The notes under the pieces: model-generated | The model's input: only the letters and a program-made list of their open reading frames with translations | Database searches by the model: none | What the model was told of the DNA's origin: nothing | Position numbers and translations under genes: made by a program | In this document: positions 1 to 64,000 of the stretch, piece by piece | Layout: every line of letters begins with the position of its first letter | How positions within the stretch are numbered: position 1 is the first letter of the stretch | Origin: Bryum argenteum | Taxonomy: Eukaryota; Streptophyta; Bryopsida; Bryales; Bryaceae | Length of the DNA stretch: 64,000 nt | Reading direction: 5' to 3' | NCBI GenBank assembly: GCA_037043015.1 | Contig: CM073321.1 | Coordinates: 31,164,101 to 31,228,100 of the forward strand

Positions 1-1320
1 CTTTACAATCATTGGAATCAATACCACATACATCACATGCACACGTACATTGTATAGAAGTATGCATACCAGACTTTGAGTCCCTCATTGCAAACAAGGC
101 TTGTTTCATCATATCCATCTCCACATGATAGATACAACAACAAGTATTCTGGTCTTTTAAGGTTTTAACATACCGTGGTTGTAAACACTCAAAAGCCCTT
201 TGCTTGATTCTGCACTCAGGGTGGGCATCTCTGACCCCAGAAAAAGTTCAGTCTGCCCAAAACAAACAAAAGAGAATTAGAACAGAGTTAGTACCTCCAA
301 GTGAGCGTACAACAAATACATATTCCACAACTGTACGTCATGCATACTAGTAAGGTATACATATTGTACAAAAGAGAAGCCCACGAGCTGCTGCCACGAC
401 TACAATAAACACCGACCTGTGATACTAAATTACTTATCGAAAGAGCCTAGTTCACTTTTGTAGAATTGGAAATGCTCATAAAAAGAGAGATTTTAGTACA
501 AATCACACTATCTATGAAACCCTAAACCAGAAACTCTTACCTGAGTGTGTGTGAGGTAGTGCATTGCATGAACGACGTATTCGTTTGCACGAATACGTTT
601 TCTTGTGACGTCCTTCTTGTTCAGTGAGACTCTGGTATGTTGAGTCCACCAGAGCATTACCTTCTCCTTCACATAAGGAGACACACCTACTCTCTTCGCT
701 CTCTCCAACAATTGAAACCGATATGTCGGGTCCAAGCCAATCCTCCTACTAACAGCAGCATAAATATTCCTCGGATGAACTCCGAGCAGCCTCCCTAGAG
801 CCCTTGATCCATCGCACCCTTCGCACACGGCAGCATCAAGCAGGGCCCTTCTAGCCAAGAATACCCTCGAGTTGGCATTCTTCACTGACTGGAGCTCAGT
901 CCGAGAACTCTCCAAAAACACAAACGTCGACTTCGCTTCTTGAGGGTTGCTGTAGTACTCGGGGAATAGAGGCCACAAGCTATTGTGGTTGAGGAGCTTC
1001 TCCATTACCGCACGCTTACAATCTAGCGTGTGGCACCTCCTCAACTCGTCGTTGATTGCACGGGCAAGCTTGTTCGACATTCGAGAGGCTGTTCTCTCTG
1101 GTATCCTAGCCGCTTCTAAAGCAACATCACTTTCTTCTACGACGTCAACTTCTTCTAACACCCTCGCACGCCTCTTCTTCTAGCAAATACGGGCTTGCTC
1201 GTTTCGGGCGAGCCGCTTTTCTTCCGCTACAGCTGCCGCTCCGGCTGCCGCTATAGCCCTAACTTGGGGTCCAGGACGAGAAATACCTAAACGGCAATCT
1301 CTCAATTTAGTGTTTCCCAT
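1..1320 (-). CDS. Unrecognised multi-exon gene, 3' end outside the window
   Basis: Phase-consistent exons are 1320-541, 416-295 and 230 to beyond 1. The donor at 540/539 (CAG|GTAAGA), the acceptor ending CACAG at 417, the donor GGAG|GTACTA at 294 and the acceptor TCTGGGGTCAG ending at 231 join without breaking the frame. The ATG at 1320 (MGNTKLRDC) is the first plausible start. The middle exon 1 region holds a helix-turn-helix-like stretch (SRALGRLLGVHPRNIYAAV). The last exon is rich in Cys (FECLQPRY, NTCCCIYHVEMD, CTCACDVCG), which suggests a metal-binding domain. I do not recognise the family with certainty; similar Cys-rich YHVE proteins are, to my recollection, multicopy and transposon-associated in eukaryotes. 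An in-frame TAG at 1180-1182 separates the first 46 codons from the rest, so the copy may be broken or may start downstream. Confidence 0.5.
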
Positions 1321-2264
1321 CTCATCCAGTACCCCAAAGCAAATACTAGCCAAAACATAACTCAATAACACAGATCAAAAGTACCAGGGAGTCAGGAATC
1401 ACTACAATACAGAAGCACTCACACAAGGAGCAACAAATCCATCGCAAACTTGGATTTCGATCATCGCGCCACAAACGGGACGACACGCCGCCGAATTCTC
1501 AGGAAGATGGGCCAAATTGACAGAGTATAAGAACGGCGGCCGGAAAGCAACGGGAGTTAACTTGTTAACTGCAGCCGACTGCAGCCGATACCAGCTCTGC
1601 ATGTCAGTCAATTCAATGCAGCGAGCGATTATTTTAAGGTCCCAAATGGTACTCGTAGTACTACATTCTACTAGTTAGGGGATTGGAGAGATGTGCTCGA
1701 AAGCTCAAAGTTACTATTATTTCTAAAGAATTACCTCTCTACCACCCTTTTGTACTCCAGTTAGAGACGCTGTGCAAAAAAAAAAAACAAGTTTGGATCA
1801 TTTTTCACTAAATTCCGCTCAAAACCAATTTTAGCCTTTTGACCGTAAAAATTACCATGAGCGAAGAAGATCTACTCACATGCTTAGTGTGCTTTTGAAG
1901 GCTATATGCATGTATTTACATTATTCATGTGTGAATTTGTACTATCTTCCTAAATTCAAGGCAAACTTTGTGTGAATTTGCACTATCTTCCTAAATTCAA
2001 GGCAAACTTTGTACTTTTGTAATTTTTTGGCAGGCGCGAGTGTACTCTCAAAGAGGTGTAAAAGTAAATATTTTTAAGTGTTCACATTGAACTTTGAAGA
2101 GGAGTACAATGAAATCGTAATATTTATAAGTATTGACATCATCACCTCAAATAAAATTAGTACTTAAAGATTGGGATCTATCCTAAACAAGCCCTTGAAA
2201 TTGGCTACCCCTGCACAAGTGAATTTGAAACGTACTAAGTGTTCCACCTTAGTTGCTTTCGCCC
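1321..2264. other. Non-coding stretch with a 41-bp tandem duplication
   Basis: No convincing gene is seen. A 69-codon minus-strand ORF at 1402-1611 has no family signature or clear splice context. At about 1930-2011 a 41-bp segment (TGTGAATTTG...GGCAAACTT) is duplicated head to tail with one mismatch visible. The rest is AT-rich. Confidence 0.5.
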
Positions 2265-5165
2265 ATAGCCCAACCATACCACGCAGTGCAGAGCACGCTG
2301 GGTAGAGGCACGCTGGGTAGAGGGAGCCTTTGAGCTCGGCATTAATAGAAGCAGGGCCGACAAGGAGAAAATTTCCAAACAAATATAAATTCAGTCAGAC
2401 AAGTGTCAGACTTGCGTCGACGCAAGTATTGCACTCGTCCGACCAATTCTAATTTCAAAATCCTCAATTTGACAATCAAGCATCAAGACCAACATGCCAA
2501 AACGATCCGCCAACAACGAAGATCAGAATCTTGGCTCAGCGAGAAGCTTCATCGCCCAGGGTGGTGAAGACTTGGTTCCAACATTAAGCCCAACCCGGAG
2601 TACGCTGTGCAAGGGGAGCCCTGCAGCTCGGAATTGACAGCCCTGTTAGCCCAACCATACCACGTTGTGCACAGAACGCTGGGCAGAAGGAGCCAACGAG
2701 CTCCGCATTGCCAAAAGCTCGGCCGACAAGGTGAAAATTTCCGAAAAAAATGAAATTATGTCTGCCAAGTAATAGACTTGCGTCGACGCAAGTCTTGCAC
2801 TCCTTCTACCAATTCCAATTTCAAAATCCACAATTTGACAATCAAGCATCAAGAACAGCATGCCAAAACAATCCGCCAACAACGAAGATAAGAATCCGGG
2901 CTTAGCGAGGAGCTTCATTGCCCAGGGTGGTGAGGACTCGGTTCCAACTGTAAGCCCAACCCAGAGCACGTTGTGCAAGGGGAGCCATTGAGCTCGGCAT
3001 TGACAGCCCAGTTAGCCAAACCATACTACGGTGAGGAGAGCACGCTCGGCAGGGAGAGCCTACGAGCTCGGCATTGACAAAAGCTAGGCCCTCAAGGTGA
3101 AAATTTCCAAAAATAATGAAATTCAGTCGGACAAGTGTCAGACTTGCATCGACGCAAGTCTGGAATTCTTCCGACCAATTCCAATTTCAACGAGGATCAG
3201 AATTGGGGCTAAGCGAGGAGCTTCATCGACCAGGGTGGTGAGGACTTGGTTCCAACTGTAAGCCCAACCCCGAGCACGCTGTGCAAAGGAAGCCCTCGAG
3301 CTCGGCATTGACTGCCCTGTTAGCCAAACCATACCACACTGTGCAAGCACGCTGTGCAAGGGGAGCCCTCGAGCTCGCCATTGACAGCCGTGTTAGCCCA
3401 ACCATACCACACTGTGCAAGGGGAGCCCTCGAGCTCGGCATTGACAACCCTGTTAGCCCACCATACCACGTTGTGCACAGCACGCTAGGCAGGGGGAGCC
3501 TACGAGATTGAAATTGACACAAGCTGGGCCTACAAGGAAAAATTTCCAAAAAAATGAAATTCAGTCGGACAAGTGTCAGACTTGCGTCGTCGCAAGTATT
3601 GCACTCGTCCGACCAATTTCAATTGTAAAATTCTCAATTTGACAATCAAGCATCATGAACAACATGCCAAAACAATCCGCCAACAACGAAGATCAGAATC
3701 CGGGCTCTGCGAGGAGCTTCATCGCCCAGGGTGGTGAGGTTTTGGTCCCAATAGTAAGCCCAACCCCGAGCACGCTGTGCAAAGGGAGCCCTCGAGCACG
3801 GAATTGAGAGCCGTGTTTGCCCAACCATACCACGCTGTGCACAGCACGCTGGGCAGGGAGAGCCTAACACCTCGGCATTGACAAAAGCTAGGCCGACAAT
3901 GTGGAAATTTCCAAAAACAATAAAACTCAGTCGAACAAGTGTCAGACTTGCGTTGACGCAAGTCTTGCACTCGGCCGACCAATTCCAATTACAAAACCCT
4001 CAATTTGACAATCAGGCATCAAGAACAACATGCCAAAACAATCCGCCAACAACGAAGATCAGAATCCGGGCTCAGCGAGGAGCTTCATCGCCCAGGGTGG
4101 TGAGGACTTGGTCCCAATAGTAAGTCCAACCCCGAGCACGCTGTGCAAAGTGAGCCCTAGAGCTTGACATTGACCGCCGTGTTTGCCCAACCATACCACG
4201 ATGTGCAAGCACACTGGGTAGGGAGAGCCAACGAGCTCGGCATTGACAAAAGCTAGGTTCACAAGGTGAAAATTGCCAAAAAAAAGGAAATTTAGTCCGA
4301 CAAGTGTTTGACTTGCGTCGACATAAGTCTGGAACTCGTGCGACCAATTCAAATTTCAAAATCCTCAATTTGACAATCAAGTATCAAGAACAACATGCCA
4401 AAACAATCCGCCAACAACTAAGATCAGAATTCGGGCTCAGAAAGGAGCTTCATGGCCCAAGGTGGTGAGGACTTGGTTCCAACCGTAAGCCCAACCTCGA
4501 GCACGCTGTGCAAGCACGCTGTGCAAGGGGAGCCCTCGACCTCGGCATTGACAACCCAACTAGCCCAACCATACCACACTGTGCAAGCACGCTGTGCAAG
4601 GGGAGCCCTCGACCTCGGCATTGACAACCCAACTAGCCCAACCATACCACACTGTGCAAGCACGCTGTGCAAGGGGAGCCCTCGAGCTCGGCATTGACAA
4701 CCCTGTTAGCCCAACCATACCACGTTGTGCACAGCACACTGGGCAGGGGGAGCCTACGAGCTAGGCATTGATTGAAGCAAGGCCGAGAAGGTAAAAATTT
4801 CCGAAAAAAATGAAATTTAGTCGGACAAGTGTCAGAGTTGCGTTGACGCAAGTCTAGCACTCATCCGACCAATTCCAATTTCAAAATCCTCAATTTGACA
4901 ATCAAGCATCTAGAACAACATGCCAAAACATTCTGCAAACAACGAGGATCGGAATTGGGGTTCAGCGAGGAGCTTCATCGCCTAGGGTGGTGAGGACTTG
5001 GTTCCAACTGTAAGCCCAACCCCGAGCACGCTGTGCAAGGGGAGCCTCGAGCTCGGCATTGACAGAAAGTGGGCCGTGAAGGTGAAAAATGAAAATAAAA
5101 ATGAAATTGATTCTACTTGACAGCCCAACCATGAGCACGCTGTGCAGAGCAGGTTGTGCAGGACA
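2265..5165. repeat. Satellite-like tandem array, about 365-bp unit
   Basis: Seven recognisable anchors of the phrase GATCAGAATC..GGCTCAGCGAGGAGCTTCATC lie near 2520, 2887, 3188, 3690, 4058, 4422 and 4944. Spacings are about 300-370 bp, with two units expanded to about 500-520 bp. The expansion comes from an inner 73-bp repeat (AGCCCAACCATACCACACTG...) that is tandem at 4561-4710. Each unit carries GACTTGCGTCGACGCAAGTC or a close variant, a perfect 20-bp palindrome, at about 2409, 2769, 3149, 3588, 3949, 4311 and 4839. Short ORFs crossing the array follow the repeat and are not genes. Confidence 0.88.
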
Positions 5166-5397
5166 AGAGGAGCTTCATCGCCGGGGAGGTGAGCCTTTCT
5201 TCCCAAACACCTCGAGATAAACAAACACCTCCAAATGACTGTCTTAATGTTGGGGTTTCAGAAGATACAAATAGGCAGGGGTTTGCCGTAATCCATTCCT
5301 TTTCCAACTTGGCTCGACTCTTGATCGCTTGGCCTCAATTTGGATGAGTCCTGTAAATGGAAGAGAAGAGAGTCGACCCCGATGATTGAGAACTCAC

Positions 5398-5665
5398 ATT
5401 CTCAAGATCCTTGACGACTAGCTGCTCTTCTCTCATGGCAACTTCCTCCTCTCCTCGCAGCTCGTTCTCCTCTTCTCTGCGCAACCGCTCCATCTGCTCC
5501 TGAACTTCGTCTGCCATTTCTTCTTCTTCTTTGAACTGAGCACCTCTTTCCTTGAATTTGAAATATGCACAAGTAATCCAACCACGGTGCTAAACACAGC
5601 TGTGTAATAGATTTCATCAACTTCACAAATGAGGTCCGCATTCCATAGTCAACACTGTCAGCCAT
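5398..5665 (-). CDS. Possible small two-exon gene with acidic coiled-coil segment
   Basis: The ATG at 5665 has good context (CGAGATGGCTG). Exon 1 (5665-5627) could join exon 2 (5550-5398) in phase, using TTT|GTGAAG as donor and TTCAAG| as acceptor. Exon 2 ends at a good donor (GAGAAT|GTGAGT), so a further exon is expected but was not found. The product is charged and heptad-like (EEEEMADEVQEQMERLRREE), consistent with a coiled coil. Function is unknown. It could be a chance ORF beside the satellite array. Confidence 0.3.
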
Positions 5666-5989
5666 CTCGAATCTGCTTTTGTCAACGCAGATCCCTTAGC
5701 TCTTCTAAAAATACTACGCTATCAACTCGGCACTAATCACTGCGGCGGCGTACAGGAATCCAAAGTTAGGTTTCAATTAATCTCGATTGTCCTATTATCC
5801 GACTTTGGCACCATCACCAACCAATTTGCTGGTCGACCATCCTCCCGCGGAAATGACAAACGACGTCCTCGAAGGGACGCCTCCACAAGCTCCACAATGG
5901 ACAGGCGTAACAGGCGCTACTGCCAGCAGGACGTTCGCTGGAGGGGACGAGGTCGATGGAGGGGATGAGGTCCGCTGGAGCGGCAGACA

Positions 5990-6065
5990 GCCATCGGGCC
6001 GGCGCCTCTCAGCCCGCCTCTACCCGGCCCAAACCCGCCTTGACCCCGCCTCTTCCCCCATTAAC
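5990..6065. repeat. CCTACCCGG-type minisatellite, left part
   Basis: C-rich degenerate repeats (CTCTACCCGGCCCAAACCCGCCTTGACCCCG) end exactly at the CACTA insertion point. The same type of sequence resumes at 20483 and again at 21916, so this was one roughly 500-bp tract before two insertions. Confidence 0.7.
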
Positions 6066-7260
6066 CACTATAAGAAACCTGCGTTTTTAACGATGTTGTA
6101 AATGATGTCTAAAAAGACATCGTAGACATTAATTCGGATGTCTTATAGACGATAAGACATCCTAGACAGCTCAAATGTCTAAGCAGACGTCTAAAAAGAC
6201 ACGAAAATGTCTTAAGATCGAAGATGTCTTAAGGTAATTTTGGAATGGTAAAAAGTGTGCCACGTAGGTGCCACGTAGATGACACATCAGCTTGAATTCA
6301 ACGGGCAGTGCCACGTGGGGATGAAATTCATCATGATGTGGAATTTTACATGGTCCCACGAAAGATGACATGGCGGCGCCAGAATCCTACGTGGACCCTT
6401 TGAAAATCCAAAGTGGCACGCGGGAAAATCTCACGTGGCACGCGGGAAAATCCGACGTGGCACTCGGGAAAATCCGACATGGCACGCGGGAAAAGTTGAC
6501 GTGGACCAGGGAAAATGACGTGGCATGCCACGTCAGCATATTTCGGGGGGTTTCATGCTCATCTCATGATAGTATTAGACATGACTTAAGACGACTTTAA
6601 TGTCTTCGAAGACAACTTAGATGTCGTACAAGCTGGCTTGCAAGACGTATGCAATGTCTTACAAGATATCTTAGAATACATGTTTTATGTCTTATAAGAT
6701 GTCGTACAAGGTGTTTGAGATGTCTTTGAAGTGGTCTTTCAAAATGTGATAGACTAGTAGAAATCCGACGTGGAACCCGGGAGAAATTACGTGGCATGCC
6801 ACGTCAGCATTTCTTGAGGGCTTTATGCTTCAGTCAAGTTGATTTCGGACATCACGGAATACATCTTTGATGTCATACAATACATCTTATATGTCTTAAA
6901 TGATGTTTGAGTAGACATTGTATATGACTTTCTACATGTCTCAGAAGACATCCTTTATGGCTAAGAAGATGTCTTGGAAGACATTTGAGATTTTTTTGGA
7001 ACGCATCATAGATGTCTTCTAAGATGTTCAAGAAGACATTGTAGACGTCTTCTAAGATTGTTTTGAAGACATCTTGTATGTCTTTGAAGATGTCGCGCAA
7101 GACATTTTAGATGTATTATAAGATGTTGTACACAACATCCCAGATGTTTCTCAAGATTTCTTAGAACACATCGTTTATGTCTTCCAAGATATCTTGGAAG
7201 TTGTCTTTAATGACATAAAATTAGTATTCCAAAATGTCTGAGGTGATGTTTAAAGATGTT
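6066..7260. promoter_or_regulatory. CACTA left subterminal region with GATGTCTT motifs
   Basis: From 6098 to about 6240 and from 6570 to 7260 the sequence is packed with GATGTCTT, AAGACATC and close variants on both strands, one every 15-25 bp. By analogy with En/Spm these are the likely binding sites of the tnpA product, needed for excision and for control of the element. The binding itself is inferred. Confidence 0.7.
6405..6535. repeat. 22-bp minisatellite with G-box-like ACGTGG cores
   Basis: About five head-to-tail copies of a 22-bp unit built on ACGTGGCACGCGGGAAAA interrupt the left subterminal motif field. Related GCCACGTAGGTG/GCCACGTGGGG stretches lie just upstream at 6258-6320. The ACGTGG core resembles a plant G-box or ABRE site. 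Confidence 0.8.
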
Positions 7261-7542
7261 TATAATCGTCTGCCGGAACATCCTTTCAGACATGCAAGTC
7301 CTCGCATTTTGTTTTGATAGATGTTTTAAACCATGAAAACTTCTATACGTGGTGTTTATAACTTTACACATAGCCTCTTCCATTTCAGAGGTTTCACAAA
7401 CACATATGTATATCAGATCACACACAATTCCAAATGTCATATACACTTATAACTGCACGTCCAAAATCTGTTAGTGAAATATTAAAAACAGTACATATGA
7501 TCACATCACAATTTACATAGCATAAGTGTAATTGTTTGTGAC

Positions 7543-10500
7543 CTAAAAAAACCAAAAATATGCAATTGAATAACATCTTCTATGCAAAACACCATAGTAG
7601 TGACCTCCAAACCTTTCTTTGTGGACAATATCTTCATTTCTTCTTTCACGACTCGATCTTATTCCGGCGCCCTTCTTTAGTTTAGATGTTCCCTGTTCCC
7701 TTTGATGTGTCGGCCTTTGCCGGTTTGGACAATCCTGCAGACTTTGGCACTTGTGGGCGGTGTTGTCGATTTGTTTCGGACTTAAAGTGGCGCCCACATA
7801 TTCCGTGGGTGGAGCGGGTGTTTGAAAAGCGTCCTGATCATAAAATAATTTGATAATGAAGCAACATCACAATATAAAACATTCAGTATATATAACATGA
7901 TTCCACCATAAAACAAGGTCAATTATCTGCTCAGAAGATATCTTATACTAACAAAATATACTTGTATTGTTAAATACTTAACATCGCGTTCACCTATCAT
8001 AGATACTCACAATATATCTACTCTAGTATTACCTGCTCAGAGAGCACGGGATGAGGCGACCCCGCTGCAGACACTGGAGTTATGGCATCCTGAAACTCTT
8101 GCATTACTTCAACGGCTGTTGTGATGAGTGCCACTCCATCTCCCTCTCCAGAGCCCCCTCTTTTTGTCTGCTGCACCGGCATGCCTCCTTCCTTAGGCTT
8201 CATAGCGCATATGTTGACATTGTCTCTATCGCTATGATTGGACACGCTAGATGCTCCATGGTTTGGAGATGGTGGCCTAGTGTTCTCCGTGGTACCTGTC
8301 GGTGTTGGATTGACCTGCAATAACACGGGTATTGTAGGAACCGACATATCCATCACCTGCTGCACAGTCGAGTCAGTCTGTGAGGCCTTCACAGCTATCA
8401 GTTGTCGAAACATCGCCTCCAACCGCTGGTTTGAGTCATCAATCTTGGACTCCAGACGTGTGTTGGATGCTTCGATCTTCTCCTCCAAACGCTCATTCGA
8501 TGCCTCCATCTTCGCCTCCAGGTCGTCCATCCTTGTGTCTAAATCCCCGAGATCATCGCCATCACTGTCATTCTCCGCTTCCAGTCGCTTGTACTGCTCC
8601 TGTATCTCCTCGTTGATCTCAGTCTCGAAAGGTTCACGATGAAGTTTCATACACTACAACATTACAATCCAACATCACTTAAGAAGATACATACTTTTTC
8701 AAAAATATTTGTACAAACATTTCGAAAGACATTGAATTATACTTTTTGTAAGACACCTGTAGAGACATTAGCCATGACATCTGTTCAGACATCTCCATAG
8801 ATGTCTGCAAAGACATACAGAAAGACATACATAAAGACATTTCTAAAGACGTCTTCATAGTCAACTTCGTAGACGTCTGTTAAGACATCTGAATTCGCAT
8901 AAATAACATCTACAAAGACATTGGCAAAAACATAAAAACTTACTAGTTTCATTAACGCTGCGTCCCTGATTGATTGTTTTGTTGATGCCTTCAGTTTCTT
9001 CCCCCTCGACACGGACCGCATTCTCTCAGACATACCCTTCGAATTTCCAATTCTCCTATTTTTCGCAAGTCTGTTCCACTCTTCATCTGTCAATTCGGCA
9101 GGTTTATGTTCTCCTTTGTCTATGAGTTGGCCATACAGATATCGCCGGTTTGTCAGAGTCTTGTTTGCCCTTGGTGTTATCCAAGCTCGGTCCACAGTCT
9201 GCATTGAGCCGGCCCCCCTCACATCCCATCCTACAAACAAATGTCATCATAGTTGAGTCATGAAAACATTTAGTAGAACAACGTTTTATCCATTTTCATC
9301 ATGTACTAAGAATTCATAGTTTTATTCAGAAACAAATATATGTACCTTCCAACAAGCGCGTAAAAAACTGTTCCCTCAATTCGTAAGGCTGGTCACGCAT
9401 GTTGTAGCAGGGATCCAAGGCCCTGGTCATCAACCGTAGATCCTGCTCAAACGCCATTACAAGTACTCCGTACGGGCGGCCCTTCTCATCTACAGTGAGA
9501 GGCTTCTTCACAGCTGCAGTAACAGGAACTTTTGAACGGTCAGTTTTCCGTTCTACTGATTTGGGACGTTGCACCGGAACTTGAATCTCTCTAACGTCGT
9601 CAGAGCTGTCATCTGTGTCTTCATCGTCATTGTTCTCATCGTCCTCTTCATCTTCCGTTGTTTCATTTCTGCGGCTGAACAAAAAAATCATTGTCTCAGT
9701 AATCGTTAGAAGAAAAATCATTGTCTTAGTAAATGTTATAGAGGACTAAATGTTTTACTTACCGAGAGTCTTGCACCTCCTTGATGCGCTTACTGGAGGT
9801 AGGTTGCACAACTTGTAGCTTTGCTTTACCTTTAGCGTATGTCGATGCCTTCAAGTCTTGGCGATCCTTGGACCTACGCTCTTGAATTTGCCAACGAGAT
9901 GCATCATCTCCGTCGCTGCTCTGCTCAGCCCTGCGGGGCGACCGTTTGCGCTTAGGTGCACTCTTCTTTGTCATCCTGAGACGCCGTGCTGGCCACACCA
10001 CAAAAGCCTCCAAGTTCTTACCCTGAAACCACACACATTCATTAAGACATAAACTTATACATATCTAATGACATCGTAGACATCATATTAGATATCTCTG
10101 ATGACATCTTAGACAAGGTTTTTAGACATCTGTGATTACGTTTCAGACATTCTTTTAGACATCTCTGATGACATCTTAGACAATTTTTTTAGACATCTGT
10201 GATGACATCTTAGACATTCTTTTAGACATCTTTGATGACATCTTAGACAAGGTTTTTAGACATCTGTGATGACATCTAAGACATTGTTTTAGACATCTAA
10301 GACATTTTTTTAGACATCTCTGATGACATCTTAGACAATGTTTTTAGACGTCTGTGATGACATCTTAGACATTCTTTTAGACATCTCTGATGACATCTTA
10401 GACAATTGTTTTAGACATCTGTTATGACATCTAAGACATTTTTTTAGACATCTCTGACGACATCTTAGACAAGGTTTTTAGACATCTGTGATGACATCTA

Positions 10501-13415
10501 AGACATTCTTTTAGACATCTCTGATGACATCTTAAACAATGTTTTCAGACGGCTGTGATGACATCTAAGACATTCTTTTAGACATTCTTTTAGACATCTT
10601 TGATGACATCTTAGACAAGGTTTTTAGACATCTGTTATGACATCTTAGATATTCTTTTAGACATCTCTGATGACATCTTAGACAGCGTTTTAGATATTCG
10701 TGATTAGACATCATAAAACACATTTTAGACAAACTTGTAGACATGCTTTCAAACATCTAGAAAGTAAACAAAGAACTTGTATCAAACATCTAAATAATGA
10801 GCTACAAATATAGATAGCAATCAATCAAATAACTTTAACAATATTACAAATTGCAACACACTGAAAATCATCACATACCTCAAAATTACATTCAACTCAT
10901 TTAAAAAAAACCAACATCAAGAAAACACCTTAGAAGCTGTACTTTCTCTAAAAATGAACACTAGACAATTTTTAGACATCTCTGATGACATCTTAAAGAT
11001 CCTTTTCAAAATCATTTAAGTCATTTTGACATGATTGTACACATCCTTTCAAACATATAGAAAGTAAACAACGTACTTGAACCACACATTTAAATAACGA
11101 GCAACAAATTATAGATAGCATTTAAGCAAATAACTTGAACAAAATTACAAACTTGAAGAAAACTAAAAAGTGCAATACACTTTTACAAATTGCAAGACAA
11201 TGAAAAGCATAACGTACCTCATTCGTACATTGGACTCAATTAAACAAAACCTACATCAGTAACCCTTAAATTTTTGTTGTTGCAAAACGGTCTAAGTCAC
11301 AAATTTTGACCTTCCAAGCTCAAAAAATCTCAATCTAAGCAGTATTTAAGGATTCAAACGTAAGATCTCAATCTTCACTTGACATTATTCTCACATACCA
11401 AATTTGAACCGTTTATTTGTTCCTCATTTGTGATATTATAATGTTCAAAGTTGGCTGATTTTTTCCTATACTCGAACCTCCAAAACCCGTTTTGAATTTT
11501 CAGGAAATTTTGGGGTTAACCAGCTCAGCAGCCGTACTTTATCTAAAATCTTAAAATTAGACATTCTTTTAGACATCTCTGATGACATCTTAGACATCCC
11601 TTTTAGACATCATTTAAGTCATTTTAGACATTATTTCAAACAATTATAAAGTACACTTCTAGACTTCTAGACTTCTAGACATTCTAAACATTCTTTCAAA
11701 CAATTAGAAAGTAAATAAAGTACTTGTATCAAACATCTAAATAATGAGTTACAAATATAGCTAGCAATCAAGCAAAGAAATTGAAGAAAATTACAAATTG
11801 CAACAAAGTATCAGAAATTGCAACACAGTTAAAAGCATCACCTACCTATGAATTACATTCAAGTCATTTAATCTAAATCGTTATCATTAAACAGCGGAGA
11901 AGCCGTAATGTATCTAAAGAATGAAAATTATACAATTTTTTAGACATCTTTGATGACATCTTAGACATCATTTTGAACATCATTTAAGTCATTTTAGACC
12001 AACTAGTAGACATGCTTTCAAACATCTAGAAAGTAAACAAAGTACTTGAATCAAACATCTACGTAATGAGCAACAATTTTGATAGCAACAATTTTGATAG
12101 CAATGAAGCAAATAACTTGAAAAAAATTACAAACTTGAAGCAAATTACAAATTGCATCACACTATTACAAATTGCAAGACAATATTACAAATTGCAACAC
12201 ACTATTACAAATTCTAACAAAAATTGCAACACATTATTACAAATCAAAAATTGCAACACACACGGCAGCAAGAGGGGAAAGATTACAGCAGCAGGACGGT
12301 GAGGCGTCAGCACCGCAGCAGGAGGGAGAAGGCAGCAGAAGGGTGAGGCGGCAAAAATGCAGCACGAGGGGGACGGCAGCACTTCGACAGCAGATTCACG
12401 AGGGGGAGGACCGCAGCTTCACAAGGGGAGCACCGCAGCTTCACAAGGGGAGCACCGCAGTTTCACAATGGGAGCACCGCAGCTTCAGGAGGGGGAGGAC
12501 GACCACACGACCTGCGAAGGAGCTGCAATGGGAGTGGGACCCTAATACGAACCCCGCGTGGCCCAATGCCGCACGACCCGCCCCATTGATGCCCCCGGCT
12601 GTCGGGCTGACAGCGCCGCAGGGGTTGCGGCTGCATTAATGCCAGGACTCTCGGCCGCCAGCACCCATCACATCCCAGCACCCATCACATACCAGCTTAA
12701 TCACCCATCACATACCACCTTAATAGCTGACAACGCCTGCCAGAAGGCCGGCCGCCCGCACCCCTAGCTGCCCTGCAAAAGGCTGACATTGTGCCTGTAA
12801 TGTGCCTTCATATTCGGAGCATGTGTCATGTGAAGCTGAGCATGTGAAGCTGACATGGCTGCCGCCCACGACCTACATGATACAAGGCCCACCATATCCC
12901 TCAGGGTTTCGAGCTGCGGCTGAGCCGCCGCCCAGCTGCCCTCCCCTCGCCACCCCATTGCCGCGTGCTCCCCCCCATGCCCGCCTCCCGCCCCATACTC
13001 GCCCGCGCGCACGCTCCATTCCCGTGCGGCGGACCCCATTACCGCCCGCTTGCAGAATGCTGCGGATTCGACAAAATTTGAAGTTTACGCAAAATGTAGT
13101 GATCCAGATGCATACCTTCTTAGCATTTCCTGTAGTAGCAGGAGTTGTCGAGAATGTGAGGGAAGGTACTTGAGTTTCGTGAAGTGCCTCCACGTGTTGC
13201 AAAAACCTAGAGCTGCGTCGCAATTGGGTAGTGCAACTTGCACTTTTCTTCTTCATTGTTGGTGGAGGAGGAGTGACTCTTGATATTTGATCAACAAAGT
13301 TTGTGAAAACGTGGAGAGCTGCGTGCGTAACCTCGGCTCCTCGCACTATCTCTGGTACACAATCTCTACAAACTATACCTCTATCATGATCAAAGAATTG
13401 TGTAGTGCCTCCCAT
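7543..13415 (-). CDS. tnpA: CACTA tnpA-like protein, six exons, 695 aa
   Basis: Exons are 13415-13116, 10022-9763, 9674-9346, 9230-8944, 8653-8033 and 7833-7543 (stop). Every junction has GT/AG ends, for example AAG|GTATGC to TTTCAG|GG, and CAG|GTAATA to GATCAG|GAC. All phases agree, giving 695 residues without a stop. Residues 1-100 form an N-terminal exon (MGGTTQFFDHDRG). Residues 101-220 are basic then strongly acidic (KKSAPKRKRSPRR; DEEDDENNDDED). Residues about 235-390 match the plant Transposase_24/TNPA-type domain (KGRPYGVLVMAFEQDL, PYELREQFFTRL, LTDEEWNRLAKNRR). Residues about 415-470 are a heptad coiled coil (EEKIEASNTRLESKIDDSN), followed by a Pro/Ser-rich tail. The likely role is subterminal-repeat binding and regulation of the element. 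Intron 1 (3.1 kb) holds a dense array of the presumed binding motif. Confidence 0.82.
10050..10740. repeat. About 33-bp tandem array of AGACATC motifs inside tnpA intron 1
   Basis: Roughly twenty copies of a 31-34-bp unit (TGATGACATCTTAGACA plus TTCTTTTAGACATCTC/GT variants) run almost without interruption. Each unit holds two or three AGACATC/GACATCTT cores. The tract lies wholly inside the first intron of the tnpA-like gene. Tandem units with no unique spacers exclude a CRISPR-like reading. Confidence 0.9.
10700..12265. repeat. Four diverged direct repeats in tnpA intron 1
   Basis: Segments starting near 10700, 11005, 11600 and 11960 repeat the same order: motif run, CATTTTAGACA, CTTTCAAACATCTAGAAAGTAAAC, an AT-rich part ending ATTACAAATTGCAACACA, then a TACCTC-type stretch. 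Units are about 300-400 bp and diverged. The last part (12125-12260) expands ATTACAAATTGCAACAC into a short tandem run. No coding potential was seen. Confidence 0.75.
12266..13050. repeat. GC-rich block with short tandem repeats inside tnpA intron 1
   Basis: The composition shifts abruptly to GC-rich. At about 12410-12500 there are four copies of a 22-bp unit built on CACCGCAGCTTCACAAGGGG. At 12660-12725 there are three copies of CACCCATCACATACCAGCTT-like units. The Pro/Ala-rich ORFs crossing the block look composition-driven. The abrupt change suggests captured host DNA, but no host gene is recognisable. Confidence 0.55.
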
Positions 13416-14062
13416 GTTTCAATGTAATGAAGTGCACTAGTTTAGGGTTTCATACTACCCTAAGAAGAAAGTGGGGGCCTAACGTATTTAAAAATATCTA
13501 TCTACAGTGGTAGAGTGTGACCTAAAAATTTTGAGCCACGTCGACTACGAGTTTGTGTAACTTAACATCAGAACATATACATAGACATTTATGCAGACAT
13601 CTACTAAGACATTATCTTATACATTTTCTAGACATCTTCGAAGACTTTTGTTTAGACATCCTGGTTACAGTAGAGGTGACGAATGGTAACAACAAGATGT
13701 TGTTACTGAAATGTACGAATATTCAGTAAAGGGCAGGTAAACCCCTATAGTCGAGTACCCTGAGAATTTCTGAGAAGTTCGAAAGTATGAAAATATTGAC
13801 CATTACATTCTTTGATTTTAAGGATCACCTTCAAAAAATAAAATATTATGGTGTTCAATCCGATTAAAAATTTGAAGTGTAGGAATTAATATATTATGTT
13901 TTAATGGCTTAGAATTTGATTAAAGAACAAGGCCATGTTGACAATTGATTTTAGTATTCACATTGAAAATCTTGTAAGAAATAATCCCATACTAATATAC
14001 TTTTGTTTTAAGATATTTACTTATGTGTTGTGTGTACATGGCCTCTTAGTCGTGACTCTTAC
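13416..14062. promoter_or_regulatory. Shared intergenic region of the divergent CACTA genes
   Basis: The 647 bp between the two start codons must hold both 5' leaders and probably both promoters. At 13570-13670 a cluster of AGACATTT/AGACATCT motifs faces both genes. This places presumed tnpA binding sites at the promoters and suggests autoregulation, as is known for En/Spm. The rest (13740-14000) is AT-rich, with no single convincing TATA box. Confidence 0.5.
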
Positions 14063-17000
14063 ATGTACATGGCGTTACACGGGGAAGCATGGTCAGATTC
14101 GGAATCCGTGGGAGAGTGTGATCATCCATATGAGCCGTATCCATTCGAAGAGTATGAGGTACAACACGCAAATTACTTGGAGTGCCTCGTGTTCAAACAT
14201 CTTGAAAATATGTATTTATTTGAACGTGGTCTGTTGAACACTGAAGCTTTTATTCCAGATCCTGAAGATGATTTTTACCACGGGAACATGTATACTATCT
14301 CATGGTTCTATGACGGATGTTATCCGTTTGAGAATTGGGAGGACAACTATGAGCGCCTTCCTATGAGAGAGTATGTATTGCAATGACAGAGGAATAGTAT
14401 TAAGTTTCAGCTTACAAGAGTACTATGTGTTATACAATACAATAAATAAAATTACTGAGAGCTTGTGCTTATAGATTTCTATGTACGAACAATATGTATG
14501 AAGGATGATTATGTCCATTGGCCAATTGAACATGTATATGTGTGTATGTTAGAAATTGTTGATACTTGAGTTGTCCTTATTAGTAGAGAGGTCTTCTCAA
14601 TATTTGATTGTACGCATTTACATGTACACGCTTAATAAATGTATGGGGTGTCTTGTAGTGTTACGGAATGCATAAGTTAAATAGTGTTTACGTATTTTCG
14701 GCAGAGACAGCTACATTTAGCGCTGGGTTCTGATCATTATTTTTGTAGAATGTTTCAGAGATTTTAAGGAGAAAAATTTGCTGATTACGGAGAAACTGTA
14801 TTCATCCAACTGCATTGCTATTGACGGCTGTACAGAACAAGACAATTCATAGTGGTAAGTGACCTACACATGCATATGAGGATATATGTCTGTAGAGATG
14901 TCATAAACGATGTCTGTAGAAACGTTTGTGCGTCCGCATGGATATAGTCATCGACATTTAAGAAAGGCATGAAGAAATTTGACATTTTTCAATCATGTGA
15001 ACATAATCCTTGTGGTATTTCATTAAGATGAGAATTGCTCAAGTTCTGAGTTCCGTTTGCCAATTTCTGTCAGCGAACTTGTTTCAATGAGTACTCACCG
15101 GATTCGCAATGGCGCAAGACTCCGAATCGATGCTGATGGACGAACTATGCGTCACATACCACTTGGTGACCTTATCCTCCAGACAGAGCTACGTGTGGCT
15201 ACAACGAAGAACATAACATCATACTACTGTCCATGCCGCAATTGTCATGGAGGTCTACGACAACGAATTGCAGTAATTCGAGAGCATCACGCGTCTGTTG
15301 GCAGGGACCCATATCTCACGAAATCAATCATAGGAGGCGATCCACCTGACGGATATGCACCGGACGGTATTTGGGTGGAGGATATTGTATACGACAACGA
15401 CGTAGTAGATGATGCTCATGAGCTTCTCGCTGGTGATGTCCACGAAGACGTCCGTGAAGACATCCCAAGTCATGAAGATGTCAGTGAAGACGCAGCTCCA
15501 CTAGATGAGTTTCACGACGTCCAACGCTAGGTCATGGAAGCTTTTGATCGTGCTGATGCACTCCACATGGATGCAGCAGGGCAACCGATTGTGCTTGAGA
15601 ACGATGAGGTGGACAACGATACAGTGGATGCCATGCGGCGCTTGTATGCGGAAGCCACAACACCGTTATACCCGGGATCAAAAACTAGCGTTGTATCAGC
15701 TACAATCGTTCTAATGAACATGTGCATTGTCTTTGGAGTGAGCAACAATTTCAGAAGTGAACTGTTGCGTTACTTGGCTGAAGACTTACTACCGGAGGGC
15801 AACAAGTTGCCAAGAAGTCATTATGTTGCTGCGAAGAGCATCCGACAATTGGGGCTGGAGTACAACAACATACATGCATGTCTTGATGGATGTGTATTGT
15901 ACAACGATGATCATGCGGAGTTGCAGAGTTGCCCGAAGTGTTCGAAGTCCCGATGGTTGGACGGCACGAATTCCATTCCAGCAAAGGTGATACGTCACTT
16001 TCCTCTGATTCCGCGCCTAAAACGGATGTGGAGATCGCCTGAAATTGCCACCATGTTGACGGGTCACACTAATCATATCAGTGAGGACGGCATCATGCGA
16101 TCAGTGGTTGATAGTCCAGCATGGAAGCACATCAATACAGACGCTGCGTTTGACAGCTTCGGACGTGAGGACCGAAACATGCGGTTGGCTTTAGCACTGG
16201 ACGGAGTGAATCTCTTCAAGTTGAGCAACACGAACTGGTCGACATGGCCAGTGCTGGTATTGATATACAATTTGGAGCCTTGGTTTGTCACAAAGAAGTT
16301 TTTTATTTCATTGTCCATATTGATATCAGGGAAGAAGTCGCCCACTGCAACAAACATTGATGTATATCTGCGTCCACTCGTGAACGAGCTACATCAACTT
16401 TGGCGAGGTGTACCAGCACAAGATTTTAGCCAACCAGTGGGGTCTCGAGGATTCTTACTACGCGGATTGCTCATGTGGACTATTTCAGATTATCCAGCAT
16501 ATGGCCTAATCTCTGGCCTCTCATGTAAGGGATATAAAGGTTGTCCATGTTGTGGTCCTGAGACGGATGCTCGTATGGCAAAGACCGAGGATTTGCGTGC
16601 GGACCGTACGACGAGGGGTTCGAAGATTGTGTATGGTGGAGTACGTCGATATCTAGGTCGTCAACATCCATATCGGAGATATACTCGGTTTAATGGCAAG
16701 CGTGAGATACGGACGGCGCCTGCAACTGTCTCTGGAGTAGACGTTATCCGTTACGCTGCGTGGCGGCAATCGTACCTAGACCTTGGTGGCCGTGAAGGGG
16801 CTGCGGGTGACCTTGTCCACAGCACGGGGGTGAAGCGTTTGAGTGTTTTCTTCGAACTACCGTATGGGCAGGTAGAAATGTGATTTATATGATGTTTTCA
16901 CAGTTGTCTTATGCACTATGAAGACGTCTTCGAATACATGCAGATAATTACAATTCAAACTTTGGATGTCTTTTTAGGCATGGAAAATGTCTTTGTAGAC

Positions 17001-19350
17001 GTTCCTGTAGACATTAATGCAAACATATAAAAATTACTATTACAAAATGAATTGTTTTTGCCATATTGACCATTCACTATTTCATACAGTAAGTCTAATA
17101 TTTTTTAGTGGTATGTTGTAACAGCATCTGAAGGTTCGACACGTCTTGGACGTCATGCACTGCGAGAAAAATCTATGCGAAAACATTCTAAAGACTTTGT
17201 TTGGAATGAACGACAGCCCAGGAAGTCGTCAAGATGTGCAGGACTTGAACATACGGCAGGAGCTCTGGTTGCAGCCCGCACGGCGCCGAGGTGACGAATA
17301 CTACATACCACAGGCTCCATACATTTTGAAGCCTGAGGAGAAACAAGAGTTTGTTCGCATAATTTCCAGTATACGCACTCCAACAAAGTATGTGGGGGCA
17401 ATTCACAAGCGGCTGCAAGACGGGAAATTGCAATACATAAAGACGCACGACTACCATGTCCTCATGCAGCAGGTACGCATTAGATACAGCAATGCACTAT
17501 GATTTAGAAGAAGTCCTTTCAAGACTTGTTTTTGAAAATTCAAACTGAATGTCTTGCATGTGTGATTCTCGATGTCTACAAAGACATCTTCATGTGAACT
17601 CAGACATGATAGTTGTCTTTGTAGACACCTAAAGACAGAAATTAAAATGCTCATCCTATTTTCCAGTTCTCCTGTTTCCAATGTCATAAGTTTCTCAATT
17701 TTAAAAGTGAAATTCATGATTGTATTTTCTGCTCTAGATACTCCCGGTCGCCATCCGGAACGTGCTCGACGAAGAAGTGCGGGCTGCGATCATTAAAATG
17801 TGCAGAGTTTTCCAGCGTATATGTGCTAAGGACATACGAGAAGACACCCGTGAATGTCTTATGCGGGACGTGGTGATGGCAACATGTGTGCTGGAGAAGG
17901 AGTTTCCACCAACGTTCTTGAACGTGATGACGCACCTCCCGGTGCATCTTGTGGAGCAACTGTTCATATGTGGACCAGTCCACTGCAGATGGATGTATCC
18001 GATCGAAAGGTACATGAAGACGTTGAAAGATTACGTACGCACATACGCACATCCTGAAGGGAGCATAGCGGAAGGGTATCGCCTTGATGAAATGCTTGGG
18101 TTCTGTACTGAGTACATGAAACGACATAGGTCAACAACATACCGTGTATGGGATGCAAACGAAGATGCCACCATGAATGACGAGATCTTGGGGCACAATG
18201 ACTCGAGTAAGCGCAAGATGTCCAATGAGCTACGAGGCTACGCACATGCATTCGTCCTCGACAACGCACCATGCTTGGAACCATGGCGAGAGTGAGTTTC
18301 TATACATTATTTTGGATTGTGAGGCTGCCATTTTAATTATCACCTGTAATAGCGGGCATTGCCGCATTGTAAATATGAATGATCCATTAAAACTTGGCGA
18401 CAACAGCAAATAATATTAGATGTCCTTAAAGACATCTCTTTAAACATTCAAAAATTTCCGTAGATGTCTTTGTGACATAATTGCAGATGTCTTACACATT
18501 GTCCAGATGGACAGTATAATGTCTTCATAGATGTCTCAGAACAGAAGTCAACAAGTAACGAGTCAGCACTACATTATTATTATGCTTTTGATTTGTCTAA
18601 TGACAAAAGGTGGGACTGTTGTACAGAGAATACATCATTGCAAAAGGACGTCGATGGCAAGAGAGAGAGGCATTTCGAGTACAGTCAAGACGTCATCGAG
18701 CGTCTGCACATGTGACGTACCCACCCGAGTTGAGGGATTTGCCATGCTTTGCAGATTGGGTGAAGGCACGAGTTTTGCAAGCAGAACATGCTGGTGATCA
18801 TTTGCATGAGGACGTGGTACAGTACTCATGTCCTCCGGAACGATTTGCAAACTCACATCGGCAAATGAATGCATTCGGGATGCATTTGCGTGTTCGGACG
18901 TCTGAGGGGGGTCTTGTTACACGAGACTCATGTGTAGTGGCCACGTATACACAACAACTGCGTTGGGGGATTCGAAATGGAAGGCCCATCGACCATACTG
19001 CTGAGCATGTGGGATATATCCAAGAGATACTGGAGTTGGATTACCGTAATCACTGCACCACGGTTTTGCTATGCGATTGGGTAAGAGCCTCACGGGATGT
19101 GCGAGTGCCCAGCATTGAGCGTGACAAGTACGGATTCAGCGTGGCAAACTTCAACTACATGGACAATAGGGTGCATCCAGATTCATTTGCATTCCCTTTG
19201 CACTGTCAACAGGTGTTTTTTGCAGATGACACCACGAGACGCGGATGGAAGATCATTTGCCGAACAGACGTTAGAGGTAGGCGTACAACATTACAACATC
19301 GGCACCCTGTGCCGAATGGGATTGCAATCGGCAATGACGAGGACTTTTGA
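14063..19350 (+). CDS. tnp2: CACTA TNP2 transposase, five exons, one in-frame TAG
   Basis: Exons are 14063-14370, 15074-16871, 17125-17472, 17738-18291 and 18627-19350. All have GT/AG junctions and agreeing phases (GAGA|GTATGT, CTGTCAG|C, GGGCAG|GTAGAA, CAGCAG|GTACGC, GCTCTAG|A, GCGAGA|GTGAGT, TTGTACAG|A), for 1243 codons. Residues 1-102 are a very acidic first exon. Residues about 150-210 match the TNP2-associated Cys region (YYCPCRNCHGG, GRDPYLTKSIIGGDPPDGY). Exon 2 carries the Transposase_21/TNP2 core (NIHACLDGCVLY, CPKCSKSRW, LIPRLKRMW, GLSCKGYKGCPCC). Exon 3 has the hallmark RHVLDVMHCEKNLCENIL, and exon 4 is DUF4218 (MTHLPVHLVEQLFICGPVH, RWMYPIERYMKTLKDYV). A TAG at 15528-15530 (codon 255) splits the frame; codons continue unchanged on both sides, so a CAG-to-TAG change is likely. 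If translated only downstream, the ATG at 15534 would give 987 aa. The first exon could also be a separate 107-aa ORF. Confidence 0.82.
15420..15515 (+). repeat. GAAGACATC-type motifs inside TNP2 coding sequence
   Basis: Inside exon 2 the DNA reads GATGTCCACGAAGACGTCC, GTGAAGACATCCC, CATGAAGATGTC and GTGAAGACGC in close succession. This is the same motif family as the subterminal repeats, and it is translated as a repetitive acidic run (HEDVREDIPSHEDVSEDA). The reading frame tolerates the motif, so it can be both coding sequence and a possible tnpA binding site. Confidence 0.65.
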
Positions 19351-19529
19351 AGCTTACAACCGGAGATATTGGAGACAGAGCCAATTCGGAGAGCAGAGGC
19401 GACGGGGGGGGTCTATGTTACGGCCGCAACAGACACAGTCAATGATGGTCAAATGGAAGAGGAGTACTGACCGATGTACTTTGTATTACAGTCAATATTG
19501 TAATGTATAGGCCCTTTGCAGTAGCAGAG

Positions 19530-20482
19530 GTACAGAAAGATGATTTTGCAAGACGTTTTTTCGGACATCCATTTGGATGTCTTTCGAGACATCTCGGCGT
19601 TTTTTTATGTAGACATTCATTCGGATGTCTACAGAGACATTAAACTAGACATGGTATGACACTACGACGCGTGTCGGATAGTCTGACGTGTATTTTTTTT
19701 TTGCATGTACATAAATAGCTGTAAATTCTTAAATTACTTATATGTCCACCTGTATTTTCAAATTAAAATATAATAAAATCGCATACATGTTACAAAAATG
19801 CTATTTTCTTCAATACTGCTATTTTATTTACGTAATATTATTTAAATAATATTATATTACTAAATCAAATTTTTTAATTAATTAAATTTTAAAATTTTAA
19901 AATTTTAATTATATTATATATATATATAATATTTATTTACTCATATAAATATATTTGCAAATTAAATTAAATTGATTAATATATTTTAATTAAATTTTAA
20001 AAATTCGACCAATGAAAAAAGCTTAGAATACAAAATAAATCTTCAAAAATAAATATTTCAAAAAAATCTGTTTTAGAAAATTAATTACAATGGAATACAA
20101 ATACAACATATTTAAAAGGATGAAGCTTTTTTCTTTTGATATTGCCAATCACGCCCATTAAGTTTTTTGCTTACCTCCGGGCTGCATTCTACCCCGCATC
20201 TTCGTAACTTTCATACTTTTATCCTTAGTGAAAACGGAATCCCTTGCCAACGTGGCATTTTGATGTCTATCGGGATGTCTTAAGGACATTTGCACAGACA
20301 TCCATGTCTCCAAAAACATCTTTTTGTTTGGTGATGTCTTCATGCCCCTCCAATCCAAAATGTGCCCGTTAGACGTACAGACATCCTCCCGTCTTCGAAG
20401 ACATCTTTTAAGACAGTAAGACATCACAAAATACATTAGACATTACACAAGACATCACAAAAAACAGGGTTTTCTTATAGTG
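19530..20482. promoter_or_regulatory. CACTA right subterminal region
   Basis: Motifs GATGTCTT/AAGACATC cluster at 19550-19650 and 20260-20450, mirroring the left end. Between them (19690-20110) lies an A+T tract with TATATA runs and no ORF. A 92-codon minus ORF at 20158-20436 runs through the motif field and is probably spurious. Confidence 0.7.
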
Positions 20483-20620
20483 AACCCTACGTCCTTACCG
20501 GGCCCGATTTCTTACCTACCCGGCTGTCCACACCCCTACCCGGCTGGCCCTGCCCCTACCCGGTTTGCCCCGCCCCAACCCGCCTAAACCTTACCCGGCT
20601 TGATTTCTTTCCTACCCGGT
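20483..20620. repeat. CCTACCCGG-type minisatellite, middle part
   Basis: Degenerate repeats of CCTACCCGGCTGTCC and CTTACCTACCCGG connect the right CACTA end to the following solo LTR. Confidence 0.7.
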
Positions 20621-21915
20621 TGTCGCGGCCCTAATTACTCTCAACTCTTTCTCTTCAAGTAAGCCTTAGTAGCGGAATCCCGGCTTACTTTGTTGGTAGC
20701 AACCGACCACAAACTAGCTAACACTGCACATGCCAACCACACACAATGTTAGCACCATTTCTAGTCAAGGTGTCCAACCCACCTTGACTCCCCCAACTCA
20801 TTACCCCGAACCCGTAAACCGGAACTCCCACAAAACACATGGGCATGCCACTTGGTGGCACGGGGCGGCCTTCCACACATGTCCAAGCTCCCAAGGGTGG
20901 CACTACTCACCCCTGGAGCTAACCGCCCTTGCATATTGTCCAACTCCCCACTAGTCCCCTTCCATTCATGTCTACACTCTCCATTTGGGACATTACCGGA
21001 AACCGGCACTACTTTTCACAGGGACTAGTTTGGAGCGGGACACTTTTTAGGATGCACACCACAAGCATCCCATAGTGCCCAAGGTGCGGGAGTGAGGCTC
21101 CATCCCAAGCCTCACCCCTTAGAGCCACCCCGGCTCTCCTCGGCACCATGTGGAAGTGAGGAGGGAGACCACCCCTCCTCATAGTACTCTCTGGAGTCTT
21201 CGGTAGGCCCCCCCCCCTCTTGTGTTGAGGGGCCTTCCGTGACACACTTTTGTTTTGGAAGACCACCCGTTTTTGCCTTAGCCTCAAAATCGGGCCGTAT
21301 CTTCTTCTCGGGCTAACTTGTAGCTCAGTTATCCAAATGAGACGTGCAAGCCCATTTTCGACATTTACTCTTTGAGTAGATGTCGATAGACTCCTCACTT
21401 GTCCCAATCAGAGCTTGAATGTGGGAGCTATGCTCCTCTGAACATTCGGGAGTCCCGGGAGGCAGCAGTCCCGGAGTCCCGAAGTCTCGATGCTTTGGAG
21501 AGCCATATCTTCCAAAGCATTGCTTTGCTCCTCACGAGCCTTAGCATTTTGGAAAGCTCTTGTCTAGAGCTTTCCATAGACATGCAACATGCCGCCATCC
21601 AAGAAGGACGACATTTTGAGTCCCGAAAGGTAACACTCCCAAGTCCCGAAGTGTCCCGAAACGCGCTCCAACTTTGGAGAGCCATATCTCATGACTCACA
21701 ACTCCAAATCGCGCGTTCTTTGGACTTATGGGTGCGCGCTTGAACAAGGTTTCCAACCATGTAAACTACACCACCAAGTTCGTCCCGAGCACGACGCCAT
21801 TGCGTGCTGTTTGCTTACACTCCCCTTAGTCACTTCACCTTGTCTCTTGCCAAGCCCGGGACGTCACTCCCGGGGTCCTCTTGGCTCACTACGGTGTTTT
21901 GAAAGGGATGTGACA
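20621..21915 (-). mobile_element. Solo LTR, gypsy family A, minus orientation
   Basis: The ends are TGTCGCGGCC and GGATGTGACA, giving a minus-strand LTR that begins TGTCACATCC and ends GGCCGCGACA. It matches the LTRs at 36580, 42657 and 56710 over its whole length. The flanks CCGGT and CCGGC are a near-perfect 5-bp duplication. No internal region is attached. Length is 1295 bp. Confidence 0.85.
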
Positions 21916-22210
21916 CCGGCTGTCCCAATCTTACCCGATCGGCCCTGCCCCTACCCAGCTTGCCCCGTACCCCGCTTCTACCCGGCCCAAACCCACCCAG
22001 ACCCCGCTCCTACCCGCGTAAACCCTACCCGGGCCGATTTCATTACCTACCTGGCTAGCCCCGCCCCTACCCGGCTCGCCTCGTACCTTGACCCTACTCG
22101 GCTCGCGCCGTATCCGGGCCGAATTATGTACACCGTTCCCGGCCCAATTTTATTACCTACCTCGTCCCTGCTTGGGCCGAAATAATTACCTACACGTTTC
22201 TCCATACCCT
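21916..22210. repeat. CCTACCCGG-type minisatellite, right part
   Basis: This continues the tract seen at 5990 and 20483, with CTACCCGGCTCGCC, CCTACCCAGCTTGCC and GGGCCGAATTATTACCTAC variants. Confidence 0.7.
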
Positions 22211-22865
22211 GCCCGTACCTAGTCGACTACTTGACTTGACCGACTTTGTCATGGACTATTTTTTTGTTTTCTCCGCGATAATTTCACCAATACTACATAT
22301 TCTATTTTTGATCACCGCACTTAGTCAGTGCAATCCCCATAGCACTACGCCACTGTGCTTTAGAATTAATGAACTTCGTACCACCCCTCTGCTTTTCCTT
22401 TCTCTGACCTATTTCCTTTCCTCTCTCGCTACCGCTAGCAGTTTCGTCCATGCTCCTTGCAATGAGATAACTTATCACACGTTCTTCCAAACGAGTCCAA
22501 GAGTTCTCACTGCAAATGAAGAGGTCAAACTATGAGTTTCAACTCCATTATATAAGTTCCCCTGTTGCGGCTTAGAAACCCTAATCAGCCACCGCGTATT
22601 ACCTAACATCTCGCTATGACGGTGATTGACTTGCCAAAATAAGCTAACTTCTGAAAGCATCTAATATCCAACTAAATCTCTGACAATGACTGCCGCCGTC
22701 ACTTTACCTTCTGCACCAACTTATTTTATTACCGGTTCTTATATTTTTATACGTAACTACTAAATGCAATTCTTTCAGTCCAGATAATTCAAGTACTATA
22801 AGTAATGTGCTTTTAAATCATCTTGCTCACAATTCTGAGTATCCGGTATCTGTACGTTCTATTAT

Positions 22866-25800
22866 ATGAAATTACGTCTAATAGGTATTCAATACGTATG
22901 CCAACACCCTACAACAATTTCTCGTATTTGGACATTCGTAACGCACCTGAGACTCTGTTTCTCCAAGCACTTGTTGTTGTTGTCTTTCTCGTCTTTGTCT
23001 ATCATAGCATCCTCCGCTCCCCTACCTCCTGCTGCGGACGTCATTGCGATTAGGTCTGAAGACTTAAGTCCTCTCATCTGCATTCCTCCGGGGGTGGATG
23101 GATTGGCAGAAGTCACTCCGTCTTGGCTAGCAATTCGTTTAGGGTTTGATGAGTCTTCTCTCTGGTTAGAGAATCAAGTCTTAGATCCAAACACTAATCT
23201 TGTCGACTACTCTGTCCTAGTCAAACCAGTCGCCCTAGAGAGTAACTGTAAAATCTATAAACTACGACCCAGACAGTATCGACTGTTCTGCTTAACAGAG
23301 TCCGTCATGAACGCCTCCACCGTCCTCCTCACTCCTCGTAGTTCTTCTACCATCTCCACAGTTGTTCCAGTACTTGCTCGTGTCAAGGTTGAACCTGGAC
23401 TCGAGGTCCGTACCGATCTTTCTGATTCATCTGACGATGAAAAAAAAGCGTCTAGTCCATCTAGTCCCGCCGACTATCATCAAATCTGCCACACCCCTCG
23501 TCTGGTTCTGAACACAGTCTCAGAACCACCCCCGTTTCTCTTCCCGCGTCTAAAGTCGAAAAACATAAAAACATTATTTCCTCGCTCCGTAGACTAGGTA
23601 GCATGTCTCGCAACAAAACTATACTTCAAAAAATAGATTTCCAGTCCACTCGTACTCACAGCGTCTCTTTCCTGCCTCCCACTTTCAACGGTGATGTCTC
23701 GTACATTTCCCCTCCCGTTCTACCGACTACTGCCCTCAAGGTAGCCAAATCTATGGAAGGGATGGACAAAAGATACGATGGTCATGTGTGGACTAGGACA
23801 ATGACAACTAACATCAGTAACAACCTTGGTTTGTCTTTCCGCTACTCTAATTGTGTAGGGCATCTTCAATGCCACAATGACAAGTGCGGCTTCTTACTAC
23901 GACGTGACCGCAGGGCACAAGTTAATGAGGTGGAGTTTGAGGGCTTTACCAAGGACCCCTTCTGTGTCGGCCACGCGCCTCCTCCTTCTTCAACACTGGT
24001 CTGTAAGATCTGCAAAGAACCTCCCGTTTGTGTTGCTATATGTCCTTCTAAAATATTCTACGTATTCGGAGAGGAGATTCAAGAGCGGGCGTGTGTGCAT
24101 ATCGGTACGCACGAACATCCTGTCAAAGTCGGAGACTATAGATGTGCACGTAAACTAATTGATGAGTTAATAGAGGAGCACGTAGAACGTAACCCACAAG
24201 CTACCACGTCCAAAATAGACATGGAGGCAAGCAAGGATTTATTCGAAAACTTACTTCTCCGTAAAGAAGGTGACCATGTAACCTCCAAGCTCACCCTCCA
24301 GGAGCTAGAACCTATCTTCGATCAATGTAAGGAGCTCAACTCTCCAAGCGTTAAGAATCGTATTACCACTTTTAAGCACTTGCGCGGATATGGTGTTCTT
24401 GACGGAATCACCAAGCTTCGAGGCCTCAGCAACTGGGTTTACATCCAACGTAACCAGTTCTTGGGCCAAGGAGATATAAGTGACAAAGTTTTCATTTTCA
24501 AGATGTTCGAGGTCGGCCCTGGAAGCGGTGTTGACCTTGTTCGTCGTATGCAGCCCTAAGGTGACTTGTCCCACGCGTGGATGATGTTCGACCATGTCAA
24601 GCGTGTCAAGAACTGGACCACCATGGCGTACCACGTTTATGACTCGAAAATCTGCCGCATTCTAACTATTGCATGCTGTGATTTCCAGTCTGAAGACGGA
24701 GAAGCTCAAATCGTCTTCTGGAAGAACCTAAACCACGTCATGGGCAGGAACGGAGTGGAAGCGCCGCAGTTTCAAGGGTTCATGGCCGACAGTGCGCAAG
24801 CCAACTGGAACGCTGTGCGAATCATTTACGGCTCCGGAGACCCTAAAGTGCCCATGGAAGGCCGCGAACGGACCTGCTACTTCCATTGGACGCAATCCCT
24901 AGAGAAACACACCAAACAATACATCGTGCACGAGCTGCACGATCAACATTGACATCTTTGTAAGCAATACAAAGATGCACGCATCATGGCTGAGGCGGAG
25001 ACAAGATACTGGGCAATCCGAGCGTGGTGGGCGTTGGCGCAGGCCACCTCCAAAGTTGGATTGGGTCACCTCAAACACTGGCTTGCATTCTGGCACTTCC
25101 GATACAGGCAGTGGGGTGGCTTCATGGAACTGGTAAGTCCGTAGTCATTGTAGCAATTATGTACACGTGATTTCATGTCTAGTTAATCCGTAAAATATAT
25201 TTACTTTTTTATTATAGAATATTCTACTTTTTTAAACGCTTACATTAACAACTAAAAATATTTGTAATTAAAAACAATCTATTTTTAGATCAGACTTGCT
25301 GTGACGCAAGTCTAAACCGCATAATTATCGTGATCAACTTTTTTGTTACTAAGTCAAATGTCTTTGCACCTTGCAGGAAAATAAATATTCAGCAGAGGAA
25401 CTGGCGGAGATGCCTTCATGTAACCTTACGGAATCTATTCATAACAAATGGTTGCAAGCGTCCGGCAACAAGGGTGGGGACTTGTACGTTGCAGCTGTTG
25501 ATGATTATGTTCGTGCTTTCCTCCAAGTTGTGGGTCACCACGACTTCAACAGAGGTGGCAAGGGTAGTGGTGGACCAACATCCGAAGAACTATTACTTCG
25601 TGTTGCCCATAAAGCTCAACGAACCGGCAGTCCATCAGGCCTCACAAAGGGAGTTTCTGACTATCCAGGAGCTGAAAAGAGTTGTACCCGCGACACCGAC
25701 CTTGAGGGGGCCGAGGTGTTCGGTTCCAAAAAACGTAAGGCTTATGTTCCAATTGAAGCTGTTGATGAAACGCACAGACCTGACACCGTGAGCTACTCAC

Positions 25801-26815
25801 GTCCCCGAATTGGGAGAAGGGTTACCCGAGCTTGTGCTGAAAATCTGAGTACTATCCATGAAGAGGATGAAGTTGAGGAGCCACCGACATTACCATCCTC
25901 TTTTGCTGGACCTAGTATTGAACGTGTGACCGCTGTTCAGTAGACTAAAGTAGACGAGAGGCTGTGGCACATTGCCCGTTTGAGGGAGAATTCTGCCAAG
26001 GCTTGTTGGGGTATCATGCGAAAGAGTAAAAAAAGATGTGACTCACGAATTATTCAGAAGGGGAAGGCGTCCGCAGCTCCAACTTACACCGGAGTATGGT
26101 AACGCTGTCAAGAGGGGCCAAGAAAAATTAACCAGTTCTTTATTTGTGCGGATGATATTGACAGGTGTGTCATGGCTCATCGTCGCAAGTAGTTGAGCCA
26201 TTCTCTCTAAGCCAGGATAGACCCCCTATTCCTTCAATATGGCCTGTTAAGATAGGGACTAACCTTACACGTGATGAAATGGAGGCGTTAGAGAATGCGG
26301 GCTTTCGACTACCACAAAAAGAACAGCTTCCTGCGAACCGCACTTTCAATAATGCTGCCCCACCAAGAGACTTGTCGCATATTCCAGTCCCGAAGAAGCC
26401 GGACGTTTTCCCTAGGTCAAGAAGATCGAAGAACATGAAACGCATTAGAGCTATGACTTCAAAGCACATGAAGAATATTGAGTCAGCCACCTCAATGCAA
26501 GCCAAAATTCTGAAGGTGACCATGATACCGCAGCCTGGTTTTGGATATATCGTAGACTTGGAGTCGGATTTGGATGCAGTTTATAGACTTTCAATTAGTA
26601 AATTCTCGGATTGCTAATGCCCAGTGTTCAAGAAAACAATTTCTATGTTAGGACGGAGAGATCCATATCGACCATACAAGCACCTATACTTCATCACGGT
26701 ATTGCTTTGCAAATTTGCTACGGATGCTGACCTCTTCATCCACGCGGCCACTCTTAGTTTCCACGAGGTGAAGAAGATTCTGGAGGGAGGAATCCTAGAC
26801 CATGCTACAAATTAG
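22866..26815 (+). pseudogene. MULE-like transposase-derived gene, copy 1
   Basis: Coding blocks run 22950-23600, 23603-25132 and 25376-26815. A clear intron lies at 25133-25375 (CTG|GTAAGT; CACCTTGCAG|). In order they hold an acidic Ser-rich N-terminus, the SFLPPTFNGDVSYI region, and a Cys/His-rich segment (GHLQCHNDKCGFLL; VCKICKEPPVCVA; GTHEHP) that is probably zinc-binding. Next comes a DDE-like core (AWMMFDHVKRVKNW, GFMADSAQANWNAVR, CYFHWTQSL) and a C-terminal SWIM-type finger (CPVFKKT...KHLYF). This order resembles MuDR/MULE or FAR1-like proteins; the family call is inferred. In-frame stops occur at 24557 (TAA), 24950 (TGA), 26100 (TAA), 26190 (TAG) and next to the SWIM cysteine near 26615. 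The reading frame changes near 23600. No terminal repeats were found. Confidence 0.6.
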
Positions 26816-27239
26816 AATGCCTTATATCTCCTCATCCACATACGCTATATATAAGTCTTATGATTGTGTGCTTCACACTTCATGTGATATTTTTTCACAA
26901 CTTATCAAAAATAATTATACCAGTACCTACATGTACACAAAACCTTGCCAATTTGTCTAAACTTGGAGTACTAATCACTTGATAATATTACCTTTGAAAC
27001 CTCTTTACATTTACGAAGTGAGGTGTACTCTCGAGTTTTGTAGCTCAAGTCTAACCAAATTCAAGGAAATTAAGCCTTACTTTCCACGGGTTTGGGTCAC
27101 TAAATCCACAATAATAAGTCAAGCATATTTGTATATGTCCCAGGAATATTCGAAAATTATTCTCTAATTTTTTAAAACTATTTTTAGAAATTTTTTACTA
27201 AAAATACAAACTTTGCCATAAAAATTCAAAATTTGACCG

Positions 27240-28530
27240 CTCACCGCTCACACGGTAGCAACGTCCGCGTCTACACTTCTTCTGACCCCACTTAGTTTTT
27301 CCACTATCTCCGCGGTTGCTCCTGCTCTTGCTCGAGTCAAGGTCGAACCAGATCTCCAAGTCACGATTGATATATCCGATTCATCAGAGGACGAGATAAA
27401 GTCAACTTTGCTTCCATGTCCTATGTTGTCGCATAATCCTTTGTCGCCTCCTATTAGAGATAATTATCTCACATCCACCCCTTCTTCCCTTCTTTCCTCG
27501 CAAATTATAAAACCCAAAAAAATTCTCCCCTATCTCTGCAATCTTGCTAGTATGCCCGATAGTAAGACTCTACTCAAGAAAATTGATTTCAATACCATTC
27601 GCACTGTCGATGTTTCATTCTTGCCTCCGTCTTTCAATGGCGATGTTCACTTTATCTTCCCTCCAACAATTCTATGGCACATTGCTCGTTTGAAGGAATC
27701 CTCATCCACGGCTTGTTGCGGTATTATAGCTAAGACCAGAAAGAAATGCAATTCCGCATTGTCCAAAACGTAAAGGCGACCGCAACTCCAACTTACACCG
27801 GAATATGGCAGCGTCCTCAAAAAGGTCCAAAAAAAACTGATCAGTTCTTCTTTTGTCCAGACGACACTGAGCGTTGTGTGAAGGGCAGTCGTCGTAAATG
27901 GATTGAGCCGTTCTCTCGGAAACAAGGTTAACCGCCTATTCTCTTTGTTTGGCCCGTGAAGATTGGAACTAATCTGACACGTGACGAATTAGAGGCGTTG
28001 GAGCATGCGGGCTTTCGGCTCGCACAAAAGGAACACCTTTCTCTCAACCGCACATTTAATATTTCTGCCCCACCGAGAGACTTGTCACATATTCTAGTGC
28101 CGGACAAGGCTGATGTGTATCCCAAATCACGCAAGTCTAAAGTTCTTCGACGCATCAAGGCTGTGACTCCGAAGCACATGAAGAACATTGATCAGCTCGT
28201 GCCATGGACGCAAAAATACTCGAGGTGACCATTATACCACAACGTGGTTTTGGATGTATCGTGGCTTTGGAGTAGGATTTAGAGTCTATCTATAAACTAT
28301 CTCTGAGTGAGAACCCTGAGTGTTCTTGCCCGGTGTTCAAAAAAACCATTACAAAGTTATGACAAAAAGGCGAACCGTACAGACATTGCAAGCACCTATA
28401 CTTCGTGTTGGTATTGGTATGCAAATTTGATATTGATAGAAACCTCTTCATCCACGCGCCCACCCTCGGTTTCAACGAGGTCAAAATGATTCTAGAGAGG
28501 GGAATCCTAGACCAAGTTAAAGAATAGACT
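27240..28530 (+). pseudogene. MULE-like gene, internally deleted tandem copy
   Basis: The N-terminal part (ALARVKVEPDLQ, LLKKIDFN, SFLPPSFNGDVHFIFPP) parallels 23290-23730. At about 27668 it jumps to the C-terminal part (LWHIARLKESSSTACCGI), which parallels 25965 onwards, so the zinc-binding and DDE-like core is missing. The SWIM finger is better kept than in copy 1 (PECSCPVFKKT; YRHCKHLYF; 28310-28405). At two stop positions of copy 1 this copy has sense codons: CAG at 27809-27811 and TGG at 27899-27901. It has its own breaks. The following 28600-28990 also parallels 26870-27240, so gene and 3' flank were duplicated together. Confidence 0.65.
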
Positions 28531-29340
28531 ACCTCAAGATCACATTACGTAAACCAACATCCACATCTACCCGTTCTATATGTTATCCCTCTAATTGTGT
28601 GTTTCACATGTTATTTATCTTGATTTCATCGATTTACAAAAGTCAAAAAATGTATCCCTATTTACATAAACTTATGAATTGCTATACAACTTCGACTTAT
28701 GATTTCACAGTTATAAGATACTAGTCTACTCTGTAAAGTTCTTAAATGTCTCTTCACGTTTGGGGAAAGTGGTTTAAGTCCACCAAATTTCAAAATTTTT
28801 AGCCTCATCTCCAAAGGTTTAGGAACACTAAACCATGGTAATAAGTCAAGAATATTAAAATATTCTTGAGAATATTGGAAAAGAATAGCACACTATTATT
28901 TTTAGAAATTTACCTACTAAAAACACCAATTCACCGCTCAAATTTAATGAAATTTTATGGCTCAACGCTCACCGCTCACCGCTCTCCGCTCACAACGTAG
29001 CTACGTCCGTGACCGGCCGTCAGCCTGGGCGACTACTCGGACTGCCGGATGATTTGTTGGCAGTATCCAACGGTACTGTAGCATGCCTTTTTGAAATTCC
29101 AACTGTCATATTCAGAGTTGGATGGTATATAACAGATGGAACATAGAGTCTCACTTCATTTCCGAATTTTGAACAGTTTCCAAGGGCTTTGAGCTGCATA
29201 ATTCATTTTATGTATACATTATTTGGTAGGTATTGAGTTCGGAAGTGAGGATTTCCGTAAGGAACTCTTGCCATTTTTTTTCACGTCCCGGTCCCACTAG
29301 TGTTCTGACTTTGAGGCGTTCTATTTATCAAAATGGGCCC
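28531..29340. other. 3' flank of the duplicated MULE-like copy
   Basis: At 28600-28990 the sequence resembles 26870-27240, including the repeated CACCGCTCACCGCTC phrase and AACGTAGCTACGTCCG versus CACGGTAGCAACGTCCG. This marks the edges of the tandem duplication. No gene was seen; 29000-29340 holds nothing recognisable. Confidence 0.5.
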
Positions 29341-29348
29341 TGCTCCAT

Positions 29349-32180
29349 ATGAGCCTTGGTTTGGAGACATTGAGTAGGAAGGCAAAACGTCCGGGTCCTT
29401 CATACAGTGCTCTCTATGTCAACATAATAGTTTCCAAGAAGAAGAGTCGGAATCTGAGTCATTATGGGTACGAGAAGATTCCTAGACATCGGGATTCGAA
29501 TTCTGCCCTTTGCCCAAAGCTGCCCAGGGAAATTAGGCAGTTATTTTTAAGATGTGGCGGGGAGTTCACTCCATATAACGGAGAATTGGACGAATTTCTT
29601 ACTGAATGTTCTCTCACTCCATCCACGGACGTTCCGAGTGCCTGAAAACATGACATTCTAGAAACCTCTAGGATCGATTCTTGTGTAGGGTCCTCTTTAG
29701 GCACCCCCATGAATTCAGCAAATCCTTTGTTTGGGGCAACCTCTGCTTTTTCCATCCTCATAAGGAGAATTAAGGATACTCGCCCGATGATTGGATCAAT
29801 GAAGTAAATCAAACAATCTTTAATTGAAGCTACTTTTGCAGGAGCGGATAGGCGGGATTTGGATTAATTGTAGGCAAAAATTTTCTAGGAAGCAAATATA
29901 CCATTTTCTGTAGCCCGGAACGATGCGTTCAAAGCAGGTGTGATGAAGACCGCTGGATTTCAAATGACATGACATTCGGACAAGATTGTTGGGAGGATTA
30001 AAGACCAAGTTACAAAAGAAACTAGATAGTAGACTCTCGGAGAGCCTTCGGAAGTTTGGAGGAACTTTGACCATGGATGGATGGTCATCCGTGACTAGTC
30101 GCGCTTTGGTGAATGCGATGCTCGTGACTCAAGCTGGAGATCTTTTTCTTGGAGCTGTGGATACTACTAGCATAGGAAAAACAGTGGTGTACATGTCATC
30201 TCTCATGTTGAAGTACGTAAAACAAGTTGGACCAGAGAACATTGTCCAAGTATGCACAAACAATGCTCCCGTAATGCTGAATGCTTCAAGAATAGTCCTT
30301 GAGAAATATCCGCACATTTTTCTGCAAGGGTGTGCGACACATGCAATGGACTTGTTGTTGGAGGATTAGGAAAAGGTTGCATGGATGGCGAATACTTTGG
30401 TATTGGCGAAGAGAATGGTCAAGTTTATCAAGAGGTGTCAAATGCTGTGTTTCGTAAATACAAGGCGAAATTCAGCCTACTGATGCCTGTCAAAACAATA
30501 TTTTCTAGCGAAATCATGATGATAGATCGCTTGTTGGAGGTCAAGGAATCATTGGAGCAAGTTGTTGTTGATCCTATGTTCACAGCCTATGCCTTGACGA
30601 AGACGGTATCAGCTAGAGATAAGCTTATATTCTCCCGTAAGGTCAAAAAGGTGGTGTTGAGCGATGGTTTTTGGAAGCAATGCAAAAGATTACGGGATAT
30701 GGTGGCCCCCGTAGTCTACGCTTTGAGAGAGTTTGATGGCAAGGATCCTAGTGCGGGCAAGGCTTGGCATATCATCCGTGATCTTGAGAGACATGTCCAT
30801 ACTTTGCGTGCACCGCCATTCTCTTTGGAACCACTTGAGGTGGCCACCGCAAAAGAGGAGTACTACCATCGGAAACGGCTCATGACAAGTGATTTACATG
30901 GCGCGGCTGCACTTCTAAATCCTTATTTACTACATGACCAAGAGTTAGCTGACGATTCTGATCTTACAATAGCTTGCAAGCGTGTTTTACAAAAACTATG
31001 TCCCCCGGAGGAGTAATGGTGAGTAAATTTCTTGCGTTTTGAGGAAGGGGTCCACCATTCCATGACATGCTCGAGCCTAAGACTCAAAAACTAGCTCCAC
31101 ATGCATGGTGGGAGTTTGAGGGTGCTTGTGCTAAGCTCCTCTCCAATTGCAAAGCAAATACTAGCACAGATCGTGTCCTCGTCGGCTTGCAAACGCGACT
31201 GGAGTAGCTTCTCTTATATTCACGACAAGAAACGGAATTGGTTACTACCCGGGAGAGCTGATGACTTGGTCTTCTAAATTCCAACTCCAAATTGCTTGTG
31301 AATGATAAGTTGAGTGACGATGGGCTGTGATACAGAGAGAAATTGGATTTAGAGGAAGACTAAGTATATGAAACAATGAGGAAGCTGTCGAGCACGAATC
31401 AGAGTCTAATGACAATGATATTTTTGAATTTGGTGATGAAGACAATGATATGACGTTGTGAGTGAATTTCTTCCCCACTTCAAATGATGAAGATGCTCCA
31501 GATGTTCACGATGCTAAGGGTGATTTTATTGCTGATGGTGTTTTGGCGGATGATCTAGAGGATGAGTAGCCGTTAGCACGGTTAATGACACAAGGCGGCA
31601 TGGACAAATCGAATAACATCCCACCTATTATCGCTAGTGGTTTAGGGTTGGAAAAGGAGGCGATAGACGTGGAGACCATTGCGTACAATACTACTGCGGG
31701 CACTATGAGCTCTGATCTGGTCGCGAAGAATATTGCATCCTGTAGTGAAAATCAATTATCTTTACCATGTGCTACTCCCCGCGCTTTATTTCAACCCTCT
31801 ACTGCAAGGGTTACGACAACCTTGGAGAAATCCTCTATGGGTTTGGTATCCCTTTTAAGAGCCATATACCTTTGGGCAGGTATTTCAAAAATGCCAATGT
31901 TCCTCGTACTGCCACGGGGTTACAGCACATGCTTGGCACTCCAAGTCGCATAAACAAAAATCTGCAACGGTTCCAATTGTTCCGCCAAAAAATCCATAGA
32001 TCCCTGTTAATCTCCCAGAATTTGATACTTGGCATAAATATGGGAATATACAATGTCCAGAGAGTAAGCCCAAGATCAAACAAGAGGTTCCAAGAGATTA
32101 TGAATATGATCCTACAGGGTCTAGTGGAGCTGAAGTGAAAGGAGATAGCGATTATGAACAATCCTCTGATCCTGATGAGT
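29349..32180 (+). pseudogene. Decayed hAT transposase
   Basis: The 29986-30369 block is a DUF659-type hAT core (GTLTMDGWSSVTSRAL, VQVCTNNAPVMLNAS, GCATHAMDLLLED). The 30450-31016 block continues the helical middle (FSSEIMMIDRLLEVKESLEQ, SDLHGAAALLNPYLLHD). At 31097-31260 the hAT dimerisation region appears in another frame (HAWWEFEGACAKLL; SYIHDKKRNW; GRADDL). An acidic tail ending DYEQSSDPDE stops near 32180. A TAG at 30367-30369 follows LLLED, and the frame changes near 30450 and again after 31016. The 29349-29645 ORF may be the N-terminal part but has no clear domain. No 8-bp target duplication was identified. Confidence 0.65.
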
Positions 32181-32577
32181 AGTTGAATTTTGCATCTTCA
32201 TGTAGTATAGGTTCATAGGACTTATCCTTATTATAGATATTGTAGCTATAGTTTATTGTAGGACTTTATTGTTATACTCCATATGAATTTGGAGATTCTA
32301 TTGTCTATATGAGTACATTTAATGTGTTGAAAAAAATTACATATATCTTTACATACTTGTCGCACGATGGTCTTCACTCTCAAGCATAGAGAAGAAAGGC
32401 ACATTAAATCAAAAAGATTGCAACCCTTTACTTCAAAAATAATGCCCCATGGATCAATGGTGGCATTTTCATCATTTTTAAAACAACATCCATACAACTT
32501 AAGAAAAGCTTATATTTATACGTTCAAACTTAAGGTACAACATCCGTTCAAACTTCTAACTGAAGATCCATTCGATT

Positions 32578-34512
32578 GATTGATCTGAGCTATACTACAA
32601 GTACGCGGTCTTTGACTTGGATGGACAATTCTACCGCCCTCTTCATATTCCCGATCCACGGCTGCAATTACGCCTCTCATCTCCGCCTGCCTACTATCCT
32701 CCCCATCTTCGCCTGATTGCCTCTTCCGCTTTTTGCTAGGATCCACTTGTTTGTTACGTAAGATTTTCATGGCCTTCTCGATTAGTGCAACGACATCATG
32801 TACAACACCTTCGAAATCATCTATTAATTAGAGTTCCGTGTCTTTTTGATATAAAATACATGTCCTCCAAATAAATGGCGTCATCGATACGCTTATCAAA
32901 CTTTTGCACCACATCCCAATAAGAGACCTCCACATCTTGAAAAGAATCTTCCAGTATCGAAGTCCGGTATATTGCGGCTTCCTCCAATTTTGCAAGGACC
33001 ATAGCTCTTCCAATTGTAGTATGATTGTACTTCTTGTACTCCTCTTCTAAGCCGGTTGAAACTGCTCGCATCATACTCTGAAACAAAAAGACTAGATGAA
33101 GTCCCTTGACTGTCATTCTGTAATGCAACAAACTTGTCACCTTCTTTTGGGTCTTCTAACGAATCCCAAGTTACACGGCGAACTGCTTCTGCATACTTTG
33201 CCTCATAGTCGCGAGCAGGACGTTTGCCAAATATCTGAATTTGTTGCAATTCAATGTAAAACTCGTGAAGGATATCGCTTAGAGTTTGGTTTTGTTTTTG
33301 CAGTTTCAGAATGATCAGATTATCTTTCACTCGGTCCTTCACTAGAAGATGATATCGATGTATGATTGCCTCATAATTTATGGCAGACTGTAGAACGTTA
33401 GGCATGATACCTGCCAAAGTGTGACACATCTTCACAAAATTGGGAGCCATACTAACAAGTATTTATGAGTGTCTTTTCAAGTCGACCCCTATAGCAGCTA
33501 TGTCAGCAGCCGAGGTAACTGCCCAATCATTCCCTGACAAACCTTTCTCTTTATTTACCTCATTGCACCAATCTGCTATTCCGCCTGCAGTGTTCAGCCA
33601 CTCCTCCAATTTCTTATTGCTTGGTACCCTACGCAGAAACTCCTCGAAATTGCCTAATATACCCAAATCGAGAATCATGTCATCCATGGCATCTGTTGGT
33701 GATTTGGTTTCCCCTAATTCACTTGGCCCTGCTTCCTCTGATGTTGGTACCGGAGTTACATGAGGTTCTCCAACTACTTTTGCATCTTCGAGCCTATCTG
33801 TTATGGTTGGTTCTACGAGTGGAGCATCCATGGCAACCATGTTCCTTCCATTCTCCTTCTGTGTCGTGGTTGTTAGAGGAGAATCCTTCACCCCCGTCTC
33901 ATGATTTTTCCTCCTCAAGTGCTGCAATAAAGCCTTTGTAGAGTTTGATTTTGGATCAAACATATCTCGGTTATCCTTTTGATTTCTCCCGATTCGAAGA
34001 GGAAATGCACTACTCGCTGTGAATGTGCTCTAGTTCACCTTTCGCTTCAGTATTGGCTCAGCATACACAATGCAAAAAAGCGTATAGGAAAAGTAACCTT
34101 TGCTCTTAGGACGATCTCCAAACAATGCCACCTAAACTTCTTCAGCACAATGAAGAAAGTGATCATCCTTGCATGTTTGCGGGTTGCAAGTAAAATTATT
34201 GGTATTCACTTTGTGACATTCTCGAGGCCAAAGTTTCCCAATGTGGTACATCTTCACATATTTCTTGCACGTCGCCAATCTCCAGTATTCCTCCTTTTCT
34301 AACTTCCAACCGCTCTTAGCTTTGATGGCCTCATTATTCAAGATCTCGTATTGCAACTCATGTCTCGCTTCTTTTGGTTTCACTCTCTTTGACGGTGTCT
34401 TCTGTAAAACCAACTCCGTCCCCACCAATTCTGCATTTGTGTTTTCTCTTGCAGGTGACCTCATGGTTTCTTCAGAACCAACCACCATCTTTGTGTTATC
34501 GGTCTCCGTCGC
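32578..34512 (-). pseudogene. Decayed unrecognised gene with zinc-finger-like N-terminal half
   Basis: The ATG at about 34512 (MATETDNTKMVV) opens a frame that can be followed to about 33090, broken only by stops at 34132-34134, 34030-34032 and 33463-33465. Cys/His residues (LATCKKYVKMYH, WPRECHKVNT, CNPQTCKDDHFLHC) and STKALLQHLRRKNHE suggest a BED-like or other DNA-binding finger. The middle is helical (APNFVKMCHTLAGIMPNVL; TLSDILHEFYIELQQI). After 33080 the sense moves to another frame (AVSTGLEEEYKKYNHTTI; DVEVSYWDVVQKF). A good acceptor (CTTTTTGTTTCAG|AG) sits there, so an intron is possible. A basic C-terminus (KKRKRQSGEDGED) ends at 32578. I do not recognise the family; a transposon-derived gene is likely. 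Confidence 0.45.
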
Positions 34513-34740
34513 CATGAAGAATAGGGAGTATTTAAAATTCCCCAAAGATATCCCAGGTACGCAAAAATTCGATGCAGCAGCAGCAAGTATCGCGCTGACT
34601 TCTCCCCGCCACCACAAATGCAACATTCGAGAAGCTAATACCCACAATTGCGTTGAGGTGGATGGATTCAAGAAGAAGTGAGGGAAAATAAGGCCCAAGG
34701 GCCTCTTATCCCCTAAATTTACCAATCCTAGAAACCGGCC

Positions 34741-34960
34741 GCACGAACCGGTCGCTCGGCCAATCACGGCCGCGACCAATGCTAGCCGGTCGATTTGGCC
34801 GACGGATCCTGGCCGGTCGATCCGGGCAGCCGATTGAGGGCGTCCGATCCTGGCCGGTCGATCTCGCCGACCGATGATGGCCGACCATGACGGCCGACCG
34901 ATGACAGCCAACCAATGACGGCCGATCGATCTGGGCGGCCGCTCTGGCGGGCCGCTCCGG
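34741..34960. repeat. GC-rich CGGCCGACCGAT minisatellite, copy 1
   Basis: Degenerate short repeats of CGGCCGACCGAT, GGCCGGTCGATC and GGGCGGCC lie just upstream of the minus-strand gene that starts at about 34512. The same composition recurs at 39280-39600 and 44725-45040. Confidence 0.8.
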
Positions 34961-36579
34961 GTTTTTTTTTTTTTTTTAATTTGAAAAATAAATTTTATAA
35001 AAAATGTATTACTGAAATCTTACAAAATTTTATAGGATCCTTTTTAATCCCTCAAAGATTTCTGTTATTAGATTCTCAGTGATTATTACACAAAGAAAAA
35101 AAGAATCCTATGTTGATTTCTGAAATGCTATATATTCTTTATTCACGGATACATCTTCACTTTAAATTTTGAGATTAGAACCATTTCGAGTCTACTCTCT
35201 AAAGTAAAAATCTTCACAAATTCAAAGATGTTTTGTACAGAAGGCATCCATTTGGGTCCAAACAAATTCCTTCTTCTCTATTTTTCTTTTGTAAATTAAT
35301 TGGCAATTTTCATCATTCCAAGATAATGCTCTCTAGCATTAAGTTTCATTGAACATACTTTTTGGTACAACGGTAATATTGAGATAAATTTGAAGGGCTT
35401 TGTAGTTGGAGATTTCATACTTGCATTAGCTTTGTTATATGAATTTTCACTTCAATCTGAAAATGATGAATTTTCGTAAATTCTCTTCTGTACTAATACA
35501 TTATGATCTCGCATTCTATGAGGCTTTATGAATCAAACTTTGAGCCACATGACCTACAACTGTAAGTCTTACAATATTGCATGGTTGAGAATGTAAATTG
35601 GGAATCCTCATTTTAATATAGGACCCTTATTTTGGAAATGCGTCATTTGGTTAAAAATAGGCACCGAGTTTGGGGAGTCTATAATCTTAGATCATATGTT
35701 GAATGTTGAAAATTGTACCAATATATTCCTTGCAATAAACTCGTGATTTATTTCATGTCAATAACATCTTCAATCAAAAATAAATAAAAACAGATTATTT
35801 TGCAAATAATAACAATGCAATGGAGAAAATTGTCATTGTTATCCATTAAAAGTATAATTCAATAGTACACCATACATACACGAATCCATTATTTTCATTC
35901 CACACACAATTGTATTTGCAAAGATTTCCAACACCGAACTTTATAAGTTGATGCCATATGTTAAAAACTTATATAGTGGAATATTTTCATAAATTTATTT
36001 GTCTCCGTTTTTACTTCTTTTTATTTGTGATCGCGTAATAGAAAACAATAGAAATGTATGTCTATTACCTTTGTAAGAGGAAAATAAATTATAATTCAAA
36101 TAAATACAATAAGAAAAATGCTACAAATAATAATTTAAAAAGAATATGTGCAAATTAAGTACAATTATATGTACTACAATATAAATATACTCCTAGCTTA
36201 GTTCAAGGGTGTCAAACAAAAACAACCAATAATAGAACGAGCTGCTCAAGCATAGTGTTTTTTTAATAATAAGTACTACTAAAATAGATACACAACTATG
36301 GAGTAATTTCAATGTTGGACATAACTATACTCTCATCAAGGAATAGCTAAATTTTCTGGAACGTGATATGAGAGGATTTAGGGCCACCTCAAAGTACACA
36401 ATAGGGGCCAAGCCATTAATGGACGCCAATACATGGCAAAATCTCGTTGTGAGAATGGATCAATTTTTGACAAAAGTTGAGAGATACAAGAAATGAATGT
36501 CAATTCATGGCCTAGAAGCATTTTCTTGATTCGAATTAAGAAAGAATATTAAAAAAAATAAAATTAATGTGAAAAAATC
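34961..36579. other. AT-rich spacer without recognisable gene
   Basis: A T-run at 34964 is followed by about 1.6 kb of AT-rich DNA. No ORF worth reporting, no tandem repeat and no transposon end was seen. Confidence 0.6.
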
Positions 36580-39045
36580 TGTCACATCCATTTCAAAAGG
36601 ATGTCCAAGCACCGTGGTGAGCCAAGAGGACCTCGGGAGTGACGTCCCGGGCTTGGCAAGAGACAAGGTGAAGTGACCATGAGGAGTCCCGAGCAAACAA
36701 CACACAATGGAGTTGTGCTCGGGACGAACTTGGTGCTGTGCCTTACATGGTTGGAAACCTTGTTCAAGCATGCACCCATGGGTCCAAAGAACGCGCGATT
36801 TGGAGTTGTGAGTCATGAGATATGCCTCTCCAAAGTTGGAGCGCGTTCCGGGACACTCCGAGACTTGGGAGTGTTGCCTTTCGGGACTCAATGTGTCGAC
36901 CTTTGTGGAGGGCGACATGTTGCAAATTGCTGGAAAGCTAATGACAAGGACATTCTAGAATGCTAAGGCTCATGATGAGCAAAGCAATAGTCTAGGAGAT
37001 ATGGCTCCTCAAAGAGGTCGGGATTTCGGGACTCGAGAATGTTGCCTCCCGGGACACCGAATGTTCAGAGGGGCATATCTCCCTTGGAACAGATTTGATT
37101 GAGGCAAGTAGGTACACTATCGATATATACTCAAAGAGTAGATGTCAGAAATGGGCTTGCACGTCCCATTTGGATCTGAGCTAGGAGCAAGCCCGAGGAG
37201 AAGTTACGGCCCGTTTTTGAGACTAAGGCAAAATCCGGTGGTCTTCCAAAAAGAAAGTGTGTCACGGAAGGCCCCTCAACACAAGAGGGGGGGCCTACCC
37301 AAAACTCGAAAAAGTACTATGAAGAGGGCTGGTCTCCCTCCTTACTTCCACATGGTGCCAAGGAGAGCCGGGGTGGCTCCAAGAGGTGAGGCTTGGGATG
37401 GGGCCTCACAATCGCACCTTGGGCACTATGGGATGCTTATGGTGTGCATCCCAAAACATTGGGTTGGAAAAGTGCCTCGCTCCAAACTAGTCCCCGTGAA
37501 AAGTAGGGCCGGTTTCCGTTAGTGTACCGAAAGAGAGTGTAGACATGAATGGAAGGGGACTAGTGGGGAGTTGGACAACATGCAAGGGCAGTTAGCTCGG
37601 GGGTGAGTAGTGCCACCCTTGGGAGCTTGGACATTTGTGGAAGGCCGCCCCGTGCCACCAAGTGGCATGCCTATGTGTTTTGTGGGAGTTTCGGTTACGG
37701 GTTCCGGGTAATGAGTTGGGGGAGTCAAGGTGGATTGGACACCTTGACTGGAAATGGTGCTAACATTGTGTGTGCTTGGCATGTGCAGTGTTAGCTAAGT
37801 TGTGGCCGGTTGCTACTAGCAAAGTGAGCCGTGATTGCGCTACTAAGTAAGGCTTACTTGAAGAAAAAGAGTTGGGAGTAATTAGGGCCGCGACACTTCG
37901 TATCAGAGCAGGCTACGTTACGGGATCCAATCAAGAGTAGGATGGCACGAGGAGCCGGAAGCTCGCGACGTGGCCCGAATACACGTAGTCAAGCCTTTGC
38001 GGCCGGGGATGCCCCTAATGAGGAGTTTTCTCAAGATGTCTCGGAAGAGCCGGAGGCAATTCAAGAGGAGCAAGGGGACCCAAGAGAAGTTACTTGTGGT
38101 GAGGAGGACATCACCATGAGGAGGACACCCACCATGGGGAGGAAGAGGTTCCTTTAAGTCCCGTTCCCGGGAATCGAGGCTACAAGCGGAAGGCACGAGA
38201 TGAAATGTTCAATGAGCTTGTCAAACTCTTCAAGTCATGCAAAAAGAGATCAAGGAGCTCAAGGGGAGGGCATCAAGCCCTTCTTCTCGCAAGTTGTGCA
38301 AGACTAACTTGCCCTCTTCCTTCACGGGATTGGGCAAGGCAAACAAGGTCAAGGACTTCATTGTGGAACTTGAGCTCTACTTTGAGGCCCAAAGAGCTCG
38401 TGAAGAGGACAAGATCACCATTGCCGTGACCTTCTTGAAAGAGTATGCTCTTTTGTGGTGGACTCGTTTCCGGGATGAAAATGCAGGATCAGTGAGCAAC
38501 TTAACTTGGACCGGTTTCAAAGAGATTCTAAGTGGGCGCTTCACCTCGGAGTACTAAGACATTCGGGATGGCATGGCCCTTGTGCAATTGAAGCAAATTG
38601 GCACCCTTCATGCCTATGTGAGGGATTTCAATGCACATTTGAATGTGCTCCCGAAGTTGGATGAATTGGCCAAGAAGGTTATATTCTTCAATGGACTCCA
38701 AGGTTGGGCGGAGCGGGCATTATTCAGGATGCCAAAACTGCCGGAGACTTGTGCCGAGTTGCTCAAGTTGGCAGAAAGGATTGGTGATGATGAAGGTTAC
38801 CGGAAGACCTCCAAAGAAGGGACTTCCACCGGAGAACAAGGCAAATAGCAGTCAAAGCGCCAATACAAAAAAAATGGTTGGCAAAAGCATAAAGGCGGTG
38901 AGAGTGGGCCTTCCAAGGATGGAAAGGACAAGTTTTCAAAGGACAAAACTAAAAGTGGGGACAAGTCCAAGAAGGAGACAAGTCACATAACTTGTTACAA
39001 TTGTGGTGAAAAGGGCCACATGGCAAGGGATTGCTCCAAGCCATT
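36580..39045 (+). mobile_element. Gypsy family A fragment: 5' LTR, primer site, gag
   Basis: The LTR spans 36580-37895 (TGTCACATCC...CCGCGACA). It is followed directly by CTTCGTATCAGAGCAGG, close to the TGGTATCAGAGC primer site complementary to initiator tRNA-Met. The gag-like region spans 37942-39045, with the Retrotrans_gag part (LELYFEAQRAREEDKI, LLWWTRFRDENAG) and a CCHC zinc knuckle (CYNCGEKGHMARDC) near 39000-39040. There is no pol and no 3' LTR, so the element is truncated. It looks broken, with a few interruptions in gag. Confidence 0.85.
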
Positions 39046-39279
39046 AGATTTATTTAAAGCCCCAAGTATCTTTGTCATAAAACATTCTCGATTCTAACAA
39101 AGAGATCTTCCCGACATTCCCTTGTTAGAACATTCTCTGCCCTAATTTAGACGCCACGTAGACCATAGAGGCTAAATATAGTACTTTTGAAAATGGAAAT
39201 ATGCAATGTAGGGAAGTGATCGAAGTTAAGGAAACATGGAGTTTTGTGGAGAGGCAAGAAGAGGAGGGGGAAGGAGGTA

Positions 39280-39600
39280 CTCGGGGCGACGGACTGACCG
39301 ATCGCCGGAAGGACTTGGTCGGTTGTCAAGGCAGTCGACGGTCGCCGAGTCGGTCACCTGCCCAGTCGTCGGTCGCCTGCCCGGTCGTCGGTCGCTAGAC
39401 CGGTCTATGGTCGCTCGGATTGGTCGGCCGGCATCAGCGGCCCAAATCGACCGATTGAGCGCGCGACCGGGCGGCTAAGATTGGCCGATCAATCGTGCGG
39501 CCCCGAACGGTTGTACATATCGATCGAGGCTGCTCGATCGGTGATGTAATCGGCATCGGACGGCCCTTGCCAGCTGGCCAATGGCGTCCGATCCCCCGGA
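39280..39600. repeat. GC-rich CGGCCGACCGAT minisatellite, copy 2
   Basis: Degenerate GGTCGGTCGCC, CGACCGGGCGGC and ATCGGCATCGGACGG repeats lie just upstream of a TATA-like CATAAATAAG (about 39604-39613) and a pyrimidine-rich CTCATTCTCCCTCACTC. The tract therefore lies where a plus-strand promoter would be. Confidence 0.75.
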
Positions 39601-39640
39601 CGGCATAAATAAGAGGGAAGGGGCTCATTCTCCCTCACTC
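39601..39640 (+). promoter_or_regulatory. Possible TATA promoter
   Basis: CATAAATAAGAGGGAAGG followed by CTCATTCTCCCTCACTC looks like a TATA box with a pyrimidine-rich start region, upstream of the hAT-like sequence. The prediction rests on sequence pattern only. Confidence 0.35.
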
Positions 39641-39659
39641 TGGAATACGGGCTGTACAT

Positions 39660-40651
39660 TGGGGCTTTTTTGAAAGACTTGCAAAAGCGACCATTTTGCG
39701 CACCGATATCATGAAGTCACAATTGCGGTTGGAATCAAGAACACAAGGCCACAACTGATGCTGTATTCTACCGTGGCCATGGTTTGGGCTGAAATAGTTC
39801 TTCACAAGGATATTGATTGGACCACTCTGATAGGTTTGAACGTGCATTTATTGGATCGCAGCAATCGATTCATTCCAACGAATTGGATGGGACCAAGCGA
39901 TTGTTATACTACTTATTCAGAACGTTCAGCTGATATAGATGCCTAACTTCAAAAACATGGAACTCCAAGGGGATATGGGGGCACTACCCAAGATACAAAT
40001 CATGACGATCGTTAGGCACCAGTATCCTTTGGCACAGGAAGTTAGGGGTATTACCATGATAACCAGCAATTCGATACTCCTGTGGGTTATATGCTACCCC
40101 ATCAGCAAGATACGTACGGAGTCGAACGCGAATATGGTAGAGGTGGATCTAGTTCGAACTACCCATCCCCAATGTATACAGGAGGTACACATGGTTTAGG
40201 TGGTGAGCAGGGTAGCGGATCCAATCTTCAAGGCAACTCAAGCTCAACTCATCCTATAAACTCATACAATCGTGAGAACTAATACGGTACAGCATTTGGA
40301 AGTCACGATTACTGTAGGCCATCACACCCCATGGATACATACGAGTATGGAGGCCAATATGATAGAAGATCAGACATTGTTGGCTATACGAATTATGGAT
40401 ATGGTCAGAATGCATTCGGAAGTCACGACATACCTTCAACACCTTTCTTATCTCGTGAGGAAGAAGAGGCGAGATTCCAACAAGATCTGCAACAAGCCAC
40501 ACTACTAAGTCAGCAGGAATACATTAAATAGCTTGAAGGTGAAAGGAACTTTAGGCACATAAACTTGTTTGGAGAATCTTCTCGAGGACCACGTATATAT
40601 GGCGTTGCACCAAGTCGTAAACATGATGATGTAGACTCAGATGAAGAATGA
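39660..40651 (+). pseudogene. hAT-like transposase C-terminal tail, decayed
   Basis: From 40082 one frame carries a Gly/Tyr/Ser-rich stretch (GYMLPHQQDTYGVEREYGRG; YGQNAFGSHDIPS) and then EEEEARFQQDLQQATLLS and FGESSRGPRIYGVAPSRK, ending in an acidic DDVDSDEE stop at about 40651. Two stops interrupt the frame (after NREN near 40280 and after EYIK near 40529). Such acidic YG-rich tails follow the dimerisation domain in some plant hAT proteins, but the core domain is missing, so the assignment is weak. 39660-40080 has only short mixed-frame pieces. Confidence 0.35.
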
Positions 40652-41586
40652 CTGTATCATCATACATAGTGCCATTATAGTAAAGGTTATGTAGTTTTTT
40701 GCAACGGATGATGCCTGCATCATTATCGCCTTTCTAGGGGCCAATTTTGAAGATCTCAAAATCCATATTTTGTTCATGAATGGATTATGTATGACCATAT
40801 ATATGATATCATATATTAATATATTATGCAATTTGATAATTTCAAGGGATTTTATCGAAATGTCTTGTATTTTTACTATGGGTGCACTTGGCGATCATAA
40901 TTTCTTTTGTTTGGTTGTAAGCCTCTTTTCACGTTCTCACCTTACATGTTCTAAGTTCATCAATTTAGACAAAATATGCCATAGGTAAGAAAAGTCATAG
41001 TATGCTTGATTTCACTTTGGACAAACCATTAATAACGCAACTACGCAAGGTTGATATAATGAAGAAGTTTTATAGTTCATTATATATCCTCAAATTTTGG
41101 TCGTGCAGATTTGAAGATATCTTCATTGCAGGTATTAAGTTGGGTTCATCTTTGGAATTGGGTACATGTTGCGATGATGAGATGTAAATTATAGACTTTT
41201 ATAGCTTGAACACTAATGACAAATTAACAACATACTTGTGAAAATTGTTAGAAATGATTTAATGCAATACTATAGAAAGCCATGCATGTGTTTTGAATTT
41301 GTTTTCCGGAAATTACGAAAGAGAAGTTACTAAGGAGTGCAAAACTAGATACTTCTAACTAATGAAACCATATGTTAATCTGTAAACCAAAATAATAGAC
41401 AATGGAAAAGATGTCATTCATTGCAAGGTATATAAAAACAAGAATGTACTTGAAGTACCTACATATAGAAGGCATGTAATGCATTTGAGTCCAAAAAATT
41501 GCCTACATCTACATTATGACTTCAATGAAGAATCAAAGAAGCTAATAAAGCCGCAAGAACTACAACAGATGTACAATGCTAATTTA
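40652..41586. other. AT-rich spacer without recognisable gene
   Basis: Only short ORFs without family features are present. The 3' end of the kinase-like pseudogene begins at 41587. Confidence 0.55.
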
Positions 41587-44586
41587 CTATTTGTACTTGG
41601 TGCGAAAATGGTCATTCGACACCGGCCAATGGAATGATTCCATGAAGCGGTTGACAATGTGGGTCAACGTATACTTTGCATCCGCCACCATCTCCATGTA
41701 TTGGTCAAAAGCATTTGCCAAGTCTTGATTTGACCACCAGTTAGGCCCTGTTGGATGTTGCAAATTCTCGTAGGCCGTCGACATGGTCTTCTTGAGGATA
41801 CGTTGTGCTATCCATACTGTAGCAAACTCCTCCGAAACTGTATCAAAGAAGGGAATAACGTCAATGTCATCACTCTTTTAGTACAAGTACGCCACCCGAG
41901 GATCCACCCAATATTGTGCTTGTAGAGGATCAATTCTCTCTTTGGGTTTCGTGAACGTGTACAAGGACCTCATTTTATCATCCATGCTCGTGATTAACCT
42001 CCAATCGCATATACCAAGATACACTTGTGATTCATCTTGAGGGAAGTGAAGAAGTATGTTGTTTGGTGACACATCGTTGTGGAGGTAGTTCATCCGGTGG
42101 ACATCACTCATGATATGCACTGGAGCCCAAGCAAGCTTGATTCGTTTTTTGCGAAACCAAACCAACTGCCAAGCTCGAATAAGCTCATCATCGGAATGAG
42201 GTGTAAGTGCAATATGTTCATTAACATCATCTCCATACTTTGCATCAAGGGCCAGCATCGATCAAATCGTCCCGCCATTCCACCAACACGTATAGCCTTG
42301 GAACTTATTTGAATGAATGGCTATAAAACGAATAACATCTGGATGTTGTATCCACACGGCGAACGCCTCATTCTGATGCTCCACCTTAGCAAAGTCTGGT
42401 CGTGTCACTACATAATTGGGAGTCTTTGCAGCAACTTCCCCGTACTCTTTAATCGCCACAACTCCTCTTATGTGAACTTTGGAAATTGTGCGGTAACCAC
42501 CTCTTAGACTCTTCTTCTCAAGTTCAATGATACGGGCCGTGTCAGGAATTATTATCATATTATTCATGCGACCCTGCTCGACTACCTTTCCTTCCCCCGT
42601 GTTCTACCATTTTATGGAGCTGCGCCGGTTTTGATTATTGGAATACGGCCTCATCGTGTCACATCCCTTTCCAAAGGATGCCCGAACACCGTGGTGAGCC
42701 AAGAGGACCCCGGGAGTGACGCCCCGGGCTTGGCAAGAGACAAGGTGAGGAGACCAAGGAGAGTCCCGAGCAAACAGCACGCAATGGCGTTGTGCTTGGG
42801 ACGAACTTGGTGGCGTGTCTTACATGGTTGGAAACCTTGTTTGAGCACGCACCCATGGGTCCAAAGAACGCGCGATTTGGAGTTGTGAGTCATGAGATAT
42901 GACTCTCCAAAGTTGGAGCGCGTTCCGGGACACTCCGGGACTCGGGAGTGTTGCCTTTCGGGACTCAAAATGTCGTCCTTCTTGGATGGCGGCATGTTGC
43001 ATGTCTATGGAAAGCTCTAGACAAGAGCTTTGCTAAGGCTCGTGAGGAGCAAAGCAATGCTTTGGAAGATATGGCTCTCCAAAGCATCGAGACTTCGGGA
43101 CTCCGGGACTGCTGCCTCCCGGGACTCCCGAATGTTCAGAGGAGCATAGCTCCCACATGGAAGCTCCGACTGGGACAAGTGAGGAGTCTATCGACATCTA
43201 CTCAAAGAGTAGATGTCGAAAATGGGCTCGCACGTCCCATTTGGATAACTGAGCTACAAGTTAGCCCGAGAAGAAGATACGGCCCGTTTTTGAGGCTAAG
43301 GCAAAAACGGGTGGTCTTCCAAAACAAAAGTGTGTCACGGAAGGCCCCTCAACACAAGAGGGGGGGGGCCTACCAAAGACTCCAGAGAGTACTATGAGGA
43401 GGGGTGGTCTCCCTCCTCACTTGCACATGGTGCCTTGAGGAGCCGGGGTGGCCCCAAGGGGTGAGGCTTGGGATGGGGCCTCACTCCCGCACCTTGTGGA
43501 AAGTAGAGAGTGCTTTGGAGCCTCTCTAAACATGGGGTTGGGAAGTGTCCCTCTCCAAGTTAGTCCCCGTGATAAGTAGTGCCGGTTCCCGGGAGTAACC
43601 GGGAATGGCTCAAAAGGGTGAGGCATGGAAATGAAGCCTCACTTCCACACCTTGGGCATTGTGGGATGCTCTTGAGCATCCCGCAACATTGGGTTGGAAA
43701 GAGTCCCGCTCCAAACTAGTCCTCGGGAAAACTAGTGCCGGATTCCGGGAGGATTTCCGGCAAAGTCCCGAATGGGGTGAGAAACAAGAGTGGAAGGGGA
43801 CCAGTGGGAAGTTGGAAAATGGATAAGGGCGGTTAGCTCCGGGGGTGATTAGTAGCACCCTTGGGAGCTTGGACATGTGTGGAAGGCCGCCCCGTGCCAC
43901 CAAGTGGCATGCCCATGTGTTTTGTGGGAGTTCCGGTTTACGGGTTCCGGGTAATGAGTTGGGGGAGTCAAGGTGGATTGGACACCTTGACTAGAAATGG
44001 TGCCAACATTGTGTGCTTGGCATGTTCAGTGTTAGCAAAGTCGTGGCCGGTTGCTACCAACTAAGTGAGCCGGGATTCCGCTACCAAGTAAGGCTCACTA
44101 ACAAGAAAAAAATGAGTTGGAGTAATTAGGGTTGTGACACATCGCCTGTTGAAAAGCCTCTGCCTTCAATACCACATCTCTAAACTCCACATCATCCACT
44201 CGATCAGTTTTCAGGTACTTCTTCATTATGTCAATAGCGTTCCATAGAGCATCAATTAATCTATCGTCCAACCACTCCGTAAATCCACGCTTATCAGTCT
44301 CCAGTCTTTACACCGGATCTTGGAGCGCTTCCATTATGAGGTCCGTTATGTCCTCTTTGAATTTGGCAGGGGCTTCCTCTTTGTATCTCATGTATTTGCT
44401 GAACAAACGTGAAAGACTGTTGGCCTCATAAAATTTTACAATTACATTCTCGTGAATAAAGTTCTTGCACTTATTCAATGGGTGCTCCCTATGCTCATGA
44501 TGGAAAAACGCCGAAGGCCTCCAGCCTCGATTCCCTTTACTGCCCCAAACCCCATGCTTTGGCATCTTTATGACAAAAAATTGCAA
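41587..44586 (-). pseudogene. Protein-kinase-like gene interrupted by a solo LTR
   Basis: With the LTR (42657-44139) set aside, one reading frame runs from MQFFVIKMPKHGVWG at 44586 to FRTKYK at 41587. The N-terminal part (RGWRPSAFFHHEHREHPLNK, NFIHENVIVKFYEANSLS) is not a domain I recognise. The C-terminal part has kinase landmarks: GVVAIKEYGE (beta-3 Lys), MNYLHNDVSPNNILLHF (HxD...N catalytic loop) and YLGICDWRLI in place of DFG. The Gly loop is poor, so activity is doubtful. Stops in the frame lie at 44308-44310 (TAA), 42604-42606 (TAG), 42262-42264 (TGA) and 41878-41880 (TAA), with no frameshift seen. The LTR insertion adds a 5-bp duplication. This may be a transposon-borne or lineage-specific kinase family. 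Confidence 0.6.
42657..44139 (+). mobile_element. Solo LTR, gypsy family A, with perfect 5-bp duplication
   Basis: The LTR begins TGTCACATCC and ends GGGTTGTGACA. It is flanked by CATCG on both sides (42652-42656 and 44140-44144). It is 1483 bp, somewhat longer than the other family A LTRs because a segment near 43420-43830 is partly duplicated. It carries no gag or pol, as expected after LTR-LTR recombination. It is inserted in the kinase-like pseudogene. Confidence 0.93.
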
Positions 44587-44724
44587 ATCTCCTTACAAAC
44601 AGAAAGACTTCTTTCCTCCTCAGGATAAGGAGCCCGTGGGTGAAAATTAAAAAAAATTCCAACCTACAGCCACTCCGCACCCTGAAAAGGAAGGAAAGAA
44701 GTGAGGAGGGTCAAGGATCGGTCG

Positions 44725-45040
44725 GCCTTATGTAGGCCGCGGTCGCATGGCCGACCGGCCGACCTAGATCCAACGGTTGCTGGCTGACCGGTGTCGATTG
44801 GCTGGCCGCGACCGATTGAACGGCCAACGCCGACCGCGACCGGTCGAATGTTCGCCACATACCGCGACCGATCGGTCGGCCGACGCCGATCGCGCCCGAT
44901 CGGACGGCCGACCGAGACCGCAACCGATCAGACGGCCTGCGGCCGATCGGATGACCGATCCGTCGGCTGCGACCGATCCGATGCCGTTGATCGGTCGGTC
45001 GGCCGTGGCCAATGGGACGGTCATGGGCCGCCCAAGCCAA
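44725..45040. repeat. GC-rich CGGCCGACCGAT minisatellite, copy 3
   Basis: Degenerate CGACCGATCGGTCGGCCG and GACCGATCCGATGCC units lie about 140 bp upstream of the kinase-like start at 44586, on the promoter side of this minus-strand gene. Confidence 0.8.
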
Positions 45041-48000
45041 TCAATGGTAACCACCTAAACTCACAACAACACTTTCAACTGCTAAGTTGCGACCTCCAAT
45101 ATGATCTAAGGGTTAAAAAATTTACTACTGTCATAGTAATTCCGATTTACCCCCCGAACAGACGTCCGGACGGTCCTGAATGGACGTCCAGACTCCGTCC
45201 AAAAAAACTCAAAAGACGTCCATATTGACATCCCTGCTTTGAATGACGTTCACCCCTGTGGACGGCTCAATAGAACTTCGACATCATCTATCGAGGGGAA
45301 AGGCGAGAGATAACCTGGAGGCCGGACTTGACTTAGTTCTCCACGAGATTTGCCCAGCTGTTTGGAGTTGTCGATGGAGTACACGTAGGCTCACGAGTTG
45401 GTGATCGTGGACGCTGAGTCGTGGTCGGGACCGAGAGGCCGATAGATGATGTCGAAATCCGAACGGGGCGAAGGAAGCGGGGGCTCGTGTCCTCATTAGA
45501 GGAGAGGACCTCCTCTAGTTGTTGGGGCCTGCGCAGGCGCAATGGCTGCGGTGGCGCAGGATCGCTGCTAAAGTCGGCCGGTGGAAAGTCGATGGGATCG
45601 GCGGTGCAGGGAGCTTGAAAGTCCACGCAGTTGGGAGACACTCGGATGGAGGTGGTGAAGGCATCGGCTCCATCATCGAGCATGATGGATGAGAAGCCGA
45701 AGGCAGTAGTAGTTTGCGTTGACCGGAGAGAGTTCGTAGATGTCGCCGTCGGGGTTTGCTTACTCGAAGTCGAGTCAAGTGCAGAAGTCAATGCTGTTGG
45801 GTTGGTGCTGGTCGGAGGTGGTGATGCTGGTGCCGATGGTGGACTGGGAGAGGGAGGTCGACTAGGATGGTCTCCACTCGCGTCTTGGAAGGGCTTTGGT
45901 GGCGCGGAGTCATCCTTCGCGCTTGAGTGATCGGGTTGATCATCGTCCTGGGTATCGTCGTCGTCGCGTCGCTGGGTCTGTGGTGTCACCTCAGTCTTGG
46001 ATTCTTCCTCGATCGTCTCCTCCTCATGCATACGACGACGTGCCGATGTTGTCGGGCGTTTAGATCGAATATGTATTCCGGACAAGTCGGAGTCATCATC
46101 GAAAATTCGAAATATTCGTCATCACTGCTACTCTCGTCCTCAAAGTTGGATTCGGCAAAAGCCCATGTGGCCTTCGTAGGAGTGTAATGTGGTGACACCA
46201 ACAAGTCGTCCTTGGTGTCAAACAACGTGGAGACAGGATTTTGTAGGTCTAGTAAACCCACAACACCTGACAACTGCAAAGGTCGAGTCGACTAGTGGTA
46301 TCCTGCAATATGTGGTTGAGGAGCTGGATGCGGGAAAGCGTACGTTCGCGGTGGTCGCGCTTGGTCCTGCGGAGCTGATGGAGTTGGCAGGCGCGTACCT
46401 CGAGTGCTTCGTTGCAAGTAAGCAGCTGGCTGATCTTCTCGTGCTGAATGGTCAACTTGGTAGCTGCCCGGTCGACTGCAAGTTGAAGCCGCCCACATTC
46501 GGCGGTCGATCGCCCTCCCTCGGCGCAGAGGTAGGTAATGGTGGTGGTGTTGTTGGCGAGTTCGTCCTGCAAGCGGGTGATGGTCGCCTGGTGCGTGGAG
46601 TTTGCCTGTTGCAAGGATAATACCTCGTCCGGGAGTCGGTCAACCTTGGTAACCCAGGAGGCAAGTTTGGTGGTGTGTTGGATGGCTTGCTGTCAAAGAG
46701 CAGCGTTGTCCTTCGTGAGTCGGCTGTTCTCGAGCCGAGTGTTGTTGCACTTAAGTTTGACATTCGAGCAATCAATTTTGCCGTCCGCCAACTGCTGTTT
46801 GGCTTCAAGGACCGCTCTCTCAAACTCGGAGAACGTGGCGCGTACCTGCTCTAGCGCTAGTTGGTAGAGGGGTGAAGCTGGTAGTTGAGGATTTGGCCCG
46901 TGGCCAAAAACGTTGTCGACTCGGTTGCTGGACGTCGGCATGGGCGGGGGCGGAATTGCAAATGCCTGCTCTAGGTAGTTAGGGCCTACGTTGCCTCTAA
47001 TCTCCATTGTCTCCGGGGAAGGCGCGCGTTCGGGAGATGCTGGGGCTAAGCCCCGGGGTACCTCGGTTGAAGTAGCGTCCGTTGACGAGGGGAAGGGCGA
47101 CTCCAACTCGGAGCCGGAGGCTGTTCTAAACTTGGTACTGGACTCGCCGATCGGAAGGTTGTTCTTGTACAGACGTTGCTTGGGCGGTTGCGAGGCAAAG
47201 TACGTCGATTTGTTCTTCCTGTTGCGCGTAAGAGGTTCGGGCGTAGTGTCTGTTGTTGCTGGAGAGGTCGTCCTTGCTAGTCGTGTTGCATGCGGCTAGG
47301 AACAATAGAGTTGACTGGGGTTGTCAACATCGGCACTAGTGCTGGCTGGACCTTTGTCCCAACCGGACGTAGACGAGGGATCGCTAGGCTGGCCCGGGAG
47401 TGATGTGGAGTCGGGTGCAGCTGCCATGCCCCAGTTGGGTTGGGCCACGATGTAATCCGGTCCCATGTATTGGTTCCGCATGTTCTAGTGTTGATGGCGC
47501 TTGATGATGGTCTGCATGCTCATCCAGTCTGTATACGGCATCTCATCTTTAGGAAAGTAGGAGTAGAGGAGTTTCTTGATTACCTTGGCGGAGGGTAGCA
47601 GTGCCGTATCGGACGTCTGGACTTGGCGGATGTCTTTGCAGAGGTTGTAGAACATCCATTTGCACCAGTTCCAGTACTCCGGTGGGTCAAGGGCGGCGAG
47701 GGCTTCGGCGGTGCGGAGGATTACGATTTCCTCCTGGCTGATGTATGAATCCTTGCGTTTAAAACACAGGTCGTGGATGAACGCCCGCAATCAAGCCTGA
47801 TATTTGGGTGGTCGTTTGACAATTGAGTAGCCCTTTGTTGCGGCTGGTGGGTTGGTGTACTCCTGCAGTCGCCCCGGAGGAAACTCGTTCGGAACGAGGC
47901 GAAATTCATTGGGAGACGAAGGGAGGTGGAGTACCTCGCGGATGCGGGCGTGGTCGATGCAGACGTCGACCCCTCAAAGTGGAGCTGTGATCGCCTCGGC

Positions 48001-48195
48001 ACTGGACACGGCGAGGTTGCAGAACTCCACCACGAGCATCATGCGCGGCGCTCACAGTGTGTTGTACCAATTGAGGTCGAGGAACTCTTGTAATTCAATG
48101 GCGGCGCTGAAGGCGACTTCCTCTGGGTAGCCGTTGGCGTACTGCTTCCACTCAATCAACGGCCGCATCTCCTTTTGCGTCGGCACCTTGTAGTA

Positions 48196-48814
48196 CACTA
48201 CTAGAAAATCCAGCGTCCAAATCAACATGAAAACGTTGAAATTTTCAGTTGATTCGTACGCGTTGATCCGAACATTGATCAACACAAAAGTGTTGATATT
48301 ATCTGTTGATTCGGTCAAGCAAAATTCATTTTTTTACTAGATTAAAATAACAATTAAAACAATCAGTGGGGCCCACCTCAAACCATCCGTCACACCAGTG
48401 GGGCCCACCTCGAACCCCTCCGAGGCCCAAGTGTTGGGGGCCAAGACCGAACCCACGTCCTCCGGCTCCCGACTCACGTCCTTCGCCACTACACCACTTA
48501 AGTCCATGTATGCACATGATTGTTTTAATTCTGTACTTATAGGGAAACTGCCCCCCTGGCTATAAATTTGCCTTGTAAAAATGTTTTTTTTTCAAAATTT
48601 TTTTTTGCAATATTTCATGCAGGTATTTTTCTACATATAGAAAAAATTTTGAATTTTTTTGAATTTTTTTTTTTTTTGTTTAGGCTAAGGCGTCTTTTTA
48701 CTGCCCAACAGACTTTGAATATTTTTCACCATGTAAAAAAAAAAAATTCAAAATTTTTTTATGCTCAATTCCATGCAGATATTTTTCTACATATAGAAAA
48801 AATTTGAAATTTTT

Positions 48815-48854
<40 letters not shown>

Positions 48855-49497
48855 GTTGGGGCGTCTTTTTACTGCCCAGCAGAGTTTGAATTGTTTTCAC
48901 GATGTAAAGAATTTTTTATTTTCAAAATTTTTTTAAGCTCGATCCCATGCAGAAATTTTTCTACATATAAAAATATTTCGAAATTTTTTGATTTTTTTTT
49001 TTTTTTTTTTTTTTTTGGGTCTAGGGCGTCTTTTTACTGCCCAGCAGACTTTGAATATTTTTCACCATGTAAAAAATTTATTTTTTTTCAAAATCTTTTT
49101 ATGCTCTATTTGAGGTATTTTTCTACGTGTAGGAAAAACACCAAATTTTTTTAATTTTTTTTCTTTTGAAGAAGTGAGGATGCCCCAAAGCATCTTCGTT
49201 TTTCATTTTGCATTTTAATCAATGTCAGAAAAAGATTAAAAAGATTCCCAAAGATTCCAAAGATTCTAGAAGATTCCAAAAAGATTCCTTGAATATTTCA
49301 TAAAATTCCAAAAAGATTCCATATTTGATGAAATTTTGTTGATTCGGTCATTACACTACTCAAATCAACAAAATATATTTAGCAAACTGTTGATTTATAC
49401 AAAAAGCTCAAAAATCAGTGAAAACGGTCAATGCAGTGCCCCAAACAACAAAAATCTGTTGATTTTATGTTGATTCGATCACAGTTTTCTAGTAGTG
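48196..49497. mobile_element. Non-autonomous CACTA element, 1302 bp
   Basis: The ends are CACTACTAGAAAA and its complement TTTTCTAGTAG TG, giving a 13-bp near-perfect TIR. The 3-bp duplication GTA is perfect (48193-48195 and 49498-49500). Repeated GTTGATTCGGTCA/AAATCAACA motifs near both ends act as subterminal repeats. The interior has no transposase; it holds about four diverged units of about 130 bp. The TIR differs from the 14-kb element (CACTATAAGAAA), so a different CACTA family presumably mobilised it. Confidence 0.92.
48560..49150. repeat. Four diverged 110-150-bp units with long T runs
   Basis: Each unit reads TATTTTTCTACATATAGAAAAA, a T run of 10-40, GCGTCTTTTTACTGCCCA and then CAGACTTTGAATATTTTTCAC. 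The Phe-rich ORFs across it are translations of the T runs. The tract lies wholly inside the small CACTA element. Confidence 0.85.
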
Positions 49498-50223
49498 GTA
49501 GCCCCCCTTCGTTCAAATCCGCATCGGCGATTGCTCGTTGCGGCGCTGGGTTGTCTTGCAACGCGCCATCGACATAGGCTGCCGGTAGAAAGGGGGTAAC
49601 CTTGAAAACACTACGTGTGCGAGGCGGGCGGGTGTAGCCTGAAAAAATCAAACTGCGGACGCGAAATGGCGGCAGCGATGCTGGTCCGCGCAAACTTGGC
49701 CTGTCGGTGTTGGTAGGGTTTCACGCTAGAAACTCCCACGTGATCGGCGCTGCGCGTGGAAAGAACTCGCTACGCCGATAGAGTGATCGACACTCCCAAA
49801 CTGGGTGGGAGTGCAGTACGCAAAGAGTGCGTGCAGCACTGTGCGAGGTCGGCGATGGTGGCGATAGAGGCGAGCAACGAGAGCGCGGTAAAAACGCAAA
49901 AGGGGAAACCCGTTTAAACATGGTGCTACTTAAGGCGAGGTTGGAGTTGGTGAACATGAAAGGACAGATGGGCCGCGAGTTTGAAAATGGTGGGTGGGTA
50001 TTCGAAAGCGGTGTGTACTCTAGTCTGGCTATGGTTATTGAGGCCATGGCTAATTTTTCTGGAATTGGAGACTCGTCCTCGTTAACTAAATGTAAGTGTT
50101 TGAGGTCGGATTTGGAGAAGAGGTCGGGTGGTCTGGTTTGAGTCGGGGTACCATCTAGGAGGTTGTATGGTTTGAGCTTGTTGACATAAACAATAACATG
50201 GTCGGGGTCAAAATGGTGAGGGC

Positions 50224-51249
50224 TCACAAGTAAGGCCGTGTTGTTAGGTAGCAGGTACTAGATTCTAAAAGGACCAAACAAGCGGTGGCAAAGTTTGCCA
50301 GCGTGAAAGTTCGTACCTTTGGGATGCCACAACACGTAATCGCTGACACTGTATTGAATCGATTTGCCCCGTGTATGGGACCACTAAGCTTGATTCCACT
50401 ATTGATGACCAGTTTGTATAGTAGCGTGGTGACAGAGCTCGTCCAGTTGCTCAAGGTCCACGAGTCAGGCTGTGAGGGCGCGTGTTGGATCGGAATCACG
50501 GGAAGCGATCGATCGAAAATCAAAAGGATGTATTCAGTTGGCATGAGTGGATGGATGTCGTATACCAACTGAAAAAGAGAGTGGTCCGTGGCCACTTTGA
50601 AGGCGGTGCGGTACGTCAGCAGGATGGTCGGTAGTTGGACGTCCCAATTGGATCGACTTTTCTTCACTAATTTCTGGAGGATCGACACGATGATTTTGTT
50701 GGTGGATTTGGCCTTACTGTTGCCTTGCGGGTAATAGGTTGTCGATGTTGTATGGCGGAGTAGAAAGTGCTTCACGAGTGCCTCAATTGTTGAGTTGAGG
50801 AAGTAGCTACCTTGGTCACTGACCAAGTGAAGGGGGCAACGAAAACGTGTCAGGATCGACTCGTAAAGTAATGTTGCTGTCTCTTGGGCGGTATCGCCGC
50901 GGAGTGCTTGGGCCTCAACCCACTTTGTGGCGTAGTCGGTAGCCACCACGATATAGCGGTAGCCGGTATTGCGAGTTTTTTTGACGAGGCCGATGAAATC
51001 GAGTCCCCATTTTATGAAAGGTTTGGTAGGGAGGGAGGTGACTAATTTGGAAGAAACGATGGGCGGAAGACCGCCCGTGAGCTGACACTCGTGACAAGAT
51101 CTGCAGTAGATGATGGTGTCCTTGGGAAGAGTTGGCCACCAATATTCGACGTCGAGGATTTTGCAGACCGTGATATCGTGAGAGAAGTGGCCTCCAGAGT
51201 TGCTCTTGTGGAGCTCGCAATGAATCGATATCGATTTGCTAGAGCTCAA
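50224..51249 (-). pseudogene. Family B integrase region
   Basis: Part of the fossil gypsy element. Recognisable are the zinc-binding end (CRSCHECQLTGG), the catalytic core (KWGLDFIGLVKKT, VATDYATKWVEAQAL, LVSDQGSYFLNS) and the YYPQGNSKAKSTNK segment typical of Ty3/gypsy integrases. Confidence 0.88.
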
Positions 51250-51531
51250 AACTCTATGGGTGCAGTTGTCCGACCCAACTCAGTGGAGTCGATTGTTGAT
51301 GAGTTGACATAGAATGTGTTTACGCGCCAGTCTTTTGCGCTCCCCCTTGGGCATGGTTGGTGGAAAGGTACGGGTTTATAGATAGTCGATGATGGGGGTC
51401 AGGTAATCGGGTTCTCTCAAAAAAAGCTAGGCGTCGACGGTCTGGTCGAGGATGCCGATGGCAGGTTCAGCCCCCGCATTGCGTGAGAGGGCGTCCGCGA
51501 TACCATTTGATTTTCTTGCTTTATAAACTAC

Positions 51532-53060
51532 TTAGAAATCGAATTCCATGAAGAGTAGGAGCGAGCGGGCAATTCGACCCAAAACTTGAGATTTGTTAAC
51601 CATGTACTGGAGAGCTAGGTGATTGACAAAGAAGACGAACCTGTTGCCGAGGAGGTAGTGTCGATATTTGTTGACTGCGTACACCATGGTGAGGGCCTCC
51701 TCGGCTTTGTTGAGAAGGCGTGAAGCGTAGACAATGGGCTGGTTAATTTTCCCAGTGGAGTTCTGTGCCAACATGGTGTCGACAGCTATATCGGATGCGT
51801 CGGTATGGATGTGGAATTCGAGGGTCCGGTCAACTCCGATTAGGATGGGTGACGTTTGGTATCGATGCTTGATGAGTTGGAAGACAGCCTCGCGGTCCGG
51901 GGTCCAGTCAAATGGTGTGCCCTTGCGTGTAAGTCGAGTAATGGGTTCCATGATGCTGGCGTAATTCTATATGAAGCAACGGTTGAACTGGGCTAGACCG
52001 TTGAACGTCTTAATTCTGCGAACATCGGTTGTAGAGAGTAGGTCGACTAAGGCCTGAATTTTTTTGGGGTCGGGAAATTTGCCTTGCTTTCCGACTATAT
52101 AGCCCAAAATGACTCCCAAGGGAACATAAAAGATGCATATTTTGGGATTGAGACTCACACCATACTGCCGGCATTGTTCAAAAAGAAGGCGGAGTTTGGG
52201 GAGATGAGTGTCGATATCGCTGTAGACGCTAAAGTCGTCCAGGAAGAGTTTCATGAAATTGCCTAGGTATTCCTTGAAGATTTGATTTACAATGTGCTGG
52301 TACGTCGGGGGTGCGTTCTTCAAACCAAACGGCAGGACGACCTAGCCGTATGCGCCCTACTCAGTGATGAAGGCCGTCTTGGGTCGATCCTCCTTCTGGA
52401 TACACACTTGGTGGAACCCTGAAAAACAATCGATAAATGAGTACGCATCATACTCAATGACGGTATCACGGAACTCTTTTATGAAGGGAAGAAGGTAGGG
52501 GTCTTTTTTCATAGCTGGGTGACGCGGCAAAAATTCATACACATCCGAAGTTGCTCATTTTTCTTGGGTACAACCACAATAGGAGAGAGCCAGGATGCCT
52601 GGTCAATTGGTTCAATAAATCCTGCGGCCATGAGGCGTTTGAGGTCGGCCTTGACTACTTTCGCGTAGTTCGGGTTCATACACTAACGAGCCTGGTGACT
52701 CGAAGATATTGTTGGGTCGAGGTCAATCCGATCGGTCGCCCCGTGCTTCGGGATTCTACTGAGATCGCTGTATGAAAATGCAAAGACATGGAGGAACTCG
52801 CAGAACAACAATTCGGTGGCCGTCAGCAATTCCGCGGCAAGATTGGCATTAACTTTCAAGATTTTTGGGCCAGCTGGAGTACCAACATTTAGGAGACAAA
52901 GTCGATGTTCATCGTTATAGTTCCAATGGGCGATATCCATGAAAGGAAGCTTGGCTTGGATGGGCCTTTTGTCCACAGCCATGCTGCCTTGAGTGTGTGG
53001 AATGTTGAGATGGGCCGGGCCAAGTGAGTAGACTCGGTCCAGAGGTGCTCTCGATTAGGT
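51532..53060 (-). pseudogene. Family B reverse transcriptase and RNase H region
   Basis: Part of the fossil gypsy element. The reverse transcriptase shows YSFIDCFSGFHQV, the FLDDFSVYS active-site region and LPKLRLLFEQCRQYGVSLNP. The RNase H part shows FHIHTDASDIAVDTMLAQ. The order (RT, RNase H, then integrase) is that of Ty3/gypsy. Confidence 0.88.
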
Positions 53061-53176
53061 CGCCCGAGAGTGATTTAGGTGATCCCAATCGAGTGTGCCA
53101 ACTAGGTGGAGTGTCGGGTCGGACGCCATGAGTGTGGCCTCCTCGTCATTGCATATCCCTTCTGCAAAATTGTAGC

Positions 53177-54632
53177 TGTTGGAACCCATTTTCTTGATTA
53201 AGTACTTCATAAGTCTAATACGCAATAAGAGTACTTATAGTGTATAAGATCTGACCTAAGTGTGTAGTAGGCCGTATACTATAAGGCAAATAAAGTTTGG
53301 ATAGTGTAGCAAATTATTAGATAATAGTTTAGAATAAAAAGGACTATCTTTAGAACCCGTATTTCTCATTTAAAATGCACGGAAGGATTGACAAAAGCCG
53401 TATCAAGGAAGTCGGATCCATTACGGACTTAGGATCCGTATTGAGAATCTGGCCTAGGATTAGGAAGTTGGATGGGAATCCGGCCTAGGATTAGAGGCTG
53501 GACTGGAATCCGTCCTAGAATTAGAAAGCCAGATTAGAATCTGGCCTAGGATTGAGAAGCTGGATTAGAATCCGGCCCATGACTTGGAAGCTGGATTAGA
53601 ATCCGGCCCATGACTTGGAAGCTAGATTGGAATCTGGTCTAGGTTAGAGAATCCGGATTAGAATCCGGCCTAGGTTTAGAAATCTGAACTATGACAATAG
53701 GTAGGATCTTTTTGGGAAAGCGAGCCGCTTTCCATAGTGTAGGCCTAGTAGGACGGCCGCCGCTAAGTTTTTAGGTTTCAAAGGTCTGTGACTTTGAGCA
53801 CTTATAAGTGAAGGTTTTGTCACCTAAAAACATTTCTTACTTGTTAATCAACAACCTTTTATGCGCATATTCAATTTGATCCTTGCTTTGTCTCCCTTTT
53901 GAGGTCGAGTGCTTAGAAGCCGTATCTACTGTTACTGAGTTGTAAGTTGGGGGTTAGGAATCCAGATTCGTTGCTAGATCGTATTTGTGGAGTTGGGGTT
54001 GTATTGGGCGTTTAGCGAGTGCTTTGTATCTTGAGCCGGTGTAGATCGTCTGAGAGAGGGAAACTACTATGGTAAACACCTTACGGTCTAAGGGTCTAGG
54101 AGTAAAGTGTGCGAGGCCGGATTCCAATTCGACCTCCGACTGCCACAGACTTGGGTTCCTCTGTAACCTCAGAGGACGGATCAAGAACAATACATGACCG
54201 GAATACGTGTAGCCGTCCTCTAGCCGGGTTCGAATCTCTTGGAGTTTGTCATTGTAGTAAGTGCGATAGGGCAATCAGGACGTCCTGTGTGACATGCTAG
54301 TCCAGCCTGATCGGATTAGTTGTGAGGACGTAATGTATGCCTAAGTGTGCGGGTGTGTGAGTTTGTGTGAAGGGAGTTTAGATGTGGAAATTTCCGCCAC
54401 TTAAAACATAAGGGAAAGAGTCTTTGCGCATCCCCTCTTGCAAAGGGATACCCTTGTCAAGCAAGGCTAAAACATAAGTATGAGGATAGAAAGGATTATG
54501 ATTGGTTGTCTTAGCACTATTTGATCTTGGTTACTTCGCAGAATCCCTAGAACGATACACGAGTCACCTAAACACGTGTATTATACTAAATAACGTATAA
54601 GAGAAGACAACGTTGATACATGGCATCCGACA
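53177..54632. mobile_element. Solo LTR of another retroelement, 1456 bp
   Basis: The ends are TGTTGGAACC and GGCATCCGACA (TG...CA with imperfect TGTYGG inverted repeat). They are flanked by GTAGC on both sides (53172-53176 and 54633-54637). There is no internal region. It separates the protease part from the reverse transcriptase part of family B. TGTTGGAA-type ends are common in Copia LTRs, but the family is not certain and neither is the orientation. Confidence 0.8.
53410..53690. repeat. About 31-bp minisatellite inside the solo LTR
   Basis: Eight or so diverged copies of CTGGATTAGAATCCGGCC plus a TATGACTTGGAAG-like linker run head to tail. Confidence 0.82.
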
Positions 54633-54639
54633 GTAGCAG

Positions 54640-55590
54640 ATTAGTACATGAGGTGTGAGTGCTTTAAATCCCAAATGTTGGTTGATTTTTACTGTTTTCA
54701 CCGTGCCGTTTGCCATGATTTTGACCTCATTGTTGCCCCAATCATGGATCACCTTGGCGTGTCTGAGCCAGAGGCATCCTTGGAGCATGCGATAATCCGA
54801 CTTGACCGTCGAGCAATCAATGACGATAAAGGTGACTATGTACGGAATGCTATGGATGTGGATCTTTACGTCGGGTATCAAGCCTCGGGGTTTTGCAATG
54901 GTGCCATTGGCCATCTTCAATATGAACGGCGCAGGGGCGGGTTTGGCTAAACCAAGACGGCGGCGTTCTTCCTTAGTAATGACGTTGACGCCGGATCCGC
55001 CATCGATGAGGACATCATCGACGCTGTTTTTTCCAACGTAGATGGTGATGACCGGCATGTGTTTGTCGATGACAGTCACGGATGCGATCGTGGTGGTGTC
55101 GAGCAAAGATGTGAGTACCTTCGTGGGAGGACAAAGTCGATTCCGTACAAATGAGGTCAGGGTTGGGGAAAGGTGGAGAAGATCGCAAAGCGAGACTTAG
55201 AGTTTGCAATCGTGGAGTTGGTCGAGTACTAGCTCGTGAGGCGGTTCGTGGGTGCTTTGGCCGGTAGGGTGGTTGTTGGTTGCGCGAGGTGAGGGTGGTT
55301 GTTGTGGCAAAGCACCTTTGTCTCAGTTGACATGGAGACTGTTTTTAATGGACTGGTTCGCGTTCGTCGATTCGTCTACATGTTGGTTCTGGAGTTGGTG
55401 GACTTCGTCAATCATGCGGTCTCGTAGCTTCTCCTGCTCAGTCCAATCCATGGTTGGTGGCGTTGTGGTTGACGGTGGAGGAACTAGATTGGACTGGCTG
55501 CGTGTAATTGCGGCAACAGTGTGGATGCTGACGGGTGGATCAGGTAGCTCCGTGATAACCACTGAAGTCTTGCTTGCCTTCTTTTCCTAC
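54640..55590 (-). pseudogene. Family B protease and gag C-terminal region
   Basis: Part of the fossil gypsy element. The retropepsin-type segment is VDDVLIDGGSGVNVITKEE with DSG replaced by DGG, a form common in plant gypsy elements, followed by FILKMANGTIAKPRGL. Upstream lies a charged linker (MDWTEQEKLRDRMIDEV). Confidence 0.75.
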
Positions 55591-55789
55591 TCATGTTTAT
55601 CAACTAGCTGGCGTAACTTGGGGTCCTATAAGATATGACAACGGTGAGTTGGGTGTTCTAAAGCTTGACACAACGCACAAGGAAATATCCGCTTGGGTGG
55701 TTGGTCGCCCCTTGGTTGGCGATTGTGCGAAGGGGTCGTAGGCTCCGATGAGAGTGCTTCCACTGGGACTAGATAGTAATTTGTCTTGC

Positions 55790-58165
55790 TCCCCGGTTGA
55801 GGCCTCCTCTTTAGAGGCCTTTTGGTGACCTTCATCATCACCAATCCTTTTTGCGAACTTGAGCAATTCGGCACAAGTCTCCGGCAATCTGGGCATCTTG
55901 AATAATGCCCGCTCCCCCCAACCTTAGAGTCCATTGAAGAAAAAGACCTATTTGGCCAATTCATCTAACTTCGGGAGCACATTCAAATGCGCATTGAAAT
56001 ACTTCACATAGGCATGAAGGGTGCCCGTTTGCTTCAATTGCGCAAGGGCCATGCCATCCCGAATCTCTTGGTACTCCGGGTGAAGCGATCACTTAGGATC
56101 CCCTTGAAACCGGTCCAACCCAAGTTGCTCAACACTCCCGAGTTCTCATCCCGGAAACGAGTCCACAGTAAAAGCGCATGTTTTGTCAAGAAGGTCACGA
56201 GAATGGTGATCTTGTCCTCTTCACAAGCCCTTTGAGCCTCAAAGTAGAGCTCAAGTTCCAAAATGAAGTCCTTGACCTTTTTGCCTTGCCCAATCCCGTG
56301 AAAGAAGAGGGCAAGTTGGTCTTGCACAACATGCGGGAAGAAAGGCTTAATGCCTTCCCCTTGAGCTCCTTGATCTCTTGTTGCAAGACATGAAGAGATT
56401 TGACAAATTCTTGGAACATTTCCTCTCGTGCCATCTGCTTGTGGCCGTATTTCCCAAGAACAGGACTTAAAGGATTTTCTTCCTCCTCATAGCGAGTGTC
56501 CTCCTCACAACTAGCAACTTCTCTTTGTTCCCCTTGGTCCTCTTTTATTTCCGCCGGCTCCTCCGAAGGACCTTAAGAAGACTCCTTGTGAGGGGTACCC
56601 GGCCTCAAAGGCTTAACTACGTGTCTTCGGGCCACATCACGAGCTTCCGGCCTCTCATGCCATCCTACTCTTGATTGAATCCCATAACGTAGCCTGCTAA
56701 GATACCAAGTGTCCCGACCCTAATTACTCCAACTCATTTTTTTTTTCTTAGTGAGCCTTACTTGGTAGCGTAATCCCGGCTCACTTAGTTGGTAGCAACC
56801 GGCCGCGACTTTGCTAACACTTGCATGTGCCCACACACACAATGTTATCACCATTCTAAGTCAAGGTGTCCAACCCACCTTGACTCCATAACTCATTACC
56901 GGATACTCATTACCCGGAATTCCCACCAACACATGGGCATGCCAACCCGGAACTCCCACCAACACATGGGCATGCCACTTGGTGGCACGGGGCGGCCTTC
57001 CACAAATGTCCAAGCTCCCAAGGGTGCTACTAATCACCCCCGGTGCTAACCGCCCTTATCCATTGTCCAACTTCCCACTAGTCCCCCTTCCACTCTTGTT
57101 TCTCACTCCATTTGGGACATTGCCAGAAACCCTCCGGGGATGCGGTACTAGTTTTCCCGTGGACTAGTTTGGAGCGGGACTCTTTCCAACCCAATGTTGC
57201 GAGATGCTCAAAAGCATTCCACAATGTCGAAGGTGTAGGTGTGAGGCTTCATTTCCATACCTCACCATTTTGAGCCATTCCCGGTTACTCCCGGGAACCG
57301 GCACTACTTATCATGGGGACTAACTTGGAGAGGGAGACTTCCCAACCCCATGTTTAGGGATGCTCCAAAGCACTCTCCACTTTCCACAAGGTGCGGGAGT
57401 GAGGCCCCATCCCAAGCCTCACCCTATAGAGCCACCCCGGCTCCTCAAGGCACCATGTGCAAGTGAGGAGGGAGAACACCCCTCCCCATAGTACTCTCTG
57501 GAGTCTTCGGTAGGCCCCCCCTTTTGTCTTGAGGGGCCTTCCGTGACACACTTTTGTTTTGGACATGCGAGCCCATTGGGACATGCGAGCCCATTTTCAA
57601 CATCTACTCTTTGAGTAGATATCGATAGACTACCTATTTGCCTCAATCAAATCTGTCCCAAGGGAGATATGCCCCTCTGAACATTCGGTGTCCCGTGAGG
57701 CAACATTCCCGAGTCCCGAAGTCCCGACCACTTTGAGGAGCCATATCTCCTAGACTATTCCTTTGGTCATCATGAGCCTTAGCATTCTAGAAAGCCCTTG
57801 TCATTATCTTTCCAGCAATATGCAACATGTTGCCCTCCAAGAAGGTCGACACATTGAGTACCGAAAGGCAACACTCCCGAGTCTCGGAGTGTCCCGGAAC
57901 GCGCTCCAACTTTGGAGAGGCATATCTCATGACTCACAACTCCAAATGGCGCATTCTTTGGACCCATGGGTGCGTGCTTGAACAAGGTTTTCAATTATGT
58001 AAGGCACACCACCAATTTTGTCCCAAGCACGACGCTATTGCGTGCTGTTTGCTCGGGACTCGCCTTGGTCACCTCACCTTGTCTCTTGCCAAGCCCGAGG
58101 TGTCACGCCCGGGGTCCTCTTGGCTCACCACGGTGTTCGGGCATCCTTTGGAAAGGGATGCAACA
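55790..58165 (-). mobile_element. Gypsy family A fragment nested in family B: LTR plus gag
   Basis: The LTR is 56710-58165 (minus strand TGTTGCATCC...GTCGGGACA). It is followed by CTTGGTATCTTAGCAGG, a diverged initiator-Met primer site. Gag follows at about 56440-55790 (LELYFEAQRACEEDKI, LPETCAELLKFAKRIGDDEG), closely related to the gag at 38.2-38.9 kb. The rest of the element and its second LTR are missing. It is inserted into the gag region of family B. It is broken, with a few interruptions. The left limit is approximate. Confidence 0.82.
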
Positions 58166-58169
58166 ATGC

Positions 58170-59000
58170 CGGTGGCATCGGATTGATGTTGGGGTGCCGG
58201 CAATTGTGGTCGTGTCCTTAGGCGAGATGCCTCTAAGTATAGGATCTTTTGAGGAGGTTGCTGGACCGGCTGTGCGCACGATCTTGGAGCAAGCTGAGGG
58301 AGGTTTGTGGTGATGAAACCCCTTAGCTGGTCAAGGAACGCCTCGCTAAAAACCAGATGTGCATCCGGTGTACCCGGTCGACAGGCATGCTGGTGCCCCA
58401 CAGGTGGTGTCTTGGGTCGGCTGTCGGGTCGTCCAGGTCGATTTGCTGGACTTTCCGGGCGACTGACTACTGTGAGCGTTCGGTGGAGCGGTGGATGTCT
58501 CTGGTCGACTAGGGTGGCGGCCCGAGGTAGACGAGGCTCCATGAGTCGATAGAAACGGGTCCGGACGACGATCTGGTGAGACGGAAGAACTGCTGCAACA
58601 GGCACACGTATATTAGGGAGTACGATATCTGTTAGTACACATGCAATCCGCGTATCTAGCTCCTCGCGGCTTTTGTAAAGTTGAAAGAGTTTCCATTGGC
58701 AGTCAAAATCTGCCCGCATGGGGTTAGGTGTATATGGAACCATGCGGCGGGTCGAACTTGCGTGAAAGGTGGACAGGTTGGGTAACTCCTTGATGGCTAC
58801 TTGAGCAGGTGGAGGTTCTTCGAACGAGTGGACGATAATGTTATGACGGGGATAAGAATGAGACGATGTGGATATTGGTTTTATTGCCAGTCGATAGGCA
58901 GTCAGAGGGAACGTAGACCATACGTCCGAGGGGGATCGATACATCCTGAAAGCAATCGTGCAGTGGAGTATTAACCCGGGTTGAGGAGGTTGGAAATAAT
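58170..59000 (-). pseudogene. Family B gag N-terminal region
   Basis: Part of the fossil gypsy element: an ORF-like stretch beginning MYRSPSDVWSTFPL at 58944, Pro/Arg-rich, without a clear Retrotrans_gag core. It runs up to the family A insertion. 59001-59672 is the untranslated leader between LTR and gag. Confidence 0.55.
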
Positions 59001-59672
59001 GATGTAAAGACGCAGGAGGAGAAAGAGGGGGAGATACTCGTCTTCGAATGTCCTATGATGTGAAGATGTTGTCTTCTGTAACGACGAGGTTTAAGGTCGA
59101 ACCATTCTGCAGGTTGCGTAGCTCCCTCTGCGTTATCAGGTTGTTGATCTGGCTAGGAGATATGGTGATCGGGTGCAGCTCTTCAACAGCACGATTATAA
59201 TGACAAGACATTCCTAGTCCACGGGGTCGTTCGTGGAGCACGAAAGGTTCGTATTAGGGTTTGAACGGAAATCTGGTAACTTGTTAGTCTAATACAAGCT
59301 CGCGTTAACCAACCGCCGATTGAGAGTTCAGATCTGGTGACAGATCTAGATCCCAATCTCGATCTTAGATCAGGATTCGAGATTTAGGGTAGTATGGAGC
59401 ACTGAGTACGGTGCGGCTAGGGTTTGGGTTCATTTCTGTTTCAAAACGGTGTTTGTGAGGACAAACGTAAGCATATGCATGCTTGGCTCTCCCGTTAGAG
59501 GTTGCTCGCCGAGGTGGTCCAAATGTAGCTTGTGAGAGAGGTTGTGGGGACAGGAGGGTAGTGCGCATCTGCGAGGTTCAAGAACTTCGTAGAACAAAGT
59601 ATTCACAGCCTTAGTGAGGAGTATGCAAACCGAGAGAAATTCTAGGTTTAGAACGTAAACATGGTCGCCAAA

Positions 59673-60463
59673 TGTTAAGAGGGTTTTTTTACGGAAACCA
59701 ACTTAACGGACTAGTTGGTGAAGAAGGGAGAATTGATGTATCCAGTCGACTCAGCTACTGGATCCAGTCGACTCTTCCATTCTATGTTAATGAAAATGTT
59801 TTCAATGAACCGGGGCTTCAAGAGAGAACCGATCGACTTAGCATCTTAGCTATACCAAAGAGACGGAAGGAGCGACAAGGTGGTTTTACTACCTAGTCGA
59901 TAACTCAGTACAGAATTTCCTGTCCAATGCTAGTCGATAGTTTAATCAACTCAGGAGTCGACTCCTCAAGAGATTACCTCGAGGATGGAGCGACTAGCAA
60001 GTCCATTGAGTGTCACAGTTGATTGACTCTTCTAAAACAAATCATTATACACTCGCTCTCTAAGACGATCTAAGAAAAGAGAACACCTGGGCGGAGCAAC
60101 AAAGTTATCATACAAGCAAGACAGAGTTGACTCTACTAAGAAAACAAGTAGCAGCAGAGAAGTAGTCGACTAGTCTTGGGTTACCAACAAAGATATGATA
60201 TAATGTATGGAAAAAAGTAACATCTTCTCCGAGAAAAGGAGACTACTTATAGTTACGGGGTTTGAGACCCGATCCAATACTAGGGTCTGCCTGGTACTAG
60301 GGTCGACCCGATACTAGGTCGATTTGACCAGTGTATAGGTCGGTCGAGCGGTCGGGTATCTATCCCTGACTAGTTGTCGACTTAGCTGATTATCTACCTA
60401 TAAATCTATACCTACCGGGTGTAGATAATCAAAAAGGAATATTCGAGGAATATTTGGTTAACA
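59673..60463 (-). repeat. 5' LTR of family B, 791 bp
   Basis: Plus-strand ends are TGTTAAGAGG and TTTGGTTAACA, an inverted TGTTAA/TTAACA pair. The adjacent CATGGTCGCCAAA is the complement of the primer-site motif. Several GTCGACT/AGTCGAC palindromic motifs recur inside. Confidence 0.7.
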
Positions 60464-61133
60464 CTCTTCAGCCTTGACTCCTATATATACTACCAAATAG
60501 GAAGCTTCTCAAGCAACTTCCTACTTATTAGGACGCTTCGAGACGCTTCTCAAGCTTCTTGAAGTTTCTAATGTATGTCTGTGGCATCACTTCCCCTTTC
60601 TAGCTTCGAGGTCTCCGACAAGCAATACTGTCGTCAGTTTGTACCAACGCATGAAGATCTGTTGCATAACGTCTGCGATCAACTCCAATTATTGTTCACG
60701 CGGCAGGTGGGTCATCGGTCCTTGAAGCCAACAATAGTGACCCACGTCTTCCACTTCCGACCAAGCATGGACCTCTGTATCCTCGTTGTAAAATTGTCTT
60801 GCAAACACACCTTTTGGCAGACCATTGAAAGCAAGCTTGACCTCAAATACAATCACCAGCAATCGGTTACTCGGAATGCTCCGTTGGCCTCAAAGTAGGG
60901 GCAGTTCTTCATCTCGGGGTTGCCTTCGAGATGTCGTTGGTTGAGATGATATGACTGGAATGTTGTCAATCTCTTGACTATCCATAACTAAAGTCCAATC
61001 TATGCCTACTGAAAGAATTCTATCTAGGACCAATTAACTATCTCAATTGTGAATCATGGTGGTGTTCTCTCCACCCTTTTATTTTCCTTGGTAGGCGAGA
61101 GTTAGAGAGAAGCTATCGTTGGGATGGCTTAAG
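60464..61133. other. Spacer between two gypsy elements
   Basis: A 107-codon plus ORF (60575-60898) and its antisense have no domain I recognise. Nothing else is supported. Confidence 0.45.
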
Positions 61134-61144
61134 TGTTACCCGAC

Positions 61145-61152
61145 TGACGTCA
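61145..61152. promoter_or_regulatory. TGACGTCA bZIP-type site in family C LTR
   Basis: A perfect 8-bp palindrome TGACGTCA lies 11 bp inside the LTR, a position within U3 where transcription factor sites are usual. Plant bZIP (TGA/ABI-like) factors bind this core. Function is inferred. Confidence 0.4.
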
Positions 61153-61300
61153 TCGGGTAACCTCGGCGGCCAAAGCGGGAGCAGCAGCGGCAACGGAGAT
61201 AGCAGCACTTTTTCGGTGGAGGCACCAGCAATTAACTGCAGATGCCTCGGCAGTCGATAAGGGCACCGTTCGGTTTCAGGGATATCCGCGGCAGCCGTAG

Positions 61301-61308
61301 TATAAAAG
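61301..61308 (+). promoter_or_regulatory. TATA box in family C LTR
   Basis: TATAAAAG lies 168 bp into the LTR, followed within 40 bp by GAGAGACACTCG. This is the expected place for the U3/R boundary. Confidence 0.6.
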
Positions 61309-64000
61309 GTTGTAGAAAATAGGAGAGAGACACTCGTTGTAGTCACCGTAGCAGGATATGTTCAGTTTATCTTGGCAGAACGCTTGAATGTACGCCGTTG
61401 TTATCAATTGAATACAAAGGCCATGAGCCACAGTCTTTCTCTCCCATCCTTGTGTCTCCTCATCTCTCACCTGCTTACTCCGAACACCGAGGCTTGCTTG
61501 GTAGACTTCGGTAGTAACCTTAACTGCTGTCTTAGACGTTCTACACCCACGGTACCTTCATCGCTACAGTATCACCGAGGTTACCAAGGAAGGTCCGGTA
61601 GACAGCCGGACCAGGTTACGGGCTTCGGTGACCTCAGCTGTTGCCACGGTTAAACCTCGGTACCCCCCCCTCTTTTCCCTTCAAGATCAGTACTACCCAC
61701 CGATTCTCTTCGTGGGTAAAGTAAAAATAAGAAAGAAGAAGACGACTGAAATGCCCCTCCTTCCGCAGCACAACCAATGTTGCCAAAGTCAACGCTCGGC
61801 CTTTTTGGCTACTCCCTGCTGTCCCTGTTAGACCGAGCAAAGCTCGGCCTCCCTCGTTATCCACTGCCATCCCAAACCTGCTACCTCCAGCGGATGAGCT
61901 CGTAAAGCACTCCATCCTCGTTACCCAGGCTAACATTTTGGCGACCATCTTTGGGATGGAGTGTTGAGTCATCCAAAGAAAAAAAGAAACAAAAACGTCA
62001 AACACGACACAATGCCTCCACGAAAAGCAACAAAAGAACCGCGGAACCCGAGGAGGTTATACCCCAAGAAGACCAAGATACCACGAGAGAACTTCTCCAA
62101 TGGATGAAACAACAAATGACAGATTTGGTGGCAAAAAACGACGCCACCAATGCCAAGATCGAAATATTAAACTCACACTATCTCCAAGGGGTAGGAACAT
62201 CAACGACTATTCCGCCCATCGTTACCATGGCCGGACCATCACAGCTACCACCGATTGATCCAAACATAGCCGCTTCTATGGCATCAAGGGAAAGGGATCG
62301 GCTCATCAAGCTACCAAAGATACCTTACCCAATCTTTGATGACTCCGGAGATCCTGATTGGCACATACGCAGGTTTAAAGTAATAGCTCGAACCAACGGT
62401 GTTACCAGCACCGAAGACCTACAGAACATCTTTGGAACCACCCTTCAGGGCAACCACATCAACTGGTACATTGATTTCAAAGCCGAACATTTGTTGCCGA
62501 CATGGGAAGAAATGGAGCGTAGCTTTTTGCAGAAGTTCCGAAAGTTAAAAACAAGCTCGGAAATACTCCGAGCTTTAGGCAATATACAGCAAGAAAGAAA
62601 CGAACCTGTCGACAAGTTTTACGAAAGATTCAAACAACTGGCCGACAAACTCAGTCAACGGCCTGAAGAAGACTACCTATGTGAATGGTTCAAAAAGGGC
62701 TTGCTACCGTGGATACAACAGGGCATTATCATCCGCGGTGTAAAAAAGTTGCGGGAGATACTCACACGCCAATGACATTAGCGGGGAATTCGGCGTCATA
62801 GACAAAACACGACACACCATTGCTTCCGCTACCAAGAGTGCCTATCGGGGGACAAATGACACCATGCACTACTTGCGGCAAACTACATGCAGGACGTTGC
62901 TGGTTTTCCAATACACCTGCAAGAACGGAAGATACTCGGCCCACGCGAACAAAGGCAGCATCCATGTACCCGGAGGAAGTCGATGTAGACGCGTTTCAAC
63001 CAAACAGAAACGATGGCTGTTGGGAATGCGGATCCCCGCACCACCGACGAGGCCAATGCCCTGTGTTAAGACAAATAACAACCAACACCCGTGCTACCAC
63101 GGACACCAAGGCACATCCTGGCAGCACCGAAGCTACTGCCGGCAACAGAAAGGGGGGAGTTACACTTACCGAAGTCCACGGCACCAACGTGGCTACCATA
63201 AGTACAGCCGCGGTAACCACAAGATCTAAGGCTACCTTAGATAAAACCGATAAACATGTCATAGAACATCGCAAGCCTTTTGCGGAACAGCATTGGGAAA
63301 GATTGAACAAATCATGAACTCAAATTCAAAACGACCTGGAAACAACGGTGGTCCCAGAACTGCAACAAGTATTAGAAAAAACCGATGTGCGCATTACATT
63401 AGCCGATCTGTTGAAGATTAGCCCAGAATTGCAGACATACCTGCAAAATATGCACACTATCCCAACAAAAGGCACGACAACCGTGGAAATTAATGCGACA
63501 ACCATAGACACCGATGCCGCCGTCATACATGTCCGATTAGGACAACACCAACTGGCCAATGTATTAGTTGATGGAGGCTCCGGAGTCAACGTTATCAGTG
63601 ATCACCTAAGACAACAGTTGGGACTACCACACCCTACAACAAAGACAGATTCGTTTTGAGAATGGCGAATGATGCCCGGTGACCCCATTGGGAATACTTT
63701 CCACCGTGGCCATCGCAACTCACGGTATCTCTACACCGCAACCTTCGTCGTGATCGACATGCCGATGCAAAGACAATTTCCCTATGATTTTGGGCGGACC
63801 TTGGTTAAGAGACATGAATGCAATTCATGACCGGGCGCGAAAATCGATCGACCAAGATACGGAAAACAATGATCATTCCGTGGGCACCGTGCATCACTCG
63901 AGAAAAAGTCAAACAGATCGAATCGGTAGCGCACGACGGCTGGGGGGAAAGGTCTCACGCGACGAGCAAGAAGCCCTGGTGTTCCACGCCGACCCCAATC

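Follow-up and report, generated by a model that had tools for sequence, protein, structure and literature searches.

A structurally complete CACTA transposon whose ends and several of whose introns carry a putative protein-binding motif in 12-letter steps

In the Spm element, TNPA is described as recognising the subterminal repeats (PMC2613891), and the activation of Spm by TNPA is reported to correlate with demethylation (PMC10398659). In VANDAL21 of Arabidopsis, the system of VANC21, dense arrays of short motifs are described in intronic, intergenic and terminal noncoding DNA, often in tandem (PMC5735166). The locus described here resembles both. It is a CACTA element, and we consider it fairly probable that its tnpA-like protein binds a field of motifs in 12-bp steps, with a regulatory or perhaps anti-silencing role, and that the present copy is not fully autonomous.

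Ends, target site and class of the element

The window, that is, the whole 64-kb stretch of DNA that was analysed, contains a 14.4-kb CACTA element at 6066-20482. Its terminal inverted repeats, CACTATAAGAAA, begin with CACTA, are perfect over 12 bp and lie at 6066..6077 on the plus strand and at 20471..20482 on the minus strand. Directly outside them is the target-site duplication AAC (6063..6065 and 20483..20485). The two element ends are the 2 matches to CACTATAAGAAA found in the window at up to one mismatch, where 0.35 are expected by chance. By themselves the terminal repeats are not decisive, because 6 of 100 shuffles also give 2 matches.

The preliminary description had proposed a search for empty sites at paralogous minisatellites, and such a site was found within the window, 1.5 kb downstream of the element (21971..22080, plus strand). 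It holds a single AAC, and its alignment over the junction has 93 identical columns out of 118, with 9 gap positions. A join with one AAC scored 111, compared with 104 for two AACs, 99 for none, 64 for the right flank alone and 56 for the left flank alone. In addition, the element encodes a Transposase_21 (TNP2) transposase, and, in keeping with the direct and inverted subterminal repeats of 10-20 bp typical of the superfamily, it has a 12-bp spaced subterminal motif in both orientations. The element is a structurally complete DNA transposon of the CACTA (En/Spm) superfamily that entered a C-rich repeat at an AAC. The original claim of a complete CACTA with both termini, an AAC duplication and two genes, one of them TNP2, is supported by the ends, the empty site and the Pfam matches. 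Rfam gave nothing at the gathering score. The element had also been called large for a CACTA, which was overstated, since published descriptions include one element of 13 kb and another of 20.5 kb (PMC4219821, PMC2613891).

Two divergent genes and a stop codon in TNP2

The TNP2 transposase gene (15087..19350, plus strand) has four exons, 15087-16871, 17125-17472, 17738-18291 and 18627-19350, separated by three GT-AG introns. Its product matches Transposase_21 (1.1e-58, 198.4 bits against a cut-off of 28.6) and DUF4218 (5.9e-35, 120 bits against 27), while DUF4216 is 0.7 bit short of its cut-off (8.5e-7, 29.9 bits against 30.6) and the transposase-associated domain is weak (13.6 bits against 27.7). 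Motifs that we take to be the DDE triad are present. The multi-exon TNP2 model proposed earlier is thus real, with four exons and Transposase_21, but the intactness that it implied does not hold: among the 1136 codons ahead of the final stop, codon 148 is an in-frame TAG (15528..15530, plus strand), and in the four-exon model the transposase frame is not intact. Since this stop parts the N-terminal region of TNP2 from the catalytic region, the element in its present state has probably lost full autonomy.

TNP2 would be unbroken if an unannotated intron removed the TAG, or if the region encoded a separate short N-terminal protein and TNP2 itself started at 15534; we judge this rather unlikely. 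An ATG at 15534, 3 bases after the TAG, opens a 987-aa frame over the same exons, catalytic domains included, and its context is favourable for a start, with G at both -3 and +4. Translation from this ATG is possible but unproven. For the intron version, 41 in-frame GT-AG options would bypass the stop, and the best stop-skipping donors score 6 and 5 of 8, equal to those of the accepted TNP2 introns (5, 6 and 5). However, the 12 best options have 49-53% GC compared with 30-35% in the accepted TNP2 introns, and in Chenopodium CACTA elements the transposase-associated domain is described as one of four regular domains, joined with Transposase_21 in the same ORF (PMC8978399).

In our estimate it is also rather unlikely that this copy has decayed to a relic with no function left today. 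Such decay would fit the premature stop, the DUF4216 match just under its cut-off and the weak transposase-associated domain, but the other exons are open, both gene models have GT-AG splice sites, and the terminal repeats and the duplication are perfect. In a search for relatives, part of TNP2 exon 1 gave 4 pattern matches in viral contigs and exon 3 gave 3 in viral contigs and 19 in genome contigs, of which tblastn confirmed 0; this failure says little, because these collections are not of plants.

The second gene, which we call tnpA-like, lies at 7543..13415 on the minus strand. The earlier model was reproduced exactly: six coding exons (13415-13116, 10022-9763, 9674-9346, 9230-8944, 8653-8033 and 7833-7543) are joined in frame by five GT-AG introns and encode 695 aa without a stop. 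Intron 1 of this gene also has a 62% GC block, a caveat to the GC argument against stop-skipping introns in TNP2. From about residue 429 the protein carries an 11-residue repeat, which is suggestive of a coiled coil, and its Pfam matches, all below cut-off, are mostly to coiled-coil families. Transposase_24 (PF03004), the mark of the TNPA/ORF2 family, was not among the matches of the spliced 695-aa protein listed to E = 5, a list from which the filters remove most matches with E values over 0.1. The name tnpA-like takes its support from position and structure, not from a Transposase_24 match, and tnpA is described as highly diverged (PMC8195511). With no family match at the cut-off, DNA binding by this protein is putative.

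Upstream of TNP2, a 110-aa ORF (14054..14386, plus strand) had nothing at cut-off in Pfam. Single-sequence structure models of two proteins of the window, this ORF being one of them, were uninformative (mean pLDDT 42.1 and 32.7).

A motif in 12-bp steps at the ends, in introns and between the genes

The motif AAGACATC/GATGTCTT recurs in 12-bp steps and in both orientations. Inside the element lie 22 of the 23 matches to AAGACATC in the window, where 2.3 are expected window-wide and the maximum in 100 shuffles is 6. A literature text search for AAGACATC together with CACTA returned no related paper, judged by title and abstract. The preliminary description had noticed the expansion of introns and subterminal repeats but had overlooked that one 12-bp spacing is common to ends, introns and intergenic region. 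The motif occupies both subterminal regions, the intergenic region and 5 of the 8 introns, in one of them weakly; AGACRT is absent from tnpA introns 2, 3 and 5. Dense arrays of a short motif, as in the VANC type, are thus found in the noncoding DNA of the element, with reservations on single introns.

The left subterminal field (6066..7340, its right border set by eye) has 44 dyads, whereas 300 shuffles average 6.8 and do not exceed 14. In tnpA intron 4 (8654..8943) there are 12, mostly in exact 12-bp steps, compared with 1.3 in shuffles (maximum 5). Intron 1 of the same gene has 46 over 10023-10760, compared with 5.6 (maximum 13), and includes a 33-bp minisatellite (10055..10698) with the motif at 12-, 12- and 9-bp steps. 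A cluster of 6 dyads at 13416..13700 (1.2 in shuffles, maximum 5), which lies in the intergenic region on the upstream side of the tnpA start codon, may have a promoter role. TNP2 introns 1 (16872..17124) and 3 (18292..18626) hold 5 and 7 dyads, compared with 1.0 (maximum 4) and 1.4 (maximum 5), respectively; intron 2 (17473..17737) is weak, with 5 compared with 1.0, yet a maximum of 6. In the right subterminal region (19531..20482), two clusters stand around a 21% GC block, with 8 dyads at 19531-19680 (1.4 in shuffles) and 12 at 20251-20482 (1.2); the latter, adjoining the right end, is irregular, with 3 pairs at 12 bp. The motif also enters coding DNA in TNP2 exon 1 (15438..15490, plus strand), where three dyads at 12-bp steps and a fourth 18 bp further encode an acidic HEDVREDI...HEDVSED linker shortly upstream of the TAG.

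Outside the tnpA intron-1 array, the 162 dyads of the element form 42 pairs at 12 bp, compared with 2 pairs at 11 bp and 1 at 13 bp, while the flanks have 168 dyads, yet 2 pairs at 12 bp. Other spacings are also present (7 pairs at 9 bp, 15 at 21 bp and 15 at 33 bp). Among the 42 pairs, 19 have the same orientation, 14 are opposite and 9 have a CG centre; one spacing common to both orientations at the dyad centre is what a dyad-symmetric site predicts. The dyad is imperfect, since the right half of the site (C 0.49, T 0.43) is weaker than the left (A 0.71).

Three other accounts of the pattern were set aside. First, CpG deamination would be an attractive cause of the CA and TG centres, but we do not claim it, as the left subterminal region shows no loss of CpG (observed/expected 1.03). 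Second, a helical period, seen in a first periodogram at 11.2-11.6 in three segments and at 9.5 in the right one, was resolved by the dyad counts to exact 12-bp and 9-bp steps. Third, stem-loops occur because the motifs stand inverted, and they are not the main feature, as the DNA folding z values of five stretches are -5.8, -2.5, -0.9, -3.2 and -3.1, weak at the right end.

The internal arrays could instead lack regulatory function, being slippage products or spread subterminal copies that introns tolerate but that have been cleared out of exons. A noncoding bias speaks for a functional field: GAYRTC occurs 61 times in 4638 bp of introns, 13 times in 5499 bp of exons and 52 times in 49583 bp of flanks. 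When tnpA intron 1 is left out, the intron-exon contrast has p = 1e-4 per base but just p = 0.08 with other GA..TC words as the composition control, a value that is in keeping with functionless arrays, as are the plain 33-bp minisatellite of intron 1 and the three introns without the motif. On the other hand, the 12-bp spacing recurs in both orientations at places that are apart from each other and have diverged (both ends, the intergenic region, tnpA intron 4 and the TNP2 introns), the centre is CA, TG, CG or TA in 45 of the element's 50 exact AGA..TCT sites, intron-1 array included, and an internal copy of the terminal repeat is absent at up to one mismatch. We therefore regard functionless arrays as unlikely.

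Proposed role of the motif and comparison with known systems

In the reading that we favour, TNP2 would act as a DDE transposase cutting at the CACTA ends, an activity suggested by its domain. The divergent second gene would most likely encode a protein with a coiled coil, probably a dimer, and this protein would recognise an imperfect dyad site with a consensus near AAGACATC; the sites tiled in 12-bp steps across the subterminal regions would be its binding field. Bound there, the protein would join the ends and recruit TNP2, and the intergenic and intronic copies of the site would allow it to regulate its own transcription. By analogy, we infer that it coats the motif as TNPA does in Spm, and it is perhaps also a VANC-like anti-silencing factor, whose coating of noncoding DNA would counter host silencing in the manner reported for Spm TnpA and for the VANC21 protein of VANDAL21. 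A bolder version is improbable in our view, though worth stating: a VANC-like, element-wide anti-silencing layout would have evolved independently, with a dimer of the tnpA-like protein polymerising along a lattice of 12-bp dyads that extends over the ends, the intergenic region and the introns. A single motif would then serve transposition, self-regulation and escape from host methylation, and would even have been pressed into the reading frame of TNP2, where it encodes an acidic repeat.

Should the 12-bp lattice prove to be what the second protein binds, the element would illustrate how a cis-motif spreads from the ends of a transposon to its introns while its spacing stays constrained, and it would connect the Spm TnpA story of excision and demethylation with the VANC story of noncoding motif arrays. 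The dyad spacing would also be a simple, testable signature for CACTA second genes that lack a Transposase_24 domain.

Like En/Spm of maize, the element has CACTA ends, a 3-bp duplication, a transposase of the TNP2/TNPD type and a second, putatively regulatory gene, and its subterminal motif is 12 bp, as described for En-1 (PMC2613891). In Spm, however, tnpA and tnpD are described as arising from overlapping, alternatively spliced transcripts (PMC2613891, PMC8195511), whereas the present element has two divergent gene models on opposite strands, and judged from these models alone it does not share the Spm-type organisation of tnpA/tnpD splice forms. The motif sequence is also a different one, and it is found in introns too. 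The layout is a less usual one, with a putative protein-binding motif in 12-letter steps both at the ends and within several introns.

VANDALs, which belong to the Mutator superfamily, encode other proteins than this element. The motifs of VANC21 are described as arrayed in one orientation (PMC5735166), while here both orientations share one 12-bp spacing. Soybean Tgmt* (20.5 kb) and TgmR* (13 kb) are likewise large CACTA elements with 3-bp duplications and with direct and inverted subterminal repeats able to form stem-loops (PMC2613891, PMC4219821); unlike the present element, Tgmt* is described as carrying a single gene, large and complex, its subterminal motifs are longer, and its repeats are described for the borders (4 left, 24 right). 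Finally, by exon number, TNP2 matches the ancestral CACTA transposase gene, for which a minimum of four exons was proposed from 64 transposases (PMC4158355).

Insertion of the element

The CACTA element occupies 6066-20482 (14,417 bp). Its outermost 12 bases, CACTATAAGAAA, are the same at both ends and, as the preliminary description had claimed, AAC flanks it on each side; its supposedly large size for a CACTA was not borne out, the element falling inside the published size range. When we searched the 64-kb window for the terminal repeat with up to one mismatch, both of the two sites found were the element ends. Since two matches were also reached in 6 of 100 shuffles, the ends by themselves are no proof, and the empty site, a paralogous copy of the target, is stronger evidence of insertion than the terminal repeats. 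A BLAST query joining 150 bases from each element side through one AAC revealed an uninterrupted second target copy at 21971-22080, 1.5 kb downstream, with 93 of 118 columns identical, 9 gap positions and an alignment that crosses the junction. When 80+80 bases were locally aligned to this site with varied AAC copy number, the score was highest, 111, with a single AAC, falling to 104 when AAC was doubled and to 99 when it was left out (left half only, 56; right half only, 64). These results support insertion with a 3-bp target duplication, and the empty site at a paralogous minisatellite that had been proposed as a check was found, with a single AAC.

The left flank carries minisatellites at 2293-4771, with periods including 365-366, 133, 73 and 60 bp. 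Elsewhere in the window lie a minus-strand retrotransposon integrase ORF (50224-51279; rve and Integrase_H2C2 above cut-off) and a plus-strand gag ORF (61906-62775; Retrotrans_gag and Ty3_capsid above cut-off).

Two divergent genes and a stop codon

The exon models of both genes were reconstructed from the sequence. The tnpA-like gene (13415 to 7543, minus strand) has six coding exons and five GT-AG introns (3093, 88, 115, 290 and 199 bp), and the rebuilt model encodes 695 aa with no stop, identical in length to the earlier claim. In Pfam searches the protein matched coiled-coil families and RESP18, every match below cut-off, and Transposase_24 was not found. A 33-bp coding repeat in exon 5 (8442-8521) gives an 11-residue protein repeat, which is suggestive of a coiled coil. 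Directly 3' of exon 1, intron 1 contains a GC-rich block (12261-13115; 62%) with short tandem repeats and without AGACRT, which we take to resemble the GC-rich control region of Spm.

TNP2, the transposase gene (15087 to 19350, plus strand), has four exons and introns of 253, 265 and 335 bp. Searched against Pfam as five separate pieces, it matched Transposase_21 at 198.4 bits (cut-off 28.6) and DUF4218 at 120 bits (cut-off 27). Two accessory CACTA domains were under cut-off, DUF4216 slightly (29.9 against 30.6 bits) and the transposase-associated domain, weakly matched by the N-terminal piece (13.6 against 27.7 bits); the piece at 17125-17472 had no relevant domain match. This domain set is typical of plants. 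TNP2 also contains ALDG, LDVMHCEKN and PEGSIAEGY, motifs typical of the CACTA catalytic triad. A 110-aa ORF upstream of TNP2 (14054-14386), for which Pfam gave nothing at cut-off, may represent either a chance ORF or a third gene.

An in-frame TAG interrupts TNP2 at 15528-15530, codon 148 of 1137 with the final stop included, and an ATG 3 bases beyond it opens a 987-aa frame containing the catalytic domains. The TAG might be removed by a further intron: a scripted search turned up 41 candidate GT-AG introns, all in frame, that would skip it, and the best donors score 6 and 5 of 8, level with the accepted TNP2 introns and so compatible with the splice signals. However, the best 12 of the 41 have a GC content of 49-53%, against 30-35% in the three accepted introns, and this explanation is less likely than a true stop. 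The TAG is most likely a genuine premature stop; it may also be a sequencing error. The claim that both genes are readable is therefore half right, holding for the tnpA-like gene and failing for TNP2.

Distribution and spacing of the motif

The window contains the motif AAGACATC 23 times, and all but one of these copies are within the element. For the spacing analysis we defined a site as GACRT or its complement, positioned at the dyad centre, and left out the intron-1 array (10023-10760), a 33-bp minisatellite made of the motif. The 162 remaining element dyads (72 plus, 52 minus, 38 with a CG centre), of which 127 are noncoding, form 42 pairs spaced exactly 12 bp apart, compared with 2 and 1 at the neighbouring distances of 11 and 13 bp. 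At 24 bp there are 23 pairs, compared with 6 and 1 at 23 and 25 bp. Smaller peaks lie at 9 bp (7 pairs), 21 bp (15) and 33 bp (15), distances that can be made up from steps of 9 and 12 bp. In the flanks, 168 dyads spread over 49.6 kb yielded 2 pairs at 12 bp. The 12-bp pairs comprise 19 in the same orientation, 14 in opposite orientation and 9 with a CG centre. Such agreement between opposite orientations, with distances taken between dyad centres, is expected of a dyad-symmetric unit. The averaged site reads AAGACATC, its left half being stronger than the right.

When we compared each segment with the mean of 300 shuffles, dyads numbered 44 against 6.8 in the left subterminal region, 46 against 5.6 in the intron-1 array, 15 against 3.5 in the remainder of tnpA intron 1 up to 12260, 12 against 1.3 in tnpA intron 4, 6 against 1.2 in the intergenic stretch 13416-13700, and 8 against 1.4 and 12 against 1.2 in the two right motif clusters. 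TNP2 introns 1, 2 and 3 gave 5, 5 and 7 against 1.0, 1.0 and 1.4, the intron 2 count lying under the shuffle maximum of 6. AGACRT is absent from tnpA introns 2, 3 and 5. Introns (4638 bp) hold 61 copies of GAYRTC, exons (5499 bp) 13 and the flanks (49,583 bp) 52; with intron 1 left out, the intron-exon contrast has p = 1e-4 per base and p = 0.08 with other GA..TC words as control. TNP2 exon 1 shows no numerical enrichment (12 against 10.8), but not far upstream of the TAG it carries a tract of three dyads in 12-bp steps, with a fourth 18 bp further, encoding HEDVREDI...HEDVSED.

The two right-hand clusters are separated by 570 bp of 21% GC (19681-20250) without AGACRT. The left subterminal region holds a second repeat type, 22-bp units with ACGTGGC (6241-6560 and 6750-6830), which we regard as G-box-like; ACGTGGC or its complement occurs 7 and 2 times in these two stretches, 3 times in 6831-20482, and 0 and 4 times in the left and right flanks.

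Comparison with Spm and VANDAL21

The principal CACTA-superfamily features that were examined are present in the element. Among the literature matches listed, from searches that also covered VANC and ferns and bryophytes and drew mostly on sources outside subscription journals, the parts available described no CACTA element whose subterminal motif lies in introns at a fixed spacing. Spm requires both TNPA, which binds its subterminal repeats, and TNPD, the transposase (PMC2613891), and its activation by TnpA correlates with demethylation (PMC10398659, citing earlier work), while VANC21 of VANDAL21 binds short motifs crowded into intron, intergenic and terminal noncoding DNA and brings about a loss of methylation at these places (PMC5735166). 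Applying these roles to the present element, we infer that the tnpA-like protein may bind the dyad sites as a dimer, an arrangement that its coiled-coil-like repeat would suit. By analogy with Spm, it would act on the subterminal arrays with TNP2 as the transposase, and, after TnpA and VANC21, it might be an activator with demethylation at the arrays. Unlike Spm, the present element carries two divergent genes, and its second gene, unlike those with Transposase_24, has no match to that domain. Its layout joins subterminal arrays of the Spm kind with internal noncoding arrays of the VANDAL21 kind.
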